Below are positions 1 to 64,000 of a DNA stretch of 64,000 bases, one piece after another (within the stretch, counting starts at the first letter, position 1; every line of letters starts with the position of its first letter). The notes beneath the pieces were generated by a model. That model had not been told where the DNA came from. It worked only from the letters and a program-made list of their open reading frames with translations, and ran no database searches. A program made the position numbers and the translations under genes. The DNA comes from an uncultured Verrucomicrobia subdivision 3 bacterium (GTDB lineage: Bacteria; Verrucomicrobiota; Verrucomicrobiia; Limisphaerales; UBA11358), in assembly GCA_903917705.1 (NCBI GenBank), contig CAIXBQ010000142.1, forward strand, positions 1 to 64,000. The letters are read 5' to 3'.

Positions 1-9
1 AGATGATTC

Positions 10-33
10 CTGCCTGATCGTAAAATCAGACAG
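10..33. other. Hairpin at window edge, rRNA leader side
   Basis: A 9-bp stem with a 6-nt loop (CTGCCTGAT / ATCAGACAG, one G-T pair). On the minus strand it would sit just before the predicted 16S rRNA and could belong to the processing stem. On the plus strand it is followed by CTTTTTA and could act as a terminator. The sequence alone cannot decide. Confidence 0.35.
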
Positions 34-124
34 CTTTTTACTAATTTTTGGTTAAAACCCTTAAAACCAGCGATCTAACTCGCTGATAATAAAGGGGCTC
101 TTTACTAATCGCACAATTCAATTT

Positions 125-134
125 TCAAAGAGCA
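125..134 (-). promoter_or_regulatory. boxA-like antitermination element in a probable rRNA leader
   Basis: The minus strand reads TGCTCTTTGA followed by AAATTGAA. This is close to the bacterial rrn boxA consensus (TGCTCTTTA), the NusB/NusE-binding RNA element in rRNA leaders. Short inverted repeats surround it (GGCG/CGCC at about 139-152, CAGCG/CGCTG at about 68-85), fitting a structured non-coding leader. Positions 1-425 hold no credible gene. Confidence 0.5.
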
Positions 135-257
135 GTCGGCGTTTTACCGCCAAAATTCTGCTTAACCCGTTTCGCCTTTCCCTTTTAGGGGACAAAAAAC
201 CTGACTGCCGAATCATCTCACTGCTCAACTCGGCTTGTCAGTTTCGAGTTTGGGTTT

Positions 258-288
258 ATTATCCTAACGGATTTTAGCCCATTGTCAA
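258..288 (-). promoter_or_regulatory. Putative rRNA-operon promoter
   Basis: On the minus strand a perfect TTGACA (-35, plus positions 283-288) is followed after 16 bp by TAGGAT (261-266), or after 19 bp by GATAAT (258-263), either of which can serve as a -10. About 125 bases further along the same strand lies a boxA-like antitermination sequence. A consensus promoter plus boxA leader and no open frame is typical of an rRNA operon. The rRNA itself would lie beyond the left edge, so this is inference. Confidence 0.55.
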
Positions 289-425
289 CCGGTTTCTTAA
301 CCGCCCTTCGTACCGGTTAATACCTCGAAGGGACAAAAAGATTATCAGACATTTCCCAACGCGCAAGAGTTTTTTTATTTTTTTTTTGCAACAGTAAAAC
401 ATCTGAAATCACCAATGTTTACAGG

Positions 426-779
426 TTAATCAAGGCCACGATCTGCCAGATCGTCTTCTCCCAGTCCAAAAAAATGTCCCAGCTCGTGCAAATAAGTGGT
501 GCGAACTTCGTCACAAAACACCAACTCGTCGCCCTCCGCAAAATTCCACAAATTTTCGAGGAATAGAACGATCTGTGGCGGCATCACCGACGCACCTATT
601 TCAGCAAATTCTGCGCCAGCAAATAAACCAAGCGTATCTGCCTCAATTCCATCAGCTTGTAAACCAGCGTTTGGCACACTTTCAAACGTTACGGGCAGTT
701 GTTGCGCCTGCTCACGCAAGGGTTTTGGCAAAGCTGTTATTGTCGCTTCAATTTCCCCCAGAGCGAGTTTCTGCATCAT
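426..779 (-). CDS. Zincin-like metallopeptidase family protein (PF06262 type)
   Basis: A protein of about 117 residues resembling the small minimal-zincin family PF06262. The C-terminal half carries HELGHFFGLGED, the HExxHxxGxxE pattern in which two histidines and a downstream acidic residue hold zinc and the glutamate is catalytic. The N-terminal helix (ALGEIEATITALPKPL) is family-like. The frame is open to a GTG at 821, but the Met at 779 is preferred because GGGGA lies 7 nt upstream and it gives the usual family length. It is a single gene next to the rRNA leader, transcribed in the same direction. The natural substrate of this family is not known. Confidence 0.75.
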   Translation of the reverse strand: MMQKLALGEIEATITALPKPLREQAQQLPVTFESVPNAGLQADGIEADTLGLFAGAEFAEIGASVMPPQIVLFLENLWNFAEGDELVFCDEVRTTYLHELGHFFGLGEDDLADRGLD

Positions 780-972
780 TTTCCAGTCCCCATTCATAAA
801 CTGATTCTGTTTTTTTCTCACAGCTAGAGCAAATTTTCACGCGGATTCGAACTGTTCGTAAATATTTGATCGATGATATTCTATTCTACGCCCGCGCTAG
901 TTTAATTGTTTATTTCTTTTGCCAACTCCGCAAATCTGGTTGTCGAATCCAAAAATGACGGTGCAGATATTT

Positions 973-3900
973 TCATCGCTGCAATGTCACGCTCATTAAA
1001 CCGATGACCACTTCATTCGCCAAGGCACTGACGGTTAACGACTTCATTTCCTTCCTGACATCCAATGGCAGATCCAGCACGGTCGCCGCGCCACCGGGCA
1101 CCACCCGACCTTTGCCTTTAAATGAGTCGAAATCCAAAACGCGCACTAAACCGGTCTTTAAATTTATGCGCACGGGCAGCGGTTCCGGGCGCGCAAATGC
1201 GAAATCATCAAGGTAATAATCCTGGTCAATCGGCCACCATGTGGTTGGATTGTGCAAGGCCAGACGCGCGATCGAACCGTCGGTGTAAGACACCACGACT
1301 TCGCCGTTGTCGAAACGGGATTCCATGGGCCCCGTCGAACCGGCTAGCAGCAAAAAGGCGCGTGCTGCCCTGCCCTTCAATGGCACGGTGATTTCACGGG
1401 GATAATTTTCCCATTGCGAAACGAACGCGATGTTTCTCGCTGCCGCCGCGCCGGGCGTCGCGAGCGGTACTCCATCGGGCAATATGATTTTGCCGCCGGC
1501 TTTTGCCGCCTCGGCGCGCAAGCCGGAATCATCCACAGCAAACTGGTCCTGAGGGTGGCACCAGCTACCAATCCCCTGTTTCGGCGCCGCCAGCGAACAA
1601 AACGACGAGCGCGGCGAGCGGTATTCGTTGCGAAAAATCTGCGTAACCCGTTCGTTGAAAAATGAATCAAGCTTCACCATTTCCAACTTTCCACGCACCG
1701 GGTTGTTCCAAACAAATGTCTCGGTTGCCGGCGCCGCAAGGATTTCAAATGTCACCGGTTGCCACCAGCGCAGCCCCCCCTGCTCCACCTTGGCAAAAAC
1801 AGTGCGGTGCCCCGGTTGTCCGCTTGCCACGCCCTGGAACGAACGGCCGGCAAATTTAACCTCGCGCAACGCATTCTGCGGGTCAGCCATTTCCATGATT
1901 TTCGCGTCCAATTCCCTTCGCACTTCAGCTTGCCCGGCCACAGCAAACTCCGCCGGCGTAGGTGAAGGGTTTTTCCCGCGCCATTCAATCACGACATTTT
2001 GTTGCCGGGCGGGTGCGGTTTCAATTTCGATGCGGGGAACGCCCACGGAGTCTTCCAGCCCATGCCAAGCTGCCGGTTGGCCGTTGACAGTGACCGACGC
2101 CATCTCGTCGCGCAGAGCCGGAACTTGCAGCCGCAGTTTCAAGGGGTGGGCAAATTTTATTTCTACCGAAAACGTTTCACGCAATCCCTTGCGCTCAAAG
2201 TCCAAATTGAAATCCGGATGACGGATGCGCGCGTCATTCCACGACGCTGGAAAGCCGGGATGAATCTTGATCACACCCGCAAGCAAGTCCGGCTGCACGC
2301 CAAACAGTCCCTCTACCAAGGCGCGGGAGGTTGCCCCGGATCCGTCGCCAAAATCGCGCTGCGACTCCCGTCGGTTCGCGTCAAAATAGGTGCACATGCC
2401 GACGTTGCCGGGACAGATGCCAAGAAACATTGAGTCGAGCATCGCCCCCTTGAACAGAGCGTACGCCTCGTCCGGCCGGTTCGCCTGCCAATATGCCAGC
2501 GCCGTGTGGGTGGATTCTGCCATCACCACATTGTTGAGCGACCATGTGTATGGCATCCAACTCGTCGTCGGCAGCGTGAAGTTTCCAATCGGCACACCCG
2601 CGCCGCGCAACGGAATATGCGCGATCTGCGTGTCCACGAAGCGCGACATCTGCCACGCTTCCAGTGGCGTCGGCACTTCCGAATCCACCGTGTGGTAAAA
2701 GGTCCAGAGTGCCGCGTTCGGATGAACCAGCTGCAGTCCGAGCCAATCCTTCCATTCAGCAAACCAGCCGAAATCCGGCAGCCAAAGTTCCCGGCGCATC
2801 CCCCACGCAATCATATCCGCCTCATTTTCATAGGGCGAGGCGTCTTTGCCCAGCAGCCTGGCGACTCGCGCCGCCAGACGGTTGTGAAAAAGGTTGTAAG
2901 CTGAGGAATGGGTGACGCCGCCGCCGTTGTATTCCAGGTCGTCGCTCGCCCAGATGCAGCAATACGCCTCATAGAGCGGCAGCTTTTCCGGGCCAAACTC
3001 ACGGCGGAACAGGCGGCGTTCCCAAGCCAGGTGCCGTTCGATCACCGGCCACAGACGCCGCGCATATTCCAGATCCCCCGTCCAGAGCAGATGCCGGAAG
3101 AACGCATCCACGCTGACGAGATTCATGTCGTAGTGCGACTTCGACAAATCGCCGTTGGAGTGCAGGGCGGCTTCATCGCGGGAAAGATTGGCACCCTCGT
3201 CGGCCGGGGCAATCGCATCAGGAACGGGGCTGATATTTTGCTGCCGGGCGTAGCCTTCAAAGTGTTTGGCTGTCCGGTCGTGCCAGCCCAGTTCGTCGCC
3301 CGCGTAGCTGACGCGCCAGCCGAGCAGTCGCACGCGCCAGGCCACACCGCCGTGCAGATAAGCCTCCTGCCGGTCATCCCAGACCGCGTCCGCCGCCACA
3401 TTCAACGCCGCGGCTGACGCGTTGATGAACGGGTCTGGCGTCAACACCATCACGCGTTCGGCGATGGCGCGGCGATGATCTTCCGCAGCGGCGAAAATGC
3501 GTGGTAAATCCGACGGTGAAACCTGCCTGCCTGCGCGGCCCGGAACCTTTCCAGCCGGCGACCCCGCCGCCACCTCGCGATAATCGGCGGGCGTCTCATC
3601 CGCGTCTTTGCCGGCCGTGAGCCGTTGCAGAAAAAGATAAACCTGCCCGGCAGGCGGCAGCGGCGCGCAGCCGGTCAACAGCGGTTGGAGCGCCTTGGGG
3701 TCGGGCGCGGAAAACAATCCAGCGGGATCGTCCCAGCGCGCGGCATCACCCACGGCCAGCGTGGCGGCGGCGGAGAAAACCCCGTCGATTGTGCCCGGTT
3801 TTCCCTGCACTTGAAATCCGCTCCCAGTGATGGTCACGCGATTGCCTGCGCACTGGCCGGGGTGAAGTTGGAAAAATTTACCGACCGGCTCGGTTTCGCA

Positions 3901-4452
3901 GCCGATGTCACCGTCGCGGCGGCCTTTCAATCCGTTGACGCCGCCAAACGCCCAGATCAGTTCCGTCGCGGTTGGCGTACCGCTTAATTCCGCGCGAACG
4001 ATCAGCCCTTCCATTGCCGACGGCGCCAGCGTCGTCAGGCGCAGCAAACCGCCGCCCAGCAACGGGTCGCGCACCTCATGCACCAGCGAGCCGGGCCGAT
4101 AGCGCGCCACCACTTCCGCCGCACGGTTCAACCATTTCACCCCGGCGGCCGTCCGGATGCCGAACCGCAGATTGCCGCCGCGGCCTGGCAGGTATAAGGA
4201 GAACTCAGGCTCATCGCCGCCGTCCACCCGAAACGGCGAACTGCCGCCGTAAAGAGGGCGATTGAAAAACTCTGCGCCGTTTGTGATGACAAAATCCGTG
4301 CCGTCGGGCGTGTAGCGCAAGGGACGGTCCAGAGCATCCTTGAAGAAAGGGCCGTGATCGCCGGCGCCGCTGGGCGCGGCCGGAACGGAGTCGGCCAAAG
4401 CCGACCAGACCACGGCCGACACCATCAGCGGCAGTGCCACCAGACGAAACAT
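973..4452 (-). CDS. Large secreted DUF4450-like protein with an (alpha/alpha) toroid, glycosidase-like
   Basis: About 1,159 residues from the Met at 4452, which gives a clean signal peptide (MFRLVALPLMVSAVVWSALA). An in-frame ATG at 4494 would add 14 residues. The N-terminal beta-rich part (GAEFFNRPLYGG, SLYLPGRGGNLRFG) matches my recollection of DUF4450 proteins. The middle (about residues 330-760) has the long Trp/Tyr-rich helical pattern of six-hairpin glycosidase folds (for example YARRLWPVIERHLAWERRLF). C-terminal beta domains follow. It probably acts on polysaccharide in the periplasm or outside the cell. It is divergent from cstA across a 291-bp gap. The substrate and catalytic residues cannot be assigned from the sequence. 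Confidence 0.6.
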   Translation of the reverse strand: MFRLVALPLMVSAVVWSALADSVPAAPSGAGDHGPFFKDALDRPLRYTPDGTDFVITNGAEFFNRPLYGGSSPFRVDGGDEPEFSLYLPGRGGNLRFGIRTAAGVKWLNRAAEVVARYRPGSLVHEVRDPLLGGGLLRLTTLAPSAMEGLIVRAELSGTPTATELIWAFGGVNGLKGRRDGDIGCETEPVGKFFQLHPGQCAGNRVTITGSGFQVQGKPGTIDGVFSAAATLAVGDAARWDDPAGLFSAPDPKALQPLLTGCAPLPPAGQVYLFLQRLTAGKDADETPADYREVAAGSPAGKVPGRAGRQVSPSDLPRIFAAAEDHRRAIAERVMVLTPDPFINASAAALNVAADAVWDDRQEAYLHGGVAWRVRLLGWRVSYAGDELGWHDRTAKHFEGYARQQNISPVPDAIAPADEGANLSRDEAALHSNGDLSKSHYDMNLVSVDAFFRHLLWTGDLEYARRLWPVIERHLAWERRLFRREFGPEKLPLYEAYCCIWASDDLEYNGGGVTHSSAYNLFHNRLAARVARLLGKDASPYENEADMIAWGMRRELWLPDFGWFAEWKDWLGLQLVHPNAALWTFYHTVDSEVPTPLEAWQMSRFVDTQIAHIPLRGAGVPIGNFTLPTTSWMPYTWSLNNVVMAESTHTALAYWQANRPDEAYALFKGAMLDSMFLGICPGNVGMCTYFDANRRESQRDFGDGSGATSRALVEGLFGVQPDLLAGVIKIHPGFPASWNDARIRHPDFNLDFERKGLRETFSVEIKFAHPLKLRLQVPALRDEMASVTVNGQPAAWHGLEDSVGVPRIEIETAPARQQNVVIEWRGKNPSPTPAEFAVAGQAEVRRELDAKIMEMADPQNALREVKFAGRSFQGVASGQPGHRTVFAKVEQGGLRWWQPVTFEILAAPATETFVWNNPVRGKLEMVKLDSFFNERVTQIFRNEYRSPRSSFCSLAAPKQGIGSWCHPQDQFAVDDSGLRAEAAKAGGKIILPDGVPLATPGAAAARNIAFVSQWENYPREITVPLKGRAARAFLLLAGSTGPMESRFDNGEVVVSYTDGSIARLALHNPTTWWPIDQDYYLDDFAFARPEPLPVRINLKTGLVRVLDFDSFKGKGRVVPGGAATVLDLPLDVRKEMKSLTVSALANEVVIGLMSVTLQR

Positions 4453-4526
4453 ACATTTCCGGTACCCCGGCGGGCAGGCAGCATTGAGCGACATGGGATG
4501 TCAAAAGTTGTCACAAACATCCGCTG

Positions 4527-4541
4527 ATATCAAAATGATAT
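4527..4541. promoter_or_regulatory. Perfect 15-bp palindrome in a divergent intergenic region
   Basis: ATATCA-AAA-TGATAT lies between the divergent DUF4450 gene and cstA, and another ATATCA occurs about 70 bp further right. The symmetry and position suit a regulator site, but no regulator is identified and an AT-rich palindrome could arise by chance. Confidence 0.25.
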
Positions 4542-4743
4542 TTTCCCAGTGAAAAGCAGCATCCCCACTTTGGGAGAATATGTCAGCCACCAAAAATATC
4601 AGCGCCCGGCATCGCCTTTTTCGGTGCAAACGAGAACGAGACCAGACATTATTTCGGCCATCGACATGAACCCACTTCATCACCGCGGCTTTGAAAAGCT
4701 GACACTGCAGCCCGGCACTTGAACCGGCGGCCACCCCACTGAA

Positions 4744-7077
4744 ATGAAGAAGCTGTTCGCCACTTTACTTCCCTTCGTCGTCGCGGTGCTGGGTGCTTTT
4801 GCGTACGGCACCATCGCCCTGCGGCGCGGGGAGCCAGTCAACTCCGCCTATCTGCTCATCGCCGCGGTTTGCACCTACGTCATCGGCTGGCGGTTCTATT
4901 CCAAATGGATCGCGGCAAGGGTGCTGACGCTGAACGACCGGCGCGCGACGCCGTGCGAAGTGCATGACGACGGGAAAGACTTCGTACGCACGAACAAATG
5001 GATCGTGTTCGGGCATCACTTTGCGGCCATTGCCGGTCCCGGCCCACTCGTTGGCCCGGTGCTGGCGGCGCAGTTCGGTTATCTGCCGGGGATGCTGTGG
5101 ATCTTGATCGGAGCCGTCCTGGGCGGGGCGGTCCAGGATTTTGTGATTCTGTTCGCCTCGATGCGGCGTGACGGAAAATCGCTCGGCGAGATGATGAAGG
5201 AGGAAATGAACTCGACCGCCGGCCTGCTCGCGTCGGTGACAATCCTGGCCATTCTGGTCATCCTGCTCGCCGTGCTGGCGCTGGTGGTGGTCAAAGTGCT
5301 GGCGGAAAGTCCCTGGGGCATCTTCACGGTCGGTGCCACGGTACCCATTGCCTTGCTGATGGGCTGCTATCTACGCTGCGTGCGCATCGGCAAAGTCCTC
5401 GAGGCCTCGGCGTTCGGCGTGGCGTTGCTGCTGCTCGCGGTATGGGGCGGCAAGCTTGTCTACCAGAGTCCGCACTGGTCCGCCGTGTTCGGCCTGCGGG
5501 ACATTTCGGTGGCGTGGGTCATCATCGGTTACGGGGTCATCTCCAGCAGCCTGCCGGTCTGGCTGCTGCTCGCGCCGCGGGATTACCTGAGCACCTTCAT
5601 GAAACTGGGCACGATCTGCGCGCTGGCGCTGGGCATCCTGTGCGTGCTGCCGGACCTGGCGATGCCGGCCATCAGCCGGTTCGTGGACGGCTCGGGACTG
5701 GTCGTGGCGGGCAAACTGTTTCCGTTCTGTTTCATCACCATCGCCTGCGGTGCCATCAGCGGCTTTCACACGCTCATCGCCAGCGGCACCACGCCGAAGA
5801 TGATCACGCGCGAAAGCTACGCCCGCCACATCGGCTACGGCGCCATGTGCTGCGAATCCTTCGTTGCCATCATGGCGCTCATCGCCGCCTGCACGCTGGA
5901 ACCCGGCGTCTATCTGAGCATGAACGTCAAGGGCGAGGCCGCCGCCACCGTCGCCAAAGCCACCCTGCTCGGCTTTCCTGTGACCGTCGAACAGATGCAC
6001 GCGCTCGCCAGCCAGCTGGGCGAACAGACCTTATTCGGCCGCACCGGCGGCGCCGCCACGCTGGCGGTCGGCATGGCGCACATCTTTTCCCGCACCTTCA
6101 ACGGCCGGTGGCTCGATCTCTGGTATCACTTCGCCATCATGTTCGAGGCGCTGTTCATCCTGACCACGCTGGACGCCGGCACCCGCGTGGGCCGCTACCT
6201 GATCCAGCGGATGCTCGGGCGCCTCTGGCAACCGCTCGGCAACACCAAGGATATCCGCGTCATCCCCCTGGCCAGCGCCATCATGGTGGGCGCGTGGGGC
6301 TACTTTCTGATCCAGGGAGTGCGCGATCCTTTGGGCGGGATCAACTCCCTCTGGCCGTTATTCGGCATTGCCAACCAGATGCTGGCGGCCATGGCACTGT
6401 GCCTCGCCACCACCATCATTCTGAAACAGCAACTCGCGCCGGCTCCCGGCCCAAGGCCCGGACGGAAAGCGTTTGTCTTGATCACGCTGGTGCCGCTGGC
6501 GTGGCTGCTCGCGGTTACCCTGACGGCCGGTGTGGAGAAAATCTTCGACGCCGACCCGCGCATCGGTTTCCTCGCGCAGGCCAGGGTTCTGGATGCCAAA
6601 CTTCCCGATTTGCAATCCGCCGTTGCCTTGACAGCCACGCCTGAGTCCGCGGCCCTCGCGCAAAAAGCCGTCCACGACAATCGCCTGCTCCATTTCAACA
6701 ACCAGCTCGACGCCGCCGTCACCGCCGTCTTTCTGGCGCTGGCGGTGACGATTGTGTGCCTCAGCGTCTGGGAATGGCTGTGCTTGCTGCGCGGCCGGCG
6801 CGATCCGGTCCTCGCCGAGACTCCTCCCGTCTGGCTGCCGGACTATGCCGTCAAGGAACCTGGCCAAGACCTCCGTCCCCTCGCCGGCACCGTGGCGCTG
6901 TCGATTGTTCTGGCCAAGGAGCTTTCCGGCGAGGCCAGCCTCGAGCGCGCCCGGCAGACCTCCGAAGTTTGTCATTGCGAAAACGGAGCCTGCGCTGAAG
7001 CCGGGAAGAAAAGTGACAGCCAGCTTTATCTCGAAGTGACCGAGCAGCGCTTCAACGGCGTGCGAAGATGCTGCTAG
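4744..7077 (+). CDS. cstA: Carbon starvation protein A (CstA-family transporter)
   Basis: A 777-residue polytopic inner-membrane protein of the CstA family, which imports peptides and/or pyruvate. Family hallmarks include HHFAAIAGPGPLVGPVLAAQFGYLPG (here at about residues 90-115), GAVQDF, and FHTLIASGTTPKM in the middle. A hydrophilic loop at about 610-640 precedes the last membrane segment. The roughly 90-residue cytosolic tail carries CHCENGAC and ends RRCC, which could bind metal or respond to redox state. The initiating ATG directly precedes the first membrane helix, with no strong ribosome-binding site. No sensor pair (such as BtsS/BtsR) lies beside it. Confidence 0.9.
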   Translation: MKKLFATLLPFVVAVLGAFAYGTIALRRGEPVNSAYLLIAAVCTYVIGWRFYSKWIAARVLTLNDRRATPCEVHDDGKDFVRTNKWIVFGHHFAAIAGPGPLVGPVLAAQFGYLPGMLWILIGAVLGGAVQDFVILFASMRRDGKSLGEMMKEEMNSTAGLLASVTILAILVILLAVLALVVVKVLAESPWGIFTVGATVPIALLMGCYLRCVRIGKVLEASAFGVALLLLAVWGGKLVYQSPHWSAVFGLRDISVAWVIIGYGVISSSLPVWLLLAPRDYLSTFMKLGTICALALGILCVLPDLAMPAISRFVDGSGLVVAGKLFPFCFITIACGAISGFHTLIASGTTPKMITRESYARHIGYGAMCCESFVAIMALIAACTLEPGVYLSMNVKGEAAATVAKATLLGFPVTVEQMHALASQLGEQTLFGRTGGAATLAVGMAHIFSRTFNGRWLDLWYHFAIMFEALFILTTLDAGTRVGRYLIQRMLGRLWQPLGNTKDIRVIPLASAIMVGAWGYFLIQGVRDPLGGINSLWPLFGIANQMLAAMALCLATTIILKQQLAPAPGPRPGRKAFVLITLVPLAWLLAVTLTAGVEKIFDADPRIGFLAQARVLDAKLPDLQSAVALTATPESAALAQKAVHDNRLLHFNNQLDAAVTAVFLALAVTIVCLSVWEWLCLLRGRRDPVLAETPPVWLPDYAVKEPGQDLRPLAGTVALSIVLAKELSGEASLERARQTSEVCHCENGACAEAGKKSDSQLYLEVTEQRFNGVRRCC

Positions 7078-7206
7078 TCACTTGACAAGCCAGCCCCTCG
7101 CATGAAAATTGTCGCGCCTCCGCCCAAGGGTTGTCCGGCAATCCACAAATCGGCGGGGCTCCGTATCGTTTCACATGACATCCGCCAGCCGGAACGCTTT
7201 TACAAC

Positions 7207-9393
7207 ATGATCACGCCAACGTCCAACGTCGCCGCCAACCCGCCAGCCATCATCCACCCCAAACTCCTCAGGCCAATCGCCCTCATCACCATGCTACTTG
7301 CCGCAGGCTGTTCCACCTCCGCGCCCAAGCTGGCGTATCCCGTCACCACCAAGACCGCCGTCGTGGATGATTACCACGGCACGCTTGTGCCCGACCCGTA
7401 TCGCTGGCTTGAAGACGACAATGCGCCCGCGACCAAGGCCTGGGTGGCCGCGCAAAACCAGGTCACCTTTGCCTATCTCAACACCATTCCCGCGCGCAAC
7501 CCCATCCGCGCCCGTCTCACCCATCTGTGGAACTACGAGCGCTACGGTGTGCCCTTCAAGGAAGGCGGCCGCTACTTTTATTCCCGCAACGACGGCCTGC
7601 AAAACCAGAGTGTCCTCTACACCGTCGATGCCTTGGACGGCACTCCCCGCGTCCTACTTGATCCCAACACCCTGTCCGCCGACGGCACCGTTGCTTTGGC
7701 CGGCATGAGCATCAGTCACGATGGCAATCTCCTCGCCTACGGCCTTTCCAGCGCCGGGTCGGATTGGGAAGAATGGAAAATCCGCGACATTCGCACCGGG
7801 CGCGATTTGGACGACCACTTGCAATGGGTCAAGTTCACCGCCCCCACGTGGACCAAGGACAACCGCGGCGTTTATTACAGCCGCTTCGCCGCGCCCAAGC
7901 CCGGCGACGCCCTCACCGGCCTCAATAAATTCAATCAGCTCTACTATCATCAACTTGGCACCGACCAGTCCGCGGACAAACTCATCTATGAACGGAAGGA
8001 CCAGCCCGATTGGGGCTTTGGCGGCACCGTCACCGAAGACGGCCGCTACCTTGTCATCAGCGCCAGCGAAGGGTCCGACCAGAAGAACCGCGTCCTTTAC
8101 CTCGACCTCGCCCAGCCCGCGGCGCCCGTGGTCGAATTGCTCATGGCCCACGACGCCGCCTACGATTTCCTTGGCAACGACGGACCCGTCTTCTGGTTCA
8201 AGACCGACCTCGACGCCTCACGCAGCCGTGTCATCGCCATTGATGTGACTCAACCCCAGCGGGACAACTGGCGCGAACTCATCCCGCAATCCGCCGAGAC
8301 CCTTGGCGGCGTCAGCGTGCTCAACCATCAATTTGTCGCCCACTACCTGCAGGACGCCCATTCCCTCGTGAAAGTCTTCGCCCTCGACGGACGCCTCATC
8401 CGCTCCGTCAACCTGCCCGGCCTGGGCGCCACCGCCGGCTTCGGCGGCAAGAGCACCGACACCGAGAGCTTTTACTCCTACACCAGCTTCACCACCCCCG
8501 GCACCATCTACCGTTACGACGCCGTCAGCGGCAACAGCACCGTCTTCCGCCAGCCCAAAGTGGATTTCGACGGCGATAAATACGAATCCAAGCAGGTCTT
8601 CTTCAAAAGCAAGGACGGCACCCGCATCCCCATGTTCCTCGTCCACAAACGCGGCCTTCAGCTCAACGGCCTCAACCCCACCCTGCTCTACGGCTACGGC
8701 GGATTCAACATCAGCCTCACCCCCGGCTTCAGCGTCAGCCGCGCCGCGTGGCTGGAACTGGGCGGCGTCTATGCGCAAGCCACCTTGCGCGGCGGCGGCG
8801 AATACGGCGAAGACTGGCATCACGCCGGCACCAAACATAACAAGCAAAATGTCTTCGACGACTTCATCGGCGCGGCAGAATGGCTCGTCGCCAACCATTA
8901 CACCAGCCCCGCCAAGCTCGCCATCCAGGGCGGCAGCAATGGCGGCCTGCTCATCGGCGCCTGTCTCACCCAGCGGCCCGACCTTTTCGGCGCCGCCCTG
9001 CCCGCCGTCGGCGTCATGGACATGCTGCGCTACCACAAATTCACCATCGGCTGGAGCTGGAGCGACGATTACGGCACCGCCGACAGCCCGGCCGACTTCC
9101 CCGTGCTTTACGCCTACTCCCCCTATCACAACCTCAAGCCCGGCGTCCACTATCCCGCCACCCTTGTCACCACCGGCGACCACGATGACCGCGTGGTCCC
9201 CGCGCACAGCTTCAAGTTCGCCGCCCGGCTGCAGGAATATCAGGCTGGTGCCAACCCCGTCCTCATCCGGATTGAAACCAAAGCCGGCCATGGCGCGGGC
9301 AAACCCACCTCCAAGTTGATTGAAGAGAAGACCGACGAACTCGGCTTCCTCGTCAAAGCCCTGCACATGGCCACACCCCCGGCGAAATCCTGA
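7207..9393 (+). CDS. Prolyl oligopeptidase family serine peptidase (S9A), lipoprotein
   Basis: A secreted lipoprotein peptidase that would cleave proline-containing oligopeptides in the periplasm. The frame is open from 7102, but the ATG at 7207 puts a lipobox (LAAGC, Cys35) after a hydrophobic segment, so it is chosen. The N-terminal S9A signature (DDYHGTLVPDPYRWLED) precedes a beta-propeller of about 400 residues. The C-terminal alpha/beta hydrolase has GGSNGG (nucleophile Ser about residue 577), the GDHDDRV loop carrying the Asp, and KAGHGAG with the catalytic His. Size (728 residues) is normal for the family. It lies 129 bp after cstA on the same strand, so a shared role in peptide use is conceivable. 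Confidence 0.92.
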   Translation: MITPTSNVAANPPAIIHPKLLRPIALITMLLAAGCSTSAPKLAYPVTTKTAVVDDYHGTLVPDPYRWLEDDNAPATKAWVAAQNQVTFAYLNTIPARNPIRARLTHLWNYERYGVPFKEGGRYFYSRNDGLQNQSVLYTVDALDGTPRVLLDPNTLSADGTVALAGMSISHDGNLLAYGLSSAGSDWEEWKIRDIRTGRDLDDHLQWVKFTAPTWTKDNRGVYYSRFAAPKPGDALTGLNKFNQLYYHQLGTDQSADKLIYERKDQPDWGFGGTVTEDGRYLVISASEGSDQKNRVLYLDLAQPAAPVVELLMAHDAAYDFLGNDGPVFWFKTDLDASRSRVIAIDVTQPQRDNWRELIPQSAETLGGVSVLNHQFVAHYLQDAHSLVKVFALDGRLIRSVNLPGLGATAGFGGKSTDTESFYSYTSFTTPGTIYRYDAVSGNSTVFRQPKVDFDGDKYESKQVFFKSKDGTRIPMFLVHKRGLQLNGLNPTLLYGYGGFNISLTPGFSVSRAAWLELGGVYAQATLRGGGEYGEDWHHAGTKHNKQNVFDDFIGAAEWLVANHYTSPAKLAIQGGSNGGLLIGACLTQRPDLFGAALPAVGVMDMLRYHKFTIGWSWSDDYGTADSPADFPVLYAYSPYHNLKPGVHYPATLVTTGDHDDRVVPAHSFKFAARLQEYQAGANPVLIRIETKAGHGAGKPTSKLIEEKTDELGFLVKALHMATPPAKS

Positions 9394-9460
9394 GAACTGT
9401 CAGGTCTTGGCAGACAGGCCCCACGAGCCGGCCTGAAATCACTGCAATCCAGACTTTCCG

Positions 9461-9538
9461 CTGTAGCGGCGGTCTATGACCGCCGAATATCCGTGTCGCA
9501 GCCCTGATTCCCCGGCGCTCATAGAGCGCCGCTACAGG
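9461..9538. repeat. REP/BIME-like palindromic unit
   Basis: The ends are inverted copies (CTGTAGCGGCG ... CGCCGCTACAG). Inside are two hairpins, GGCGGTC-TAT-GACCGCC and GGCGCTC-ATA-GAGCGCC. This architecture is that of bacterial interspersed mosaic/REP elements mobilised by RAYT transposases. One such transposase occurs at 53646-54098, but a match between it and this unit is not shown. Confidence 0.6.
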
Positions 9539-9566
9539 GCGTATGTTGAAATATCGACTTTAATGG

Positions 9567-9861
9567 TCAACACCTCAGCGTTGAAAAGTCACCACACAAG
9601 GTTGAATGATCACGACTCAGGGCTGAATGGTCGCAAAACAAGGTTGCAAGGTCACCGAACAAGGTCATTGAGTCAAAAATCAAGGTCGTTGAGTGAACAA
9701 ACGACCTGGATGAGTGACAAATCAAGGTGGATGAGCGACTCATCCAGGTGGATTAGCGACTCATCCAGGTGGATTAGCGACTCATCTGGGTGGATGAGCG
9801 ACTAATCCACCTTGATTTATGACCAAACAAGGTCGTTTTTTTACCGTTTGAGGCCGTTGGA
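9567..9861. repeat. 21-bp phased dyad array, locus 1
   Basis: Fourteen consecutive units, thirteen exactly 21 bp and the first 22 bp, follow each other without gaps. Early units read like TCA..ACAAGGTYRWTGAG and later ones CGACTCATCCAGGTGGATTAG. Units differ by many substitutions while spacing holds. Dyads recur: ATCCA-GG-TGGAT inside units and GGATGAG-CGA-CTCATCC across unit junctions. Because 21 is divisible by three, a heptapeptide-repeat frame is open over part of the array, but it hits a stop inside it. Similar arrays occur at 41941-42213 and 51838-52110 with other words. Confidence 0.85.
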
Positions 9862-10027
9862 CAGTTTTAACGCCTTGAAGACCGGCTCATAAACTCATTC
9901 AAACGAGCACTTTAGGCCGTTACGCCAAAAAAGTGTCCAGAAAGACACTTTCCCAAGCCAGCCCGGATGAGCCATTGAGCCTTGAAAGACGCCAGTCCGG
10001 TAGGGCGGGAGCAATTTATCCCCAATC

Positions 10028-10110
10028 TGGTGGGGCGAGCGTCCTCGCGAGCCGGTTTCCCCAAGGTGACCCGCCGTAAGGCGCGGCTCGCGAGTACGCT
10101 CGCCCCACCA
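10028..10110. repeat. Inverted-repeat unit, 83 bp
   Basis: Left arm GGTGGGGCGAGCG..CTCGCGAGCCG and right arm CGGCTCGCGAG..CGCTCGCCCCACC are near-perfect inverted copies of about 26 bp around a 30-bp centre. An 18-bp piece of the left arm (GAGCGTCCTCGCGAGCCG) recurs exactly at 28055-28072, so this is a dispersed family rather than a single hairpin. Confidence 0.6.
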
Positions 10111-10202
10111 CTCCTGCCGAATGGCCACCAGCGGGCAGTCCCCTGCCCGCCGTCGTCAGGCCAAACACCCGCGGCGCGCATGGAGTGCGCGCCCTACCTC
10201 GG

Positions 10203-10377
10203 GATTATGCCTTTGAAATGTCTTTCTCCCTCTCCTCCCTTAAAGGAGGAGAGGGTTGGGGTGAGGAGGCCAAGACAGATTCAAATTCAATGCCCCTCAC
10301 CCCAGACCTCTCCCCGTTTGGACGGGGAGAGGGAGTCCAAGCCGCCGCCCTTTGGCAAACTTGTCAAAGGCACAATC
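10203..10377 (+). repeat. 175-bp palindromic miniature element, copy A
   Basis: Begins GATTATGCCTTTG and ends CAAAGGCACAATC, giving 13-bp imperfect terminal inverted repeats. It contains two strong internal hairpins, CCTCTCCTCC.../GGAGGAGAGG and CCTCTCCCCGT/ACGGGGAGAGG, each joined to a GGGGTGAGG or CCTCACCCC arm. An almost identical copy of the same length lies in reverse orientation at 28771-28945. It has no coding capacity, so it is likely a non-autonomous element of REP/MITE type. Confidence 0.75.
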
Positions 10378-10542
10378 CCTCCCTGCCTCGCTTTAGGCTC
10401 GACTTTGCGAACGCCCGGAAATATGGTCGCCGCCATGAAGCCAATCGCTTTGAGGGAAGCCCTGACCATGGGTGCGTTTCACCCGGAGTGGCCGTCCGTC
10501 AGCACCCGGTTTGGCTCCATCAACCCCGTCAGATTTTTTACC

Positions 10543-11310
10543 ATGAAACACTGTTGCCGGCTCGTTTGCTTTTGGCTTTTGATGGTGGCGGCAAATTGCG
10601 GATTCAGTCAGGCGGCGCCGGAACATCTGCAGCTCTTCCTGCTCATCGGCCAGTCAAACATGGCCGGTCGCGGCACGGTGGAACCGCAGGATACGGTCAC
10701 GAATGCGCAGATTTTCATGCTCGCCAAGGACGGCCAATGGGTGCCGGCGAAGGACCCGTTGCATTTTGACAAGCCGGTGGCGGGCGTGGGGCTCGGCTCG
10801 GAGTTTGCGCGACAGATCGTGGCCGCCCATCCCAAGGCGGTCGTGGGCCTGATCCCCTGCGCCGTGGGCGGGACGAGCCTGGATCAATGGAAACCGGGCG
10901 GCAAGCTCTACCGGGATGCCGTGGCCCGAACCCGGACAGCCCTGAAGAATGGAACGCTCGCCGGCATCCTCTGGCATCAAGGCGAAGCGGACAGCGCCCA
11001 CGAAAAAGTCGCGACTTACCCGGACCGCTTCGCGTCGATGATTGGTCAACTCCGCAAAGACCTGAACGCGGAAGGGGTGCCGGTGATCGTGGGCGAGCTG
11101 GGACGATTCAGGGCTGCCAGCGCGGAGTTCAATGCCGCATTGCCCGGGATTGCCCGCCATGTGCCGCATTGCGCCTATGTGACCGCGGAAGGCCTGTCGG
11201 ATCGGGGCGATCATCTGCACTTTGACTCGGCTTCGCAGCGGATATTGGGACGGCGCTACGCCGAAGCCTTCTTGCAGGATGGCTTGAAGCGCGAGGCCGC
11301 GGCCCATTGA
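10543..11310 (+). CDS. Secreted sialate O-acetylesterase-like SGNH hydrolase
   Basis: A 255-residue exported esterase of the PF03629 type (carbohydrate esterase family 6-like), likely removing acetyl groups from sugars. The ATG at 10543 opens a signal peptide ending near FSQA. The frame continues upstream into repeats, so longer starts are rejected. The nucleophile motif GQSNMAGRG follows the first strand. WHQGEAD supplies the central motif, and DHLHFD near the C-terminus supplies the catalytic Asp/His. The next gene starts 15 bp after its stop, suggesting co-transcription. The exact substrate is unknown. Confidence 0.85.
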   Translation: MKHCCRLVCFWLLMVAANCGFSQAAPEHLQLFLLIGQSNMAGRGTVEPQDTVTNAQIFMLAKDGQWVPAKDPLHFDKPVAGVGLGSEFARQIVAAHPKAVVGLIPCAVGGTSLDQWKPGGKLYRDAVARTRTALKNGTLAGILWHQGEADSAHEKVATYPDRFASMIGQLRKDLNAEGVPVIVGELGRFRAASAEFNAALPGIARHVPHCAYVTAEGLSDRGDHLHFDSASQRILGRRYAEAFLQDGLKREAAAH

Positions 11311-11325
11311 TTGGAACAACACCCC

Positions 11326-12897
11326 ATGGATTATTTTGAATTAGCCAAACATCATTTCTTTGAGGGCTTGCGCCTGCTGGAGGCGAAGGATTTCAAGGGA
11401 GCCGAGTTTCAGTTCGCACGTTCCCTTGAGCTGATGCCGGACCGCGTGTCCACCATCAACAATCTCGCGGGCGTGAAGCTGCGGCTCAAGCAGTTTGCCG
11501 AAGGCGAGGCGCTGGCCCGCCGAGCCATCGCCCTGGACGCCGCATCACCGGAGGCGTGGTCGAACCTGGGCACCGCCCTGAACGCAACAAAACGCCCCGA
11601 GGAGGCGTTGCAGGCTTACGACCGGGCGCTGCAAGGCGACCAGATGCACGCGAGCGCGTGGTTTGCCAAGGCAACCACGTTGCTGGAGCTGAAACGCTTT
11701 GACGAGGCGCTGCCGGCCTGCAACCGGGCGCTGCAATTGAATCCGGGTTACTACAAGGCTTTGTTCGTCAAAAGCCTGATCTTGAAAAAACTGGAGCGGG
11801 AGGAGGAGGCGCAGGAGGTGTATCTGCGTTCGCTCAAAATGCGCGTGGCGGCCTCGCCGGTATTCACCACCGAACGGCGCGCGACCCAGGCCGCCGATAT
11901 CCTGGTCATCCGGCATAATCCGGATGTCGACGGCTCGCTCAAATCGTTTGAGGCCTTGCACCGGGAATGCCCCAACTTTCCGGGACAGCTCGCCAAGCGG
12001 TTCCCGGATGAATTCCATTTCGCTTACGTTTTCGAGAGCGATGCCTGCGAGCCCGGCTCCCGGAAACAAATTCCGCAGCCGGATGTGGTGATCAACAACA
12101 TCGCCAATGGCGAGGTGATCCTGACCAAGGGCAACCTGCCGGTCCTGACGGCGCTGGTGGACAGCTTCGGCGTGCCGGTGGTCAATCATCCAGCCAAGAT
12201 CGTCCAATCCACGCGGGATGCCACGGCCGGGCGGCTGGCAGACATTCCCGGCATCTGTGTGCCGAAGACGATGCGCTTTTCTTCCGAGGGGAAAACCCCG
12301 GACGAATTGGTGCAGGCCATCGAGAATCAATACGATTACCCGCTGATCACGCGGACCCTGGTTTTTCAACAGAGCAAGGGCATGACGAAGGTGGACAACC
12401 GGGAGGCGCTGCTGGCGGTGATCACGACGGAATTGCCGGAGAACTTCTTTGTGACGGAGTTCGTGGACAGCCGCGGTGGCAGGGAGTCTTATCGCAAACT
12501 CCGCGCGGCGATTGTTCGGGACGAAATCATCGTGGTCCGCGCCGATTACGACTCCTACTGGAATGTGCATGGCCGGAAATCGGACGAGCGCGTGGCATTT
12601 TACATGAATAACCCGCATTTGCTCGAAGAGGAAAAGCGGATTTGCCAGGACCCGGAAGCGGAGCTGGGACAATCGGCCGTCCAAGCGCTCCAGACGATGC
12701 GCGACCGGATTTCCTTGGATGTGTTCGGCATCGATTTCGATGTGGATGGCAATGGCCGGCTGGTTTTTTACGAGACCAACGCCTCCATGAATCTGTTCTC
12801 CACCGCGCGGGTGGAGGTGCCCTATCCGCAAGCGTCCGAGGACAAGCTGAAGCAGGCTTTCCAGACCTACATCAAGTCGCTGGTGGCCCGTCGCTGA
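11326..12897 (+). CDS. TPR protein fused to an ATP-grasp-like domain
   Basis: A 523-residue cytosolic protein. Residues about 1-165 form four to five tetratricopeptide repeats (AWSNLGTALNATKRPEEALQAYDRAL is typical). The rest, from about 190 to the end, resembles ATP-grasp ligases: PLITRTL and the closing GIDFDVDGNGRLVFYETNASMN, with the Asp/Glu/Asn that usually bind Mg-ATP. Such enzymes join a carboxylate to an amine through an acyl-phosphate, and here the TPR part may hold a protein substrate. The ATG at 11326 is used because the TTG at 11311 abuts the previous stop. No peptide precursor gene is visible nearby, so the substrate is unknown. Confidence 0.7.
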   Translation: MDYFELAKHHFFEGLRLLEAKDFKGAEFQFARSLELMPDRVSTINNLAGVKLRLKQFAEGEALARRAIALDAASPEAWSNLGTALNATKRPEEALQAYDRALQGDQMHASAWFAKATTLLELKRFDEALPACNRALQLNPGYYKALFVKSLILKKLEREEEAQEVYLRSLKMRVAASPVFTTERRATQAADILVIRHNPDVDGSLKSFEALHRECPNFPGQLAKRFPDEFHFAYVFESDACEPGSRKQIPQPDVVINNIANGEVILTKGNLPVLTALVDSFGVPVVNHPAKIVQSTRDATAGRLADIPGICVPKTMRFSSEGKTPDELVQAIENQYDYPLITRTLVFQQSKGMTKVDNREALLAVITTELPENFFVTEFVDSRGGRESYRKLRAAIVRDEIIVVRADYDSYWNVHGRKSDERVAFYMNNPHLLEEEKRICQDPEAELGQSAVQALQTMRDRISLDVFGIDFDVDGNGRLVFYETNASMNLFSTARVEVPYPQASEDKLKQAFQTYIKSLVARR

Positions 12898-12912
12898 CGG
12901 GACTTGGCGGTT

Positions 12913-13674
12913 TCAGGTGCCACTGGCTTCGGCGTCAGCCTTGGGCTTGGGCTGAAGCTGGCTCATCCGTTTGACGAACAGGAAATAGACGCCCGGCCCG
13001 AAGCAGAGCAGCATCACGGAGATGCCGGTGGCTATCCCCCAAAACGTGCCGACCGGAGCGCAGCAGTCGTCGCGGCGGCGCACGATGACATGGCTGGGCA
13101 CGGCGATGATAAGTTCGAGGATGCTGCCGCGCAGAAGCCAGCGGGTGAGGCGTTTCAGGAGGGCGGCATCATCGTCGGCCCTGGCGTAGTGGCGGAAGAC
13201 GAGCCCCCAGATGAGCCAGAACAGGCTGATGGTGATGACGACAGCCCAGAAGCCGTGCCAGCCGCTGTTGTTCGGGCCGGCCGGAAACGGATTCATCGAA
13301 TCGATCAGGGTCAAGCCGCCTTCTCTGACGATGCCATTCTCCTTGAACAAGGCGGCGAGGAGGGATGTGACGGCGGCGAAGCAGAGGTTCCCCAGAAAGA
13401 AGGCGGTGACAATGACGGGAACTTTCAGCGGCCGGCGCGCGGGAAGGCGGCGCTCGGTAATATGGATGGGCAGGAGCAACAACAGGACTTGCCCGGCCAC
13501 CAATACGCCAAGCCAGACCCAATAAGGCCACACCGTGAAGAAGCCCAGAACTTCATGAACCGACATGGAGCTTTGTTTCCCCCAGCCGCCAAAAGCAAGG
13601 CTGACCACCGGCACCGTCAGGAGAATCAGCGCGAGTGCATAAAGGAACACAGTGAGGATGGCCCAGCGTTTCAT
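12913..13674 (-). CDS. Hypothetical polytopic membrane protein
   Basis: 253 residues with about six hydrophobic segments (residues about 5-28, 48-70, 86-110, 143-163, 188-205, 220-240). A charged hairpin between segments four and five includes RRRDDCCAPVG. I recognise no family. It is convergent with the TPR/ATP-grasp gene (15 bp between stops) and divergent from sucC. Membrane topology is the only supported statement, and it is likely an inner-membrane protein. Confidence 0.65.
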   Translation of the reverse strand: MKRWAILTVFLYALALILLTVPVVSLAFGGWGKQSSMSVHEVLGFFTVWPYWVWLGVLVAGQVLLLLLPIHITERRLPARRPLKVPVIVTAFFLGNLCFAAVTSLLAALFKENGIVREGGLTLIDSMNPFPAGPNNSGWHGFWAVVITISLFWLIWGLVFRHYARADDDAALLKRLTRWLLRGSILELIIAVPSHVIVRRRDDCCAPVGTFWGIATGISVMLLCFGPGVYFLFVKRMSQLQPKPKADAEASGT

Positions 13675-13829
13675 GGTGGTAATGTGGCCAGAAAGTCAAA
13701 CCCCGCACCAGCGAAATCGATTCGGCGCAAAAGACATAACTTGCCGACAGGAACGGCGGTCATGGCGAGCCAGGGACGACGGCTGAATTCAAGGCAAAGC
13801 CTGTATTTCACCCGACCTGCAGTTGGCAG

Positions 13830-13857
13830 TTGATTTTCGCGGGCAATGGTTTTTAAT
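13830..13857 (+). promoter_or_regulatory. Putative sigma-70 promoter of sucCD
   Basis: TTGATT, a 16-bp spacer and TTTAAT (5 of 6 to the -10 consensus) end about 18 bp before the sucC ATG. It fits a short-leader promoter and is the only good match seen in the divergent gap, but it is untested. Confidence 0.35.
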
Positions 13858-13875
13858 ACGTCGACTTATTTTGAA

Positions 13876-15081
13876 ATGAATATCCACGAATATCAGGCCA
13901 AACAGTTGCTCGCCAAATACGGCGTTGCCGTACCCCTGGAAATCCCCGCCAAATCCCTCGCCGAGGTGCGCCCGGCGGCGGAGAAGATCGCTGCCGCCGG
14001 CAGCGCCAAGGTGGTCGTCAAATCACAGATCCACGCGGGCGGACGCGGCAAGGGCACGTTCAAATCCGGCTTTCAGGGCGGCGTGAAAGTCGCCGGCTCA
14101 ATCGATGAAGCCGTGGGCTTTGCCGAGAAGATGCTGGGCAATGTGCTCGTCACCAAACAGACCGGCGCGGCCGGCCGCATGGTGCAGACGCTGCTCCTCG
14201 CCGCGGGCGCCAAGATCAAGAAGGAATTTTATCTGGCCGTGCTCTTGGACCGCGCCAATTCGCGTCCGCTCGTCATGGCCAGCACAGAAGGCGGCATGGA
14301 CATCGAGGAAGTCGCCGAGAAACATCCGGAGAAGATTTTCAAGGAGCACATCGACCCTGCCGTCGGCATCATGCCGTTCCAAGCGCGCAAGATCGCCGCA
14401 GCGCTCGGCCTCAAGGGCGACCTGTTCAACGCGGGCGTAAAGCTCATCACGGGTGTTTATAACACGTGGTGGGAATGCGACGCCGCGATGGTGGAGTTGA
14501 ATCCGCTCGCCGTCGTGGAACTGGCGGATGGCAAGGAAACGGTCGTGGCGCTCGATGCGAAGATTTCCCTGGATGACAATGCGCTTTACCGCCATGCGGA
14601 TATCCTGGCGATGCGCGATTTGAACGAGGAAGCGCCGCTGGAGATCGAGGCGAGCAAGTTCAACCTCAATTACATCAAGCTCGACGGCTCGATTGCGTGC
14701 CTCGTCAACGGCGCGGGCCTGGCGATGGCGACGATGGACATCATCCAGCATTGCGGCGCCAGCCCGGCGAACTTTCTGGACGTGGGCGGCGGGGCGAGCA
14801 AGGAACAGGTGTCAGCGGCGTTCAAGATCATTCTGCAGGACCCGCATGTGAAGGGGATTCTGGTCAACATCTTCGGCGGCATCATGGACTGCAACGTCAT
14901 CGCCACCGGCATTGTCGCGGCGGTGAAGGAAACTGGCCTGAAACTCCCGCTCGTCGTCCGGCTCGAAGGCAACAATGTCATCGCCGGCAAAAAGACCCTG
15001 GCCGAATCCGGCCTTACCATCATCAGCGGCGACACGATGGCCGATGCGGCCCAGAAGGTCGTGAAAGCCGTCCGCCAATAA
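13876..15081 (+). CDS. sucC: Succinyl-CoA ligase [ADP/GDP-forming] subunit beta
   Basis: 401 residues. It is the nucleotide- and CoA-pairing subunit that, with SucD, interconverts succinyl-CoA and succinate with substrate-level phosphorylation in the TCA cycle. The start [12 protein letters not shown] is the family N-terminus, so the ATG at 13876 is chosen over the upstream in-frame codon at 13846. The ATP-grasp part carries GGRGKGTFK, and the C-terminal CoA-ligase part carries GGG(A)SKEQV and [12 protein letters not shown]. sucD follows after 45 bp on the same strand. Confidence 0.97.
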
Positions 15082-15126
15082 GCGATCGCACGTGTAAATC
15101 AATAATCTGAAATCGAATATTTTCCC

Positions 15127-16029
15127 ATGTCCATCCTCGTCAAACCCAATACCAAGGTTCTCGTCCAAGGCATCACCGGCAGCTTTGGCGCGCGGCACGC
15201 ACAGCTCTCGATTGATTACGGCACCGCCATCGTTGCCGGCGTCACGCCCGGCAAAGGCGGGCAGTACTTTGAACACGGCGGAGTCAAAGTCCCCATTTTC
15301 GACACCGTGGCCGACGCCGTGAAGCAAACGGGCGCCACGGCCAGCGCAGTGTTCGTTCCCCCGCCCTTCGCCGCCGATGCGATTCTCGAAGGCGCGGACG
15401 CCGGATTGGATCTCGTCGTCGCCATCACCGAGGGCATTCCGGTGCGCGACATGGTGCGCGTGAAGCGCGCCCTGGAAGGCAACACCCGGACGCGGCTTAT
15501 CGGGCCGAATTGTCCGGGCATCGTCACGCCGGGTGAAGGCAAGGATTCGCACGGCGGTTGCCGCATCGGCATCGCGCCGGGCTACATTCACAAAAAGGGC
15601 CACATCGGCGTGGTCTCGCGCAGCGGCACCCTGACTTACGAGGCGGTCTGGCAGCTCACGTCGCGCGGCGTCGGCCAAAGCACCTGCGTCGGCATCGGCG
15701 GCGACCCGGTCAATGGCACTTCGCATCTCGACGTCATCAAACTTTTCAATGCCGACCCTGACACGCACGGCATCATCATGATCGGCGAAATCGGCGGCAG
15801 CGCCGAAGAAGAAGCCGCCGAGTGGGTCAAAAAGAATTGTAAAAAGCCGGTGGCCGGATTCATCGCCGGCACCACCGCCCCGCCCGGCCGCCGCATGGGC
15901 CATGCCGGCGCGATTGTCAGCGGCGGCAAAGGAACCGCCGAGGCGAAAATCGCGGCGTTCAAGGCCGCCGGCATCGGCGTGGCCGTGACGCCGAGCGAGA
16001 TGGCGGACACGCTGCTGAAGATGATGTGA
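15127..16029 (+). CDS. sucD: Succinyl-CoA ligase subunit alpha
   Basis: 300 residues. It is the CoA-binding and phosphorylated subunit of succinyl-CoA synthetase. It has an N-terminal Rossmann fold ([12 protein letters not shown]) and a C-terminal ligase domain. [17 protein letters not shown] contains the histidine phosphorylated in the reaction, and GPNCPGIV and [12 protein letters not shown] are family blocks. It is co-oriented with sucC in the usual order. The length is standard. Confidence 0.97.
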
Positions 16030-16060
16030 CCGGATTTGCAAATAACGAATTGCGAATTGC

Positions 16061-16076
16061 GAATGATTCGTCATTC
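16061..16076. other. Small TTCG-loop hairpin after sucD
   Basis: GAATGA-TTCG-TCATTC forms a 6-bp stem with a stable tetraloop 31 bp after the sucD stop. It lacks a T-tract, so it would be a weak terminator at best. Repeated GAATTGCGAATT words surround it. Confidence 0.3.
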
Positions 16077-16100
16077 TGAATTCGTGATCCGTAATTTTGC

Positions 16101-16979
16101 ATGGGGTACGTTGATTTCATCCTGAACCTCGCCGGGCTGCTGATGTGGCTGAACTGGCGTTCGATCCGTTTCGATCCCTTGGTGAAGCGGACGCCAGCGA
16201 CGCTGATGGGAACATTGCGTCCCGCCACCCCCAAAAAAATTCATCGCTGGCAATGGCTGGCAATCATCGCCGGACTGCTCGTGGTACGATCGTTCCTCTA
16301 CTGGGAAATCGGCTCATCCATGTCACCGGTCTGGTCGGGTAAGTTGGATCTGGGAACCGTTGTGCTTTCAGTTCCCTGTCACGGCAACTGGGCGGGATTG
16401 GGGCGGATTTTACTGTTCTCGTTTCTGAGCTTCGGGCTGATGCTGGGGATTTTTTATGCGTGGCTGCTGCTGCTGTCCATGCTGGCCGGGCCGGAACCTT
16501 TCCACCGGCTTGTTAGGATTCCTCTGGGCCGCGTGGACAACTGGCCGCGCTGGGCAAAACTTTTATTGCCCCTGGGCGTCACCGCGACCGCGTGGTGTGC
16601 GTTGAGTTGGCTGCTGGGCTGGCTGCAGATATTTCCTCCACCGGCTTCCATGGGCCACCGACTTGAACAGTCACTGGTCATCGCGCTGGGCAGTTATCTG
16701 GTCTGGAAGTTTCCCGCCGGAGTGCTGCTCGCGCTGCATCTGCTAAACAGCTACATCTATTTCGGCAAACATCCGGTATGGAAATATGTGGAAGCAACCT
16801 CGCAGATGCTGCTGTGGCCCTTGAAGAAAATACCGCTGCGAATTGGACGGGTGGATTTCGCGCCGGTGATTGGAATCGCCATCGTCTTCCTGATCGCCCA
16901 CTTTTTGGAATATGGGATTAAGACTCGCTTTTTCAACATCTACGGCCTGATCGACCTTTACCAGAAACTGCCGTTTTGA
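16101..16979 (+). CDS. YggT-family-like membrane protein
   Basis: 292 residues with six or more hydrophobic segments. The C-terminal block (LWPLKKIPLRIGRVDFAPVIGIAIVFLIAHF) matches the YggT pattern of a membrane helix, Pro/basic loop, G-x-x-DF-x-P and a second helix. The N-terminal half may hold a second, degenerate YggT unit. YggT proteins are inner-membrane proteins linked to osmotic stress or envelope functions in other bacteria, and the role here is unproven. It converges on the histidine kinase gene with a 6-bp gap. Confidence 0.65.
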   Translation: MGYVDFILNLAGLLMWLNWRSIRFDPLVKRTPATLMGTLRPATPKKIHRWQWLAIIAGLLVVRSFLYWEIGSSMSPVWSGKLDLGTVVLSVPCHGNWAGLGRILLFSFLSFGLMLGIFYAWLLLLSMLAGPEPFHRLVRIPLGRVDNWPRWAKLLLPLGVTATAWCALSWLLGWLQIFPPPASMGHRLEQSLVIALGSYLVWKFPAGVLLALHLLNSYIYFGKHPVWKYVEATSQMLLWPLKKIPLRIGRVDFAPVIGIAIVFLIAHFLEYGIKTRFFNIYGLIDLYQKLPF

Positions 16980-16985
16980 AATCCG

Positions 16986-18089
16986 TCAATTCTTCTTCGC
17001 GGCGGGCAATCTGACCGTGATGGTCGAACCGGCCCCGGTTCCACTGGTGATGTCGAGCGAGCCGCCGTGCAGTTCCACGAGTTTCTGGGCGATGGCGAGG
17101 CCAAGCCCAAGCCCCTGTTCGTCCTGCATCTTCCGTTCAAACTGGACATAGGCGCCGATGCGACGAATCTGCTCGGTGGAAAAACCACGGCCGGCGTCGC
17201 GCACGGAAAATTCAACTTCCTTACCCGCCGTCGACAGCCGCACCTGCACGGGCGAGCCGGGGTCGGAAAACTTGAAGGCGTTTTGCACGAGTTCGGCAAT
17301 CGTTTTTTTGAAATACTCATCAGCCATGGCCGGCACCCCGTCGACCGCCTCTACCACAAGATCCTGAACGCGACCAGCTCGCCGGGCCTGTTCGTTGGCG
17401 GCCTGTTGCAACAACTCCACGGGACGGCCAGTCCGGGCCATGCGCAGGGCATTGACGCTATCCGGATCGGTGGCAACGATCTCCAGCCGGGCATGGAATA
17501 GGAAGTTTTCAATGAGCCGTTCGAGCCGTTCGCTGGACTTGCAGATTTCCTGCCCCATTTCAGCGATGACCGCCGTTCCCAGCGTATCAGCGGAGGTGGC
17601 GAGCATTTCCGCGTTGGAAATGATGCCATTGAGCGGCGTGCGCATCTCGTGCGGCAACATGAGCGAAATATGCGTGCGCAGCGAGGTGAGCTTCTGCTCG
17701 GCATGTTCGCGAACGGTCCGCACCTTGCGCAGTCGCGCGTCCACGGTGGCGTAAAGCTCGTCCACCTTGAACGGTTTGGGAAGGTAGTCGTCCGCCCCCA
17801 TCTCCATGGCGTGTCTCATGCCGCTGGCATCGGCCAGGCCGGTCATCAGAATGAAGGGGATTGTGGCGGTGGCGGCATCCTCCCGCAATTTGGAAAGCGT
17901 GGTATAGCCCGCGCCGGCCTTGTCCATGTTGACGTCGCAAAGAATCAGGTCGGGCAGCTGTGCGCGGGCCTTGGCGGCCCCGTCCACACTGTCCACCGCT
18001 TCGATGACCTCAAAGCCATGGTGTTCCAGCGCCAGCCGGATCATTTCCCGTAGCCAGGATTCGTCGTCTATTACCAGAATCTTGCTCAT
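16986..18089 (-). CDS. Hybrid response regulator / sensor histidine kinase
   Basis: About 367 residues. An N-terminal receiver domain has the acidic pair DD near residue 8, a phosphoacceptor Asp in LILCDVNM (about residue 52) and LPKPFK with the conserved Lys. A HisKA dimerisation helix follows with the phosphorylated His in LPHEMRTPLNG (about residue 147). The HATPase_c domain has ELVQNAFKF (N box), DAGRGFS (G1) and GLGLGLA (G2). There is no membrane segment or sensor domain, so it is a cytosolic REC-kinase likely fed by another kinase. It is a single gene, and its output partner is not visible nearby. The start MSKILVIDD is preferred to an in-frame codon two residues earlier. Confidence 0.93.
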   Translation of the reverse strand: MSKILVIDDESWLREMIRLALEHHGFEVIEAVDSVDGAAKARAQLPDLILCDVNMDKAGAGYTTLSKLREDAATATIPFILMTGLADASGMRHAMEMGADDYLPKPFKVDELYATVDARLRKVRTVREHAEQKLTSLRTHISLMLPHEMRTPLNGIISNAEMLATSADTLGTAVIAEMGQEICKSSERLERLIENFLFHARLEIVATDPDSVNALRMARTGRPVELLQQAANEQARRAGRVQDLVVEAVDGVPAMADEYFKKTIAELVQNAFKFSDPGSPVQVRLSTAGKEVEFSVRDAGRGFSTEQIRRIGAYVQFERKMQDEQGLGLGLAIAQKLVELHGGSLDITSGTGAGSTITVRLPAAKKN

Positions 18090-18172
18090 CCGCAATTTTC
18101 ACCGAGAGAAGCAATTTTCGTTCCGTCCGACGGCGTTCCGTTAATGATCTTGAACGCCGGAACCTTATGGAA

Positions 18173-19468
18173 CTATTTCCGCTCTGCCACTGGAACGTAG
18201 TGGTTCAGCGTGCGACCGGTGTAAATCTGGCGTGGACGGTAAATCCGGCTCTTCGGCTCCTCCATGATTTCCTTGTAATTCGCAATCCAGCCCGGCATGC
18301 GGCCGATGGCGAATATCACGGTGAACATTTCCACGGGAATGCCGATGGCGCGCATGATGATGCCGCTGTAGAAATCCACGTTCGGATACAGCTTGCGCTC
18401 GACAAAATAGGAATCTTTAAGCGCCGCCTCTTCCAACTTCTTCGCAATGTCCAGCAACGGGTCATCGATGTGCAATTTGGACAGCACCTCGTCGCACGCC
18501 TTCTTGATGATTTTGGCGCGCGGGTCGTAATTTTTATAGACGCGGTGACCGAAGCCCATGAGCTTCTTGCCACTGTTCTTGTCCTTGGCCGCCGTGATAA
18601 ACTTCGAACCGTCATCCCCTTCCCGGTGGATCTGCTGGAGCATTTCGATGACCGCCTGATTCGCACCACCGTGCAGCGGCCCCCAGAGCGCACACACGCC
18701 GGCGGCGCAGCTGGCGAACAGGTTCGCCTGGCTCGACGCCACCATCCGGACGGTCGAGGTGGAACAGTTCTGCTCATGATCCGCGTGCAGCAGGAAAATC
18801 AAATCAAGCGCCTTGACCACCTCGGGCTTGAGCACAAAATCTTCATACGGCATTGAAAACAACATGTGCAGGAAGTTTTCCGTGTATTTGTAGCTTTGCT
18901 TGGGGTAAATCAGCGGCAGCCCCTTGGATTTGCGGTAGGAATATGCCGCAATGGTCCGCACCTGCGAAATGAGCCGCGCGACATACACGTCGAATTGCTT
19001 GTTCTTGCCCCACTGCCAGCGCATCAAATCCTCGTCGAAACAGCTCGACGCATTGATCATCGCCGAGAGAATCGCCATCGGGTGCGCGCCCGTCGGGAAG
19101 CCCTCGAAGTGAAACTTCATGTCCTCGTGCAAATACTGGTTGTCCGTGAGCAGGTCGGAGAATTTCTTCAACTGCGCACGGTTCGGGAGTTCACCATAGA
19201 TGATCAAGTGCGCCGTCTCGACGAAATTGGACTTCTCCGCCAGTTCCTCGATGGGGATGCCGCGGTAGCGCAAAATGCCCTGGTCACCGTCAATGAACGT
19301 GACGTTGCTGACGCACGAGCCGGTGTTCCCGTAGCCGTCGTCAATGGTGATGTAGCCGGTGCTCGCCCGCAGCGCCGACACGTCCACGGCCTTTTCATTC
19401 TCGCTGCCCGTCAGCGTCGGCAGCGTGTAGGTTTTCCCGTCCAGTTCCAGTTTGGCTTGGTTGCTCAT
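18173..19468 (-). CDS. gltA: Citrate synthase
   Basis: 431 residues. It condenses oxaloacetate with acetyl-CoA at the entry to the TCA cycle. The catalytic set is visible: [15 protein letters not shown] (His), [13 protein letters not shown] (His) and YPNVDFYSG (Asp). The N-terminal domain with GYGNTGSC and [12 protein letters not shown] marks the long Gram-negative hexameric type, which is commonly NADH-regulated. The frame is open to 19567, but the ATG at 19468 gives the family start ([12 protein letters not shown]). It lies near sucCD but on the opposite strand, with the kinase gene next downstream. cysS is divergent. Confidence 0.97.
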
Positions 19469-19608
19469 GGGTGCTAATTGATAAAATTGAATTTTGTTCT
19501 GCAAAATTTGCCGGTGAATCAGGAAATTGCAAGCCGCGAAACAAAAAATATCGCCCGTAGATTCCACTTTTCTTTCCCGCGCCGCACCGTAACTTGGCCG
19601 CCAGACAA

Positions 19609-21033
19609 ATGGCCTTGAAACTGTTCAACACGCTCACGCGCTCCGTCCAGGAGTTCACGCCCCTCGACCCCGCCGGCAGAAAAGTCGGCCTGTATTGCTG
19701 CGGGCCGACGGTTTATGACTTCGCCCACATCGGCAACTGGCGCACCTTTGTCTTCGCCGACCTCGTCCGCCGTACGCTCGAATTTTCCGGCTACGACGTT
19801 CAGCACGTCATGAACATCACGGACGTGGAGGACAAAATCATCAAGCGCGTCCGCGAAAACAAAACCACCCTCCGCGAATTCACCGGCAGGTTTGAGGCCG
19901 CCTTCCTCGACGATCTGAAAACACTCAGCTGCCGCGAACCGCACGTCAAACCGCGAGCCACCGAGCACATTCCTGAAATCATCGCCATCATTGAAAAGCT
20001 CGTCGCGCGCGGCGTCGCCTACAAGGTCCATGACGGCTCGGTTTATTTCAGCATCGAAAAATATCGCGGCTGCGGCTGTTGCTACGGCCAGTTGCTAAAG
20101 CTGAACCTCGATGAGATGCGCGCCGGCGAACGAGTCGCCGCGGATGAATACGAAAAAGAATCCGTCGCCGACTTTGCGCTGTGGAAGGCCTATGTGCCGG
20201 AGGATGGCGATGTCACATGGGACAGTCCCTGGGGAAAAGGCCGGCCCGGCTGGCACATCGAATGTTCCGCCATGAGCATCAAGGCGCTCGGGGAGACCTT
20301 CGACCTACACCTCGGCGGCGAGGACCTGAAGTTTCCGCATCACGAAGATGAGATCGCCCAGAGCGAGGGGGCGACCGGCAAACCGTTCGTCAAATACTGG
20401 CTGCATGGCGCCCACCTGCTCGTCGAGGGCAAAAAGATGAGCAAGTCGCTCGGAAACTTCTTCACGCTACGCGACCTGCTGGCGAAAGGGTTCACCGGCC
20501 GCGAGGTGCGGTATCTCCTGCTGACGGCGCATTACCGCGAGACTTTCAACTTTACGCTCGACGGCCTGCACGGCGCGAAGACCGCGCTGGCCCGCATTGA
20601 TGAATGTGTCGGCAAGCTGCGCGAACTGGGCAAGGGCGCCTTGCCGCGCACCCAAGCTGCCCCGCCGGCCAGCCCGGCCAGCTTGGTGGCGCAATTCTCC
20701 TTCGCGCTCGCCGATGACCTGAATATTTCCGCTTCGTGGGGCGCCGTTTTTGAATGGGTGCGCGAGACAAACAAGCGGATCGCCGATAATTCCCTGACCG
20801 CAACCGACGCCGCGGACGCCTTGATCGCGTGGGAAAAAGTGGACGCTGTTCTCGGTGTCGGCACGAAAACTGAAACGGAAGTTCCCGCTGACATCCTCGC
20901 GCTGGCCGAGGCGCGCGCGACCGCCAAGCAGGCCAGGGATTTCAAACGCGCCGACGCCATCCGCGACGAGCTGAAGGCAAAAGGCTGGGTTATTGAAGAC
21001 ACGCCGAAGGGCATTAAGCTGAAAAAGATTTGA
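19609..21033 (+). CDS. cysS: Cysteine--tRNA ligase
   Basis: 474 residues. It charges tRNA-Cys. The class I signature is AHIGNWRTF (HIGH-type), and the second is [19 protein letters not shown] and [15 protein letters not shown] carry the zinc-binding Cys/His/His/Glu set together with the N-terminal [10 protein letters not shown]-terminal DALR-like helical domain follows. The ATG at 19609 ([11 protein letters not shown]) is preferred over a start 5 codons earlier. tmk follows after 38 bp. Confidence 0.97.
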
Positions 21034-21071
21034 TCGCCCGTCAGCGTACAAACCGTAAATACCAATTGTAA

Positions 21072-21728
21072 ATGTCGAAAGGTCTGTTCATCACATTCGA
21101 AGGCACCGAAGGCTGTGGCAAGTCCACGCAGATCAAGCTGCTCGCCGAGCATCTGCAGGCCATCGGCCACCGGGTGCGCACACTGCGCGAGCCGGGCGGC
21201 ACGCCCATCGGCGAGGAAATCCGCCACACGCTCAAACACAGTCACGCCAACACCGCGATGACCGCCGAGGCTGAGCTCCTCCTGATGAACGCCAGCCGCG
21301 CCCAGCTCGTCCGCGAAATCATCCGCCCCGCCCTCGCGGCCGGCGAAATGGTTTTGAGCGACCGGTTCTACGATTCCACGACCGCGTATCAAGGCTATGG
21401 CCGAGAACTGGACCTCAACCAAGTGAAGTCCGTCATCGATTTTGCCGTCGGCGAGACCCGGCCGAACCTTACCCTGTTTCTGCATGTCCCGTCGGAAGTC
21501 AGCGCCGAGCGGCTGCGGTCGCGCCAATCCACACTGCCGTTCGTCCGCGACCGCATCGAGGAGGCCGACCGGAAATTTTTCGAGCGCGTCGCGCACGGCT
21601 TCGGCGTCATCGCCGCCGGCGAACCGCAGCGCGTCAAGTTCATCAATGGCGCGCGGCCGGCCGATGTCGTCTGCGCCAGCATCTGGGAGATTGTCCAGCC
21701 GTTGCTGCCAAAGGTCGGCCGGTGGTGA
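21072..21728 (+). CDS. tmk: Thymidylate kinase
   Basis: 218 residues. It phosphorylates dTMP to dTDP. The P-loop is FEGTEGCGKST, the DRF/Y motif is SDRFYDSTTAYQGYGR, and LREPGGTPIGEEIR is the typical dTMP-binding stretch. Length is normal. It is downstream of cysS on the same strand and followed after 45 bp by a small DUF4404-like gene. Confidence 0.96.
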   Translation: MSKGLFITFEGTEGCGKSTQIKLLAEHLQAIGHRVRTLREPGGTPIGEEIRHTLKHSHANTAMTAEAELLLMNASRAQLVREIIRPALAAGEMVLSDRFYDSTTAYQGYGRELDLNQVKSVIDFAVGETRPNLTLFLHVPSEVSAERLRSRQSTLPFVRDRIEEADRKFFERVAHGFGVIAAGEPQRVKFINGARPADVVCASIWEIVQPLLPKVGRW

Positions 21729-21773
21729 ATTTGTTTGCCGGATTCAAATGGCAGGGTAAGTTTCCTCCAGACC

Positions 21774-22106
21774 ATGATTGAAAAAACCATCAGCGAAATT
21801 GAGGCGAAAATCAGCGGCGCCGAATCCGTGAGCGCCGAGCGCAAAGCGGAACTGTTGAAACTGCTCGGCACCTTGAAGACCGAAGTCGCCAAGTTGGCCC
21901 AAACTCACGGTGACCAGGCTGACAGCATCGCTGGCTTCGCCCAGCTTTCCGCGCATGAGGCCACGCGCGCCCAGCCGAATCCGGAATTACGCGAACTCTC
22001 GCTGCAAGGCCTGCGCTCATCCGTGGAAGACCTCGAACTGTCTCATCCGCGCCTGGCCCAAATCGTCAACAGCATCAGCAAGACCCTGTCGGACCTGGGT
22101 ATTTGA
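21774..22106 (+). CDS. DUF4404-like small helical protein
   Basis: 110 residues, almost entirely helical and coiled-coil-like (AERKAELLKLLGTLKTEVAKL), ending HPRLAQIVNSISKTLSDLGI, which resembles the DUF4404 family. The function of that family is unknown to me. The ATG at 21774 gives the family-like start MIEKTISEIEAKI. It is likely cytosolic and co-oriented with tmk. Confidence 0.6.
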   Translation: MIEKTISEIEAKISGAESVSAERKAELLKLLGTLKTEVAKLAQTHGDQADSIAGFAQLSAHEATRAQPNPELRELSLQGLRSSVEDLELSHPRLAQIVNSISKTLSDLGI

Positions 22107-22171
22107 TTTTCGACCAGCGCAACGACGGTTCAGAATATCACCCGGACGATTCCTGATATTCGGCTGATCTA

Positions 22172-22810
22172 TTAATCCGCCACCGGTTCCAGTTTCGCAA
22201 TCGCCGCCATGAGTTCATCCGCCACCTGCTGGTAGATTGCCTTCAATCGCGCCTTGTCACACGTTTTCGCCTCGGCGCGCAAAGCATCAAAATTCATCGG
22301 CGCCCCGTATTTCACCATCACCCGGCGCGGGCGGGGAAATTTGTGGTCGCGCCCATATGCCTCGAACGTCCCGAACACGCGCACCGGCACGATCGGCGCG
22401 GCTGATTTGATGACCGTCAGGCCGATGCCGGAACGCGCCGGCTGCAACCGTCCATCCTTCGTCCGCGTGCCCTCCGGAAACAAAACAATGCCATTGCCGG
22501 CGAGCAGCCGGTCCATGATATTCTTCAATCCTCTGGCCCCGCCACCGTCGCGGTCCACCGGCACGACACTCCAGGAACGCAGCAAGGCGCCCATGCCGGG
22601 AAAATGAAACAGGGATTCGCGCGCCAGAAAGCTGATGGTGCGCTTCACGCCGCAGCCGATGAGCGGCGGATCCAGAAAACTGCCGTGGTTCGCGGCCAGC
22701 ACCACCCCGCCTTTCAGAGGCACATTTTCCGTGCCGAACACGCGCCACCGGAAATACGTCGCGAAGATGGCGCGAAACACCATCCAGCCGATGCGGTAGG
22801 ACAAATTCAT
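22172..22810 (-). CDS. plsC: 1-acyl-sn-glycerol-3-phosphate acyltransferase
   Basis: 212 residues. It acylates lysophosphatidic acid in phospholipid synthesis at the inner membrane. The acyltransferase boxes are visible: AANHGSFLDPP (NHx4D), FPEGTRTKDG (box III), and APIVPVRV (box IV). An N-terminal hydrophobic helix anchors it. Its start overlaps the cmk stop in an ATGA, showing translational coupling in a cmk-plsC pair common in bacteria. Confidence 0.93.
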   Translation of the reverse strand: MNLSYRIGWMVFRAIFATYFRWRVFGTENVPLKGGVVLAANHGSFLDPPLIGCGVKRTISFLARESLFHFPGMGALLRSWSVVPVDRDGGGARGLKNIMDRLLAGNGIVLFPEGTRTKDGRLQPARSGIGLTVIKSAAPIVPVRVFGTFEAYGRDHKFPRPRRVMVKYGAPMNFDALRAEAKTCDKARLKAIYQQVADELMAAIAKLEPVAD

Positions 22811-23469
22811 TTTCCCGGCAACCGCTTGTGAATCTCCTCCAGCAACAGCCGGCTCGTCTGTTCCGAGGTCATGCTGGAATTGTTGATCACCTTCGCACCG
22901 AGCGCGATCATCAGGGGCGCGACCGCCCGCTGGCTGTCCCGCTGGTCGCGCGCGGCGAGATTTTCATTCACGCCGTCGGCAGCGCGACGGGCGGAACGCT
23001 CGGCCAGCGTCGCATCGAGATAAAACTTGTAGTCCGTCTCCGGGAAGACATTCGTGCCGATGTCGCGGCCTTCCATCACCAGGTTGCCGAACTGGATGCA
23101 GTCGCGCTGGGTCAGCTTCATCCACTTGCGCACTGCTGGCACGGCGGCGACATGCGACACGGCGGCGGCGGTCTCCGGCGTGCGGATTTCCTTTTCGGGG
23201 AAATACGTTTCCACGAGCAGATGGACGGTGCGCAGCCCGCTTTTCTCCACGCACTCCAGCTTGGTTTTCCACTTGCGGCAAGCGGCGCCGACGGCTTTGG
23301 CATCGTGGACATCCACGCGCTTCTGCAGGCAATACCAGGCCAGCGTGCGATACATCGCACCGGTGTCCACATACACGTAGCCGAGCGCCTTGGCCACGAG
23401 TTTGGAGTTCGTGCTCTTGCCGCTCGCGCTCGTGCCGTCAATGGCAATGACAATGGGATATTTTTTCAA
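22807..23469 (-). CDS. cmk: (d)CMP kinase
   Basis: 220 residues. It phosphorylates CMP and dCMP. The P-loop is IDGTSASGKST, then VDTGAMYRTLAWY and MEGRDIGTNVFPETDYKFYLDA, which are family motifs for CMP recognition. It lies between aroA and plsC. The aroA-cmk adjacency is common across bacteria and supports one transcription unit from 27936 leftwards. Confidence 0.95.
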   Translation of the reverse strand: MKKYPIVIAIDGTSASGKSTNSKLVAKALGYVYVDTGAMYRTLAWYCLQKRVDVHDAKAVGAACRKWKTKLECVEKSGLRTVHLLVETYFPEKEIRTPETAAAVSHVAAVPAVRKWMKLTQRDCIQFGNLVMEGRDIGTNVFPETDYKFYLDATLAERSARRAADGVNENLAARDQRDSQRAVAPLMIALGAKVINNSSMTSEQTSRLLLEEIHKRLPGK

Positions 23470-23538
23470 ATGTCTTGAATCGTTTTAATTGTTAAATCGT
23501 CGCCTCGTGAATCATTGGATCGACCGCCGTAACGTCCA

Positions 23539-25044
23539 TCAATCCGCAAATAAATCATCGCCGCCCAGCTTCCGCGTGCGCCGGCCATCTTTGATCTCCC
23601 AGATCTCCGCGCCCAGCCCGTGTGGCGGCGGCGCGGCGAGCTTTTGGAAGAAATTCGGGAACGTCTTCTTCACACAGGAGGGATTTTTAATTTTTATGCC
23701 GGGAACTTTCAACCCCAAAACCGCAAAACACATCGCCATGCGATGGTCGTTGTATGTTTCAATCTCCGCGCCGTGCAGCGGAGACGGCCAAACCGTTAAC
23801 GTATCGTCTTCCTCCACCACTTTCGCGCCACACTTGGTTAACTCCGTGCGTAATGCGATGACGCGTTCGCATTCTTGAACGCGCAGGCGGCCGAGGTCGG
23901 TGAATTTGGTGAATTCTTTTCCACGTAGCCAATCTTCCAGCGGCGCGATTACGATTGCCGTCATGATGCTATCTCCAAGATCAACGGCTCTTGAAACTTC
24001 GCATTTCGAAGATTCGATGGCTTTCGTATAAACCTCACCAACAAATTTCTGGTCAAGCGACTTGCCTTCTTTTGCCAGCGCTTGCAATTGCTTAAACATG
24101 TTTTGAAAATCGCGAAAGAGCGGTCCAAAACCCAAGTATTTTTTGAAATTTTCGTCAATTTGCCATCCGGTTTGCGGCCAATTAAGGACTTTAATGCTCT
24201 TATCAAGACCACCGTGGACGACGTGACCAAGACGAAATGGTTCTGGTAGCGATATTTTTAGTTCTGGCAAATATGGAATATCCTCTATTCGCGGAGTGAT
24301 TTTCCAAGCCGCCAAAAAATAGCTCCCGCTGCTCGCGTCCGGCTCGATCTGAAATTTACCACCTTGTTTGGGAAAGACCTCGACCAGCTTGGTGGTCATC
24401 GCCACATACGGCGATTCGTCCGCGTTCTCGCCCACGACCTCACCCTGCCAGTTGCCGATGCCCGCGCTCAGCAACAGCGCCGACGCAAACTGCGAACTTT
24501 CCCCGATGCTGACGCGGCATTTGCCTCGCTTCGGGCCTTCGCCAAAAATCTTCACGGGCAACTTGTCATTGCCGCTTTCCGACTCGACGCGGTAACCGAG
24601 TTCGCGCAGGGCCTGAAACAGCGCCGCCTGCGGCCGCTCGTGCATCCGGGGCACGCCGCTCAGGCGATACACGCCCTTGCCCAGGCAGACGAACGCCGCG
24701 AGAAACCGCGCCGCCGTCCCCGCGTTGCCCACGAACAAGTCCATCGGCTGCGCCTCCGTGCCGCCGGGCGGCACCACGCCGCCGTTGCCATAGACCGTGA
24801 TGGTGCGGTTGCCAGGCTCGGCCGGGTCCGGCTCCACGTTCACCATGAAGCCCATTTCCTGCAGGCACTCCACCATGATCTGCGTGTCCTCGCTCCAGAG
24901 CGCGCCCGACAAAACCGTCTCGCCGTCCGCCAGCGCCGCGAGGATCAGCGCGCGGTTCGTGATGCTCTTGGAACCCGGCACGGTGATCTCCGCGCGCACC
25001 GGTTTATCGAGCGGCACAATTTCTATGAGTTCGGGAAGCGGCAT
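23539..25044 (-). CDS. aroA: 3-phosphoshikimate 1-carboxyvinyltransferase with an unusual internal segment
   Basis: 501 residues, against about 430 in typical EPSP synthases. It transfers enolpyruvate from PEP to shikimate-3-phosphate. Conserved parts are PGSKSITNRAL, NAGTAARFL, RMHERPQAAL, GESSQFASALL, LGDSIMTA (catalytic Asp), RVQECER (catalytic Glu and Arg), NDHRMAM and KKTFPNFF. Two oddities stand out. Between SGSYFLAAW and DLGDSIMT there are about 50 extra residues encoded by visibly AT-richer DNA (about 23975-24290). In addition, the usual RVKE is RVQE, replacing a lysine that contacts S3P in the E. coli enzyme. It follows tyrA by 9 bp. Confidence 0.93.
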   Translation of the reverse strand: MPLPELIEIVPLDKPVRAEITVPGSKSITNRALILAALADGETVLSGALWSEDTQIMVECLQEMGFMVNVEPDPAEPGNRTITVYGNGGVVPPGGTEAQPMDLFVGNAGTAARFLAAFVCLGKGVYRLSGVPRMHERPQAALFQALRELGYRVESESGNDKLPVKIFGEGPKRGKCRVSIGESSQFASALLLSAGIGNWQGEVVGENADESPYVAMTTKLVEVFPKQGGKFQIEPDASSGSYFLAAWKITPRIEDIPYLPELKISLPEPFRLGHVVHGGLDKSIKVLNWPQTGWQIDENFKKYLGFGPLFRDFQNMFKQLQALAKEGKSLDQKFVGEVYTKAIESSKCEVSRAVDLGDSIMTAIVIAPLEDWLRGKEFTKFTDLGRLRVQECERVIALRTELTKCGAKVVEEDDTLTVWPSPLHGAEIETYNDHRMAMCFAVLGLKVPGIKIKNPSCVKKTFPNFFQKLAAPPPHGLGAEIWEIKDGRRTRKLGGDDLFAD

Positions 25045-25053
25045 CGGGAATCT

Positions 25054-25944
25054 CTATTCCGACGAAGGCGAAGCGCAGACCGCGCACCAATTGTCCCGCC
25101 GCGCCTTGGCCGTGGCGAAATACTTCTCGATGACTCTGGCGTCGTTCCGTTTGAGGGCGGACTGGAATCGCTTCAATTCCGCCACCAGCGCATCCACCGA
25201 GCGGGCGAGGTTTTTACGGTTGGCCAGCGCGATATCACGCCACATTTCCGGCGAACCCGAAGCGATGCGCGTCGCGTCACGGAAACCCGTCGCGCACAAA
25301 CCCGTTTGCGCCCGGGGATGACGCGGGTCGAGCACCCAGCCGGCGAGCGCCGCGGCCACCACGTGTGGCAGATGGCTCGTGCGGCTGACCAGCAAATCAT
25401 GTTGCGCCGCATCCAAGCGCAGCGTCCGTGCCCCCAGCGATTGCCAGAACCGCTCCAGCTTGCGGACGGCGGCGGCATTGGCGGTCTTGTGGGGCGTGAG
25501 GATATTGACCGCGCCCTCGAACAGATCAGCGCGCGCGGCCAGCACGCCCATCTTCTCCCCGCCGGCCATCGGATGGCTGCCGATGAAATGCGCGCCCGAT
25601 TGCTTCAGGACCGACGACAGCTCGCGCACCACGTCAGCCTTCACGCTGCCAACATCCGTGACGATGGCGCCCCGTTTGAGCGCGGAAAGGAATTGCTGGG
25701 CCAGCGGGCGCATCTGCGCCAGCGGCGTGCAGAGGATGACCAGGTCCGCGCCGGAAACCGCCGCCAGCAGATCGGTGGTGGCATAGTCCGCCGCGCCTGC
25801 GCGTTCGCAATCCTTCAAGCTGGCCGTCCGCCGGACAAAGCCGGCCACTTCGCGGGCGAGCCGGCGCTGACGCACGGCCAGTCCGATGGAGCCGCCCAGC
25901 AAGCCGACACCGATGATGGATATTTTCTGAAACTGCACGCGCAA
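25054..25944 (-). CDS. tyrA: Prephenate/arogenate dehydrogenase
   Basis: 296 residues. It makes the tyrosine precursor by NAD(P)-dependent oxidative decarboxylation. The Rossmann motif is ISIIGVGLLGGSIG, the second block is LVILCTPL, and GSHPMAGGEKMG holds the conserved His/Pro/Met loop at the active site. RTSHLPHVVAAAL is a helical-domain hallmark. No chorismate mutase or ACT domain is present. It is upstream of aroA in a small aromatic amino-acid cluster. Confidence 0.93.
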   Translation of the reverse strand: MRVQFQKISIIGVGLLGGSIGLAVRQRRLAREVAGFVRRTASLKDCERAGAADYATTDLLAAVSGADLVILCTPLAQMRPLAQQFLSALKRGAIVTDVGSVKADVVRELSSVLKQSGAHFIGSHPMAGGEKMGVLAARADLFEGAVNILTPHKTANAAAVRKLERFWQSLGARTLRLDAAQHDLLVSRTSHLPHVVAAALAGWVLDPRHPRAQTGLCATGFRDATRIASGSPEMWRDIALANRKNLARSVDALVAELKRFQSALKRNDARVIEKYFATAKARRDNWCAVCASPSSE

Positions 25945-26025
25945 AAAGATAGCGGATGGCGGGCCCTTCGTGAATCGTTAATTCAGGAATCATTGCCGCC
26001 GGCGTTCCCCCGCCTGCCCGGCGAA

Positions 26026-27102
26026 TCACACCTCAACGATTTGGCCGGTCCGCGCCGCTGCCAGGCAGGCATCCAGCACCTTTTGCGTCTGCCACGCCCA
26101 CCTGGGCCAGTCGCCGTTGAGCCGGCCCGAGCAGATCTGGTCCGCGAAGTTCCGCCACATCCGCGCGTCCTGCGCCGTGGCGTGGCCCTGCTTCATCGGG
26201 TCCTCGCCCGGCGGGCAGGTCACCTCGCCCGGCACGGTGACGAAGTGCTCATTCACCTCGAACGCCGGCTCGTAGCTGTTGAACGGATGGATGAAGTCCG
26301 GCAGGCGCAGCCAGCCCTGCCGGCCACTCACGTGGAACCACTGCTGACGCGCCGCCAGGAACGAGGAATAAAACTCCACCGTCACGCCGCCGGGATAAAA
26401 CAGTTCCGCCACGAATTCCGTCGGGGCCGAGGGACGCCCCGGCAGGTTCTCCGATTGCGACAGGATTTTCCCGCTCACCGACTGCGGCATTTGCCAGTTC
26501 ATCGTCCAGAGCGCGAGGCGCAGGCAATACCAGCCGAGGTCGCCCAGGCAGCCGGCCGGTTCGAGCGCGCCGTTCGCGCGGATGTTCGTCCGGAGAAATT
26601 CCTCGTTCCCATAAAAGCTGAAGGCCGACGATATCCGCCGGATCTCGCCCACGCTCTTCCCGTCGTCCAGCACCGCGCGGACGCGCGCGAGGCGCGGGCT
26701 GTGCATGAACATCACCCCGTCCAGGAACTGCACCCGGTGCTTCGCGCACGCGTCAATCATCCCGCCCAGCTGGGCCGCGCTCGTCCCGCACGGCTTTTCG
26801 CAGAGGATGTGTTTGCCCGCCGCCGCCGCGCGCAGCACCCATTCCTGCCGCAAACCCGTCGGCAGCGGCACATAGACCGCGTCCACCTCCGGCGATGCGA
26901 TCAATTCCTCATAGCTGCCGCAGGCGCGCGGCGCAGTCGCGAACGCGAACTCCCGCTGACATTCCTCGATGTATCGGCGACTCCGCTCCAGCTCGCGGCT
27001 CGCCACCGCGGCCACCACGCAATTGCCGGAATGGTGGATGGCCTTCCAATTCTTCCTGCCGATGCCGGCCGTGCTCAAGAACCCGATGCGCAATTTCTTC
27101 AT
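26026..27102 (-). CDS. Gfo/Idh/MocA family oxidoreductase
   Basis: 358 residues. It is an NAD(P)-dependent sugar or polyol dehydrogenase-like protein. The N-terminal Rossmann fold starts IGFLSTAGIG, VYVPLPTG is the second nucleotide-binding block, and CEKPCG is the diagnostic EKP lysine. The C-terminal alpha/beta domain follows (GCLGDLGWYCLRLAL). There is no signal peptide. It starts 3 bp after the CbiX-like gene, so the pair is probably co-transcribed. The substrate cannot be named. Confidence 0.9.
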   Translation of the reverse strand: MKKLRIGFLSTAGIGRKNWKAIHHSGNCVVAAVASRELERSRRYIEECQREFAFATAPRACGSYEELIASPEVDAVYVPLPTGLRQEWVLRAAAAGKHILCEKPCGTSAAQLGGMIDACAKHRVQFLDGVMFMHSPRLARVRAVLDDGKSVGEIRRISSAFSFYGNEEFLRTNIRANGALEPAGCLGDLGWYCLRLALWTMNWQMPQSVSGKILSQSENLPGRPSAPTEFVAELFYPGGVTVEFYSSFLAARQQWFHVSGRQGWLRLPDFIHPFNSYEPAFEVNEHFVTVPGEVTCPPGEDPMKQGHATAQDARMWRNFADQICSGRLNGDWPRWAWQTQKVLDACLAAARTGQIVEV

Positions 27103-27105
27103 AAA

Positions 27106-27936
27106 TCAATTCGCCGCCTCCCGCACGCGTTCCAGGATCACCCCGGCCAGCAGCGGCTCCGTGCCGACCGCGGCCGAATACCAGATGCGGCGGCCGCGCA
27201 ATTCCGTGGGATTGCGCCAGGCCGGCTGGCCCGCCGCGTGGCGCTCCTTGACCACGCGCTCCGGCTCGCCCAGCAGCACGGGGATGTCCTCCACCACATG
27301 CAAGCCGTCGCTCATGAAAAACGGCACCACCACCACATTCTTCGTTGGCGCCAGCGCCGGCCAATCGCCGATGCGCGGCGCCTCCTCCAGATAGACCGCA
27401 TGCACCGCCGCGAACCGGTTCAGCGCGCGGATCAATTCCACCTGGCGCTCCACCGCCGCGCGCGAGTTATCGTGCTTCTCCGTGCCGTGGCCCGCGATTA
27501 ACAGCGTGGTCTCCGCCGGCCGGGGCGCGCGCGGAAAGGGAAACTGGCTCATCACCCCCGCCGCGCGCGACAGGATCACCTCCGTCATTTGGTCATGCGT
27601 GCCCACCGGACGGCAGTAGAACAGTTGCGCGTGGGGCGTGCGGATTTTCAGATGATCCGGAAAGCTGAAGCCCAGCTCCTGCGGGATGATTTGCATGCTG
27701 AACCAGCCCTCGCTGATGAAGAGCGGCACGATGAAGATGCGCGGCGCCGCCAGTTCCGCGAGGACCGATTTGATCTGCGGCGCCTGTTTCCAGAACGCCT
27801 CGCGGACCTCCGCAAACAAACCGCCCCGGCGCAAGGCCGCCGCGTGCTGGGCGGCGGGCACCGCGGAGCCCGCGTTCAATTCCGTGCCGTGCCCCAGCAC
27901 GACCAGCGCGGCGTCGGAAAATGTCTCGGTTTGCAC
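27106..27936 (-). CDS. CbiX-type sirohydrochlorin chelatase-like protein
   Basis: 276 residues with two CbiX-like halves. The first has VVLGHGTELNAGS and IFIVPLFISEGWFSMQIIP, and the second has LLIAGHGTEKHDNSR and VVVVPFFMSDGLHVVEDIP. The metal-binding His in each GHGT is the family's catalytic feature, inserting Co2+ or Fe2+ into sirohydrochlorin. No other tetrapyrrole gene is adjacent, so the physiological metal and pathway are unclear. The start is GTG. It heads the minus-strand run toward aroA. Confidence 0.8.
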   Translation of the reverse strand: MQTETFSDAALVVLGHGTELNAGSAVPAAQHAAALRRGGLFAEVREAFWKQAPQIKSVLAELAAPRIFIVPLFISEGWFSMQIIPQELGFSFPDHLKIRTPHAQLFYCRPVGTHDQMTEVILSRAAGVMSQFPFPRAPRPAETTLLIAGHGTEKHDNSRAAVERQVELIRALNRFAAVHAVYLEEAPRIGDWPALAPTKNVVVVPFFMSDGLHVVEDIPVLLGEPERVVKERHAAGQPAWRNPTELRGRRIWYSAAVGTEPLLAGVILERVREAAN

Positions 27937-28312
27937 GCGCCCGAGTTTGCCGGAACCGCCGCCGACGGCAAGCCGTTGCCGGATAATTCACACCCGTCCT
28001 TCCGGCGAATGACAATCTTTCGGGGGCTGACGCAACGGGTCCGTCCGGTGAAGTGAGCGTCCTCGCGAGCCGCGCCTGGCGGCGGGCCACCAAGGGGACA
28101 AGTCGGCATCCAGTCAGCTTCAATATGGCGCCCGTTCGGAAGGACTGATGGCCATCTGACATGGCCATTCCGTTTTTCACTCTCGCCCCGCCCAAGCGGG
28201 GAGAGAGCCGGAGTGATGGGAAAGCTATTGCCCCTCCTCACCCCGACCCTCTCCTCCAACCAATGTTGGCGGAGAGGGAGTATCACCCCGACGGTCGCCC
28301 TTCCGTCAGACC
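27937..28312. other. Intergenic region with REP-like fragments
   Basis: 375 bp without a credible gene. It contains an 18-bp word shared with 10037-10054 (here 28055-28072), a hairpin GGCCATCTGACATGGCC at about 28151-28167, and the relative of the 175-bp element at 28178-28290. Confidence 0.55.
28178..28290. repeat. Diverged relative of the 175-bp palindromic element
   Basis: Carries CTCTCGCCCCGCCCAAGCGGGGAGAGAG-type and CCCTCTCCTCC...GGCGGAGAGGG hairpins joined by CCTCACCCC, as in the elements at 10203 and 28771, but with different loops and no matching ends. It is probably a decayed or related family member. Confidence 0.45.
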
Positions 28313-28573
28313 CTACGAATGCAGCGCTCCGATCGTCTCGTTTAGCTTGTCCATTATGGCTTGCCCTTCGGCGCGCGTGACCGGGTCGTGCAAGGGAATG
28401 TTCAGCTGCTGCACCGCATCGCAATTGCGCGCCGCCGTCGTGGCAATGGCGTTGGTCACATCGGCCATCGAAGGCTTGGCATCGATGTTGTCGCTCAGGC
28501 CCGCGAACTGATTGCGCAATTCCGCGGAGACAATCGGCGCGCCCTGCGCCGGTAGATTGGGATCATATGGCAT
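28313..28573 (-). CDS. Small protein, paralogue of the 40555-40842 gene
   Basis: 86 residues starting MPYDPNLPAQGAPIVSAELR, then NQFAGLSDNIDA, and ending with a helix around IMDKLNETIGAL. It is clearly related to the 95-residue product at 40555-40842: shared DPN-x-P, A, S-A, RNQF-x-x-L, IDA, then NIP-x-H-x-P and I-x-x-K-x-NE-x-I-x-x-L in the same order. No signal peptide or known domain is visible. It lies between repeat elements. The function is unknown. Confidence 0.65.
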   Translation of the reverse strand: MPYDPNLPAQGAPIVSAELRNQFAGLSDNIDAKPSMADVTNAIATTAARNCDAVQQLNIPLHDPVTRAEGQAIMDKLNETIGALHS

Positions 28574-28653
28574 AAGATTATTGGTCAGTTGACAGTTGAT
28601 GGTTGAAGGTTGCCGGCCGCCGGTCGAAAGCTTGCAACCTTCAACCGGCAACC

Positions 28654-28728
28654 GGTGAGGCGCTGCGCGAGCTGTGGGAAAACACCAAGGCGGACATGGA
28701 GCGCTATGTGCGCGGGGGCGGGGCCTGA
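28654..28728 (+). pseudogene. Possible 3'-end gene remnant
   Basis: Frame reads GEALRELWENTKADMERYVRGG then Ala-stop. The composition looks like the amphipathic C-terminal helix of a real protein, but there is no start and the upstream DNA is a low-complexity GGTTG/CCGGC repeat. It may be debris of a gene broken by repeat activity. The family is not recognised. Confidence 0.3.
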
Positions 28729-28770
28729 CCGGCGCGGGGTCGCTTCCGGCCGCGGATGACATCTTTCCGG

Positions 28771-28945
28771 GATTATGCCTTTGACAAGTTTGCCAGAGGG
28801 CGGCGGCTTGGACTCCCTCTCCCCGTCCAAACGGGGAGAGGGCTGGGGTGAGGGGTATTAAATTTGAATCTGTCTTGGCCTCCTCACCCCAACCCTCTCC
28901 TCCTTTAAGGGAGGAGAGGGAGAAAGACTTGTCAAAGGCACAATC
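28771..28945 (-). repeat. 175-bp palindromic miniature element, copy B (reverse orientation)
   Basis: Reverse-complement of the element at 10203-10377, identical in length and differing at only a small number of scattered positions, with ends GATTATGCCTTTG and CAAAGGCACAATC. The high identity between copies 18 kb apart indicates recent mobility or gene conversion. It lies just beyond the terminator of the giant surface-protein gene. Confidence 0.75.
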
Positions 28946-28964
28946 TCTCATCTTTCAAACGAAA

Positions 28965-28993
28965 AGCGGCGGCACCATGACAGTGCCGCCGCT
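28965..28993 (-). terminator. Intrinsic terminator of the beta-strand-repeat protein gene
   Basis: Perfect 11-bp stem (AGCGGCGGCAC / GTGCCGCCGCT) with a 7-nt loop, 19 bp after the stop at 29013, followed on the minus strand by TTTCGTTTG. Confidence 0.65.
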
Positions 28994-29012
28994 CGCGAAT
29001 CTCAATCCGGCA

Positions 29013-32000
29013 TCAAGGATAGACGAGCCGATAGAACTTCGTCGGCAGGGTCGGATCAATCGTGACGTCCGTGGTGTTGACTGAGGCGCTGCCAGCCACC
29101 TCGGTCCAGTCGGCAGGGTTGGCGCTGACGCCAGTTGCGAGGTTGCTGGTCTGCTCAAGCAGCCGCCAGCCCGTGTGATCCGGCGGCCAGCTGATGGTCA
29201 GCGTGGTGCCGGAGACGGTGGTGGTGAGGTTGGTCGGAGTCAGATTGACGGTGGAATACACGCTCCAGACGCCGCTGGAGGCATTGGTCCATTGTTTGCC
29301 GGTGTCCAGTGAGGGCAGGTTGGTGGCCGCAAAGGTGCCGCTGATGCCGGCGCCCGCGCTGAACAGGGTGAAGGTGTCGCCGGCCTGCAGGGGATCGCCG
29401 AGGTTGACGATGGTGAGGGTGCCGCCGAGGAGCATGGTGTTGGAGCAGACGAGCGAATCGCAGTGCGGGCTGGCAGTGCGGTTGAGCTTCAGGTAGGCGG
29501 TGCCGCCGAGGGTGACGGCGTTGGTGACGCTGAGCTTGGCGGTGGCGGCGGAGGTGCCGGGGGTGACGGTGCCGTTGACGATGAGGCTGCCGTTGATGAG
29601 GCCATGGCCATTCAGGGTGAGGTTGCTGCCCACGGTCAGGGTGCCGCCGTCGAGGGTCATGACGGTGTTGGTGTTGACCAGGCCGGCGGTGCCGGGGTCG
29701 GGGGTGACGGTGCCGTGGGCGGTGAGGCTGCCCATGAGGGTGCCCTGCCCTTGCAAGGTCTGGCTGTTGCCGAGGGTCAACATGTGATCGCTGCGCAGGG
29801 AGACATCCAGCACGGCGTTGGAGTTGATGGTGATGGGCGTGGTGTTGTTGAACGAGCCGTCGGGGCCGCCGGAGCTGAGGGCGAGCACGCCGGCGGTGAT
29901 GGTGGTGGTGCCGTTGTAGGTGTTCACGCCGCTGAAAGTCTGGCGGCCGGTGCCGACCTTGACGATGTTCACCTTGGCGCCGCTGCCGCCGGCGCCGGTG
30001 GCGATGATGCCGGAGAAGTCGGCGTCGGTGTTGTTGCCGCCGATGGTGTAGGTGGTGGCGGCGGAGCCGGAATTGGCGCTGCCTTTCATGTAGGTGCTGC
30101 CCCCGCCGGCGAGGGCGCCGAGGCTGTAGGTGCCGCCGTCGCGGTTGATGAGCTGGGTGGAGCCGTAGCCGAGGTTGAAAGTGGCGTTGGAGGCGTTCAG
30201 GGTGGTGCCGCTGGTCGGGGTGAAGCGGAGGAAGGGCAGCGTGTTGCCCATGAACGTGCCGGTGAAGGCGCTGCTGTCAATGGCCGCCAGCGTGAGGGTC
30301 TGGGCCCCGGAACCGTTGAGGTTGACGGTGCCGCTGCCGGTGATCTTGTTGATGGTGTCGTTGCCGGCGGTGGTGATGTAATTGTTGACGTCCACGACAT
30401 TGAGCACATCGCTCAGGGTCTGGGAATCGCCGCCGAAGAGGAAGGTGGCGGTGCTGGTGGTGCCGTTCAGGGTCAGCACATTCGTGCCGAGCCCCGAGGC
30501 CGGGTTGGCCCGGATGGTGCCGGCCTTGATGAGGGTGCCGCCGGCGTAATTGTTCCCGCCGTTCAGGGTGACCTGGCCGTCGCCGGTCTTGATGAGCGTG
30601 CCGGGCCCGGTCAACTGGCCGGACAGGGTGAGCGTGGTGCCCGAGGAGACGACGCTCAAGCCGCCGTTGCCGGCCCCGAGGGTCATGGCCCGGTCAATGC
30701 TCTTGGTCACGCCGAGATATTCGAGCGCGCCGCCGTCGAGAATCAGGTTCGAGGCCGAGGCCGAGGCCGCGCCGATGGGACTGGCGGAGCCGCCGCTGGC
30801 GAGGGTGGAGACGCTGATGGCACCGCCGTTGATGGTGGTGACGCCGGTGTAGGCCTGGTTGTTCTCGATGGTGAGCTTGCCGGTGTTGGTCTTGGTCAGG
30901 CCGGTGCTGCCGCTGAGGTCGCCGCTGCCGGCGAAGTCGTAGTCGTTGACGGCATTCACGGTGATCACGCCCGCGGCCGCCGGCGTCAGGATGCCGGAGA
31001 GATTGGCGGTGAAGCTGGTGGCGGTGTCGTCAAAGGTGACGGTGTCGCCGGTGTAGAAGCGGTCGGAGCTGGCGCCATTGAGCCAGTTGCTGGCGCCGCC
31101 GGTGTCCCAGAGATTCGCCACGCCGTCGCCGCGCCAGACGAGGCTGGCCACGGCCCGGACCGTGGTCACGACGAGGTCGATCTCGCCAGGGGTGTTGGTG
31201 GAGATATCGCCGGCCACGCAGGACAGGTTGGTGATGGCGCCGTAGAAGCTGCCGGTGTAGGTGATGAGCTTGTAAGTGCCGATGGCCAGGGAGCCCACAG
31301 GCACCACCACGACGTTGTTCGAGCCGTCGATGTTCAGATCGCCGGCGATGTGGATGGCGTCGTTGGGAACGCTGACGCCGGTGGGATCATTGCCGAGCTC
31401 CAGCTTGAAGGTGGTGTTGGTCGCCGCGAGGCCATTGGCGAAGTTCAACGCGCCCTGCGCGCCGGTGCCGGCGGGGCTGATGGTGGAATTGTCCACGGCG
31501 GCAAAGGTGCCGACGACCGTGCCGACGCCGGCCACGGTCTTGCCGGAGCCGAGCGTGAACCCGCCGACGCCGGCGAGCCCGGTCACGTCAAAGGTGGCGT
31601 TGGTGGCGACGGTGATGGTGCTGGTCGGCAGGGCGCCGAAATAAGTGACGCCGTCGTTGGTGAGGGTGAGCGTGCCGGCGTTGATGGCGGTGGCGCCGGG
31701 GTAGGTGTTGGCGCCGCCGAGGATCAGGTTGCCGTTGCCGGTCTTGGTCAGGGAGCCGCCGGACAGGATGCCGGAGAGCGTGATGGTGTGAGGCGCATTG
31801 GCGGCGTCGGCCGCCTTGATGGTGGCGGCGCCCAGCGTCATGTTCATGGTGGAGGACCAGTCAGCGCCCGCGCCGAGGGTGCCGCCGGTCAGATTGACGG
31901 TGGAGACAAAGCCGGCGCCCGTGGAGACCTGAGCCATGCCGCCGCTGCCGACATAGAGCGAACTGCCGGTCAGGCTCAATACGGCGTTCATGTTCGTGGA

Positions 32001-35000
32001 ACCGGCGGTCGCCTGGCCGAAGCTGATTTTGCCGGCGTTGGCCGTGCCGTTGCGCAAGAGGAGCACCGCGTTGCCGGCCAGGGGTCCGCCGATGTCGATG
32101 CCGGTGGTGGTGTCGTTGACCGTGACGGTGCCGCCATTCACGTCGAGATCCGACCAGCGGCCGCTGTTGTTCAGGCCGATGGTCAGCACCCCGCCGACCG
32201 TCAGGCTGCCGCTGTCGATGCGGGCGTTGACGCTGGAATTCGCCAGCGCGCTGGTGCTCAGGCTCAGATTGTTGGTGACCATCACCACGCCGCCGGCATG
32301 GATGTAAAGGTTATGGATGGTGTCACCGGACGTGGGCTGGGTGGTGTTGCTCAAGCCCGTGCGGCCGAAAGCCATGCTGCCGGCGGTCAGCGTGCCGCCG
32401 GCCACATTGATCACGGAATTGTTGTTGACCCCGAAATCCATGTTCAAGGCGCCGGAATAATTCACCGTGCCGGAGGTAATGAACAGGCCGGTGGAAGGCA
32501 CGCCGACATTGCCGGAGGTGGCCGTCACGAGGCCGCCGTCCACGAGTAATTCCGCGCCGCCAACCGCCGAGACACTGGCGACCGCACCGCTGATGGCGCC
32601 GTTGTTGGTGACTTCCAGGATGCCGGCGGCCACGGTGGTGCTGCCGGAATAAGTGTTGGCGGCAAGCAAGGTCACCGTGCCCGAACCGTTCTTGTTCAAC
32701 CCGCCCGCGCCGGTGATGGCGCCGCTGACCACGGTGTTGGTGATGCCGTCGAAGGAGAGCAGATTGCCGCCGTTGGTGATGGCCTGGCTGAGGGCCAGAA
32801 TGCCCGCCGCCGCATTGATGGTCTGCGCGGCCGTCAAGGTGATCGGCAGGTTCAGGGTCTGCAGGTTCGCGGAATTATTGGTGATGCCGCTCCCCGACAA
32901 CGTCAGGCTGTTGCCGGGCGTGCCCACGGTGAAGCTGGCGGCGCCGCCGGCAAACGCCAGGCCGCTCATATTATTGTCGGCATCCATGGAGGGAGTCGGC
33001 CGCGTGGACCCGGCAAAAATCAGATAATCGCCGGTGACCGGGGAAACGGTGCTCACCCAGTTCAAGCCGCTGCTCCAGTTGTCATCCGCAGCGAGGCCGT
33101 CCCAGGTCTGCGTGTTCACCACGGTCAAGTTGATCGTTATCACGGCGGAAAGCGGCGTCGGACTGGTGGTATCATAAATGGTCGCGGACAGCCCCTTGAT
33201 GCCCGGGGCGGTGCCGGCGCTGACGGTGACGGTGTTGGTGTAGACACTGGTTGAATTGGACTGCACGAGCGTCACGGAGGAGGAACCGCCGATCAAACTT
33301 GCATCCAGCACGACACTGCCAACCGGGTTGCTGCCGGCCACGGTGACAACTGTGATGCGGGTGCTTTGGTTGCGGTTCACGGGATTCGGACTGGCGTAGC
33401 CGGCACCGGACGGCGGGGCGGACGCCGAGTAACTCAACACCACCTTGTTGCCGCTGAGCGTCACGATGTAATTGGCGGCGTTGGCCGGGGCCACATCCCA
33501 GACCGGCGTGGTGTTGGGCGTGCCGGCAATGGCGGCGGCGGTCGCGAGCACATAATCGGCGTTCGTATCCAGATTGACGGTCGAGTTGGGCGCTTTGAGA
33601 TGGAACACGGTGCTGTTAAGCGCCAGGGTGCCGCCCACAGAGATCAGGTCGTTGCTGCCGTTGTAGACCGTGCCGAGATCCAGGGTGATCAGCGCGCCGG
33701 AGACGTTCGTCAGGTTGTTGTTGAAGGTGTTGGTGCCAAAGGTGCCGTCTTTGCCGGCATAAATGATGGAGCCCGAAGTGGTGTTCACCGAACCGTTGAC
33801 CGTGCCGCTGCCCGCGAGGCTCTGGCTGGCGCCCAGGGTGTAGCCGGAAACGGCGGAGACATCAAAGGTCGCGCCGGCGGCCGTGGTGATCTGGGGAGTG
33901 CTGCCGATGGTGCCGGTCGAGGCGAGCGCGAGGGTCCCGTTGTTCACAAAGGTGCTGCCGGAGAAAGTATCGGTCCCGCTCAAATTCACGATGCCGTCGC
34001 CGGTCAAGGCGGTCGTGTTCGCGGTGCCGGCGCCCGTGCCGGGAAGCGTTCCCAAGCCGACGGTCAGCGCGCCGGAGCCGCTGATCACGCCATCCACGGT
34101 CAGGGTATTCGCGGTGATCGCAGCGAGGCCGCCGCCGTTGTTGCCGAGCACGATCGGACGTTTGTTCGCCCCGGCATTGTCGAGAACCATGGTGCCATTC
34201 GCCACCACGGTGCCGCCGTTGAGGTTGAGGTTGGCGGCGGTTCCCTGCGCGCCGAAAGCCCCGTTGGTGGCGCCGGTGCCGATCAAGGAATAACCGCCAT
34301 CCAGATAGGTCTGGCCGGTGTAGGTGTTGGGGTTGTTGTAAGCGACCGTGCCAAGACCAGCCTGAACGAATGCGCTGCCAGCCTTGTTGCCATCATCGCC
34401 CAGAGTGACATTGATGCTGAAGAATCCCAGCGTGTTGTTCTGCCAGAAGACCGTCGAGCCGGCATTGACGCCGCTGCGCCCGCCCGGGCCGTATGAAAAC
34501 GAACCGCTGCCGGTGAAACTCGTGTTGTTGGCCCCCACGTTCGGGGTGATGAGAAAACCTTGGGCACTGAACACCGTGCGGATGTTGAAGGTGATCGCCG
34601 CCGGAGTATTGAAACGAACCATGCCATAGCTGCTGGTGCTGGTGGAGGTTGACAGGCTCGCAACAATATCAAAGCAGCCTAACGCGGTGGTGGTCCCGAT
34701 ATTGCTGCTGGCAACCGTATAAACACCGTCCCCGGCGGTTCCGCCGGTGCCTTGAGAACCACCGATTATCGAAAAGGGAGAGGTGCCGGAAAAGATGGCC
34801 ACGTCATACAGTCCAACGGTCGCAAAGGCGGCTTGAGCCGCACTGCCGGTCGCTCCGATTCCCGTAGCCCCGCCCTGCACCGTGGCGTTGGCGGCACCCG
34901 CCGTGGTGGAAACAGTGGCGGTGGAGGCGACCAACCCGGTGGTGTCGGCATTTCCATTGGCCCCGGTTTGTCCGGTGGCGCTCGAAATCCCCGTGGAAGT

Positions 35001-35777
35001 GGCGGGACCAACAAATTTGACGGCTGCGCCGGCGGTGTAAGTCAGCCCGGCGAGCGCCGCCGATGCCGATCCGCTGCCGGAAATGGTGGATAACCCGGAG
35101 GCGAACGTGGTGCCGGCGAACAAATTGGAACTGGTTGCCACGGTGCCGTTGCCCACCAGATTCAAGGTGCCGCCGCCAAGCGAGAGCGCTGTTTTGTTGA
35201 TGATGTTCGGGCCAGGTGAACCGGTGACATAGTCGAGGGTCAGCGTGCCGGCATTGATGGCCGAGGCGCCGGTGTAGGTCTGCGGGCTGGAGCCGCTAAA
35301 AGTGATCGTGCCGCCGCCCGTCTTGGTGATGCCGCCGGCGCCGGAGATGACGCCGTTGATGGCCATCGTGCCGCCCGCAGCGGCATTGATCGTGTGCGTC
35401 GAGGTGAACACCATGTTGAGATTCACCGTCTCCAGGTTCGGCGAACTGTCCGCGATGGCGGCAGTGTTGGTGATCTGATTGCCAGTCAACGTGAAAGCTC
35501 CCGCCGTGGGACTGAACAGGATCCCGGCATAGTTGTTGATGGCGGTCTGATTGTTATTGGCGGTCAGGCGCGTGCTGCCGTCGAATACCAGCGCGTCGCC
35601 GCCAATGGGCGGCTTGTTGGCGCTGCCGGCGGTCCAGTTGCCGATCGTATTCCAGTTGTTGTCGGCGCCGGCGCCGTTCCAGGTGTCGGTGCCAGCCTGC
35701 AGCGAATACGCGCCCGCCAGCAGGAACAGGCCGGCGCACAGGAGGAGTTGATTGATGATGGATTGTTTGGTTTTCAT
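29013..35777 (-). CDS. Giant secreted protein with autotransporter-associated beta-strand repeats
   Basis: 2,254 residues. The signal peptide ends near YSLQA (about residue 28). Three modules each open with a W-x-G...NW block (about residues 32, 889 and 1546: TWNGAGADNNW, TWDGLAADDNW, VWRGDGVANLW). They continue as many glycine/threonine-rich PATR repeats (GAGGLTKTGxGTxxLxGxNTYxGxTxxxxGxLxL) forming a long parallel beta-helix. The last 70 residues (TISWPPDHTGWRLLEQTSNL ... FYRLVYP) form a C-terminal domain seen in such Verrucomicrobial proteins, possibly a sorting or anchoring module. There is no outer-membrane beta-barrel, so it is not a classical autotransporter. It is monocistronic. An adhesive or surface-layer role is inferred. 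Confidence 0.88.
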   Translation of the reverse strand: MKTKQSIINQLLLCAGLFLLAGAYSLQAGTDTWNGAGADNNWNTIGNWTAGSANKPPIGGDALVFDGSTRLTANNNQTAINNYAGILFSPTAGAFTLTGNQITNTAAIADSSPNLETVNLNMVFTSTHTINAAAGGTMAINGVISGAGGITKTGGGTITFSGSSPQTYTGASAINAGTLTLDYVTGSPGPNIINKTALSLGGGTLNLVGNGTVATSSNLFAGTTFASGLSTISGSGSASAALAGLTYTAGAAVKFVGPATSTGISSATGQTGANGNADTTGLVASTATVSTTAGAANATVQGGATGIGATGSAAQAAFATVGLYDVAIFSGTSPFSIIGGSQGTGGTAGDGVYTVASSNIGTTTALGCFDIVASLSTSTSTSSYGMVRFNTPAAITFNIRTVFSAQGFLITPNVGANNTSFTGSGSFSYGPGGRSGVNAGSTVFWQNNTLGFFSINVTLGDDGNKAGSAFVQAGLGTVAYNNPNTYTGQTYLDGGYSLIGTGATNGAFGAQGTAANLNLNGGTVVANGTMVLDNAGANKRPIVLGNNGGGLAAITANTLTVDGVISGSGALTVGLGTLPGTGAGTANTTALTGDGIVNLSGTDTFSGSTFVNNGTLALASTGTIGSTPQITTAAGATFDVSAVSGYTLGASQSLAGSGTVNGSVNTTSGSIIYAGKDGTFGTNTFNNNLTNVSGALITLDLGTVYNGSNDLISVGGTLALNSTVFHLKAPNSTVNLDTNADYVLATAAAIAGTPNTTPVWDVAPANAANYIVTLSGNKVVLSYSASAPPSGAGYASPNPVNRNQSTRITVVTVAGSNPVGSVVLDASLIGGSSSVTLVQSNSTSVYTNTVTVSAGTAPGIKGLSATIYDTTSPTPLSAVITINLTVVNTQTWDGLAADDNWSSGLNWVSTVSPVTGDYLIFAGSTRPTPSMDADNNMSGLAFAGGAASFTVGTPGNSLTLSGSGITNNSANLQTLNLPITLTAAQTINAAAGILALSQAITNGGNLLSFDGITNTVVSGAITGAGGLNKNGSGTVTLLAANTYSGSTTVAAGILEVTNNGAISGAVASVSAVGGAELLVDGGLVTATSGNVGVPSTGLFITSGTVNYSGALNMDFGVNNNSVINVAGGTLTAGSMAFGRTGLSNTTQPTSGDTIHNLYIHAGGVVMVTNNLSLSTSALANSSVNARIDSGSLTVGGVLTIGLNNSGRWSDLDVNGGTVTVNDTTTGIDIGGPLAGNAVLLLRNGTANAGKISFGQATAGSTNMNAVLSLTGSSLYVGSGGMAQVSTGAGFVSTVNLTGGTLGAGADWSSTMNMTLGAATIKAADAANAPHTITLSGILSGGSLTKTGNGNLILGGANTYPGATAINAGTLTLTNDGVTYFGALPTSTITVATNATFDVTGLAGVGGFTLGSGKTVAGVGTVVGTFAAVDNSTISPAGTGAQGALNFANGLAATNTTFKLELGNDPTGVSVPNDAIHIAGDLNIDGSNNVVVVPVGSLAIGTYKLITYTGSFYGAITNLSCVAGDISTNTPGEIDLVVTTVRAVASLVWRGDGVANLWDTGGASNWLNGASSDRFYTGDTVTFDDTATSFTANLSGILTPAAAGVITVNAVNDYDFAGSGDLSGSTGLTKTNTGKLTIENNQAYTGVTTINGGAISVSTLASGGSASPIGAASASASNLILDGGALEYLGVTKSIDRAMTLGAGNGGLSVVSSGTTLTLSGQLTGPGTLIKTGDGQVTLNGGNNYAGGTLIKAGTIRANPASGLGTNVLTLNGTTSTATFLFGGDSQTLSDVLNVVDVNNYITTAGNDTINKITGSGTVNLNGSGAQTLTLAAIDSSAFTGTFMGNTLPFLRFTPTSGTTLNASNATFNLGYGSTQLINRDGGTYSLGALAGGGSTYMKGSANSGSAATTYTIGGNNTDADFSGIIATGAGGSGAKVNIVKVGTGRQTFSGVNTYNGTTTITAGVLALSSGGPDGSFNNTTPITINSNAVLDVSLRSDHMLTLGNSQTLQGQGTLMGSLTAHGTVTPDPGTAGLVNTNTVMTLDGGTLTVGSNLTLNGHGLINGSLIVNGTVTPGTSAATAKLSVTNAVTLGGTAYLKLNRTASPHCDSLVCSNTMLLGGTLTIVNLGDPLQAGDTFTLFSAGAGISGTFAATNLPSLDTGKQWTNASSGVWSVYSTVNLTPTNLTTTVSGTTLTISWPPDHTGWRLLEQTSNLATGVSANPADWTEVAGSASVNTTDVTIDPTLPTKFYRLVYP

Positions 35778-36018
35778 GACGGTTGATTAACGTTGGGAGG
35801 ATTGACGGACGCTTGAGTGATTAACGGGTTGAGCACTGAATATTTCGAGCCACGACGGTGCGACAAAGCTTCCACGCAGGTTTCGAGACGATGGGCATTT
35901 GATGCAATATATCGCCGGCCTTAATATTGACCATCGCCAGTTCTGGTGACAGGCGAGGCAGAAGCGTCGTCCGGCAAGGTCGTGCCGGAGATTTCCGCGG
36001 GAAGAAAATATATGAGGG
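35778..36018. other. Intergenic region upstream of the giant gene
   Basis: 241 bp with no open frame worth calling and no clear ribosome-binding site before the ATG at 35777. Contains the promoter of the giant gene by position, but no convincing -35/-10 pair is seen. Confidence 0.4.
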
Positions 36019-36555
36019 TCAGCCCTGCGCCTGCGTCTCCGTCCAGCGCGCGAACAGCCAGAGCAGATCCGACAGCCGGTTGAGATACAGGATGATTTCG
36101 GTGTTCCGCATTTCGCCGGTGAATTTCAGCTCGCACACGCGCCGCTCCGCCCGGCGGCAGACCGTCCGCGCCAGGTCCAGCGCGGCGGAGCTCACCGATG
36201 ATCCCGGTGTAGCCCAGCCCTTGAAGCTGATGTTCTGCGCCTCGATCTCCCTCACCAGCGCGTCGAGCTTGGCCGTCATGTCCGGCGCCACCAGCAAATA
36301 GCCGTCCGCCGTGTAGCGGTTCAAATCCTCGGGCTGCACGCACAGCTCGCCCATCAGCACGATCAGATCCTTCTGGATGGCCAGCAGCTGCTCGCGCACG
36401 AAATCATGCTGCGCCGTCGCGCGGGCGAACCCAATGGCCGCGTTCAGCTCATCCACCGATCCGTAGGTCTCCACACGCGGATGATTCTTCGGCACCCGCC
36501 GGCCGTACATCAATGCCGTGGTGCCGTTGTCTCCCGTCCTGGTCGCAATGCTCAT
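36019..36555 (-). CDS. Cob(I)yrinic acid a,c-diamide/cobalamin adenosyltransferase, PduO type
   Basis: 178 residues. It transfers the adenosyl group of ATP to cob(I)alamin to make coenzyme B12. The ATP-binding N-terminus is RTGDNGTTALMYGRRVPK, followed by TYGSVDELNAAIGFAR. The C-terminal helix has RRAERRVCEL and LNRLSDLLWLFAR, all typical of PduO/MMAB enzymes. The ATG at 36555 gives the family start MSIATRTGD. It is the last gene of a minus-strand run after the amidase (72-bp gap). No B12 riboswitch is visible. Confidence 0.93.
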   Translation of the reverse strand: MSIATRTGDNGTTALMYGRRVPKNHPRVETYGSVDELNAAIGFARATAQHDFVREQLLAIQKDLIVLMGELCVQPEDLNRYTADGYLLVAPDMTAKLDALVREIEAQNISFKGWATPGSSVSSAALDLARTVCRRAERRVCELKFTGEMRNTEIILYLNRLSDLLWLFARWTETQAQG

Positions 36556-36627
36556 GGTTTGATCAAATGTTGCGGCGTTGTTCCGCTGCCCCGGCTCCGG
36601 GCGTTGACCGGAGCACGAATTCACGAT

Positions 36628-37647
36628 TCAACGGCTCGCCCGGTCTTTCGTCTTTGATGGCTTGCCGGTCCCGCCAGTGACGGCGGCCGACGGCGCGGTC
36701 AGCTTCTGGTAATTCACAATCCCCTTCACGATCGCCGCGGCGATCTGTTTCCGGTAGCCCGCGTCCAGAATCTTTTTGCCCTCCACCGGATGCGTCATGT
36801 AGCCGCTTTCCACCAGAATCGCCGGCATCTCCGCGTCGCGCAACACCGCAAACCGGGCCCGGCGCACGCTGCGGTCCTCCGCGCCGAGATTCCGCACCAG
36901 CGCCTTCTGCACCTGATACGCCAGCAGCAGGCTTTTCCGCTCGCAACCGTTCGCCATGGTGGCGCTGTGGCTGGCGCCTTCGCCCTGCGCGTTGGACGAC
37001 GCCGCGCCCAGCGGAGTGATGCAATAGGTCTCCGGCCCGCAAACCTCGCCCTTGCCCGACTCCGTGGCGTTGAAATGCAGGCTCACGAACAGATCTGCGT
37101 GCTGCCGGTTCGCCAGGTCCGGCCGCTCCGCCAGCTCCACAAATTTGTCCTTCGTCCGCGTTAGCAGCACATTGAAGCCGGCGGCTTTCAACTGGTCGCG
37201 CACCTCGGTTGCCAGCGCCAGCGTGTAAGTCTTCTCGTAATGCCAGCCCGAGCGGTTGCCGGGATCCTTCCCGCCGTGGCCGGGGTCGAGCACGATGGTG
37301 GTGATCTTTTTGGCGGAAACTTTCGGGGCGAACACCAGCGGCTCGATGGTCTTGGTCAAATCCAGCGGCGCGATCAAATACTTCCCCTTGTCCACCGCCA
37401 CCGGGAACGACAGCATCACATTCACCCCGTTGATCTGGGCCGTGCAAGAATCCTTCTCCAGCACCAGCCGCGTCGTGCGATTCGTCAGGGTGACCGGGCT
37501 GGTATGCCACGACACCGCGCGGAAACCGTTCGCCCCCGCCCAGTCCGCCAGCGGCTGGTAGGCATGGCCGTTGATGGATGCCGCGCGCACCGCCGGCGCG
37601 GACAACGCGACGACAAGCAGCAACAGCGGCCAGCAACGAAGGTTCAT
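36628..37647 (-). CDS. N-acetylmuramoyl-L-alanine amidase (Amidase_3)
   Basis: 339 residues. It is a periplasmic zinc amidase that cleaves the sugar-peptide bond of peptidoglycan. The signal peptide ends near APAVRA. Residues about 25-110 resemble the copper-amine-oxidase-N/AMIN-like wall-targeting fold. The catalytic domain then shows LDPGHGGKDPG (Zn His), YEKTYTL (Zn Glu), SLHFNA (Zn His) and ILVESGYM (catalytic Glu). A short basic tail ends the protein. The ATG at 37647 is chosen to start the signal peptide. It is downstream of hisH by 102 bp. Confidence 0.92.
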   Translation of the reverse strand: MNLRCWPLLLLVVALSAPAVRAASINGHAYQPLADWAGANGFRAVSWHTSPVTLTNRTTRLVLEKDSCTAQINGVNVMLSFPVAVDKGKYLIAPLDLTKTIEPLVFAPKVSAKKITTIVLDPGHGGKDPGNRSGWHYEKTYTLALATEVRDQLKAAGFNVLLTRTKDKFVELAERPDLANRQHADLFVSLHFNATESGKGEVCGPETYCITPLGAASSNAQGEGASHSATMANGCERKSLLLAYQVQKALVRNLGAEDRSVRRARFAVLRDAEMPAILVESGYMTHPVEGKKILDAGYRKQIAAAIVKGIVNYQKLTAPSAAVTGGTGKPSKTKDRASR

Positions 37648-37749
37648 GGCCGCGCAAGTTAAAGGGCAATTCGCCAAAGCTAAAGGGGAAACTTATCGGG
37701 CGGCGCCCGGAAACGGCAAAGCGGGCAGAGAGAGGTTGCGGCCGGACGC

Positions 37750-38370
37750 TCAGCCCTTGGTCAACTCTACGAAATTCTTCAGCAGTTGCAACCCGACTTT
37801 CTGGCTCTTCTCCGGATGGAACTGGGTGGCAAACACATTGTCCCGCCAGACAGAGGACGCGAAGGTGTCGCCGTAGTCCGTGGTGGTGGCGACGATGCTC
37901 TTGTCCACCGGTTGCGGATAAAAGCTGTGGACGAAATAAACGTAGCTGCCATTGGCAATGCCGCGATAGAGCGGACAATCCGCCTTCACAATCTCCAGCT
38001 GGTTCCAGCCGATCTGCGGAATCTTCAAGCCGTGCCGCGCGGAGAAGCGGACGACCTTGCCCTTGAAAACACCCAGCCCGGCGGCGCAGGAATTGAATTC
38101 CTCGCTCTTCTCAAACAGGGCCTGATAGCCCACGCAGATGCCGAGAAAGGTCTTGCCGGTCTGGATAAAGGCGCGGGCGGCTTCGAGCAGCTCCTGCTTG
38201 CGGAGGGCGGCGATGCAATCATCGAACGCGCCGACGCCGGGCAGCACGAGGCCGCGCGCATCGCCGATCTCGCCGGGGCGTTGCACCAGGCGCACGTCCG
38301 CCCCGACCTTGAGCAGCGACTTGTGGACGCTGCGGAGGTTGCCGGAGCCGTAATCAAGCAGAGCAATCAC
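37750..38370 (-). CDS. hisH: Imidazole glycerol phosphate synthase subunit HisH
   Basis: 206 residues. It is the glutaminase subunit that delivers ammonia to HisF in histidine synthesis. The class I amidotransferase triad is visible: nucleophile Cys in LGICVGYQALF, His and Glu in QFHPEKSQ. The N-terminus (IALLDYGSGNLRSVHKSL) is family-typical, and GVGAFDDCIAAL is the oxyanion region. The start is GTG. hisF and the rest of the pathway are not in the window. Confidence 0.96.
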   Translation of the reverse strand: MIALLDYGSGNLRSVHKSLLKVGADVRLVQRPGEIGDARGLVLPGVGAFDDCIAALRKQELLEAARAFIQTGKTFLGICVGYQALFEKSEEFNSCAAGLGVFKGKVVRFSARHGLKIPQIGWNQLEIVKADCPLYRGIANGSYVYFVHSFYPQPVDKSIVATTTDYGDTFASSVWRDNVFATQFHPEKSQKVGLQLLKNFVELTKG

Positions 38371-38418
38371 GAAGCTATTCTAGTCACAGATGAAACCCGG
38401 ATGAAACACCGATTTTTA

Positions 38419-39324
38419 TCAGGCCGGCAACGGCACCTTGCGGACGCGGGCGGCGAAGTCGTCAATCTCCTCCACCTTTTCAAAGCCGACGTTCAGCACA
38501 TCCACGCAGCCGAGGCCGAGCACGAATTTCACCGATTCATCGCGGCGGGCGTCGTCATTGCGGAGGCGGCCCTCGCCAATGAGTTTCATGCCCACCACCC
38601 CCTTGCCGGCGGCATGGAGTTGCTTGAGCACCGGCACGACTTTCTCCGGCGGGCCGTCCATGCTCATGCCGTAGGGATTGATGCGCGTGTGAACGGAATC
38701 CACCCACGGTTCGGCCGCGGCGGCTTCTAGCGCGGCGATGGAATGGCACGAGACGCCGAGGGCGCGGATTTTGCCCTGCGCCTTGAGCCGGCTTAGGACA
38801 TCCATCTGGGAACGGAGCGACACATTCCAGTCCGCCGCGGTGACGCAATGCAGCAGGAGCAGATCAATGTGGTCCGTCTTGAGTTCCTTCAGGAAACGCG
38901 CCACCACCACATCGGCGGCGGGGCGTTCAGGTTCGGGCAGGCCGCCGGTGTTCCACCAGATTTTGCTGATGAGCTGGTAGCGGTCGCGCGCCAATCCGTC
39001 CAGCGCCGGCGGCAGGTAGGCATGCGAACCGTAAAGGTCGGCCAGGTCAAAGGTGCTCACCCCGCGATCATGGGCGTCGCGGAGCAGGCGCTGAAAGGCC
39101 TCGCGGCCCAGGCGCGTCTGGTTGGACTGGCGGTTGCCGCCGCGCATGCCGGTGCCCATGCAGATGCGGGAGAATTTTAACCCGCTCCGGCCCAGCGGAA
39201 CGGGGGCGAACGGATCAAAGAACTTCGACGTCGCCGGTTCCGACCGGCTCAGCGGCACGCCCACGAGCACGCCGCCAACCCCCAGGGCGGATTGTTTCAG
39301 GAATTGCCGACGCTGGATGTTCAT
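38419..39324 (-). CDS. Aldo/keto reductase with a Tat-type signal
   Basis: 301 residues. The N-terminus RRQFLKQSALGVGGVLVG is a twin-arginine signal, so the protein is probably exported folded with its cofactor or membrane-anchored. The (beta/alpha)8 core shows FDLADLYGSH (catalytic Asp/Tyr region), LISKIWW (Lys) and LLLLHCVT (His), followed by GVSCHSIAALEAA. AKR proteins with Tat signals are common in Verrucomicrobiota and Planctomycetota, and substrates are unknown. It starts 3 bp after the rlmN stop. Confidence 0.88.
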   Translation of the reverse strand: MNIQRRQFLKQSALGVGGVLVGVPLSRSEPATSKFFDPFAPVPLGRSGLKFSRICMGTGMRGGNRQSNQTRLGREAFQRLLRDAHDRGVSTFDLADLYGSHAYLPPALDGLARDRYQLISKIWWNTGGLPEPERPAADVVVARFLKELKTDHIDLLLLHCVTAADWNVSLRSQMDVLSRLKAQGKIRALGVSCHSIAALEAAAAEPWVDSVHTRINPYGMSMDGPPEKVVPVLKQLHAAGKGVVGMKLIGEGRLRNDDARRDESVKFVLGLGCVDVLNVGFEKVEEIDDFAARVRKVPLPA

Positions 39325-39327
39325 GGC

Positions 39328-40434
39328 CTATTTGGATTCTGCCAATTCGCGCTCCGTCTTCAAGCGCAACTGGCCGCACGCCGCGTCGATGTCCCCGCCC
39401 TTTTCGCGGCGGAGCGTGGCGGTGACATCCAGTTTTTCCAGCGCGGCGTGAAAGCGGTCGCAGACCTCATCCGCCGGCCGCACCCACGGCAGGCCCTCCA
39501 CCTTGTTGTAGGGAATCAGATTCACCTTGGCGTAAAGCCGTTTGGCGAGCGTCGCGAGCGGGCGCGTCTGCTCCAGCGAATCATTGATGCCGGCGATCAG
39601 GATATATTCCAGCGTGATCATCCGGCCCTTCACCTTTTGATAATCCTCGCAGGCGCCGGTGAGTTCATGGAGCGGATACTTCTTGTTCACCGGCATGATG
39701 CGGTTGCGGACTTCATCCGTCGCGCCGTGCAGCGAGATGGCCAGGCGGAACTGCATCGGCTCCACGGCCAGCTTGCGAATCTGCGGCGCAAGGCCGCTGG
39801 TGGAGATGGTGATCTTCCGCGCGCCGATGCCGGCGCCCCACGGCGCGTTGAGGATTTTCAACGCCTTGATCAAATTGTCGTAGTTCGCCAGCGGCTCGCC
39901 CATGCCCATGACGACGATATTGTTCACCACGCGATTGGCCGTCGGCTCGAGGCTTTCGGCCTTGGGCTGGGCGGCATGCCAGCGCTCCACCGCGAGAATC
40001 TGCTCGACGATTTCATGCACGCCGAGATTGCGTTTCCAGCCGTCCAGCCCGCTGGCGCAGAAGCGGCAGCCGTAGGCGCAGCCGACCTGCGTGGAGATGC
40101 ACAGCGTGTGGCGGTCGCTCGCCTCGCCGTAAAGTGCGGGGTTGGCGGGAATCAGGACGCTCTCGATGAATGCACCGTCGGCGAGCTGCCAGAGAAATTT
40201 CTGCGTGGTATCATGCGCGCCCTGCTTGCGGGCCAGCCCGAGGATTTGCAGGGTGTAAGTTTCGCCCAGTTTGCCGCGCAGGGCTTTGGGCAGGTTGGAC
40301 ATCGCCTCCCAAGTCGTGGCGCGGCGGGCGTAAAGCCAGTCGAGCAGTTGGGTGACGCGGAAGGCCGGTTCGCCCCAGGTCTTGAACTGGGCTTCGAGTT
40401 CCTCGCGGGTCAGGGATTTGATGTCGGTCGGCAC
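39328..40434 (-). CDS. rlmN: 23S rRNA (adenine(2503)-C(2))-methyltransferase
   Basis: 368 residues from the GTG at 40434; a TTG at 40500 in the same frame would add 22 residues. This radical-SAM enzyme methylates A2503 of 23S rRNA (and A37 of some tRNAs). The cluster motif is CAYGCRFCASG, then MGMGEPLANYDN, ISTSGLAP and LAISLHGATDEVRN. A catalytic cysteine lies near the C-terminus (DAACGQL). The N-terminal part (FRVTQLLDWLYARRATTWEAMSNLPKALR) is typical. It heads the minus-strand run rlmN-AKR-hisH-amidase-adenosyltransferase. Confidence 0.95.
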   Translation of the reverse strand: MPTDIKSLTREELEAQFKTWGEPAFRVTQLLDWLYARRATTWEAMSNLPKALRGKLGETYTLQILGLARKQGAHDTTQKFLWQLADGAFIESVLIPANPALYGEASDRHTLCISTQVGCAYGCRFCASGLDGWKRNLGVHEIVEQILAVERWHAAQPKAESLEPTANRVVNNIVVMGMGEPLANYDNLIKALKILNAPWGAGIGARKITISTSGLAPQIRKLAVEPMQFRLAISLHGATDEVRNRIMPVNKKYPLHELTGACEDYQKVKGRMITLEYILIAGINDSLEQTRPLATLAKRLYAKVNLIPYNKVEGLPWVRPADEVCDRFHAALEKLDVTATLRREKGGDIDAACGQLRLKTERELAESK

Positions 40435-40505
40435 GGGGAGAAGGTAGCCGGAATGAACGGGCAAACCAAGCGGGTTGTGAACGTGAATTATTGAAAACAA
40501 AACAA

Positions 40506-40528
40506 CCGGAACGGATTGACCATTCCGG
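40506..40528 (-). terminator. Intrinsic terminator after the small protein gene at 40555
   Basis: 9-bp stem CCGGAATGG / CCGTTCCGG (one G-T pair) with a 5-nt loop, followed on the minus strand by TTGTTTTGTTTTC. It lies 26 bp after the stop of the small gene. Confidence 0.65.
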
Positions 40529-40554
40529 CGGCGATGGTTTAGCGAAAAAACTTA

Positions 40555-40842
40555 CTACTGCTGGAGGGAGGAAATGACCTCGTTCACCTTGTTATAAATG
40601 GGATTTAAGTCGCCCGGTTCGATGGGCGTGTGATACGGGATGTTCGGATCGAACTGTGCCACGTTGGGAATGGCCGTGGCCTTGCCCGCCAATTGCGTTT
40701 GCAAAGCGGCGACCTGTCCCTGCAAGTCGGTGATGAGCGCGGCCTGCGCGTCAATCAGCGCCTTGAGGCTATTGAACTGATTGCGGAACGGGGCGGATTC
40801 CACCTCCGCGTTGGTTGGGGGCCAATTGGGATCGAAAACCAT
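40555..40842 (-). CDS. Small protein, paralogue of the 28313-28573 gene
   Basis: 95 residues. The N-terminal motif MVFDPNWPPTNAEVESAPFR and then NQFNSLKALIDAQ is followed by a short coiled coil (DLQGQVAALQTQLAG). The end is NIPYHTPIEPGDLNPIYNKV and then NEVISSL. Motif order matches the gene at 28313-28573. It has its own terminator and lies 107 bp after a fibronectin-type-III-like gene on the same strand. There is no signal peptide and no recognised function. Confidence 0.7.
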   Translation of the reverse strand: MVFDPNWPPTNAEVESAPFRNQFNSLKALIDAQAALITDLQGQVAALQTQLAGKATAIPNVAQFDPNIPYHTPIEPGDLNPIYNKVNEVISSLQQ

Positions 40843-40949
40843 AGCTCAAAGATGCGTTAAAGGTGACAAGTGACGGATGACGTGAACCACGTTGTCGGGG
40901 GAAAGGTAACCCTTCAACCAAAACCCGCCATCCGCCACTTAATTTGTTT

Positions 40950-41675
40950 TCAAGGAACCGTCACGACCGACGGGGCGCACCACGGGCCCTTGCCGGTTTT
41001 CTTGCCGCCAACCGCCCTTCGTTGGACCCAGACATGGGAGCCGCTGGTGAATCCCGATAACGTCGCGCGGCAGCCGGACGATGATTCCAACATCAGAATC
41101 ACTTCCGGTTTGGTGATGTCGGGAATCTGGCAGTGTTCATAGCTGATGGCGCCATCAGCCGGATCACTTGCCACGGCCACTTGGCCGGAGTTGACGCCGG
41201 GCGACAGGCGGAAGTTTTTAATTTCGCCGGGAAGGGTCGTGCTGGTGGCGTGACTTTTCAAAGTCACCGGCATCAAGGCCAGTTTAGTCGGGTCATCCTT
41301 CGTGGCTTCGGTGAGATAGGCGGCTTCGGATGTGAGGAGATTATCGAGGTCGATTTCCAAGGCCGCCAAATCTTCGTGGAGTTTGACCACCACGGTATGG
41401 GCATCCGAGATGGCCACGAGTTTCGCCCGGATGGCCCCCGTTTTGGCGTCAATGGTCACCGGGGTTGGATTCGGCGCGGCGAATACCGCCACATTGATCT
41501 TCAAAGCCGACGAAAGGTTGTCGCCGAGTTCCAGTTTTTGTTCGAGGGATTTCTCCGCCAATTTGAGTGCGATCTGTTCCATACGCTTCTTTGGTTGCAG
41601 CGACCCCCCACCCGTTTCATCCATGACGCTGGTGGAGACATCCATCAGCCTCGGCGGAGTTGAGTCAAAACGCAT
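40950..41675 (-). CDS. Protein with C-terminal fibronectin type III-like domain
   Basis: 241 residues. The N-terminal half is helical and charged (MEQIALKLAEKSLEQKLELGDNL), and the C-terminal 90 residues look like an FN3 sandwich (FRLSPGVNSGQVAVASDP, then SGFTSGSHVWVQRRAVGGKKTGKGPW). No signal peptide is evident. A later Met in the EQIALKL helix could be the true start. It pairs with the small gene at 40555. The function is unknown, and binding to another macromolecule is the only suggestion from the fold. Confidence 0.6.
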   Translation of the reverse strand: MRFDSTPPRLMDVSTSVMDETGGGSLQPKKRMEQIALKLAEKSLEQKLELGDNLSSALKINVAVFAAPNPTPVTIDAKTGAIRAKLVAISDAHTVVVKLHEDLAALEIDLDNLLTSEAAYLTEATKDDPTKLALMPVTLKSHATSTTLPGEIKNFRLSPGVNSGQVAVASDPADGAISYEHCQIPDITKPEVILMLESSSGCRATLSGFTSGSHVWVQRRAVGGKKTGKGPWCAPSVVTVP

Positions 41676-42386
41676 GGTCGCCTTGTTGGTTCGTTCATAT
41701 CAAAAAGCGGCCTGGATGTCAATAGCATATTTAATCCACACATACATTGTGGCGTCATATATCTAATGAGTCTGGCTAAACTTAATCATGCGCAGGTTTT
41801 ATGTATGGACGGACACATTGATTTGAGTGGTAGGTATGATGGCCGTTTTTTTCAACCCGTGCCGGTGAAAGTCCGGAGTCAGATCGAAAATATTTTACCC
41901 GCCATGGGCGGAATCGATGACCTAAAAAGCGGAAAAAACAATATCAGATTCTAAAACCAAGACGCCTTCCTCGGCTGGAACAACGTCATAAAATGAAAAG
42001 ACAACGTCTTCCCCTTCCCGCATGACGTTATAAAACGAAAAGACAACGTCTTCCATGGCTGGCACGACGTTATAAAATGGAAATACAACTTCTTCTCCGG
42101 TTTGAACAACGTCATTAAATGAAAAGACAACGTCTTCCCCATCCGGCAAGACGTATTAAAATTGAAAAATGACGTCAGATTTTGAAAAGAAGACGTCTTG
42201 TTTTCAAAATCCGACATGGCACGGTGGTTGGAGGTGGTCGTTTTACCGTTAAAACCACACATTTTGACCAAAGATGGGCAAAAGCTCGAAAAACAGCGAA
42301 AAAGACGAACCAATGAAGTTTGGGTGATAATTCCTGAAAGGACATTTATCACGTTGGCCGTGAAGTAAAGATGAAGGCGGTTCGGC
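41676..42386. other. Intergenic region holding the second phased array
   Basis: 711 bp between two minus-strand genes. Its centre is the 21-bp array (41941-42213). A 62-codon plus-strand open frame at 41766 overlaps the array edge and shows no family feature. The DNA is clearly AT-richer than the surroundings. Confidence 0.55.
41941..42213. repeat. 21-bp phased dyad array, locus 2
   Basis: Thirteen consecutive 21-bp units, most starting ACGTC or ACGTT. Two kinds roughly alternate in the middle (ACGTYATAAAATGAAAAGACA and ACGTCTTCC-rich), giving a 42-bp super-period. The word AAGAC-AAC-GTCTT forms a dyad at unit junctions. Length is strictly kept while sequence drifts. A heptad-like frame on the minus strand is open, but only as a by-product of the period. 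Confidence 0.85.
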
Positions 42387-43295
42387 TTACCAATTGACGA
42401 TGACCGTGCCGTCAGCTTGGATAAGGGGCTGTTTCATGGCATTTTGGATCCGTAGAAAGTCGGGCATTTCATCGGGGAACACCGGCATGCCCACTTCGAA
42501 ACTTTGTTTCGGAACCTTCCATTTCCAATGTTCAACATGGCCGTCCGCAAAAGAAAGATTTGCGCCCTGACCGTGTCGGTCGGAGGGCATATCCCACCAT
42601 TCCTGCTCAAAAATCCCGCCAGATGGCGGATTACCGAATTCCGCGTCTTGGATCGTGTCTGCGCTCTCATCAATTAAGACAAACAAATCGCTCAAAGTGG
42701 GTCCCCGGACATCCGTGTATCTCGACCACGCTGGAATATACGGATAATACTCCGGATCGCCCTGCGGGTAGCCATTAATGGACTGACTCATGTTGTAACT
42801 CCGCCAGCGCAATTGCGGCAGCGGCTGGCCGGTGAGCGTTTCCAAAGTGGACTGGTCGGCCGGACAATGATAAATCGAATACGAGGTGTTATATTGAAAT
42901 AAGAGGCCCTTGGCGATGTTGGAGGGGTCGATTTCCTTTCTGGCATCAGCGTCCGGCAACCACGATGACCCAGGAAGCGAAGCCCAAACCAATACCAAGT
43001 TTGTGACCGGGCCGGTCGGGGTCATTGTAACCACTGGGACATACTGAAAAGCTGCAATGGAATTATTGGGCGTGAAACGATCGTTGTTGTCGTTCACATA
43101 AAGGTGCTCACAAAGCTCCAACTGCTTGAGATTGTTCAGGCAGGCGATGTTGTAAGCCTTTTTTTTGGCCTTGCTCAATGCGGGGAGCAGCAGCGCCGAC
43201 AGAATGGCGATGATGGAAATGACCACCAGCAGTTCAATCAAGGTGAAACCGCCGACAGCTCGCCGCAGAAGCGAATCTGGATTAGGCCGGTGCAT
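42387..43295 (-). CDS. Type II prepilin-like protein (N-terminal cleavage/methylation motif, H-X9-DG)
   Basis: 302 residues. The class III-type signal [26 protein letters not shown] has the prepilin peptidase site before Phe and Glu at +5 of the mature protein. The C-terminal H-X9-DG sequence ([18 protein letters not shown]) marks the DUF1559-related pseudopilins abundant in Planctomycetota and Verrucomicrobiota. It would be exported and assembled by a type II secretion/type IV pilus-like machine. The PilT-like genes at 62675 may or may not serve it. The ATG at 43295 gives a short basic leader. It lies 48 bp after the M23 gene. Confidence 0.88.
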
Positions 43296-43343
43296 ATCGT
43301 TTTCAAAGAAAGTTATGCCGAACCGCCGTTCATGCAACTGAAA

Positions 43344-44360
43344 TCAATAAGTCAGCAGGTCCAGCTCGCGCTGGCCCCGGTCAGTGAGCTGCCAGCGGCC
43401 GCCGTGCTGCACCACCAGTTTGCGGCAGGGATGCGCGCGGTATTCGGCCTCGTTCACCGAGAGGAGCTGAAACTTGGCCGGGCCCTTGAGCTCGGAGGCC
43501 GCGCGCGGCAGGAGCGCGAAGGCCACACCGTTGTAATTCAACGCGACTTCATAGCCGGCAATGCCCTCGTTTTCCGCCCTGGGGTTTTTCAGGACGAGCG
43601 CCGGATAGCGTTTCAGATATGGAAAATCCGTGGCCCTAACCAGCACGCGGCACAGCTCCGACTGGCTGCGCAGGAAGCTCAGCAGGCTGAATTTGCCGCC
43701 GTGCTCGGCCAGCAGGATTTCGCGCGGGTCGAGGCCGTTCAAGTTCTGGCCGTTCCACGCGCCGTGGTCGTTGCGCTCGCCGGGGGAACTTTTCTTAAAC
43801 CACGCGGCGAACCGGTCGTTCACCAGCACGTTCAGCTCCAGATGGACATGGGCGCGCTCCTTGCCAATGCGTTCGCTGGTGTTGGAAGTGCGGCCCATCG
43901 TGCCGATCACCTCGCCGGCCTTGACCGGCTTGCCCACCGTGACGCCGGCCACGATTTCGCTCAGATGCGCATAGACCGAATAAATGTCCACCCCCTCGAT
44001 GAGGTGGCGGATGACGATGTATTTCCCGTAATTCGACAGCCCGGCCTTGGCGTTGCAATACATCACCACGCCGTCAGCGGTGGCCAGGACGGGATCGGTC
44101 GGCTCGCCGTGCTTGTCGTGCTGCAGGCTGCGGATGTCCAGACCCTCGTGCATCTGCCACCCGTCGGTGCGCACGCAGCCGAAACTGCCGGTCGTCCACG
44201 GCCGGTCCGGCGAGGTGGGGGCGAAGAAGCTTAATTCCTTGCCCGGCTCAAACAGCGCGTGGTTGGCCGTGGGAAATTGAAACGGCGATTGGGCGGACAG
44301 GCTGGCGGTGACGATCAATGCGCCCGCGCATGCGGCGAGGCGAAAATATTGGCGGAACAT
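43344..44360 (-). CDS. M23 family metallopeptidase (LytM-like)
   Basis: 338 residues. The signal peptide ends near SLSAQ. The peptidase core has WQMHEGLDI (first zinc His/Asp) and HVHLEL (HxH zinc motif) with YGKYIVIRH between, as in peptidoglycan endopeptidases. A C-terminal domain of about 100 residues has no clear assignment. Its start is one base after the stop of the upstream lipoprotein gene, so the two are translated together. A role in cell-wall turnover is inferred. Confidence 0.9.
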   Translation of the reverse strand: MFRQYFRLAACAGALIVTASLSAQSPFQFPTANHALFEPGKELSFFAPTSPDRPWTTGSFGCVRTDGWQMHEGLDIRSLQHDKHGEPTDPVLATADGVVMYCNAKAGLSNYGKYIVIRHLIEGVDIYSVYAHLSEIVAGVTVGKPVKAGEVIGTMGRTSNTSERIGKERAHVHLELNVLVNDRFAAWFKKSSPGERNDHGAWNGQNLNGLDPREILLAEHGGKFSLLSFLRSQSELCRVLVRATDFPYLKRYPALVLKNPRAENEGIAGYEVALNYNGVAFALLPRAASELKGPAKFQLLSVNEAEYRAHPCRKLVVQHGGRWQLTDRGQRELDLLTY

Positions 44361-44361
44361 T

Positions 44362-44892
44362 TCAGCGGTTGCGTTCGGCGTTTTTCTTGGCGGCGTTGTT
44401 CAATCCCAGCACGAGTTGCTTGGCCTCGTCGCGCGTGCAGTCCGGCGTGAATGCCAGCACCCCGCCGACAATGCGGTGGCTGATCTGTGGCGCGGCCAGC
44501 CAGCGGCCCTCGTCAAGCTTGCTGCCCCACTGGCCGAAGACGGCGAAGTGTTTTCCCGGATTGGCGGCGGAATGCTGCTCCAGAACCCAGGAGCCGGTCT
44601 CATCGAACTTCACTTCCACGGCGAATCCGCCCGGCGTTTCGAGCAGCGCCGCGCCAATGAGGTTGGCCTCGGTCAGCACCGGTTCGTGGCCGATGGTCAC
44701 CGACACCGGCTCATGGCGCAGCACGGTAATCGTCTGCCCGGTGCTCACCACATTCCCCGAACTTTCGACGTGCAGGCGCAGGGCGGACACGTACTTGTCC
44801 GCCTTCTTTTTGTCCGAGGCGCAGCCGCAGACCAGCGCCAGCGCCGCAATGGCCGATAAAATTATGTTGAATCGTCGTCCGTAAAAATTCAT
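44362..44892 (-). CDS. Lipoprotein with a SecD P1-head-like domain
   Basis: 176 residues. The lipobox LVCGC follows a hydrophobic segment (Cys at about residue 23). The mature part (HEPVLTEANLIGAALLETPG, then GFAVEVKFDETGSWVLEQHS, and GGVLAFTPDCTRDEAKQLVLGLNN) resembles the P1-head subdomain of SecD, a periplasmic beta/alpha unit that contacts substrates. Here it stands alone. The frame is open to 45075, but the ATG at 44892 gives the lipoprotein signal. It is divergent from the 39-residue basic gene and coupled to the M23 peptidase gene. Confidence 0.7.
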   Translation of the reverse strand: MNFYGRRFNIILSAIAALALVCGCASDKKKADKYVSALRLHVESSGNVVSTGQTITVLRHEPVSVTIGHEPVLTEANLIGAALLETPGGFAVEVKFDETGSWVLEQHSAANPGKHFAVFGQWGSKLDEGRWLAAPQISHRIVGGVLAFTPDCTRDEAKQLVLGLNNAAKKNAERNR

Positions 44893-44937
44893 AGTGCGCA
44901 CACGAAATCGCAACCAGCGAACAAAGTAAAGAAACAT

Positions 44938-45057
44938 ATGGGACAACAATACAACAAAGCCGAACACAAAAAACGCCGCAAGGCCTACATCAAACGCAAA
45001 AAGGCCGTCATCAAGACCAAAAAGACCGCGGCCAAGACCGGCACAAAAAAAAGCTGA
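44938..45057 (+). CDS. Short, very basic protein (39 residues)
   Basis: Product starts MGQQYNKAEHKKRRKAYIKR and continues KKAVIKTKKTAAKTGTKKS. Nearly half the residues are Lys or Arg and there is no acidic cluster, so it probably binds nucleic acid (rRNA or DNA). A strong terminator begins 16 bp after the stop, which supports a real gene despite its size. I recall similar small basic proteins in Verrucomicrobiota, but no function. It is divergent from the SecD-head lipoprotein gene with a 45-bp gap. Confidence 0.7.
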   Translation: MGQQYNKAEHKKRRKAYIKRKKAVIKTKKTAAKTGTKKS

Positions 45058-45073
45058 GCCAGCCGTGAACATC

Positions 45074-45098
45074 AAGGCCGTCTTCGGACGGCCTTTTT
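45074..45098 (+). terminator. Intrinsic terminator with TTCG tetraloop
   Basis: Perfect stem GGCCGTC-TTCG-GACGGCC followed by TTTTTC, flanked by AA/TT that lengthen the stem. It ends transcription of the basic small gene, just before the converging comB stop. Confidence 0.9.
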
Positions 45099-45114
45099 CA
45101 TTTCCAGCGCCGCC

Positions 45115-45864
45115 TTATGACGCGCGGATGGCGCCGTCCGGCTGCATCGTCGCAACCAGCTTGCACACATCGCGCCGGGCACAGAACGCCACGTCGTCGC
45201 GCAGTTCCGGAATCGCGAGCAGCCGGCGGCCGTTCAAGGTAAGACCTATCGCGGAAGCGATGTCGGTCTTCAACTTGGCGAACCCCTGCCGGGCCGTTTC
45301 CGTGGTCTCCGACCCGATGGGGCGAACATCCACTCGAGCCGTCAGTAACTCCACCATGGCTCCCGCCGCCAGCACGTCCTCCATGGCCACGCCCGCGCCC
45401 GTACCGGCACAGACGAGTAGAATCTCCTCTTCACCGCGCAGATAGTCCGCCGTGGCCGCCAGGTTGAGGAATGACGCGGCCAGCACGGTCTTCGCCGCCG
45501 CACACGCCTGCAGTGCGCGCGTGCCGTTCGTCGTGGTGCTGACGATGGTTTTGCCGCGCACCTTTTCCGGGGTGAATTCGCGCGGGGAATTGCCGAAATC
45601 AAAATCAATGCCGCCCGACTGGGCGGCGCGGATGCGCACGCCATTGCGTTCGCCGGCGAGGAGGACTTCCGGCTGCTGCTGCCGGAGCGCCACGGCCCCG
45701 GCGATTTCACTGACGGGAATGATGGCAGCGGCGCCGTGGTGCAGCGCGGTGACAAACGTGCTCGTCGCGCGCAGGATGTCGAACACCACGCATGCCGTCC
45801 CGGACAAATCACGGCGGGCGAGCGCGGGCAGGTCCGCCGGCGATAGAAGGGTGTCAATTTTCAT
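45115..45864 (-). CDS. comB: 2-phosphosulfolactate phosphatase family protein (ComB-like)
   Basis: 249 residues of PF04029 type. FDILRATSTFVTAL, LLAGERNGVRI, NSPREFTPEKVRGKTIVSTTTNGTRAL and VCAGTGAGVAMEDVLAAG are family blocks of the Mg-dependent phosphatase. In archaea it works in coenzyme M synthesis. In bacteria the substrate is often uncertain, and no other sulfolactate gene is here, so the specific reaction is inference. It is convergent with the basic small gene. Confidence 0.88.
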   Translation of the reverse strand: MKIDTLLSPADLPALARRDLSGTACVVFDILRATSTFVTALHHGAAAIIPVSEIAGAVALRQQQPEVLLAGERNGVRIRAAQSGGIDFDFGNSPREFTPEKVRGKTIVSTTTNGTRALQACAAAKTVLAASFLNLAATADYLRGEEEILLVCAGTGAGVAMEDVLAAGAMVELLTARVDVRPIGSETTETARQGFAKLKTDIASAIGLTLNGRRLLAIPELRDDVAFCARRDVCKLVATMQPDGAIRAS

Positions 45865-45925
45865 TTAAGATCTGTTGAAGGCGGCTATGAACTTGCCCCG
45901 CCAGGCTTGGGTTGTGGGGCTCATT

Positions 45926-46246
45926 CTATAGGGAATAGAAACCGCCCGCAAAATAGGGAACGCCAAAGAACAATACGACCGTGCCGACGGCGGCAACCAC
46001 CAGCGACAGGGCGATATTAGAAATCCGGTAATAAATATTCATCAAGACGACCGCCGTAACCAGATAGGCGGATGCAAGCATGAGGCTGCCCTGAAAGCCG
46101 CGATGCGCCGAGCAAACATCAAATCCGGCAAAGACCAGGGCAACCACCGCGCCCAATATCCAAGGGCGGGAAACGCGGCCGGCATCGCCATACTTTAGCG
46201 CCAGATACCAGCTCAACAGCTTAAAGGTGATGGAGAAGGCAAACAT
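45926..46246 (-). CDS. Hypothetical small membrane protein
   Basis: 106 residues with four hydrophobic segments (about 2-18, 28-46, 52-72, 77-100). The first two are separated by KYGDAGRVSRPW. No recognised family. It lies between comB and the OGG-type glycosylase on the same strand. Only membrane location is supported. Confidence 0.55.
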   Translation of the reverse strand: MFAFSITFKLLSWYLALKYGDAGRVSRPWILGAVVALVFAGFDVCSAHRGFQGSLMLASAYLVTAVVLMNIYYRISNIALSLVVAAVGTVVLFFGVPYFAGGFYSL

Positions 46247-46369
46247 GCCGCCTGACTAATTGATGTCCGCCGGCCGCTGCGGGTTGACCGATTTCATGAA
46301 TTCGAGTGTCGGCGGGAGAAAACCCTTTGTCCAGTGGCAATTACACCCGGCTGGCGGCGCGCTTTACAG

Positions 46370-47227
46370 TCAACCCCGCCGCGTCCGCATGTAATGAAAA
46401 AGGTACTGCTGCGCGTAGCCCGCGTGCGGGCCGAAATGAGTGGCGGCCATCTGCCGCAGCCGTTTCTCGCTGGCGCGGCGACGGGGGAAATACAGTTCCT
46501 GCAAGGCGCGCTCAATCCATACGTCCACCGGAAATGCGGAATCAAACCCGTAGGCGAACAGCAGCACGCAATCCGCAATCTTCCCGCCCACGCCGCGCAG
46601 CGTCATCAGTTCCGCCCGGGCGGCAGCGTAGTCAAGCGCGCGGATTCTTTCCAGATCCAGTTGACTGCCGGCAACAAACCGCGCGGCATTCAGCAGGCTT
46701 GGCGCGCGGAAACCCATTTTACAATCGCGCAGTTCGGCTTCGCTGGCGGCGGCGATTCTTTCCGGGCTTGGGAAAGCGTGGCTTGCATGAGCTGAATCTG
46801 GCGGCGGCGCAAGCCGCTCGCCAAACCGTTCGCACAACAACGAGACGATCTGCCGGATTTGGACGATCTGTTTTGTGGAGGATAAAATGAACGACGCGAG
46901 ACATTCCCACGGTTCCTGCCGCAGCAGCCGCAATCCGGGGCATGCGGCGACGGCGGCGCGCATCGGCGGGTCATCGGGAAAAGTCTTGAGTATGGCGGCC
47001 AGATCTGTGTCCGTCTGGAGAAATTCGCGGAGGCGGTCCCAATTCACCACCGGCGCGGCGGCACGGGCGTGGATGCCCTGTTTCGTTTGTGTGAGCCGGA
47101 AAAACTGCTTGCCCACGACGCCGTCCCAAGCGTTTCCATTCCGACGCCAGCGGAAGACCTGCCCGGAATCCAGCGTGGCGGCCAGGTCGTAATCGCGGAC
47201 GGGCAGGAGGATTTCCGTCGCGGACAT
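46370..47227 (-). CDS. 8-oxoguanine DNA glycosylase/AP lyase (OGG1-like)
   Basis: 285 residues. An N-terminal OGG_N-like beta domain (LDSGQVFRWRR) precedes a HhH-GPD domain. The hairpin TLRGVGGKIADC holds the catalytic Lys (Lys216), and FPVDVWIERAL holds the catalytic Asp (Asp235). These match the OGG1 pair that excises 8-oxoguanine. There is no iron-sulfur cluster loop. It begins directly after the stop of the PAP2/glycosyltransferase gene. Confidence 0.9.
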   Translation of the reverse strand: MSATEILLPVRDYDLAATLDSGQVFRWRRNGNAWDGVVGKQFFRLTQTKQGIHARAAAPVVNWDRLREFLQTDTDLAAILKTFPDDPPMRAAVAACPGLRLLRQEPWECLASFILSSTKQIVQIRQIVSLLCERFGERLAPPPDSAHASHAFPSPERIAAASEAELRDCKMGFRAPSLLNAARFVAGSQLDLERIRALDYAAARAELMTLRGVGGKIADCVLLFAYGFDSAFPVDVWIERALQELYFPRRRASEKRLRQMAATHFGPHAGYAQQYLFHYMRTRRG

Positions 47228-49432
47228 TTATTTCAAATGGTAACAGCCGAAGAGTTGCACCCGCTGAAAGACGCGGCCGTCGGGCAGCGAAATCTCCCGC
47301 ACGCCGAGGTTGGTGACGGTTTCAAATTCGGCGGCGATGCGTTCGGGCACGGGTTTGGGCGGCGGGACTTGCGCGAAGATTTGCTGATGCCGCAGCCATT
47401 TTCCCAGCCAGCCTTTTTCAAGCGGGTACGGATCAAGGCGCAGGACAAACAGCGCATTCCCGCCCAGGCGATGGGCGCGGTAATTGTAGTCGTCCCAGAA
47501 ATAGAACTGGTTCATCGGCGCGTCGGAATCAATGCAATAGACCAGCGGCGCCCTCGCCTGCGCGGCGGCGCGGGCGGGCGGCGAGTAAAACGAAAACAGC
47601 CCGGTCGCGCCGTAATGATCGGCGATGATGAAGGCGTTCGTGTCGAACTGGGCGCGTTCGCTTTCGACCGCGAGCGCGGTCTCGCGCCAGCCGCGCACCC
47701 GGTGCGACAGGTCCTTGTCGCCGGGCAGCTTGTGGGCGGCGAGCCGGCCAAGGAGATCCGTGCTGTGCATGAACACGGATGCCACCACGCCGAGCAGCAG
47801 GGCGGCGGCCAGCCACGGTTTCACCCGCCGGCGGCTCTCGTTCCAAAACGCGACCATGAGGCAAAGCATCGGCGGCACGGCGACGGCAATCCAGTTTGGC
47901 TGCACGCGCGAATGCAACGAGTAAAGCCAATGCCCGAGAAACACCGGCGCGCTCATGCAGCAAAGGAAAAACCAGAGCGGCTTTTCCTGCCGATGCCGCC
48001 AGGCGGCAACCGTCGCCCAGAGCGCGGCGATGAAGAAGATGGGATTGAGCAGGCCGAATTCCGCGCCGGTGAACTCGAAGAAATAATTCAACGTGGGCTT
48101 CCACTGGCTGTGCAACCCCGCATCGCCGGCGACATGGCTGACGGTGATCCATCCATGTTGCGAGTTCCAGATCACGACGGGTAGCGTGCAAATTCCAAAG
48201 ACGAGCAGCGCCAGCCACGGGCCGGATTTTCTTAGATGGCAACGCGCCGGTTTATTCAGCGCGAAGAAGATGGCCCAGCAGACGAGTTGCAACATGGCGG
48301 TGTATTTGCAAAGAAAACCAAGTCCCATCGCGAGGCCGACGACGAGCCAGTCGCGCGTTTTGCCATCCGCCTGCACCGCGCGCCAGCCTGCAACGACCGC
48401 CCACATCCAGCACAGGACCAGCGGCGGGTCAATCGTCATCAGAATCGACCCAACGACCAGGAGCGGCGTGGCGAAGGTGATGAGCAGGAGGCAAAAAGCG
48501 GCGCGGCCACCCACCTCACGCGCCATGAAGCGCAGCACGAGCAAGCTCATCACTGCCGCCAGCAGCGGCGAGAAAAACCGGACGCCGAAATTGGTGTCGC
48601 CCCACAGCGACGTGCCGGCCCACTGCAACAGCGCGATGCCCGGCGGCTTGCTGTAATACGACAGCGCGAGATGCTTCGACCAAAGCCATTGATACGCCTC
48701 GTCCTCGCTCAACCCGATGATCCCGCTGGCGAGATAAAACCAGCGGCCGGCGAGCGCGAGAAAAATCACGGCATAGCCGAGGCGCACCCATTCAACCTCG
48801 GATTTCGGAATCCGGACTTCGGATGGGACGGCGGATTCCGGATGAAGCAGTGACGGCAGCCGCCCGTGCCAGTGCGGAAAGGCTCTCCGGCCGATGAAAT
48901 TCCAAATGGACTGCACCAGCAACACGAAGGCGACGGCGTAGCCCGCGCCAAGAATCGCGCCGAGGCAAATGTCACTGGGATAATGCACCCCGCAGTAAAC
49001 CCGCGACAGCGCCACGCCCGCCGCCAGCGGCAGCATGAACCACGCGCTGCGCCGGTAAAAGAGAAACGCGACCATCGCCATCGCAAACCAGTTCGCCGCG
49101 TGGGCCGAAGGCAGGCTGCCGGACGTCGTACAGCCCAGCCGGTCAACCACATCGGGCAGGGCGAGACACGGGCGCGGGCGGGCGACGGCGTTCTTGATGG
49201 TGCCGACCACCAGCGGGTCGCCGAGCGCCACGACGAGGAGCATGAGCAGCGCGCATAGCTTCAGCCGGGCGGAACCAAAAAACAGGATGGCGGGGATCGC
49301 GATGACCACGGCGATGAGCCACGGCACGCCGCGACCGCTCAAAACCGGCATGAGCCAGTCGAAGAATGGATTGCCGAGCGCGCCGTTGATGAAATGAAAC
49401 AGCGCGATATCGAGCGATTGGACCCAGTGCAT
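47228..49432 (-). CDS. PAP2 phosphatase fused to a GT39/ArnT-like glycosyltransferase
   Basis: 734 residues, inner membrane. Residues 1-175 are a PAP2 phosphatase: KNAVARPRP (80-88), PSAH (108-111) and SRVYCGVHYPSD (143-154) contain the three catalytic motifs. Residues about 215-734 are a PMT_2/ArnT-like transferase with the early acidic pair in GLSEDEAYQW (244-245), PP-x-IALLQW and many membrane helices. Such transferases use polyprenyl-phosphate sugars. A fused phosphatase could dephosphorylate or recycle the lipid carrier. It is downstream of apt by 48 bp. The acceptor (lipid A, glycan or protein) is unknown. Confidence 0.88.
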   Translation of the reverse strand: MHWVQSLDIALFHFINGALGNPFFDWLMPVLSGRGVPWLIAVVIAIPAILFFGSARLKLCALLMLLVVALGDPLVVGTIKNAVARPRPCLALPDVVDRLGCTTSGSLPSAHAANWFAMAMVAFLFYRRSAWFMLPLAAGVALSRVYCGVHYPSDICLGAILGAGYAVAFVLLVQSIWNFIGRRAFPHWHGRLPSLLHPESAVPSEVRIPKSEVEWVRLGYAVIFLALAGRWFYLASGIIGLSEDEAYQWLWSKHLALSYYSKPPGIALLQWAGTSLWGDTNFGVRFFSPLLAAVMSLLVLRFMAREVGGRAAFCLLLITFATPLLVVGSILMTIDPPLVLCWMWAVVAGWRAVQADGKTRDWLVVGLAMGLGFLCKYTAMLQLVCWAIFFALNKPARCHLRKSGPWLALLVFGICTLPVVIWNSQHGWITVSHVAGDAGLHSQWKPTLNYFFEFTGAEFGLLNPIFFIAALWATVAAWRHRQEKPLWFFLCCMSAPVFLGHWLYSLHSRVQPNWIAVAVPPMLCLMVAFWNESRRRVKPWLAAALLLGVVASVFMHSTDLLGRLAAHKLPGDKDLSHRVRGWRETALAVESERAQFDTNAFIIADHYGATGLFSFYSPPARAAAQARAPLVYCIDSDAPMNQFYFWDDYNYRAHRLGGNALFVLRLDPYPLEKGWLGKWLRHQQIFAQVPPPKPVPERIAAEFETVTNLGVREISLPDGRVFQRVQLFGCYHLK

Positions 49433-49480
49433 CGCCGTGAGTGTATCCGGACGCGGGCAATTGGAAAACCGAATTGCGCG

Positions 49481-50014
49481 TCAGTAGGCGATGAGCGAGC
49501 GGACGGGAAAGCCGGAGAGCTTTTCGCGGCCGTTGAGAAATTTCAACTCAATGAGGAAGCCGGCCTCCACGATTTTGGCGCCGAGCTTTTGCACCAGCAC
49601 GGCCGCCGCGGAGGACGTGCCGCCGGTGGCCAGCAGGTCGTCAATCAGCAACACCCGCGCGCCGGGCTGGAGCGCATCCGTGTGGATGGCGACGGTGGCG
49701 TGGCCGTATTCGAGCGCGTAATCCTGTTCGATGGTCGTGAACGGCAGCTTGCCTTTCTTGCGGACGGGCACAAAGCCGGCGTTCAGCTTCCGGGCGGCGG
49801 CGGCGGCGAAGATGAAGCCGCGCGCATCAATGCCCACCACGGCGTCAATGCTGCCGGGCGAAAATTTTTCGGTGAGCAGGTCGATGGCCCCGGAAAACAG
49901 CCGCGCATCGGCGAGCACGGGCGTGATATCCTTGAACTGGATGCCCGGCTTCGGGAAATCCGGGACGGTGCGGATGGCGTTTTCGATATCGGCGGGCGTG
50001 ACGGCGGCGGGCAT
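49481..50014 (-). CDS. apt: Adenine phosphoribosyltransferase
   Basis: 177 residues. It salvages adenine with PRPP to [18 protein letters not shown] is the typical N-terminus, [14 protein letters not shown] the hood region, and [17 protein letters not shown] the PRPP loop. Length is normal. It starts 3 bp after the sigma-factor stop, which points to co-transcription. Confidence 0.96.
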
Positions 50015-50017
50015 GAA

Positions 50018-51037
50018 TCAGGTTTCCTTGGCTTTCGATTTTTCGAGTCGTTCAATCATCTTGCGCAGTTTGCGCAGGGCGAGATTTTGGATCTGGCGCA
50101 CGCGCTCGCGGGTGACGCCGAATTTCACGCCCACTTCCTCCAGGGTCTTTTCGTTGCTGCCGTCGAGGCCGAAGCGGAAGCGGAGAATGGTCGCCTCGCG
50201 TTCGTCAAGGTGCTTGACCATGTCCTGCAACATGCCGGTGACCGTCTTCTCCTCCAACTCGTCGTAGGGGTTGATGGCGCGGTCATCCTCCACCATTTCA
50301 GAATAAGTGTTGGAATCGTCATCCCCCACCGGCGCGTCGAGCGAGGCGGGGCGAATGGAGGCGGTGCGCATCTGACTGACCCGGGCGCCCGTGGTGCCCA
50401 ACTCGGCAGCCAGCTCTTCATCGGTCGGTTCGCGGCCCAATTCCTCCTGCATCTTCATCGCGGTGCGGCGCATCCGGGAAATCTTGTCCACCAGATGCAC
50501 GGGCAGGCGGATGGTCTTGGACTGGTTGGCGAGAGCGCGCTTGATGGATTGTTTGATCCACCACGAGCCGTAAGTGGACAGCTTGCCGCCCTTATTCGGG
50601 TCGAAGCGCTCCACCGCTTTCATCAGGCCGATGTTGCCTTCGCTGATCAAATCCAGGAGCGGCAGGCCGAGGCCCTCGTAATCGCGGGCGATTTTGACGA
50701 CCAGGCGCAGGTTGGCCTTGATCATGTGTTCGCGCGCCTTCTTGTCGCCCTTCTTGATTTTGGCGGCCAGATCGATCTCCTCCTGCACGGTGAGCAGTTT
50801 TACCTGCCCGATTTCCCGCAGATAAAGCCGGATGGCGGAATCGCCGTCGTGCCGCTCGGCCTCGCGGCGGAGGAAGGTGGTGGTATCGCCCTCGGGCGGC
50901 TTGGGCAGCGGCGCTACCACCGCGGGAGCCATGAACGGCGCGGGCGGCGGCGCGATTTTACGGGCGGCGGCGCGACGGGAGGTTGGTTTCTTCCGCGGAG
51001 CCGGACCCGACCTGCGAGTGATTTTTTTTGCTGCCAT
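50018..51037 (-). CDS. RpoD-family RNA polymerase sigma factor
   Basis: 339 residues from the ATG at 51037 (MAAKKITRRS). A basic Pro/Ala-rich tail of about 60 residues precedes region 1.2 (DSAIRLYLREIGQVKLLT). Region 2 shows NLRLVVKIARDYEGLGLPLLDLISEGNIGLMKAVERFDP and STYGSWWIKQSIKRAL, which melt and contact the -10. Region 3 follows, and region 4 ends with EKTLEEVGVKFGVTRERVRQIQ, the -35 helix-turn-helix. Region 1.1 is absent and the protein is short, so it could be a group 2 (RpoS/HrdB-like) factor or the lineage's primary one. Confidence 0.93.
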   Translation of the reverse strand: MAAKKITRRSGPAPRKKPTSRRAAARKIAPPPAPFMAPAVVAPLPKPPEGDTTTFLRREAERHDGDSAIRLYLREIGQVKLLTVQEEIDLAAKIKKGDKKAREHMIKANLRLVVKIARDYEGLGLPLLDLISEGNIGLMKAVERFDPNKGGKLSTYGSWWIKQSIKRALANQSKTIRLPVHLVDKISRMRRTAMKMQEELGREPTDEELAAELGTTGARVSQMRTASIRPASLDAPVGDDDSNTYSEMVEDDRAINPYDELEEKTVTGMLQDMVKHLDEREATILRFRFGLDGSNEKTLEEVGVKFGVTRERVRQIQNLALRKLRKMIERLEKSKAKET

Positions 51038-51109
51038 GAACGCAATTAAAGTTAAGCCCCTTCCGCGAAGCCGCAAGCAAATTCAAGCCGGCGGCTCCTC
51101 AGAAAAAAG

Positions 51110-51595
51110 TCATTTTGCCAGTTCCGCCCGCAATTTCGCCGCGATCTCCCTCAGCGCATCCGGCACGACGCCGGTGTCGGCGATGACCGGCATGAAATTC
51201 GTGTCGCCGTTCCAGCGCGGCACGATGTGGATGTGCACATGCTCCAGGATGCCCGCGCCCGCGACCTTGCCGAGGTTGATGCCCACGTTGAAACCGTCCG
51301 GCTTCATCACCGCCGTCAGCGCGTTGAGGCAGCGGCGCACCAGCTTCCAGAGATCGGTCACTTCCGCGTCGGTCAAGCCGTTCAAGTCCGCCACTTCCTT
51401 GTAAGGCACCACCATCAGGTGGCCGCCGTTGTAGGGATAGCGGTTGAGCAGCGCAAAACAGGTGCGGTCGCGCACGACCACGTAGTTTCCCTCGTCATCG
51501 GACGACTGGGCGATGCGCGCGAACAGCCCTTCCTTCAATTCCGGCTTCCGCGCGAGGATATATTCGATGCGCCACGGGGCGTGGAGTGAGTCCAT
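51110..51595 (-). CDS. HIT-family nucleotide hydrolase/phosphorylase
   Basis: 161 residues. The histidine triad is HVHIHIVPRW, with the nucleophile His in the middle. RYPYNGGHLMVVPYKEVADL and NVGINLGKVAGAGILEHVH are typical of Ap4A-hydrolysing or phosphorylase-like HIT proteins. It probably cleaves dinucleoside polyphosphates or nucleotidyl adducts. It is first in the run HIT-sigma-apt-PAP2/GT-OGG. Confidence 0.9.
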   Translation of the reverse strand: MDSLHAPWRIEYILARKPELKEGLFARIAQSSDDEGNYVVVRDRTCFALLNRYPYNGGHLMVVPYKEVADLNGLTDAEVTDLWKLVRRCLNALTAVMKPDGFNVGINLGKVAGAGILEHVHIHIVPRWNGDTNFMPVIADTGVVPDALREIAAKLRAELAK

Positions 51596-52223
51596 GGGGG
51601 AAAGTTAAAACGCACGGCGAATAAGGAAAGCAGGAAAACCGGAAACTTTTTCGGGCACCAGGAATCCGGTCCATCGCCGGAGCTGCTTCACTGCCGAACC
51701 GGACAAACCCGGCGATCAGGCTTTGAGTCAAACTGTCGCACCGGTCGGTTGACTGTATCCACCGGGTGATCGGAATGTTTTGCCAGTCAATCGCCTCTCT
51801 GAACTGACCAGAAGAGGGCAAAAGTTGGTCTGCACGGACAAAAAGCTGGGTTGCAAAGAACTTTTGCAAGTCTGCAAACAAGTTTTGCAAGCCTGCAAGA
51901 AACATTTGCAAGGCCGCAAATATGTTTTGCAGGTCTGCAAGAAACCTTTGCAAGCCTGCAAATGAGTTTTGCAAGGCTGCAAGAAACTTTTGCTGGGCAG
52001 AATAAAACTTTTCCTTGGCAGTATAAAAGATTTCCCGGGCAGAATAAAAGATTTTCTGGGCAGAATAAAACATTTGCTGGGCAGCTTTTTTAACAATCCA
52101 GCCTGAAAAAGTCAGCCTTCAGCCGGTTCCCCTTCCGTTAAGGGCCTGCAAGTGAGCAGATTAAATTGAAAATGCTATAAGTGTCCCGTTTTGAGCTCTG
52201 GACGGATGGTCTTTGCCACCGGC
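51596..52223. other. Intergenic region holding the third phased array
   Basis: 628 bp between the HIT gene start and the lpxB stop. The centre is the 21-bp array. The flanks hold no gene. Several open frames in both strands cross the array, in more than one frame at once, as expected for a period divisible by three. Confidence 0.6.
51838..52110. repeat. 21-bp phased dyad array, locus 3
   Basis: Thirteen consecutive 21-bp units. The left half repeats AACTTTTGCAAGTCTGCAAAC-like words with the dyad TTTGCA-N4-TGCAAA. The right half changes to AAGATTTTCTGGGCAGAATAA with the dyad TTCTG-GG-CAGAA. The switch happens without breaking the 21-bp step. It is located 113 bp beyond the lpxB stop. Confidence 0.85.
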
Positions 52224-53363
52224 CTAACCGAGCAGGCTGGCCACCGCCGTAGCCGCCCGCCCCGCCGCGCCAGGTTCGCCGAGCGAAGCGATGATTTTTG
52301 CGAGCTGCGCCTTGATTTTGGCGCGCTGGACGTCGTCCTGCAATAGCGCCAAGGTGGCACGCGACAGATTCTCCGGCGTTGCCTCGTTTTGTATGAACTC
52401 CGGGTAAACCGTCTCTCCGGCCAGCAGATTCGGCATCGTGAGCGATTTCACCGTCACGAGGCGTTTGGCGATCTGATAGGTGAGCCACGAAGTTTTGTAG
52501 AGCGTCACGGTCGGCACACCGAAGAACGCGCACTCCATCGTCACGGTGCCGGTCGAGGCCAGCGCGACGTCCGCCCCGGCCAGCGCCCACGGCAGCTCGC
52601 CAATCTGGATGTCCACGTTCGCGCCAAGGGATTTCGCCAGCGACACCAGCGCCGGGTTTGGCAGGACCATCTTGGCCTTCGCGTCCGGCAGCTTTTCCTG
52701 AATCAGCTTCAGCGCATCCAGCATCACCGGCAAATGGCGCTGCAGCTCGCCCTTGCGGCTGCCCGGCAGCAGGAGCACCGTCGGCACAGAGCTTTTTTTC
52801 TGCATTCTTAATTCTTCCTTCTGCATTCGCTCCACCATCGGGTGCCCGACAAACTCCACGCGGAACTGCGGCACGCGTTTCGCATACCAATCCTGCTCGA
52901 ACGGGAAAATGCTTAACAGCAAATCATAATCGCGCGCCAGCTTGTCCGCGCGGCCCGGCCGCGAGGCCCAGACCTGCGGCGAAACGAACTGGACAATCCG
53001 CGGATTCCACTTGGAAAACGGATTGTCGCGGACATAGCGCTTGACCGCCTGGCCGAAACGCAGATTGAACCCGCCGTAATCCACCCCGATGATCACGTCC
53101 GGCTGGCGCGCGATGGCCTGCGCGAGCAGCTGGTGGAACAAACGGCGGAACACAAAATATTTTTTCAGCACATCCGTGATGCCGATGACCGAATGCTGCG
53201 TCAGGTCGAAGGCCAGCTCCACGCCGGCGGCGGACATCTTGGCGCCGCCCGCGCCGAAAAACTTCGCGTCCGGCAGCCGGCCGCGCAGTGCGGCCACCAG
53301 TTCCGCCGCGAGCAGATCTCCGCTCGCCTCGCCGGCGATGAGCATGAAGGTTTTCGGTTTCAC
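52224..53363 (-). CDS. lpxB: Lipid-A-disaccharide synthase
   Basis: 379 residues. It joins UDP-2,3-diacylglucosamine and lipid X in lipid A synthesis at the inner-membrane face. AGEASGDLLAAELV is the diagnostic N-terminus. VSPQVWASRPGR, LLPGSRKGELQRHLPVML and STGTVTMECAFFGVPTVTLYKTSWLT are family blocks of the GT-B glycosyltransferase 19. The start is GTG at 53363, and its first 32 bp recur at 54312-54343 on the far side of an inserted transposase. The intact frame suggests it is functional, though its original promoter or operon link is now interrupted. Confidence 0.95.
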   Translation of the reverse strand: MKPKTFMLIAGEASGDLLAAELVAALRGRLPDAKFFGAGGAKMSAAGVELAFDLTQHSVIGITDVLKKYFVFRRLFHQLLAQAIARQPDVIIGVDYGGFNLRFGQAVKRYVRDNPFSKWNPRIVQFVSPQVWASRPGRADKLARDYDLLLSIFPFEQDWYAKRVPQFRVEFVGHPMVERMQKEELRMQKKSSVPTVLLLPGSRKGELQRHLPVMLDALKLIQEKLPDAKAKMVLPNPALVSLAKSLGANVDIQIGELPWALAGADVALASTGTVTMECAFFGVPTVTLYKTSWLTYQIAKRLVTVKSLTMPNLLAGETVYPEFIQNEATPENLSRATLALLQDDVQRAKIKAQLAKIIASLGEPGAAGRAATAVASLLG

Positions 53364-53380
53364 GATTTTGCCACGGATTT

Positions 53381-53425
53381 CCCCGCTCGCCTCATCGGCG
53401 ATGCGCAGGAAGATTTCGGTTTCAT
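53381..53425 (-). repeat. Diverged extra copy of the lpxB 5' end
   Basis: Resembles 53318-53363 (GCTCGCCTC..CGGCGATG...TTTCGGTTTCA on the plus strand) with several substitutions and small deletions, so the reading frame is lost. It is placed directly upstream of the functional start. Confidence 0.55.
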
Positions 53426-53451
53426 GGGTTAGCCACGGAGTGGCGAAAGAT

Positions 53452-54284
53452 AGTAGCCCACAGCGCCAGCTGTGGGAAAGCGTTCAACCAGATTTTAAGC
53501 CCCGGCCGGGGCGAAAGAAAACCTTTAGCCTCAAATCGAATCTCGTTCGCCCCGGCCGGGGCTAGGAAAAATTGTGAATGCCCCAACCCACAGTTGACCC
53601 TTCGGGCTCGTTCCGGGCGCCGCCCCGCCGTTATGCTTCGTTTCATCACTCCCACAAAAACCTTTCGTCGTATTCAATCTCATGCCGCTTGAGGAACGCC
53701 AGGAATTCCTCCTGAAACGAAACCCTGCGATGATGCTCCTCCTGGCTGGCGATGTATTTTTCAACTTCAACCAGGCTTGAATGGCTCACGCTGAACGCGC
53801 CATAACCGATTTGCCACGAGAACATGGTTTGATTTGGAAAATTCTGGTGAACCCAACCGGATGAGTCCGCCTTCAACTCGCGCATCAAATCAGATAACGA
53901 ATGCTTGGCGGCGAGCGATGCGAGAATGTGGATATGATCCGCCGGGCCATTGATGATAAGCGCCTTGCCGTCGTGCGCGCGGATGACGCCGCCGAGATAT
54001 GGGAAGAGGCGCGCTTTCAAATCAGCGTCGAGCCATGGTCGCCGGTCTTTCGTGCTGAAGATGATGTGCGTCAGCAAGTGGGTAAAGGTATGCGCCATAA
54101 GAAAAAGCGGCCGAGCAGCGAAAGCAAGCAGCTCACGGCGTCAGCCGTGGGAACGGTATCGACAAAATCATCCAAGCCCCGGACGGAGCGGACGAAACAG
54201 GTGGTTGAACCGTGTGTTTCTGGCGCCCCTGCCGGGGCTTTTGAAATTTGTGGACCTGACCCATAGCTGGCGCTATGGGCTACT
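53452..54284. mobile_element. IS200/RAYT-like element with 25-bp inverted ends
   Basis: 833 bp. The outer ends are 25-bp inverted repeats with a hairpin (CCCACAGC-GCCA-GCTGTGGG on the left, CCCATAGC-TGGC-GCTATGGG on the right) and AGTAG at the outer edge. Just inside are further GC-rich hairpins (GCCCCGGCCGGGGC at about 53499-53512; GCCCCTGCCGGGGC at about 54225-54238). The single gene is a Y1 transposase. Hairpins in mirror orientation around such a gene are the arrangement of REP-associated tyrosine transposases. Confidence 0.75.
53646..54098 (-). CDS. IS200/REP-associated Y1 HUH transposase
   Basis: 150 residues. It is a single-strand DNA transposase of the HUH type. The metal-binding HUH motif is PADHIHIL (His55, His57) and the nucleophile Tyr is in VEKYIASQEEHHRR (Tyr115). 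The N-terminus THLLTHIIFSTKDRRPWL is family-typical. The enzyme nicks and joins at hairpins such as those flanking it. It is intact, so potentially active on the REP-like repeats seen elsewhere in the window. It has the same orientation as lpxB. Confidence 0.88.
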   Translation of the reverse strand: MAHTFTHLLTHIIFSTKDRRPWLDADLKARLFPYLGGVIRAHDGKALIINGPADHIHILASLAAKHSLSDLMRELKADSSGWVHQNFPNQTMFSWQIGYGAFSVSHSSLVEVEKYIASQEEHHRRVSFQEEFLAFLKRHEIEYDERFLWE

Positions 54285-54311
54285 GCCGTGCGCTGCTCCG
54301 CAGCTAAAGCA

Positions 54312-54343
54312 CCGGCAATGAGCATGAAGGTTTTCGGTTTCAC
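54312..54343 (-). pseudogene. Duplicated start of lpxB (first 10 codons)
   Basis: Matches 53332-53363 at 31 of 32 positions and reads GTG then KPKTFMLIAG before running into the insertion. It lies 31 bp after the oxidoreductase stop, the spacing expected of an original oxidoreductase-lpxB operon, so it is probably the ancestral start, now separated from the gene by the element. Confidence 0.75.
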
Positions 54344-54374
54344 TGAATACTTTGCGCGGCCGGCTTGAGTTTCC

Positions 54375-55406
54375 TCATTTTATCTGCTGAATCTGCCGCG
54401 TGATTTCAAAGGCCAGGTCCAGCGCGCGCTTGGCGGATTCGCCGCTGACCACGGGCGCCTGCTTTTCGCGGACGCAATTGACGAAGCTTTGCAGTTCCAG
54501 CTTGAGGGGTTCGTCCTTCGCGATCGGCACGGGCTCGCGCACGATCTTTTTTCCGGCGAATTCGCTGACAATGGCCGAGTCCTTGCCGATGCCCAGCTTG
54601 GCGGCCAGAACCTTCTTCAGCAGGGAGCTTTCTTCCTCGCCGTCGCGCGCGACGCGATAGATGAAACCCTCCTGCACGCGGTAATCCAGCGAGATGTAGC
54701 AGGGATTGCTCGGGCCGCTGAAGACGCGGATCTTGCGCATCCGCTCCGGGCTGACCCGGCTGGCGGTGAGGTTCGCCACGCAGCCGTTGGCAAAGCGGAG
54801 TCGCACGTTGGCGATGTCCTCGCTCTTGCTCAACACGGGAATGCCCACGCCGTCCACGCTCGTCACGGGCGCCTTCACGAACGCAAGCACGATGTCCAAG
54901 TCGTGAATCATCAGATCCAGCACGACGCCGATATCGGTGCTCCGCGCGGGAAACGGCGACAGGCGATGGCACTCGATGAAGCGCGGTTCGGTGGCGACGC
55001 TCTGGAGAAAAGTGAACACCGGATTGAAACGCTCGACGTGGCCGACCTGCAAAACAAGATTCTTCTTCAGCGCCAGTTCGCACAGTTCGGCGGCTTGTTC
55101 GGAACTGTCGGTCATCGGTTTCTCCACGAGCACATGCTTGCCCTGCTGGAGCAATTGTTTGGCGAGATCGAAATGCGTGGTGGTGGGCGTGGCGATGTTC
55201 AGCGCATCGCTGGCGGCGGCGGCCTCGGCGATGGAGGCAAAGGCGCGCAACTGGTGTTTCTCCGCGATCTTGCGGGCGGTTTCGGTGTGCGCATCATATA
55301 TGCCGGTGAGTTCCACCAGCCCGGCGGCGTGGAGTTCGGAATAAATGCGGGCGTGATGCTGACCGAGCGACCCGGTGCCGAGAACGGCGACTTTGACTTT
55401 AGCCAT
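54375..55406 (-). CDS. Gfo/Idh/MocA family oxidoreductase of the lipid A cluster
   Basis: 343 residues. The Rossmann motif is VAVLGTGSLGQHHARIY, LNIATPTTTHF the second block and VEKPMTDSSEQA the EKP motif. SPFPARSTDIGVVLDLMIHDLDIVL contains the conserved HD pair near the active site. A Gfo/Idh/MocA gene beside lpxA/lpxB is frequent in Gram-negative bacteria and may act on an amino-sugar nucleotide in lipid A or O-chain synthesis. The ATG at 55406 is chosen over 55514. Substrate is inferred from context only. Confidence 0.9.
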   Translation of the reverse strand: MAKVKVAVLGTGSLGQHHARIYSELHAAGLVELTGIYDAHTETARKIAEKHQLRAFASIAEAAAASDALNIATPTTTHFDLAKQLLQQGKHVLVEKPMTDSSEQAAELCELALKKNLVLQVGHVERFNPVFTFLQSVATEPRFIECHRLSPFPARSTDIGVVLDLMIHDLDIVLAFVKAPVTSVDGVGIPVLSKSEDIANVRLRFANGCVANLTASRVSPERMRKIRVFSGPSNPCYISLDYRVQEGFIYRVARDGEEESSLLKKVLAAKLGIGKDSAIVSEFAGKKIVREPVPIAKDEPLKLELQSFVNCVREKQAPVVSGESAKRALDLAFEITRQIQQIK

Positions 55407-55633
55407 GCGCGGAGTTTGCCAGCTATGGCTTGAAACGGAAATCAGAAATGTCGCGCGAGGAAATTTGGACTGCGGCGGGAAGCGAAGCGCCGCGCCGCTT
55501 TCGAACCGAGCCAATTAACTTGGCCGGCCAGGCGAAAGCGCTGTCGCCGCTGCGCTCTGCCGGCGCAGTCCAAGATGATTTCGTTTCAACTTTCAACTTT
55601 CAACCGGCAGCCGGCAACCGTTAGATTACCGCC

Positions 55634-56299
55634 GTGCCAATTTTAAGTTACATCCTGACCGCGCTCGGCGCCTATCTGCTCGGCTCGATTCCGACGGGCT
55701 TTCTCGTGGCGAAGGCGAAAGGCATAGACATCCGCGCGGTTGGCAGCGGGAACATCGGCGCAACGAACGCCATGCGCGTGCTCGGCAAGCCGGCGGGCAT
55801 CGCTGTGCTATTGATGGATGTGGTAAAGGGCTATTTAGCTTCCGCCATTTTTCCGGCTATGCTCTATAACATTTTTTTTGCACAAAGTTGGGCCGATGTT
55901 TTTGAAAATCATCCTGCAGAATTCCAGATGCGATTTAAACTATTAGCCGGTATTTGCGCGGTGCTCGGCCACAATTATACCTGCTGGTTGAAGTTCAAAG
56001 GCGGCAAGGGCATCGCGACGACGGCGGGCGTTTATCTCGCGCTGGCGTGGCCGGCGCTACTGATCGCGCTGGCCGTTTTCGTTTTGGCGATACTGCTGAC
56101 AAAATATGTTTCGGTCGGTTCCATTTCGGCGGCGATTGCTCTGCCGGTTAGTGTTTGGTTGATGACCCCGCACAATTTATTTCTCGGCAGCGTGACGACA
56201 GCGCTCGGCCTGCTGGCGATTTACAAACACAAATCCAACATCCAACGGCTGATGGCGGGAACTGAAAACCGCCTCGGCCAAAAAAAGGAATCGAAATGA
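55634..56299 (+). CDS. plsY: Glycerol-3-phosphate acyltransferase PlsY
   Basis: 221 residues with five membrane helices. It acylates glycerol-3-phosphate from acyl-phosphate in the first step of phospholipid synthesis. LLGSIPTGFLVAKAKGIDIR, VGSGNIGATNAMRVLGK and FKGGKGIATTAG are the three catalytic loops. The start is GTG. It overlaps gpsA by four bases (ATGA), coupling synthesis of the enzyme to that of its substrate-producing partner. Confidence 0.96.
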   Translation: MPILSYILTALGAYLLGSIPTGFLVAKAKGIDIRAVGSGNIGATNAMRVLGKPAGIAVLLMDVVKGYLASAIFPAMLYNIFFAQSWADVFENHPAEFQMRFKLLAGICAVLGHNYTCWLKFKGGKGIATTAGVYLALAWPALLIALAVFVLAILLTKYVSVGSISAAIALPVSVWLMTPHNLFLGSVTTALGLLAIYKHKSNIQRLMAGTENRLGQKKESK

Positions 56300-57273
56300 G
56301 AATCTGCGTTTTGGGCGCGGGCGCGTGGGGCGCGGCGCTGGCAAAAGTCCTGCAGGAAAACGGGAACTCCGTGACCCTTTGGGACATCAACGCCGCGCTG
56401 CTGGACGAACTCAAGCAGGGGCGCAGCGAAAAGCTGTTGCCGGGCGTTGCCCTGCCGACGGATTGGAAAGTCGAGCCGGATTTTGGCAAGGCCGTCGGCG
56501 GTCGCGAAATTCTGGTGCTGGCAATTCCCTCGCAATTTTTCCGCGACGTGGCAGTGAAGCTGAAGGGTCATCCGGGTGTGTTTGTCAGCGTCACCAAGGG
56601 GATTGAATTTGAAACCGGCGAAACCATGAGCCGGATCCTGCGAGAGCAGGCACCTGCCGACCGCGTGGCGGCCTTGTCCGGGCCGAGCTTTGCGCGCGAA
56701 GTGGCGCTGGGCATCCCGACTTCCGTTGTTTGCGCGTGCGAGAGCGAGGGTACGGCGAAAACGGTGCAGGGGCTTTTCCACCGCCCGGAATTCCGGATTT
56801 ACCGCAGCCGGGACGTGCTCGGCGTGGAATACGGCGGCGCGCTGAAGAACGTCATTGCCGTTGGCGCGGGCGTGAGCGACGGGCTTGGCTATGGCGACAA
56901 CACCAAGGCCGGCCTCGTCACGCGGGCGCTGTCCGAAATGCGCCGGCTCGGCGTGGCCGGCGGCGCGCAGCCGGAAACATTCTCCGGCGTGAGCGGCCTC
57001 GGCGACCAGATGCTGACCTGCTTCTCGAAGCAAAGCCGCAACCGCGACCTGGGCGAACGGCTGGGACGCGGCGAGAGCATCGAAACCATTCAGGCCTCGC
57101 ATCCCAAGCTGGCGGAAGGTTATCCCACGGCGCGTTCCGCCCACCGGCTGGCGAAGGAAAAGCAGGTGCCCACGCCGATCATCGATGAAGTGCACGCGAT
57201 GCTTTACGAGGGAAAGAATCCGAAGCTGGCCGTGCGCGACCTGATTTCCCGCGCATTCAAGGCGGAAGATTAA
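56296..57273 (+). CDS. gpsA: Glycerol-3-phosphate dehydrogenase [NAD(P)+]
   Basis: 325 residues. It reduces dihydroxyacetone phosphate to glycerol-3-phosphate. The dinucleotide motif is VLGAGAWGAALAKVL, and SGPSFAREVALG and EYGGALKNVIAVGAGVSDGLGYGDNTKA contain the catalytic Lys and substrate-binding residues. Length is normal. It is translationally coupled to plsY. Confidence 0.97.
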   Translation: MRICVLGAGAWGAALAKVLQENGNSVTLWDINAALLDELKQGRSEKLLPGVALPTDWKVEPDFGKAVGGREILVLAIPSQFFRDVAVKLKGHPGVFVSVTKGIEFETGETMSRILREQAPADRVAALSGPSFAREVALGIPTSVVCACESEGTAKTVQGLFHRPEFRIYRSRDVLGVEYGGALKNVIAVGAGVSDGLGYGDNTKAGLVTRALSEMRRLGVAGGAQPETFSGVSGLGDQMLTCFSKQSRNRDLGERLGRGESIETIQASHPKLAEGYPTARSAHRLAKEKQVPTPIIDEVHAMLYEGKNPKLAVRDLISRAFKAED

Positions 57274-57316
57274 AAGCGGAACCGCTGAATGGTTGCCTCG
57301 TTGAATGGGAGCCGGC

Positions 57317-58237
57317 TCAACGATTGTCGCCCTCATGGACCGGCAACGGGACTTTCCATTCGATGATTGGAAAACGCGCGCCGCAATCGAGGCATTGCGT
57401 GAGGCTGAACTGGGTGCCGCATTGCGGGCAGGCGCCCAGCGTGGCAAAGGTGTCGAAATTGTTTCCGCATTTGCCGCAGCGCCAGAGCGTGCCAAGCGGC
57501 GGCCCGTTTTTACAGGCCGGACAGGCAAAGCCCGGACGGCGTGGAATCTTCGCGACACGGGCCAGCACGCGCGCCTGCTTGAGACCGCCCCAGCAGCTTA
57601 TCAGGATGAACGCCGCCATGATGCCAAGCCAGACCGAACCCGCATAAATCGCCAATAAAATCAATCCCGCCACCCCGATGAACCCGATGATGCTCGCCGC
57701 CATCAGGCTGTTCGCCCGGCCAAATATGAACCACAAAAGCGAGCGCAGGATTTGCCCGCCGTCGAGCGGGTAGACCGGCATCAGATTGAAGATGAGCAGG
57801 ATGAAGTTGATGTCCCGGATATTGGTCAGCAGCATGAACCCGTTCGGTAACTGTGAATCCCAGCCCGCCGTCCGGCCGTGCATCACGAGGCCGACGAACA
57901 CCGGCACCAGCGCCACGTTCACCAGCGGGCCGGCGGCAATGCTCCAGAGTTGCGCACCGGGGCGCTGCGGAGGATTGACATAAGCCACGCCGCCCAGCGG
58001 CCAAAGCACAATGTCCTGGGTCTGGCCGCCGACCTGGCGGCAAGCCAATTGATGTCCAAATTCGTGCGTCAGCACGATGGCGAAGAGCGCCAGCACTTCC
58101 AGTGCGTTCCATCCGTAGTTGGTGTACTCATGCGGCCGACTGGTGAAATAGATGAACGCCAGAAACCAAGCCCAGTGGACATAGACATCCACACCGGCCA
58201 GCCGGAACAGGCGGATGGAACCCTTCTTCGTCGGCAT
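57317..58237 (-). CDS. Site-2 protease (M50) with C-terminal zinc ribbons
   Basis: 306 residues. It is a membrane-embedded metalloprotease with HEFGH in a transmembrane helix (zinc His/His and catalytic Glu) and NLMPVYPLDGGQ as the third ligand motif. About six helices are predicted. The last 70 residues form two CxxC pairs of pairs (CPAC/CGKC and CPQC/CLDC), that is two zinc ribbons facing the cytosol. It would cut a membrane-spanning protein inside the bilayer. The ribbon tail could recruit the substrate. It is adjacent to thrH (its ATG is next to the thrH stop). Confidence 0.9.
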   Translation of the reverse strand: MPTKKGSIRLFRLAGVDVYVHWAWFLAFIYFTSRPHEYTNYGWNALEVLALFAIVLTHEFGHQLACRQVGGQTQDIVLWPLGGVAYVNPPQRPGAQLWSIAAGPLVNVALVPVFVGLVMHGRTAGWDSQLPNGFMLLTNIRDINFILLIFNLMPVYPLDGGQILRSLLWFIFGRANSLMAASIIGFIGVAGLILLAIYAGSVWLGIMAAFILISCWGGLKQARVLARVAKIPRRPGFACPACKNGPPLGTLWRCGKCGNNFDTFATLGACPQCGTQFSLTQCLDCGARFPIIEWKVPLPVHEGDNR

Positions 58238-58840
58238 TTAAAGCGCCCCCTTGATCAGCTTGAGCAGTTCCGCGTGCGACTCCACGGCCTTGAACTGTGG
58301 AAACTCCTGCTTCACGTTCGCCGGCGCATGGATGAGAAAGCCCACGTTCGCCTCCTTCAGCATTGCCGTGTCGTTGTAGGAATCGCCGGCGGAGATGACG
58401 TGGTAGTTCATCCGCTTGAACGCCGCCACCGCCTCGCGCTTCTGTTCGCGCAGGCGCAACTGGTAATCCACAATCCGGTCGTTCTCCACCACCAGCCGGT
58501 GGCAGAACAAGGTGGGAAAATTCAACTGCCGGAGCAGCGGTGCGGCGAATTGCTCGAACGTGTCCGAGAGAATGACCACCTGCACCAGCGTGCGAAGCTC
58601 ATCGAGAAATTCTTTGCCGCCGGGAAGCGGCTTGAGCGTGCCGATGACCGACTGGATTTCCGACAGCTTGATGCCGTGCGCGTCGAGAATCCCGATGCGG
58701 TAGCGCATGAGCTTGTCATAGTCCGGCTCGTCGCGGGTCGTGCGGCGGAGCTCCGGAATGCCGGTCTTTTCGGCCACGGCGATCCAGATTTCCGGCGTCA
58801 GCACGCCTTCCATGTCCAATGTGACAATTGCTTGTTTCAC
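58238..58840 (-). CDS. thrH: ThrH-like phosphoserine phosphatase/homoserine phosphotransferase
   Basis: 200 residues. The HAD nucleophile motif is VTLDMEGVLTPEIW, in which the first Asp forms the phosphoaspartate. VVILSDTFEQFA and ISAGDSYNDTAML are the second and third HAD motifs. The sequence around LTPEIWIAVAEKTGI and KPLPGG matches ThrH, which makes serine from phosphoserine and can phosphorylate homoserine. The GTG at 58840 gives the family-like start; a TTG at 58858 is an alternative. Confidence 0.88.
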   Translation of the reverse strand: MKQAIVTLDMEGVLTPEIWIAVAEKTGIPELRRTTRDEPDYDKLMRYRIGILDAHGIKLSEIQSVIGTLKPLPGGKEFLDELRTLVQVVILSDTFEQFAAPLLRQLNFPTLFCHRLVVENDRIVDYQLRLREQKREAVAAFKRMNYHVISAGDSYNDTAMLKEANVGFLIHAPANVKQEFPQFKAVESHAELLKLIKGAL

Positions 58841-58858
58841 GCGCGCGAAGTGTTTCAA

Positions 58859-59016
58859 AAAGCCTCCGCCATGTCGAGCGCGCCATCACAACGGTCCAGG
58901 CCGGATCTCCTGCCTGGCGAACCATGATTCCATGTTGAAAAACCGGGTCGGCTTCAAACCCGCGGACGCTCGAGCTCCGGCCGAAATGGATCTTCTCAAG
59001 CAGCTATCCATCCGGC
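58859..59016. other. Short intergenic gap
   Basis: 158 bp between two minus-strand genes. No hairpin terminator or promoter is obvious. Confidence 0.3.
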
Positions 59017-59229
59017 TCAGCCCCGGCCCCGGCCATGGTTCAAGTTGATGAACTGCTTGGTCTCGGCGATATAGCCGACGATGTTGAACTTGCCGATCTG
59101 CGCCTGCTGGGCCGCGACCATGGCCTCGGGTGTGGTTGCAAACCGTTTGCCGGTGGCGATTTTTTTGGACCAGAGGCTTTCGCCGGTGAGATATTCCAGA
59201 CAGTCGGCATTCTCGATCATGATGTTCAT
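59017..59229 (-). CDS. Conserved-looking small hypothetical protein
   Basis: 70 residues from the Met at 59229 (MNIMIENADCLEYLTGESLW, then SKKIATGKRF...IGKFNIVGYIAETKQF). The pattern of a short beta strand, a Trp-containing turn and a closing strand looks like a compact small protein, and I recall similar ones in this phylum, but no function. A longer frame reaches 59268. No signal peptide. Divergent from the TPR gene. Confidence 0.5.
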   Translation of the reverse strand: MNIMIENADCLEYLTGESLWSKKIATGKRFATTPEAMVAAQQAQIGKFNIVGYIAETKQFINLNHGRGRG

Positions 59230-59358
59230 AGCAAGACACTCTAGCAGAGTTTTCAACATAACCGGCATGATATCACGAATTATCTTTCCGTCAGGCGCGT
59301 GGATGAGGCGCTGCCGAAGCGACTTGCCTCGTGAAGGCGGGTTGGTATCGTCCGGCGA

Positions 59359-60399
59359 ATGATTTCACGCTGCCTTGTCCTTGCGGGCGCTATGTGCGCC
59401 TTGAACGTTTGCCCCGCACAGGCGGAACCGGCCGACCCGCACAGCGATGCCATCGCCGGCCAGCGGCTGAAGACCGACGAAATCAAGGCGCTGGAAGCAT
59501 CGGTCGCGAAGAACCCCGATGATTTGTCAGCGCGCACCAGGCTGCTGGGCAATTATTTCATGCGGCAATATTCCTCGAAGGAGGCGAAGGCCGCCCGCGC
59601 GAAACATATTTTCTGGATCATCGAACACCATCCGGAAGCGGCCATCGCCGGTCTGCCTTACTGTTCGCTGGATCCGGTGATGAATGGCGATGCCTATCAT
59701 CAAGCCAAGGAACTGTGGCTGGTTCAAACCAAGGCGCAGGCCACGAACACATCCGTCTTAGGAAATGCGGCGAATTTCTTTCTGCTTCAGGACAAGGAGT
59801 TGGCCGAAAACCTGTTGAAACAGGCGCAAAAGGCCGAGCCCGACAACCCGCACTGGTCGGAGCGATTGGGTCATCTATATGCACTGCACAATGACGAGGG
59901 CAAAACGAACGAACGAAAGTCCTTGCAGGAATTTGAACGGGCGCAGGCGGCAGACACCGACGAGTCCAGCCGCTTTTACCGCCTGGCTGATCTGGCCAAG
60001 CAGGCGTTCGCGGCGGGCGACCTCGCGAAAGCTACCCAATATGCCAACGACCTGCTGGCCGCCTCGGCGAATTATCCCAAGGACTGGAACCTCGGCAATG
60101 CCATCCATACGGGGAATACCGTCTTGGGTCGGGTCGCCTTGAAACAAGGCCGGCTCCAGCCGGCGAAGGAATATCTTTTGAAAGCCGGGCAGACGCCGGG
60201 TTCACCCCAGCTCAATTCATTCGGCCCGAACATGAGCCTTGCGAAAGAGCTGCTTGAAAAGGGTGAGACGGACACGGTGGTTCAATATTTTGACCTGTGC
60301 CGGAAGTTCTGGCACATGGGCGACAAGAATCTGGACAAGTGGACATCGGAGGCCAAGGCGGGCCTCGCGCCGGACTTCGGCGCCAACCTGGTTTATTGA
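59359..60399 (+). CDS. Secreted TPR-like repeat protein
   Basis: 346 residues. The signal peptide ends near CPAQA (about residue 21). The mature protein is a run of helical hairpins with TPR-like spacing (LAENLLKQAQKAEPDNPHW, RLADLAKQAFAAGDLAKATQYA, VALKQGRLQPAKEYLLKAG). It is likely periplasmic and scaffolding. The GNAT gene starts 12 bp after it, so the two are probably co-transcribed. The partner is unknown. Confidence 0.7.
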   Translation: MISRCLVLAGAMCALNVCPAQAEPADPHSDAIAGQRLKTDEIKALEASVAKNPDDLSARTRLLGNYFMRQYSSKEAKAARAKHIFWIIEHHPEAAIAGLPYCSLDPVMNGDAYHQAKELWLVQTKAQATNTSVLGNAANFFLLQDKELAENLLKQAQKAEPDNPHWSERLGHLYALHNDEGKTNERKSLQEFERAQAADTDESSRFYRLADLAKQAFAAGDLAKATQYANDLLAASANYPKDWNLGNAIHTGNTVLGRVALKQGRLQPAKEYLLKAGQTPGSPQLNSFGPNMSLAKELLEKGETDTVVQYFDLCRKFWHMGDKNLDKWTSEAKAGLAPDFGANLVY

Positions 60400-60411
60400 A
60401 CGAAAGATTTT

Positions 60412-61080
60412 ATGATCACCGAAGATAACTTTATTGATTTCAAATGCCCTTATTGCCGGGAGATGAATTCCTTCCCGCAGGAGAGCACCGGCCTGATCCG
60501 GGAATGCGTCAACTGCATGGAAAGCCTTATCGTGCCGGAGGCGGAAGGCGAATTCGGCCGGCCCATTCCCCTGCCCCTCACCACGCCCCGCCTGATTCTG
60601 CGCCGGCTCGAAGCCGGCGACTCCAAAGACCTCACGGGGTTCATGTTCGAGGACGAAGAGGAAGCCCTGCAATGGCTAGCCAGCCAAAGCAAGGTCAAGC
60701 TGACGACGCTCGACCGCGTCTTTCAATTGGGGGTGCAAGTCCAGGACGCCGGCAAGATTATCGGCAGCGTGGGCTTGCGGTTCACGGATTACCGGTTTGT
60801 CGAGGCCGAAATCTCCATCGAAGGCGGACTGAAGGATGAATCCAAGGATTTTATCAAGGAAGCCGTGGCCGCCTTGCTGGTGTTTTGTTTCAAGCAATTG
60901 AACCTGCACCGGGTCATCGCCCGGAGTCTTAACGATGATCCCGCAAGCTGCGAACTGTTTGCCGCCGCCGGCATGCGCCGCGAAGGCGAGTTCGTGAAAC
61001 ATTATTTTGCCAACGGCGAATGGCTCAATACCGTCTGGTTCGCCATGCTGGACGAGGAATGTCCCGCCGCCGGCATCTGA
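60412..61080 (+). CDS. GNAT N-acetyltransferase with N-terminal zinc-ribbon
   Basis: 222 residues. Residues 12-35 form a CPYC...CVNC zinc-binding knuckle. From about residue 55 a RimJ/RimL-type GNAT domain follows (TPRLILRRLEAGDSKDL, GSVGLRFTDYRFVEAEISI, RVIARSLNDDPASCELFAAAGMRREGEFVKH). It would acetylate an N-terminus or small amine from acetyl-CoA, and the knuckle may recognise a protein or RNA target. Convergent with the release-factor-like gene. Confidence 0.88.
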   Translation: MITEDNFIDFKCPYCREMNSFPQESTGLIRECVNCMESLIVPEAEGEFGRPIPLPLTTPRLILRRLEAGDSKDLTGFMFEDEEEALQWLASQSKVKLTTLDRVFQLGVQVQDAGKIIGSVGLRFTDYRFVEAEISIEGGLKDESKDFIKEAVAALLVFCFKQLNLHRVIARSLNDDPASCELFAAAGMRREGEFVKHYFANGEWLNTVWFAMLDEECPAAGI

Positions 61081-61098
61081 ACAACTGTCCACTTCCGC

Positions 61099-61512
61099 TT
61101 AATCCATCCCGACGGAACGGCGCGCGGCCTTTTTATCGGCCTGATGCGATTTGTCGTTGAGCATCCGCGCCTTGGCCCGGCGGGAGCGCTTGCGCTTCTG
61201 CCGGCGGATCTTTTCAATCTCGGCGCGCTGCGCGGCGATGAAGCCATTTTTTGCCGCTTCAATCTTGTCGAGCAGCAGGCGGCGGGCGATGAACCGGTTA
61301 AGCCCCTGCTGGCGCGTTTCCTGGCACTTTACCTGCACGCCGGTCGGCTGATGCAGCAGCATGACACAGGTGGAAACCTTGTTGACGTTCTGGCCGCCGT
61401 GACCGCCGGAGCGGACAAAGGATTCTTCAATGTCCGCCTCGCGCACGCCCAGCGCGGCCATGCGCTGAGCAAGCTGGTTTTCTTTTTCGAGACTGACGGG
61501 AAACGCGCCCAT
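61099..61512 (-). CDS. Peptide chain release factor-like protein (GGQ domain only)
   Basis: 137 residues. The catalytic GGQ loop is [14 protein letters not shown], where the Gln directs water onto peptidyl-tRNA. The basic C-terminal tail ([15 protein letters not shown]) resembles ArfB/ICT1-type rescue factors, which release stalled ribosomes without codon recognition. The codon-recognition domain of RF1/RF2 is missing. It begins 15 bp after the MidA-like gene. Confidence 0.88.
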
Positions 61513-61527
61513 GCGGCAAGGGTAGCA

Positions 61528-62622
61528 TTACCCACGCGACTGCACCAGCACGCGGAAGGCCCGGCCAAGATGCTCGAGATGCGTGAGCGTCTGGAACTGG
61601 CGCACCTGCTTCGCATCCAATTGGGCAAAGGATTTATCCGACACGGCCTTTTGCAGGATGCGCGTGAGAAACTGCGGCTGGGTACAAAACGATTCGGTCT
61701 TCAAGCCGGCTTCCTCGCCGGCTTGTTGAATGGCGGTAAAATTGACGTGCGCGGTCAGATCCTGCTCGCCGGGATGCGCCAGCAAATCGTCGCTGACGCG
61801 GTGGCTATGATATGCGCGCAGGGTACCGCGTGGGCGGGCGGGCGAAACCATCTCGCCGGCGGTGTAGCCATAATCAATCGTCAGCAGCCGGCCACGCTGC
61901 AAACTACGGGAGGCCTCGCGCCACCACGTTTCGGCGGCGGGACTGGTTTCGACGGTGTAGCCGTCAGGCAGCACGTCCACCAGCGCGGCGGGAAGATGGC
62001 GGATGGTAGAGGGAAGCGACGATTGCGGCGGCTGGATTTTCACCCAACCAAACACCTCGCCTACGAGCGCGACCCCCCATTCAAACCAGGCTTGGGATTT
62101 TGCATCCCAGCCGAATCGGTGGACGGGAAAGGCGTCGAGCAGTTCGTTGCTGAACAGAATGCCGTTGAATGGTTGAATGGTTGAATCGTTGAGGCCGACC
62201 AGCCAACGGACGCGCGGCGCGAATGGTTTGAGTGCTTCCTTTTGCCAGGCCTGACGGTTCAAGGAAGGTTCGAGGATGCAGTATTCTATTTGCGAAAAAA
62301 GTTCCGGGCGATGGTTTTGCAGCCAGTTCAAAATGTCCGCCGCGAGTTTCCCGTCATGTGCGCCCGCTTCAATGATTTGAAGTTTGAAATTCGCAATTTG
62401 AGATTCCCGGAGCCATCCGGCGAATTGAAATGCGAGCAGTTCGCCGAACAGGCTTCCCGTGCTGACGCTGGTGATAAAGTCGCCGGCACGCCCGACGTTG
62501 TCCCCTTTCTTTTCGTAATAACCAGATTCAGGACAGTAAAGCGCCAGTTCCATGAAGCGCGCGAAAGAAATCACGCCGTGTTTTCGGATTTCACGGCAAA
62601 TGGCTTCGGTCGGCATTTTCAT
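61528..62622 (-). CDS. SAM-dependent methyltransferase, MidA/NDUFAF7 family (DUF185)
   Basis: 364 residues. ISFARFMELALYCPESGYYEKKG and GRAGDFITSVSTGSLFGELLA are the signature N-terminus, IIEAGAHDGKLAADIL the SAM-binding loop and LFSNELLDAFPVHR a conserved block. The mitochondrial relative methylates an arginine of complex I. In bacteria the target is not established. Upstream of the release-factor-like gene and divergent from pilT. Confidence 0.9.
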   Translation of the reverse strand: MKMPTEAICREIRKHGVISFARFMELALYCPESGYYEKKGDNVGRAGDFITSVSTGSLFGELLAFQFAGWLRESQIANFKLQIIEAGAHDGKLAADILNWLQNHRPELFSQIEYCILEPSLNRQAWQKEALKPFAPRVRWLVGLNDSTIQPFNGILFSNELLDAFPVHRFGWDAKSQAWFEWGVALVGEVFGWVKIQPPQSSLPSTIRHLPAALVDVLPDGYTVETSPAAETWWREASRSLQRGRLLTIDYGYTAGEMVSPARPRGTLRAYHSHRVSDDLLAHPGEQDLTAHVNFTAIQQAGEEAGLKTESFCTQPQFLTRILQKAVSDKSFAQLDAKQVRQFQTLTHLEHLGRAFRVLVQSRG

Positions 62623-62674
62623 TGCTTGCAGTGTAGCATGGCTTTGATTAGTGTCGCCTCAACCGAGAGGATTT

Positions 62675-63772
62675 ATGGCTAAAATTGATGCGTTTTTCAA
62701 CCTGATGTTTGAGCAAAAGGCTTCCGACCTGCACATGGCCTCCGGAAACCCGCCGATGATGCGGATCAACGGCGAGCTCCAGCGCGTGGATTATCCGCCG
62801 CTGGAAAGCGATTCGCTCAAGGCGATGCTCTACGAAATCGCGCCGGATTTCAAAATCAAACAGTTTGAGGAAACCGGCGACGTGGACTTCGGCTACGAGA
62901 TTCCCAACATCTCCCGCTTCCGCGTGAACTTCTTCAACCAGAAGAACGGGGTGAGCGCCGTGTTCCGGCAGATTCCCAGCCGCGTGCTCTCGTTCGAGGA
63001 TTTCGAAAAGCTGGAGGCGCCCCTGCCGGCCGTGTTCAAAAAGTTCGCCATGCTGAACCGCGGCCTCGTCGTCGTGACCGGCCCGACCGGCTCCGGCAAA
63101 TCCACCACCCTCGCCGCCATCGTGGATTACTGCAACCGGAACCGCAAAGACCACATCATCACGGTGGAAGACCCGATTGAGTTCGTCCACGAAAGCAAGA
63201 ACTGCCTCGTGAACCACCGCGAAGTCGGCGTCCACACCAAGTCGTTCGCCGCCGCCCTGCGCGGCGCGCTGCGCGAAGACCCGGACATCATCATGGTCGG
63301 CGAAATGCGCGACCTGGAAACGATTGAACTCGCCATCACCGCGGCCGCGACGGGCCATCTCGTGTTCGGCACGCTGCACACGCAGAGCGCGGCCAAGACC
63401 GTGGACCGCATCATTGACGTTTTCCCGGCGGACCAGCAGAACAAGATCCGCCAGACGCTGTCCGAGGCGTTGAAGGGTGTCGTCGCCCAGACCCTGTTCA
63501 AGCGCTCCGACAAAAAAGGCCGCGTGGCGGCGTTCGAGGTGCTCGTCTTCAACACGGCGGTGGCCAACCTCGTGCGCGAAGGCAAGACCCACCAGATCCA
63601 GGGCATGATCCAGGTCGGCAAAAAGTTCGGCAACCAGCAGATGGACGACCACATCATGGAACATGTCCGCATGAAACGCATCACCCCGGAGGACGCCCAC
63701 GACAAATGCGCCGACAAGAAAAAATTCCGCCCTCTCCTCGCGCATCCGCCGGAAGATGACGATGCCATGTGA
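62675..63772 (+). CDS. pilT: PilT/PilU-like twitching motility ATPase
   Basis: 365 residues. It is a hexameric ATPase that retracts type IV pili. An N-terminal PAS-like domain (DLHMASGNPPMMRINGEL) precedes the RecA-like core: Walker A TGPTGSGKST, Asp box TVEDPIEF, Walker B DIIMVGEMRDLET and His box FGTLHTQSA. The ATG at 62675 is chosen because a good Shine-Dalgarno (AGAGG) lies 4 bases upstream. The acidic C-terminal tail (EDDDAM) is like PilU. A second PilT-like gene follows after 6 bp. Confidence 0.94.
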   Translation: MAKIDAFFNLMFEQKASDLHMASGNPPMMRINGELQRVDYPPLESDSLKAMLYEIAPDFKIKQFEETGDVDFGYEIPNISRFRVNFFNQKNGVSAVFRQIPSRVLSFEDFEKLEAPLPAVFKKFAMLNRGLVVVTGPTGSGKSTTLAAIVDYCNRNRKDHIITVEDPIEFVHESKNCLVNHREVGVHTKSFAAALRGALREDPDIIMVGEMRDLETIELAITAAATGHLVFGTLHTQSAAKTVDRIIDVFPADQQNKIRQTLSEALKGVVAQTLFKRSDKKGRVAAFEVLVFNTAVANLVREGKTHQIQGMIQVGKKFGNQQMDDHIMEHVRMKRITPEDAHDKCADKKKFRPLLAHPPEDDDAM

Positions 63773-63778
63773 TTGATT

Positions 63779-64000
63779 ATGCGCCGCCCGGAGCTTGACC
63801 AGATTTTGGCGACGATGCTCGCCTCCCAACCGGAGGTTTCCGACGTGAATTTCACCGTGGACCGGCCGCCGCAGGTCGAGGCCTACGGCGAACTCAAGCC
63901 CGTCATCCTCGAACCGCCGATCGCCAAGCTCACACCCTTCCAGATCGAGACCATCGCCCTCAACATCATCGGCGACAATCTCTGGCAGATCGAGGATTTG
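63779..64000 (+). CDS. Second PilT/PilB-type ATPase, truncated by the window end
   Basis: 74 codons from ATG at 63779, reading MRRPELDQILATMLASQPEV then SDVNFTVDRPPQVEAYGELK. The order (helix, SDVNF-type PAS entry, G-E-L-K) matches the N-terminus of PilT paralogues. It is tandem with the preceding gene, as pilT and pilU often are. The ATPase core lies beyond the window, so the subfamily is open. Confidence 0.75.
   Translation, partial: MRRPELDQILATMLASQPEVSDVNFTVDRPPQVEAYGELKPVILEPPIAKLTPFQIETIALNIIGDNLWQIEDL

Follow-up and report, generated by a model that had tools for sequence, protein, structure and literature searches.

What kind of element keeps a step of exactly 21 bp while the sequence of its units is free to change? 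The question is raised by an intergenic array at locus 1 of the window, as we call the whole 64,000-nucleotide stretch analysed here, which is contig C142 of a 3.76-Mb metagenome-assembled genome (MAG) that is 66% complete and whose sucC places it in Verrucomicrobia subdivision 3 / Limisphaerales. The array and its neighbouring genes are the following:

9559..9873, no strand: array 1, the subject of this study, with 13 exact 21-bp units plus partial flanking units, dyad-symmetric
7102..9393, + strand: prolyl oligopeptidase (Peptidase_S9) gene, with 177 bp between its 3' end and array 1
10423..11310, + strand: gene for a SASA-family carbohydrate esterase, 563 bp downstream of array 1

Anatomy of the array at locus 1

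Thirteen consecutive 21-bp units occupy positions 9580-9852 with zero indels, flanked by partially matching rows at 9559 and 9853. This agrees with the number and step of the units given in the initial annotation, except for an additional 22-bp unit, which was not found: the sole phase change lies at ~9860, where the array ends. The self-identity of positions 9567-9861 is 0.679 at lag 21 and drops to background at lags 20 (0.222) and 22 (0.256). None of 2,000 dinucleotide shuffles reached 0.679 at any lag from 5 to 84, the shuffled identity having a mean of 0.253 (sd 0.027) and a maximum of 0.39. Identity between units falls from 0.70 for adjacent ones to ~0.5 at a distance of 5-8 units, and this decay shows that the sequence drift is real.

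The two dyads pointed out previously, ATCCA-GG-TGGAT and GGATGAG-CGA-CTCATCC, are both present, and the dyad symmetry of the array (0.533) exceeds that of a column-permutation control (0.383 ± 0.032; p = 0.002), the same p-value (0.002) being obtained with a statistic based on the reverse complement of the whole array. Conservation is mirrored around the dyad axis (p = 0.012) and is uneven among columns (p = 0.0065, relative to a star-tree null, which arrays of tree-like descent can exceed). Since a dyad combined with a 21-bp translation forces a second dyad axis half a step away, the two axes of each unit are not independent.

Stop codons interrupt all six frames inside the array, one frame being open from 9476 to 9805, and synonymous and non-synonymous differences are about equally frequent; the earlier view that the array is not a gene therefore holds, and heptad coding is unsupported at this locus. 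The array folds better than its column-permuted controls on both strands (z = -3.0 and -5.3; 40 permutations). In its own genome, similarity at E<0.001 is restricted to contig C133 and to the array itself. Relatives have other neighbour genes around locus 1, so the orthologous gap is not comparable. The surroundings of the array contain dispersed inverted repeats of the REP/MITE-like type (window positions 9460-9540, 10020-10115, and 10160-10380), and a 181-bp stretch at ~10200-10380 recurs at 97% beside the array in L237.

A class of intergenic arrays

The array at locus 1 is not alone: other arrays in which a 21-bp unit, usually a dyad, recurs in register between genes have been found, so far in one genus. 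Two more of them are located in the window:

41941..42214, no strand: array 2 (also delimited as 41937-42176), with an alternating 42-bp period (2 x 21) and an AAGAC-AAC-GTCTT dyad at the unit joints
51831..52103, no strand: array 3 (also delimited as 51820-52084), with 21-bp units passing from the TGCAA...TTGCA type to the AGAATAAAA type, in the lpxB-HIT intergenic gap

No similarity between arrays 1 and 2 could be detected. In ~1.0 Mb of the same genome, there are 16 intergenic arrays, with a step of 21 bp or a multiple of it in 13, of 20 bp in one, and of 41 bp in two. At a score of at least 40 and lags of 11-100, this sample gives 17 noncoding rows (13 of the 21-bp family, one of 20 bp, two of 41 bp, and one of 99 bp). 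The 99-bp row L240 resembles ankyrin repeats and is probably a gene, as is, probably, the 84-bp row L024 inside a long open reading frame. Among the genus sample, four of the five noncoding rows are of the 21-bp family, the fifth being a noncoding repeat of 93-bp period in the same-genus genome G034 (L226:9871-10042). Same-genus loci contain 12 distinct arrays at a score of at least 35, or 13, in ten other genomes, with the weaker L175. Their sources are 38 stretches (four arrays), 29 lpxB loci (four), 30 Y1-transposase loci (five, two of which are the lpxB ones), and 29 TPR loci (one); seven prolyl-oligopeptidase and three sucC same-genus loci yielded no array at a score of at least 35.

The resulting list has 29 arrays, with a step of 21 bp or a multiple in 26, 20 bp in one, and 41 bp in two; L308 is the complete form of L250, and the coding L172, the probably coding L024 and L240, and the noncoding 93-bp L226 were dropped from the class. 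All-against-all blastn searches (E<=1e-3) retrieved six similar pairs, of which four are weak and two strong, namely locus 1 with C133 (86%) and C122 with C15 (91%), the latter being part of a paralogous segment that extends past the array. No motif common to all 29 arrays was found in these searches. Array densities are only rough because the sampled stretches are not random: some contigs of this genome were chosen for their BLAST hits to locus 1 (C133 strongly), L165 for its match to locus 1, and other stretches for holding prolyl oligopeptidase. Gene calls come from a purpose-built codon model, and the array windows used in the tests were set by eye.

Other repeats were observed along the way. 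At L029:3599-4023, a 41-bp array of ~ten units whose neighbours are 91% identical looks much younger than the drifting arrays. Short 10-bp arrays of the CCGGTTTGGT type, with one helical turn per unit, occur at three sites of the genome (L236:13574, L238:18027, and L163:530). Within the window, a 6.8-kb frame that is open from stop to stop and has internal periods of 12, 15, and 18 bp (29013-35786, - strand) perhaps encodes a repetitive protein.

Dyad symmetry

The dyad test compares self-complementarity around the best axis with that obtained after permuting the columns of the same array, thus keeping composition and repetition. Dyads are significant (p<0.05) in 18 of 21 arrays of step 21, with a mean score over the 21 arrays of 0.513 versus 0.403, a value reached by 0 of 500 control sets. 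Two of four arrays found later also have significant dyads, giving a total of 20 out of 25 tested 21-step arrays; the remaining five are L161, L165, L221, L210, and L339. The earlier of our two statistics, the identity of the whole array with its reverse complement, is the less favourable one, reaching significance in 11 of the 19 rows tested from arrays of step 21 and in 5 of 6 further rows. With it, the three arrays of step 20 or 41 showed no significant dyads.

Conservation is mirrored around the dyad axis overall (Fisher p = 7e-5) and singly in 4 of 21 arrays, including locus 1. It is also uneven among columns in 16 of 22 rows (p<0.05, again relative to the star-tree null and its weakness with tree-like arrays). 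The arms of one dyad rarely match each other better than they match the arms of different dyads, and the symmetry is thus a property of the consensus, not of clearly compensatory pairs. Indeed, within-dyad covariation is weak, being clear in w3 and L233 only.

Retention of step and phase

The steps of the class (20, 20.5, and 21 bp) are all near two helical turns, as the initial annotation had remarked of locus 1, and its statement that the step stays fixed while the sequence drifts extends to the other arrays: only six phase shifts were counted in 22 arrays of step 21, representing ~270 units and 2,109 adjacent mismatches. One of them falls at the edge of array 1, L237 has two that cancel out, and L304 has two with the same sign. 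Spontaneous indels in bacteria are about a tenth as frequent as base substitutions. Arrays simulated with indel:substitution ratios of 0.02, 0.05, and 0.1 accumulated 1.05, 2.35, and 4.0 shifts per detected array, and 40, 34, and 15 of 40 arrays were detected, respectively. Detection bias does not explain the scarcity of phase shifts at modest indel rates, but indel-rich arrays could be missed, given the low detection at a ratio of 0.1. The paralogous arrays of C122 and C15 can be aligned without gaps across the array part, where a mismatch cluster could hide two compensating indels. Identity decays with unit distance in some arrays of the class, and block periods of 42, 63, and 83 bp exist.

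Several other readings were considered and rejected. DNA shaping was suggested initially, but base composition supports neither bent or wrapped DNA nor, more generally, curved-DNA or nucleosome-like phasing, since no 10.5-bp AT harmonic (the second harmonic of the step) was present (0 of 21 arrays at p<0.05); the once-per-21-bp AT harmonic reaches p<0.05 in 3 of 21 arrays. Mutagenic copying of the DGR type is not indicated because there is no consistent mutation type (ts/tv of 0.71 overall and from 0.37 to 2.17 by array), nor are these CRISPR arrays, their units being contiguous and drifting, without spacers.

Genomic position and turnover

Considering the 12 arrays of this genome with both neighbours known, eight are located in tandem gaps, four in convergent gaps, and none in a divergent one; six of the eight in tandem gaps are closer to the 3' end of the upstream gene. 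In relatives, one of four such arrays (L221) is in a divergent gap. Because just 16% of the placeable intergenic DNA is divergent, the bias toward 3' ends is only suggestive.

Array 3 is next to a gene that could be used as a synteny anchor:

52224..53363, - strand: lpxB gene, beside array 3
53431..53476, - strand: Acido-Lenti-1 RNA (RF01687) that reaches the gathering score, located between the lpxB and Y1 genes
53646..54098, - strand: Y1_Tnp (PF01797) gene of 150 aa, upstream of lpxB

The lpxB gene was detected in 48 of 49 genomes, which allowed the comparison with relatives suggested in the initial annotation to be made for a single gene gap across species of the genus. There, the array is not shared: the lpxB-HIT gap contains array 3 in the window and no array in the 23 relatives in which HIT was found (out of 29 lpxB loci), and four relatives have different arrays on the opposite side of lpxB. 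Therefore, arrays arise or vanish within the genus.

A Y1_Tnp match within ~2.5 kb of lpxB, as judged by coordinates, is also present in G001, G014, G017, G018, G047, G049, and G057; as these seven same-genus genomes share the position, this gene may be vertically kept, i.e., domesticated. HUH Y1 transposases bind hairpins, and 44 of the 49 genomes have Y1_Tnp genes (with matches over the cut-off in 43). The genome of the window has three, one 108 bp from an array (C15) and another ~1.6 kb from an array. Nevertheless, the link with Y1 transposases is weak after normalising, as Y1 loci hold 5 arrays per 31 kb of noncoding DNA versus 4 per 25 kb at lpxB loci (two arrays being in both sets), with no clear enrichment per noncoding bp. 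A common flanking element was rejected, dispersed REP-like repeats alone being shared.

Searches outside the genus

No drifting intergenic 21-bp array was found in ~1.7 Mb of mostly more distant loci. Order-level relatives (0.41 Mb) only have noncoding arrays of period 43 and 16, plus one 10-bp TRF array, and 22 further order-level loci (93 kb) contain no array at a score of at least 28. One order-level relative harbours a near-identical noncoding 43-bp array (L268:93-443). The outside set consists of 80 sucC loci (1.32 Mb) from Verrucomicrobia, Alphaproteobacteria, and others, including at least one same-genus locus (L066, contig C70 of G008, a same-genus genome that includes contig CAIJGS010000070.1 of a Verrucomicrobia subdivision 3 bacterium), and no drifting noncoding 21-bp array was detected in these 80 loci. 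Their 21-bp rows at a score of 40 lie in long open frames or consist of 7-bp units (L070, L077, L101, and L115). Besides, a Nitrobacter locus (L132) contains a noncoding repeat with a 63-bp period and some two copies, an Opitutus locus has a 22-bp array within a long open frame and without significant dyads, and gap-tolerant TRF searches on the sucC loci mostly retrieve a period of 14.

Comparison with known systems

REP/BIME clusters consist of intergenic palindromes, which in BIMEs have regular spacing and alternating orientation, and are proposed to act in supercoiling and chromosome organisation as well as in termination and the stability of mRNA (PMC2817692, PMC3733652). Titles cited by PMC12306157 mention a location at 3' ends and the cleavage of BIME-2 by gyrase. 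REPs form sequence families, many of them tagged GTAG or CGTC (PMC3733652). The arrays described here similarly are intergenic palindromic units clustered at regular spacing, but their units are mostly unrelated between arrays, their step is 21 bp, and there is no genome-wide sequence family.

Other systems share some of these properties. Bacterial minisatellites (VNTR) are tandem units formed by local duplication, whose presence or absence differs between genomes. The presence of our arrays also differs between relatives, at the species level, in the lpxB-HIT gap; in contrast to minisatellites, their period is confined to 20-21 (41-42) bp, they are mostly dyads of mostly unrelated sequence, and phase shifts are rare. 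In helix-phased protein arrays, such as plasmid iterons, ParR/parC, omega-repressor heptads, and MetJ boxes, the repeats are bound on one face and keep a recognisable motif for one protein. Here too the repeats are tied to the helical turn and are often dyads, but no motif is shared by the 29 arrays and no cognate regulator gene occurs among 20 neighbour proteins, unlike in iteron- or centromere-type systems. Finally, DNA polymerase can elongate palindromic tandem DNA through hairpins in vitro, a process for which no paper was found in the open-access full-text literature. In this way, tandem units that are self-complementary would be lengthened in register whatever their sequence; however, hairpin elongation, which is known only as an in vitro process, gives no cause for a 21-bp step in one genus.

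We found no description of arrays like these in an open-access full-text library. They are best placed among the intergenic palindromic repeats, although there is a real chance that they are a kind of their own.

Origin and possible role of the arrays

The step near two helical turns and the rarity of phase shifts are properties of the class as a whole. Multi-site protein binding, put forward in the initial annotation, may still apply, but no single sequence-specific protein can account for arrays whose units differ so much in sequence, and whatever uses them must read shape; a step shared by mostly unrelated dyads suggests that shape or helical phase is what is read. Our preferred reading, to which we give a probability of roughly 0.45, is that the arrays are DNA-level elements whose geometry is kept by selection and which work like BIME clusters near gene ends. 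The units would increase in number through tandem duplication in register, with point mutations causing the drift, as suggested by the decay of identity and by block periods of 42, 63, and 83 bp, and purifying selection would act on the geometry of the DNA, as suggested by the retained step. Candidate shape features are dyads in phase, which could fold into hairpins or cruciforms; alternatively, the dyads may be bound by a protein that wraps DNA or acts as a dimer and has relaxed sequence requirements. From the anatomy of the arrays we infer their function, and the likeliest role would be a topological or architectural platform near gene ends akin to BIME/REP clusters, for instance a supercoil sink or a loading site for gyrase or a nucleoid protein.

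A mutational generator is a close rival, which we consider somewhat less likely. A replication or repair process in this genus (hairpin-primed slippage, copying of small dumbbells, or a hairpin-binding HUH transposase) would start from palindromes already present at a site and, with a ruler of two turns, extend them into dyad arrays that stay in register and have little or no function. The use of one step at unrelated sites with mostly unrelated sequence speaks for such a process, and array gain or loss at the lpxB-HIT gap, the decay of identity with distance, and the block periods are consistent with it, as are the frequent periods of 10-11 bp in short noncoding TRF arrays (7 of 27 in this genome and 4 of 17 in the genus) and the wide distribution of Y1_Tnp genes, including the one beside the C15 array. 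However, the diverged arrays L016 and L175 (near-unit identity of ~0.5) hold phase over ~14 units where neutral decay should break it, column conservation is uneven and partly dyad-symmetric, and the density of arrays at Y1 loci is close to that at lpxB loci. It is unlikely that the arrays are transcribed elements, i.e., tandem hairpins of 3'-UTRs acting as terminators, RNase barriers, or small-RNA arrays. In 12 of 19 arrays, but not in the coding control L172, one strand or both fold better than their column-permuted versions (z <= -2; 40 permutations); this and the position of many arrays near gene ends would fit with RNA hairpins. However, in the 15 of 20 arrays whose strand was assigned from their neighbours, mismatched dyad positions on the presumed sense strand are G.U in 248 cases and A.C in 301. 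As there is no G.U excess on that strand, RNA structure is not indicated. Furthermore, pairing gives no cause for a ruler of 20-21 bp, and no Rfam family matches the three arrays of the window at gathering score, the Acido-Lenti-1 RNA being the sole match in the window and outside the arrays; sub-threshold matches around array 1 are far below the cut-off of each family.

Explanations by specific proteins fare worse. That each array is a multi-operator for its own sequence-specific dimeric protein, in the manner of iterons, ParR/parC, or MetJ, seems quite improbable to us: the dyad units are operator-sized and at two-turn spacing, and some arrays have conserved cores with variable spacers (e.g., L284, in which identity is flat over distance), yet ~16 arrays per Mb with mostly unrelated motifs would need dozens of cognate regulators, and none of 20 scanned neighbour proteins resembles a DNA-binding regulator (two have no family and three are Y1 transposases). 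Still harder to credit is a heptad-repeat coding sequence, in spite of 21 bp being seven codons, of array 3 being stop-free in four of six frames, and of pS exceeding pN in single frames, most in L233 (0.62 vs 0.27, with one stop) and L165 (0.33 vs 0.13, with three stops). In addition to the stops and the similar pS and pN of locus 1, none of 18 arrays and none of nine further rows approach the true heptad gene L172 (0.8 vs 0.18), and neither of the other steps, 20 and 41, is divisible by 3.

Returning to DNA-level elements under selection, it is possible, although we would put this broader proposal only tentatively, that the arrays are chromosomal elements defined by geometry alone, with two-turn dyads of free sequence, guarded against indels, reborn at new intergenic sites, and with a birth mechanism of their own. 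If this is true, they would represent a shape-coded DNA element born by a two-turn molecular ruler in one genus of Verrucomicrobia. If selection holds the step, bacteria would have dispersed elements that are read by shape and helical phase and are invisible to motif-based annotation. If the cause is instead mutational, there would be a tandem-duplication engine with a ruler of two helical turns, equally unexplained. Both readings make clear predictions, in terms of indel depletion and ruler length, that are testable in one genus.
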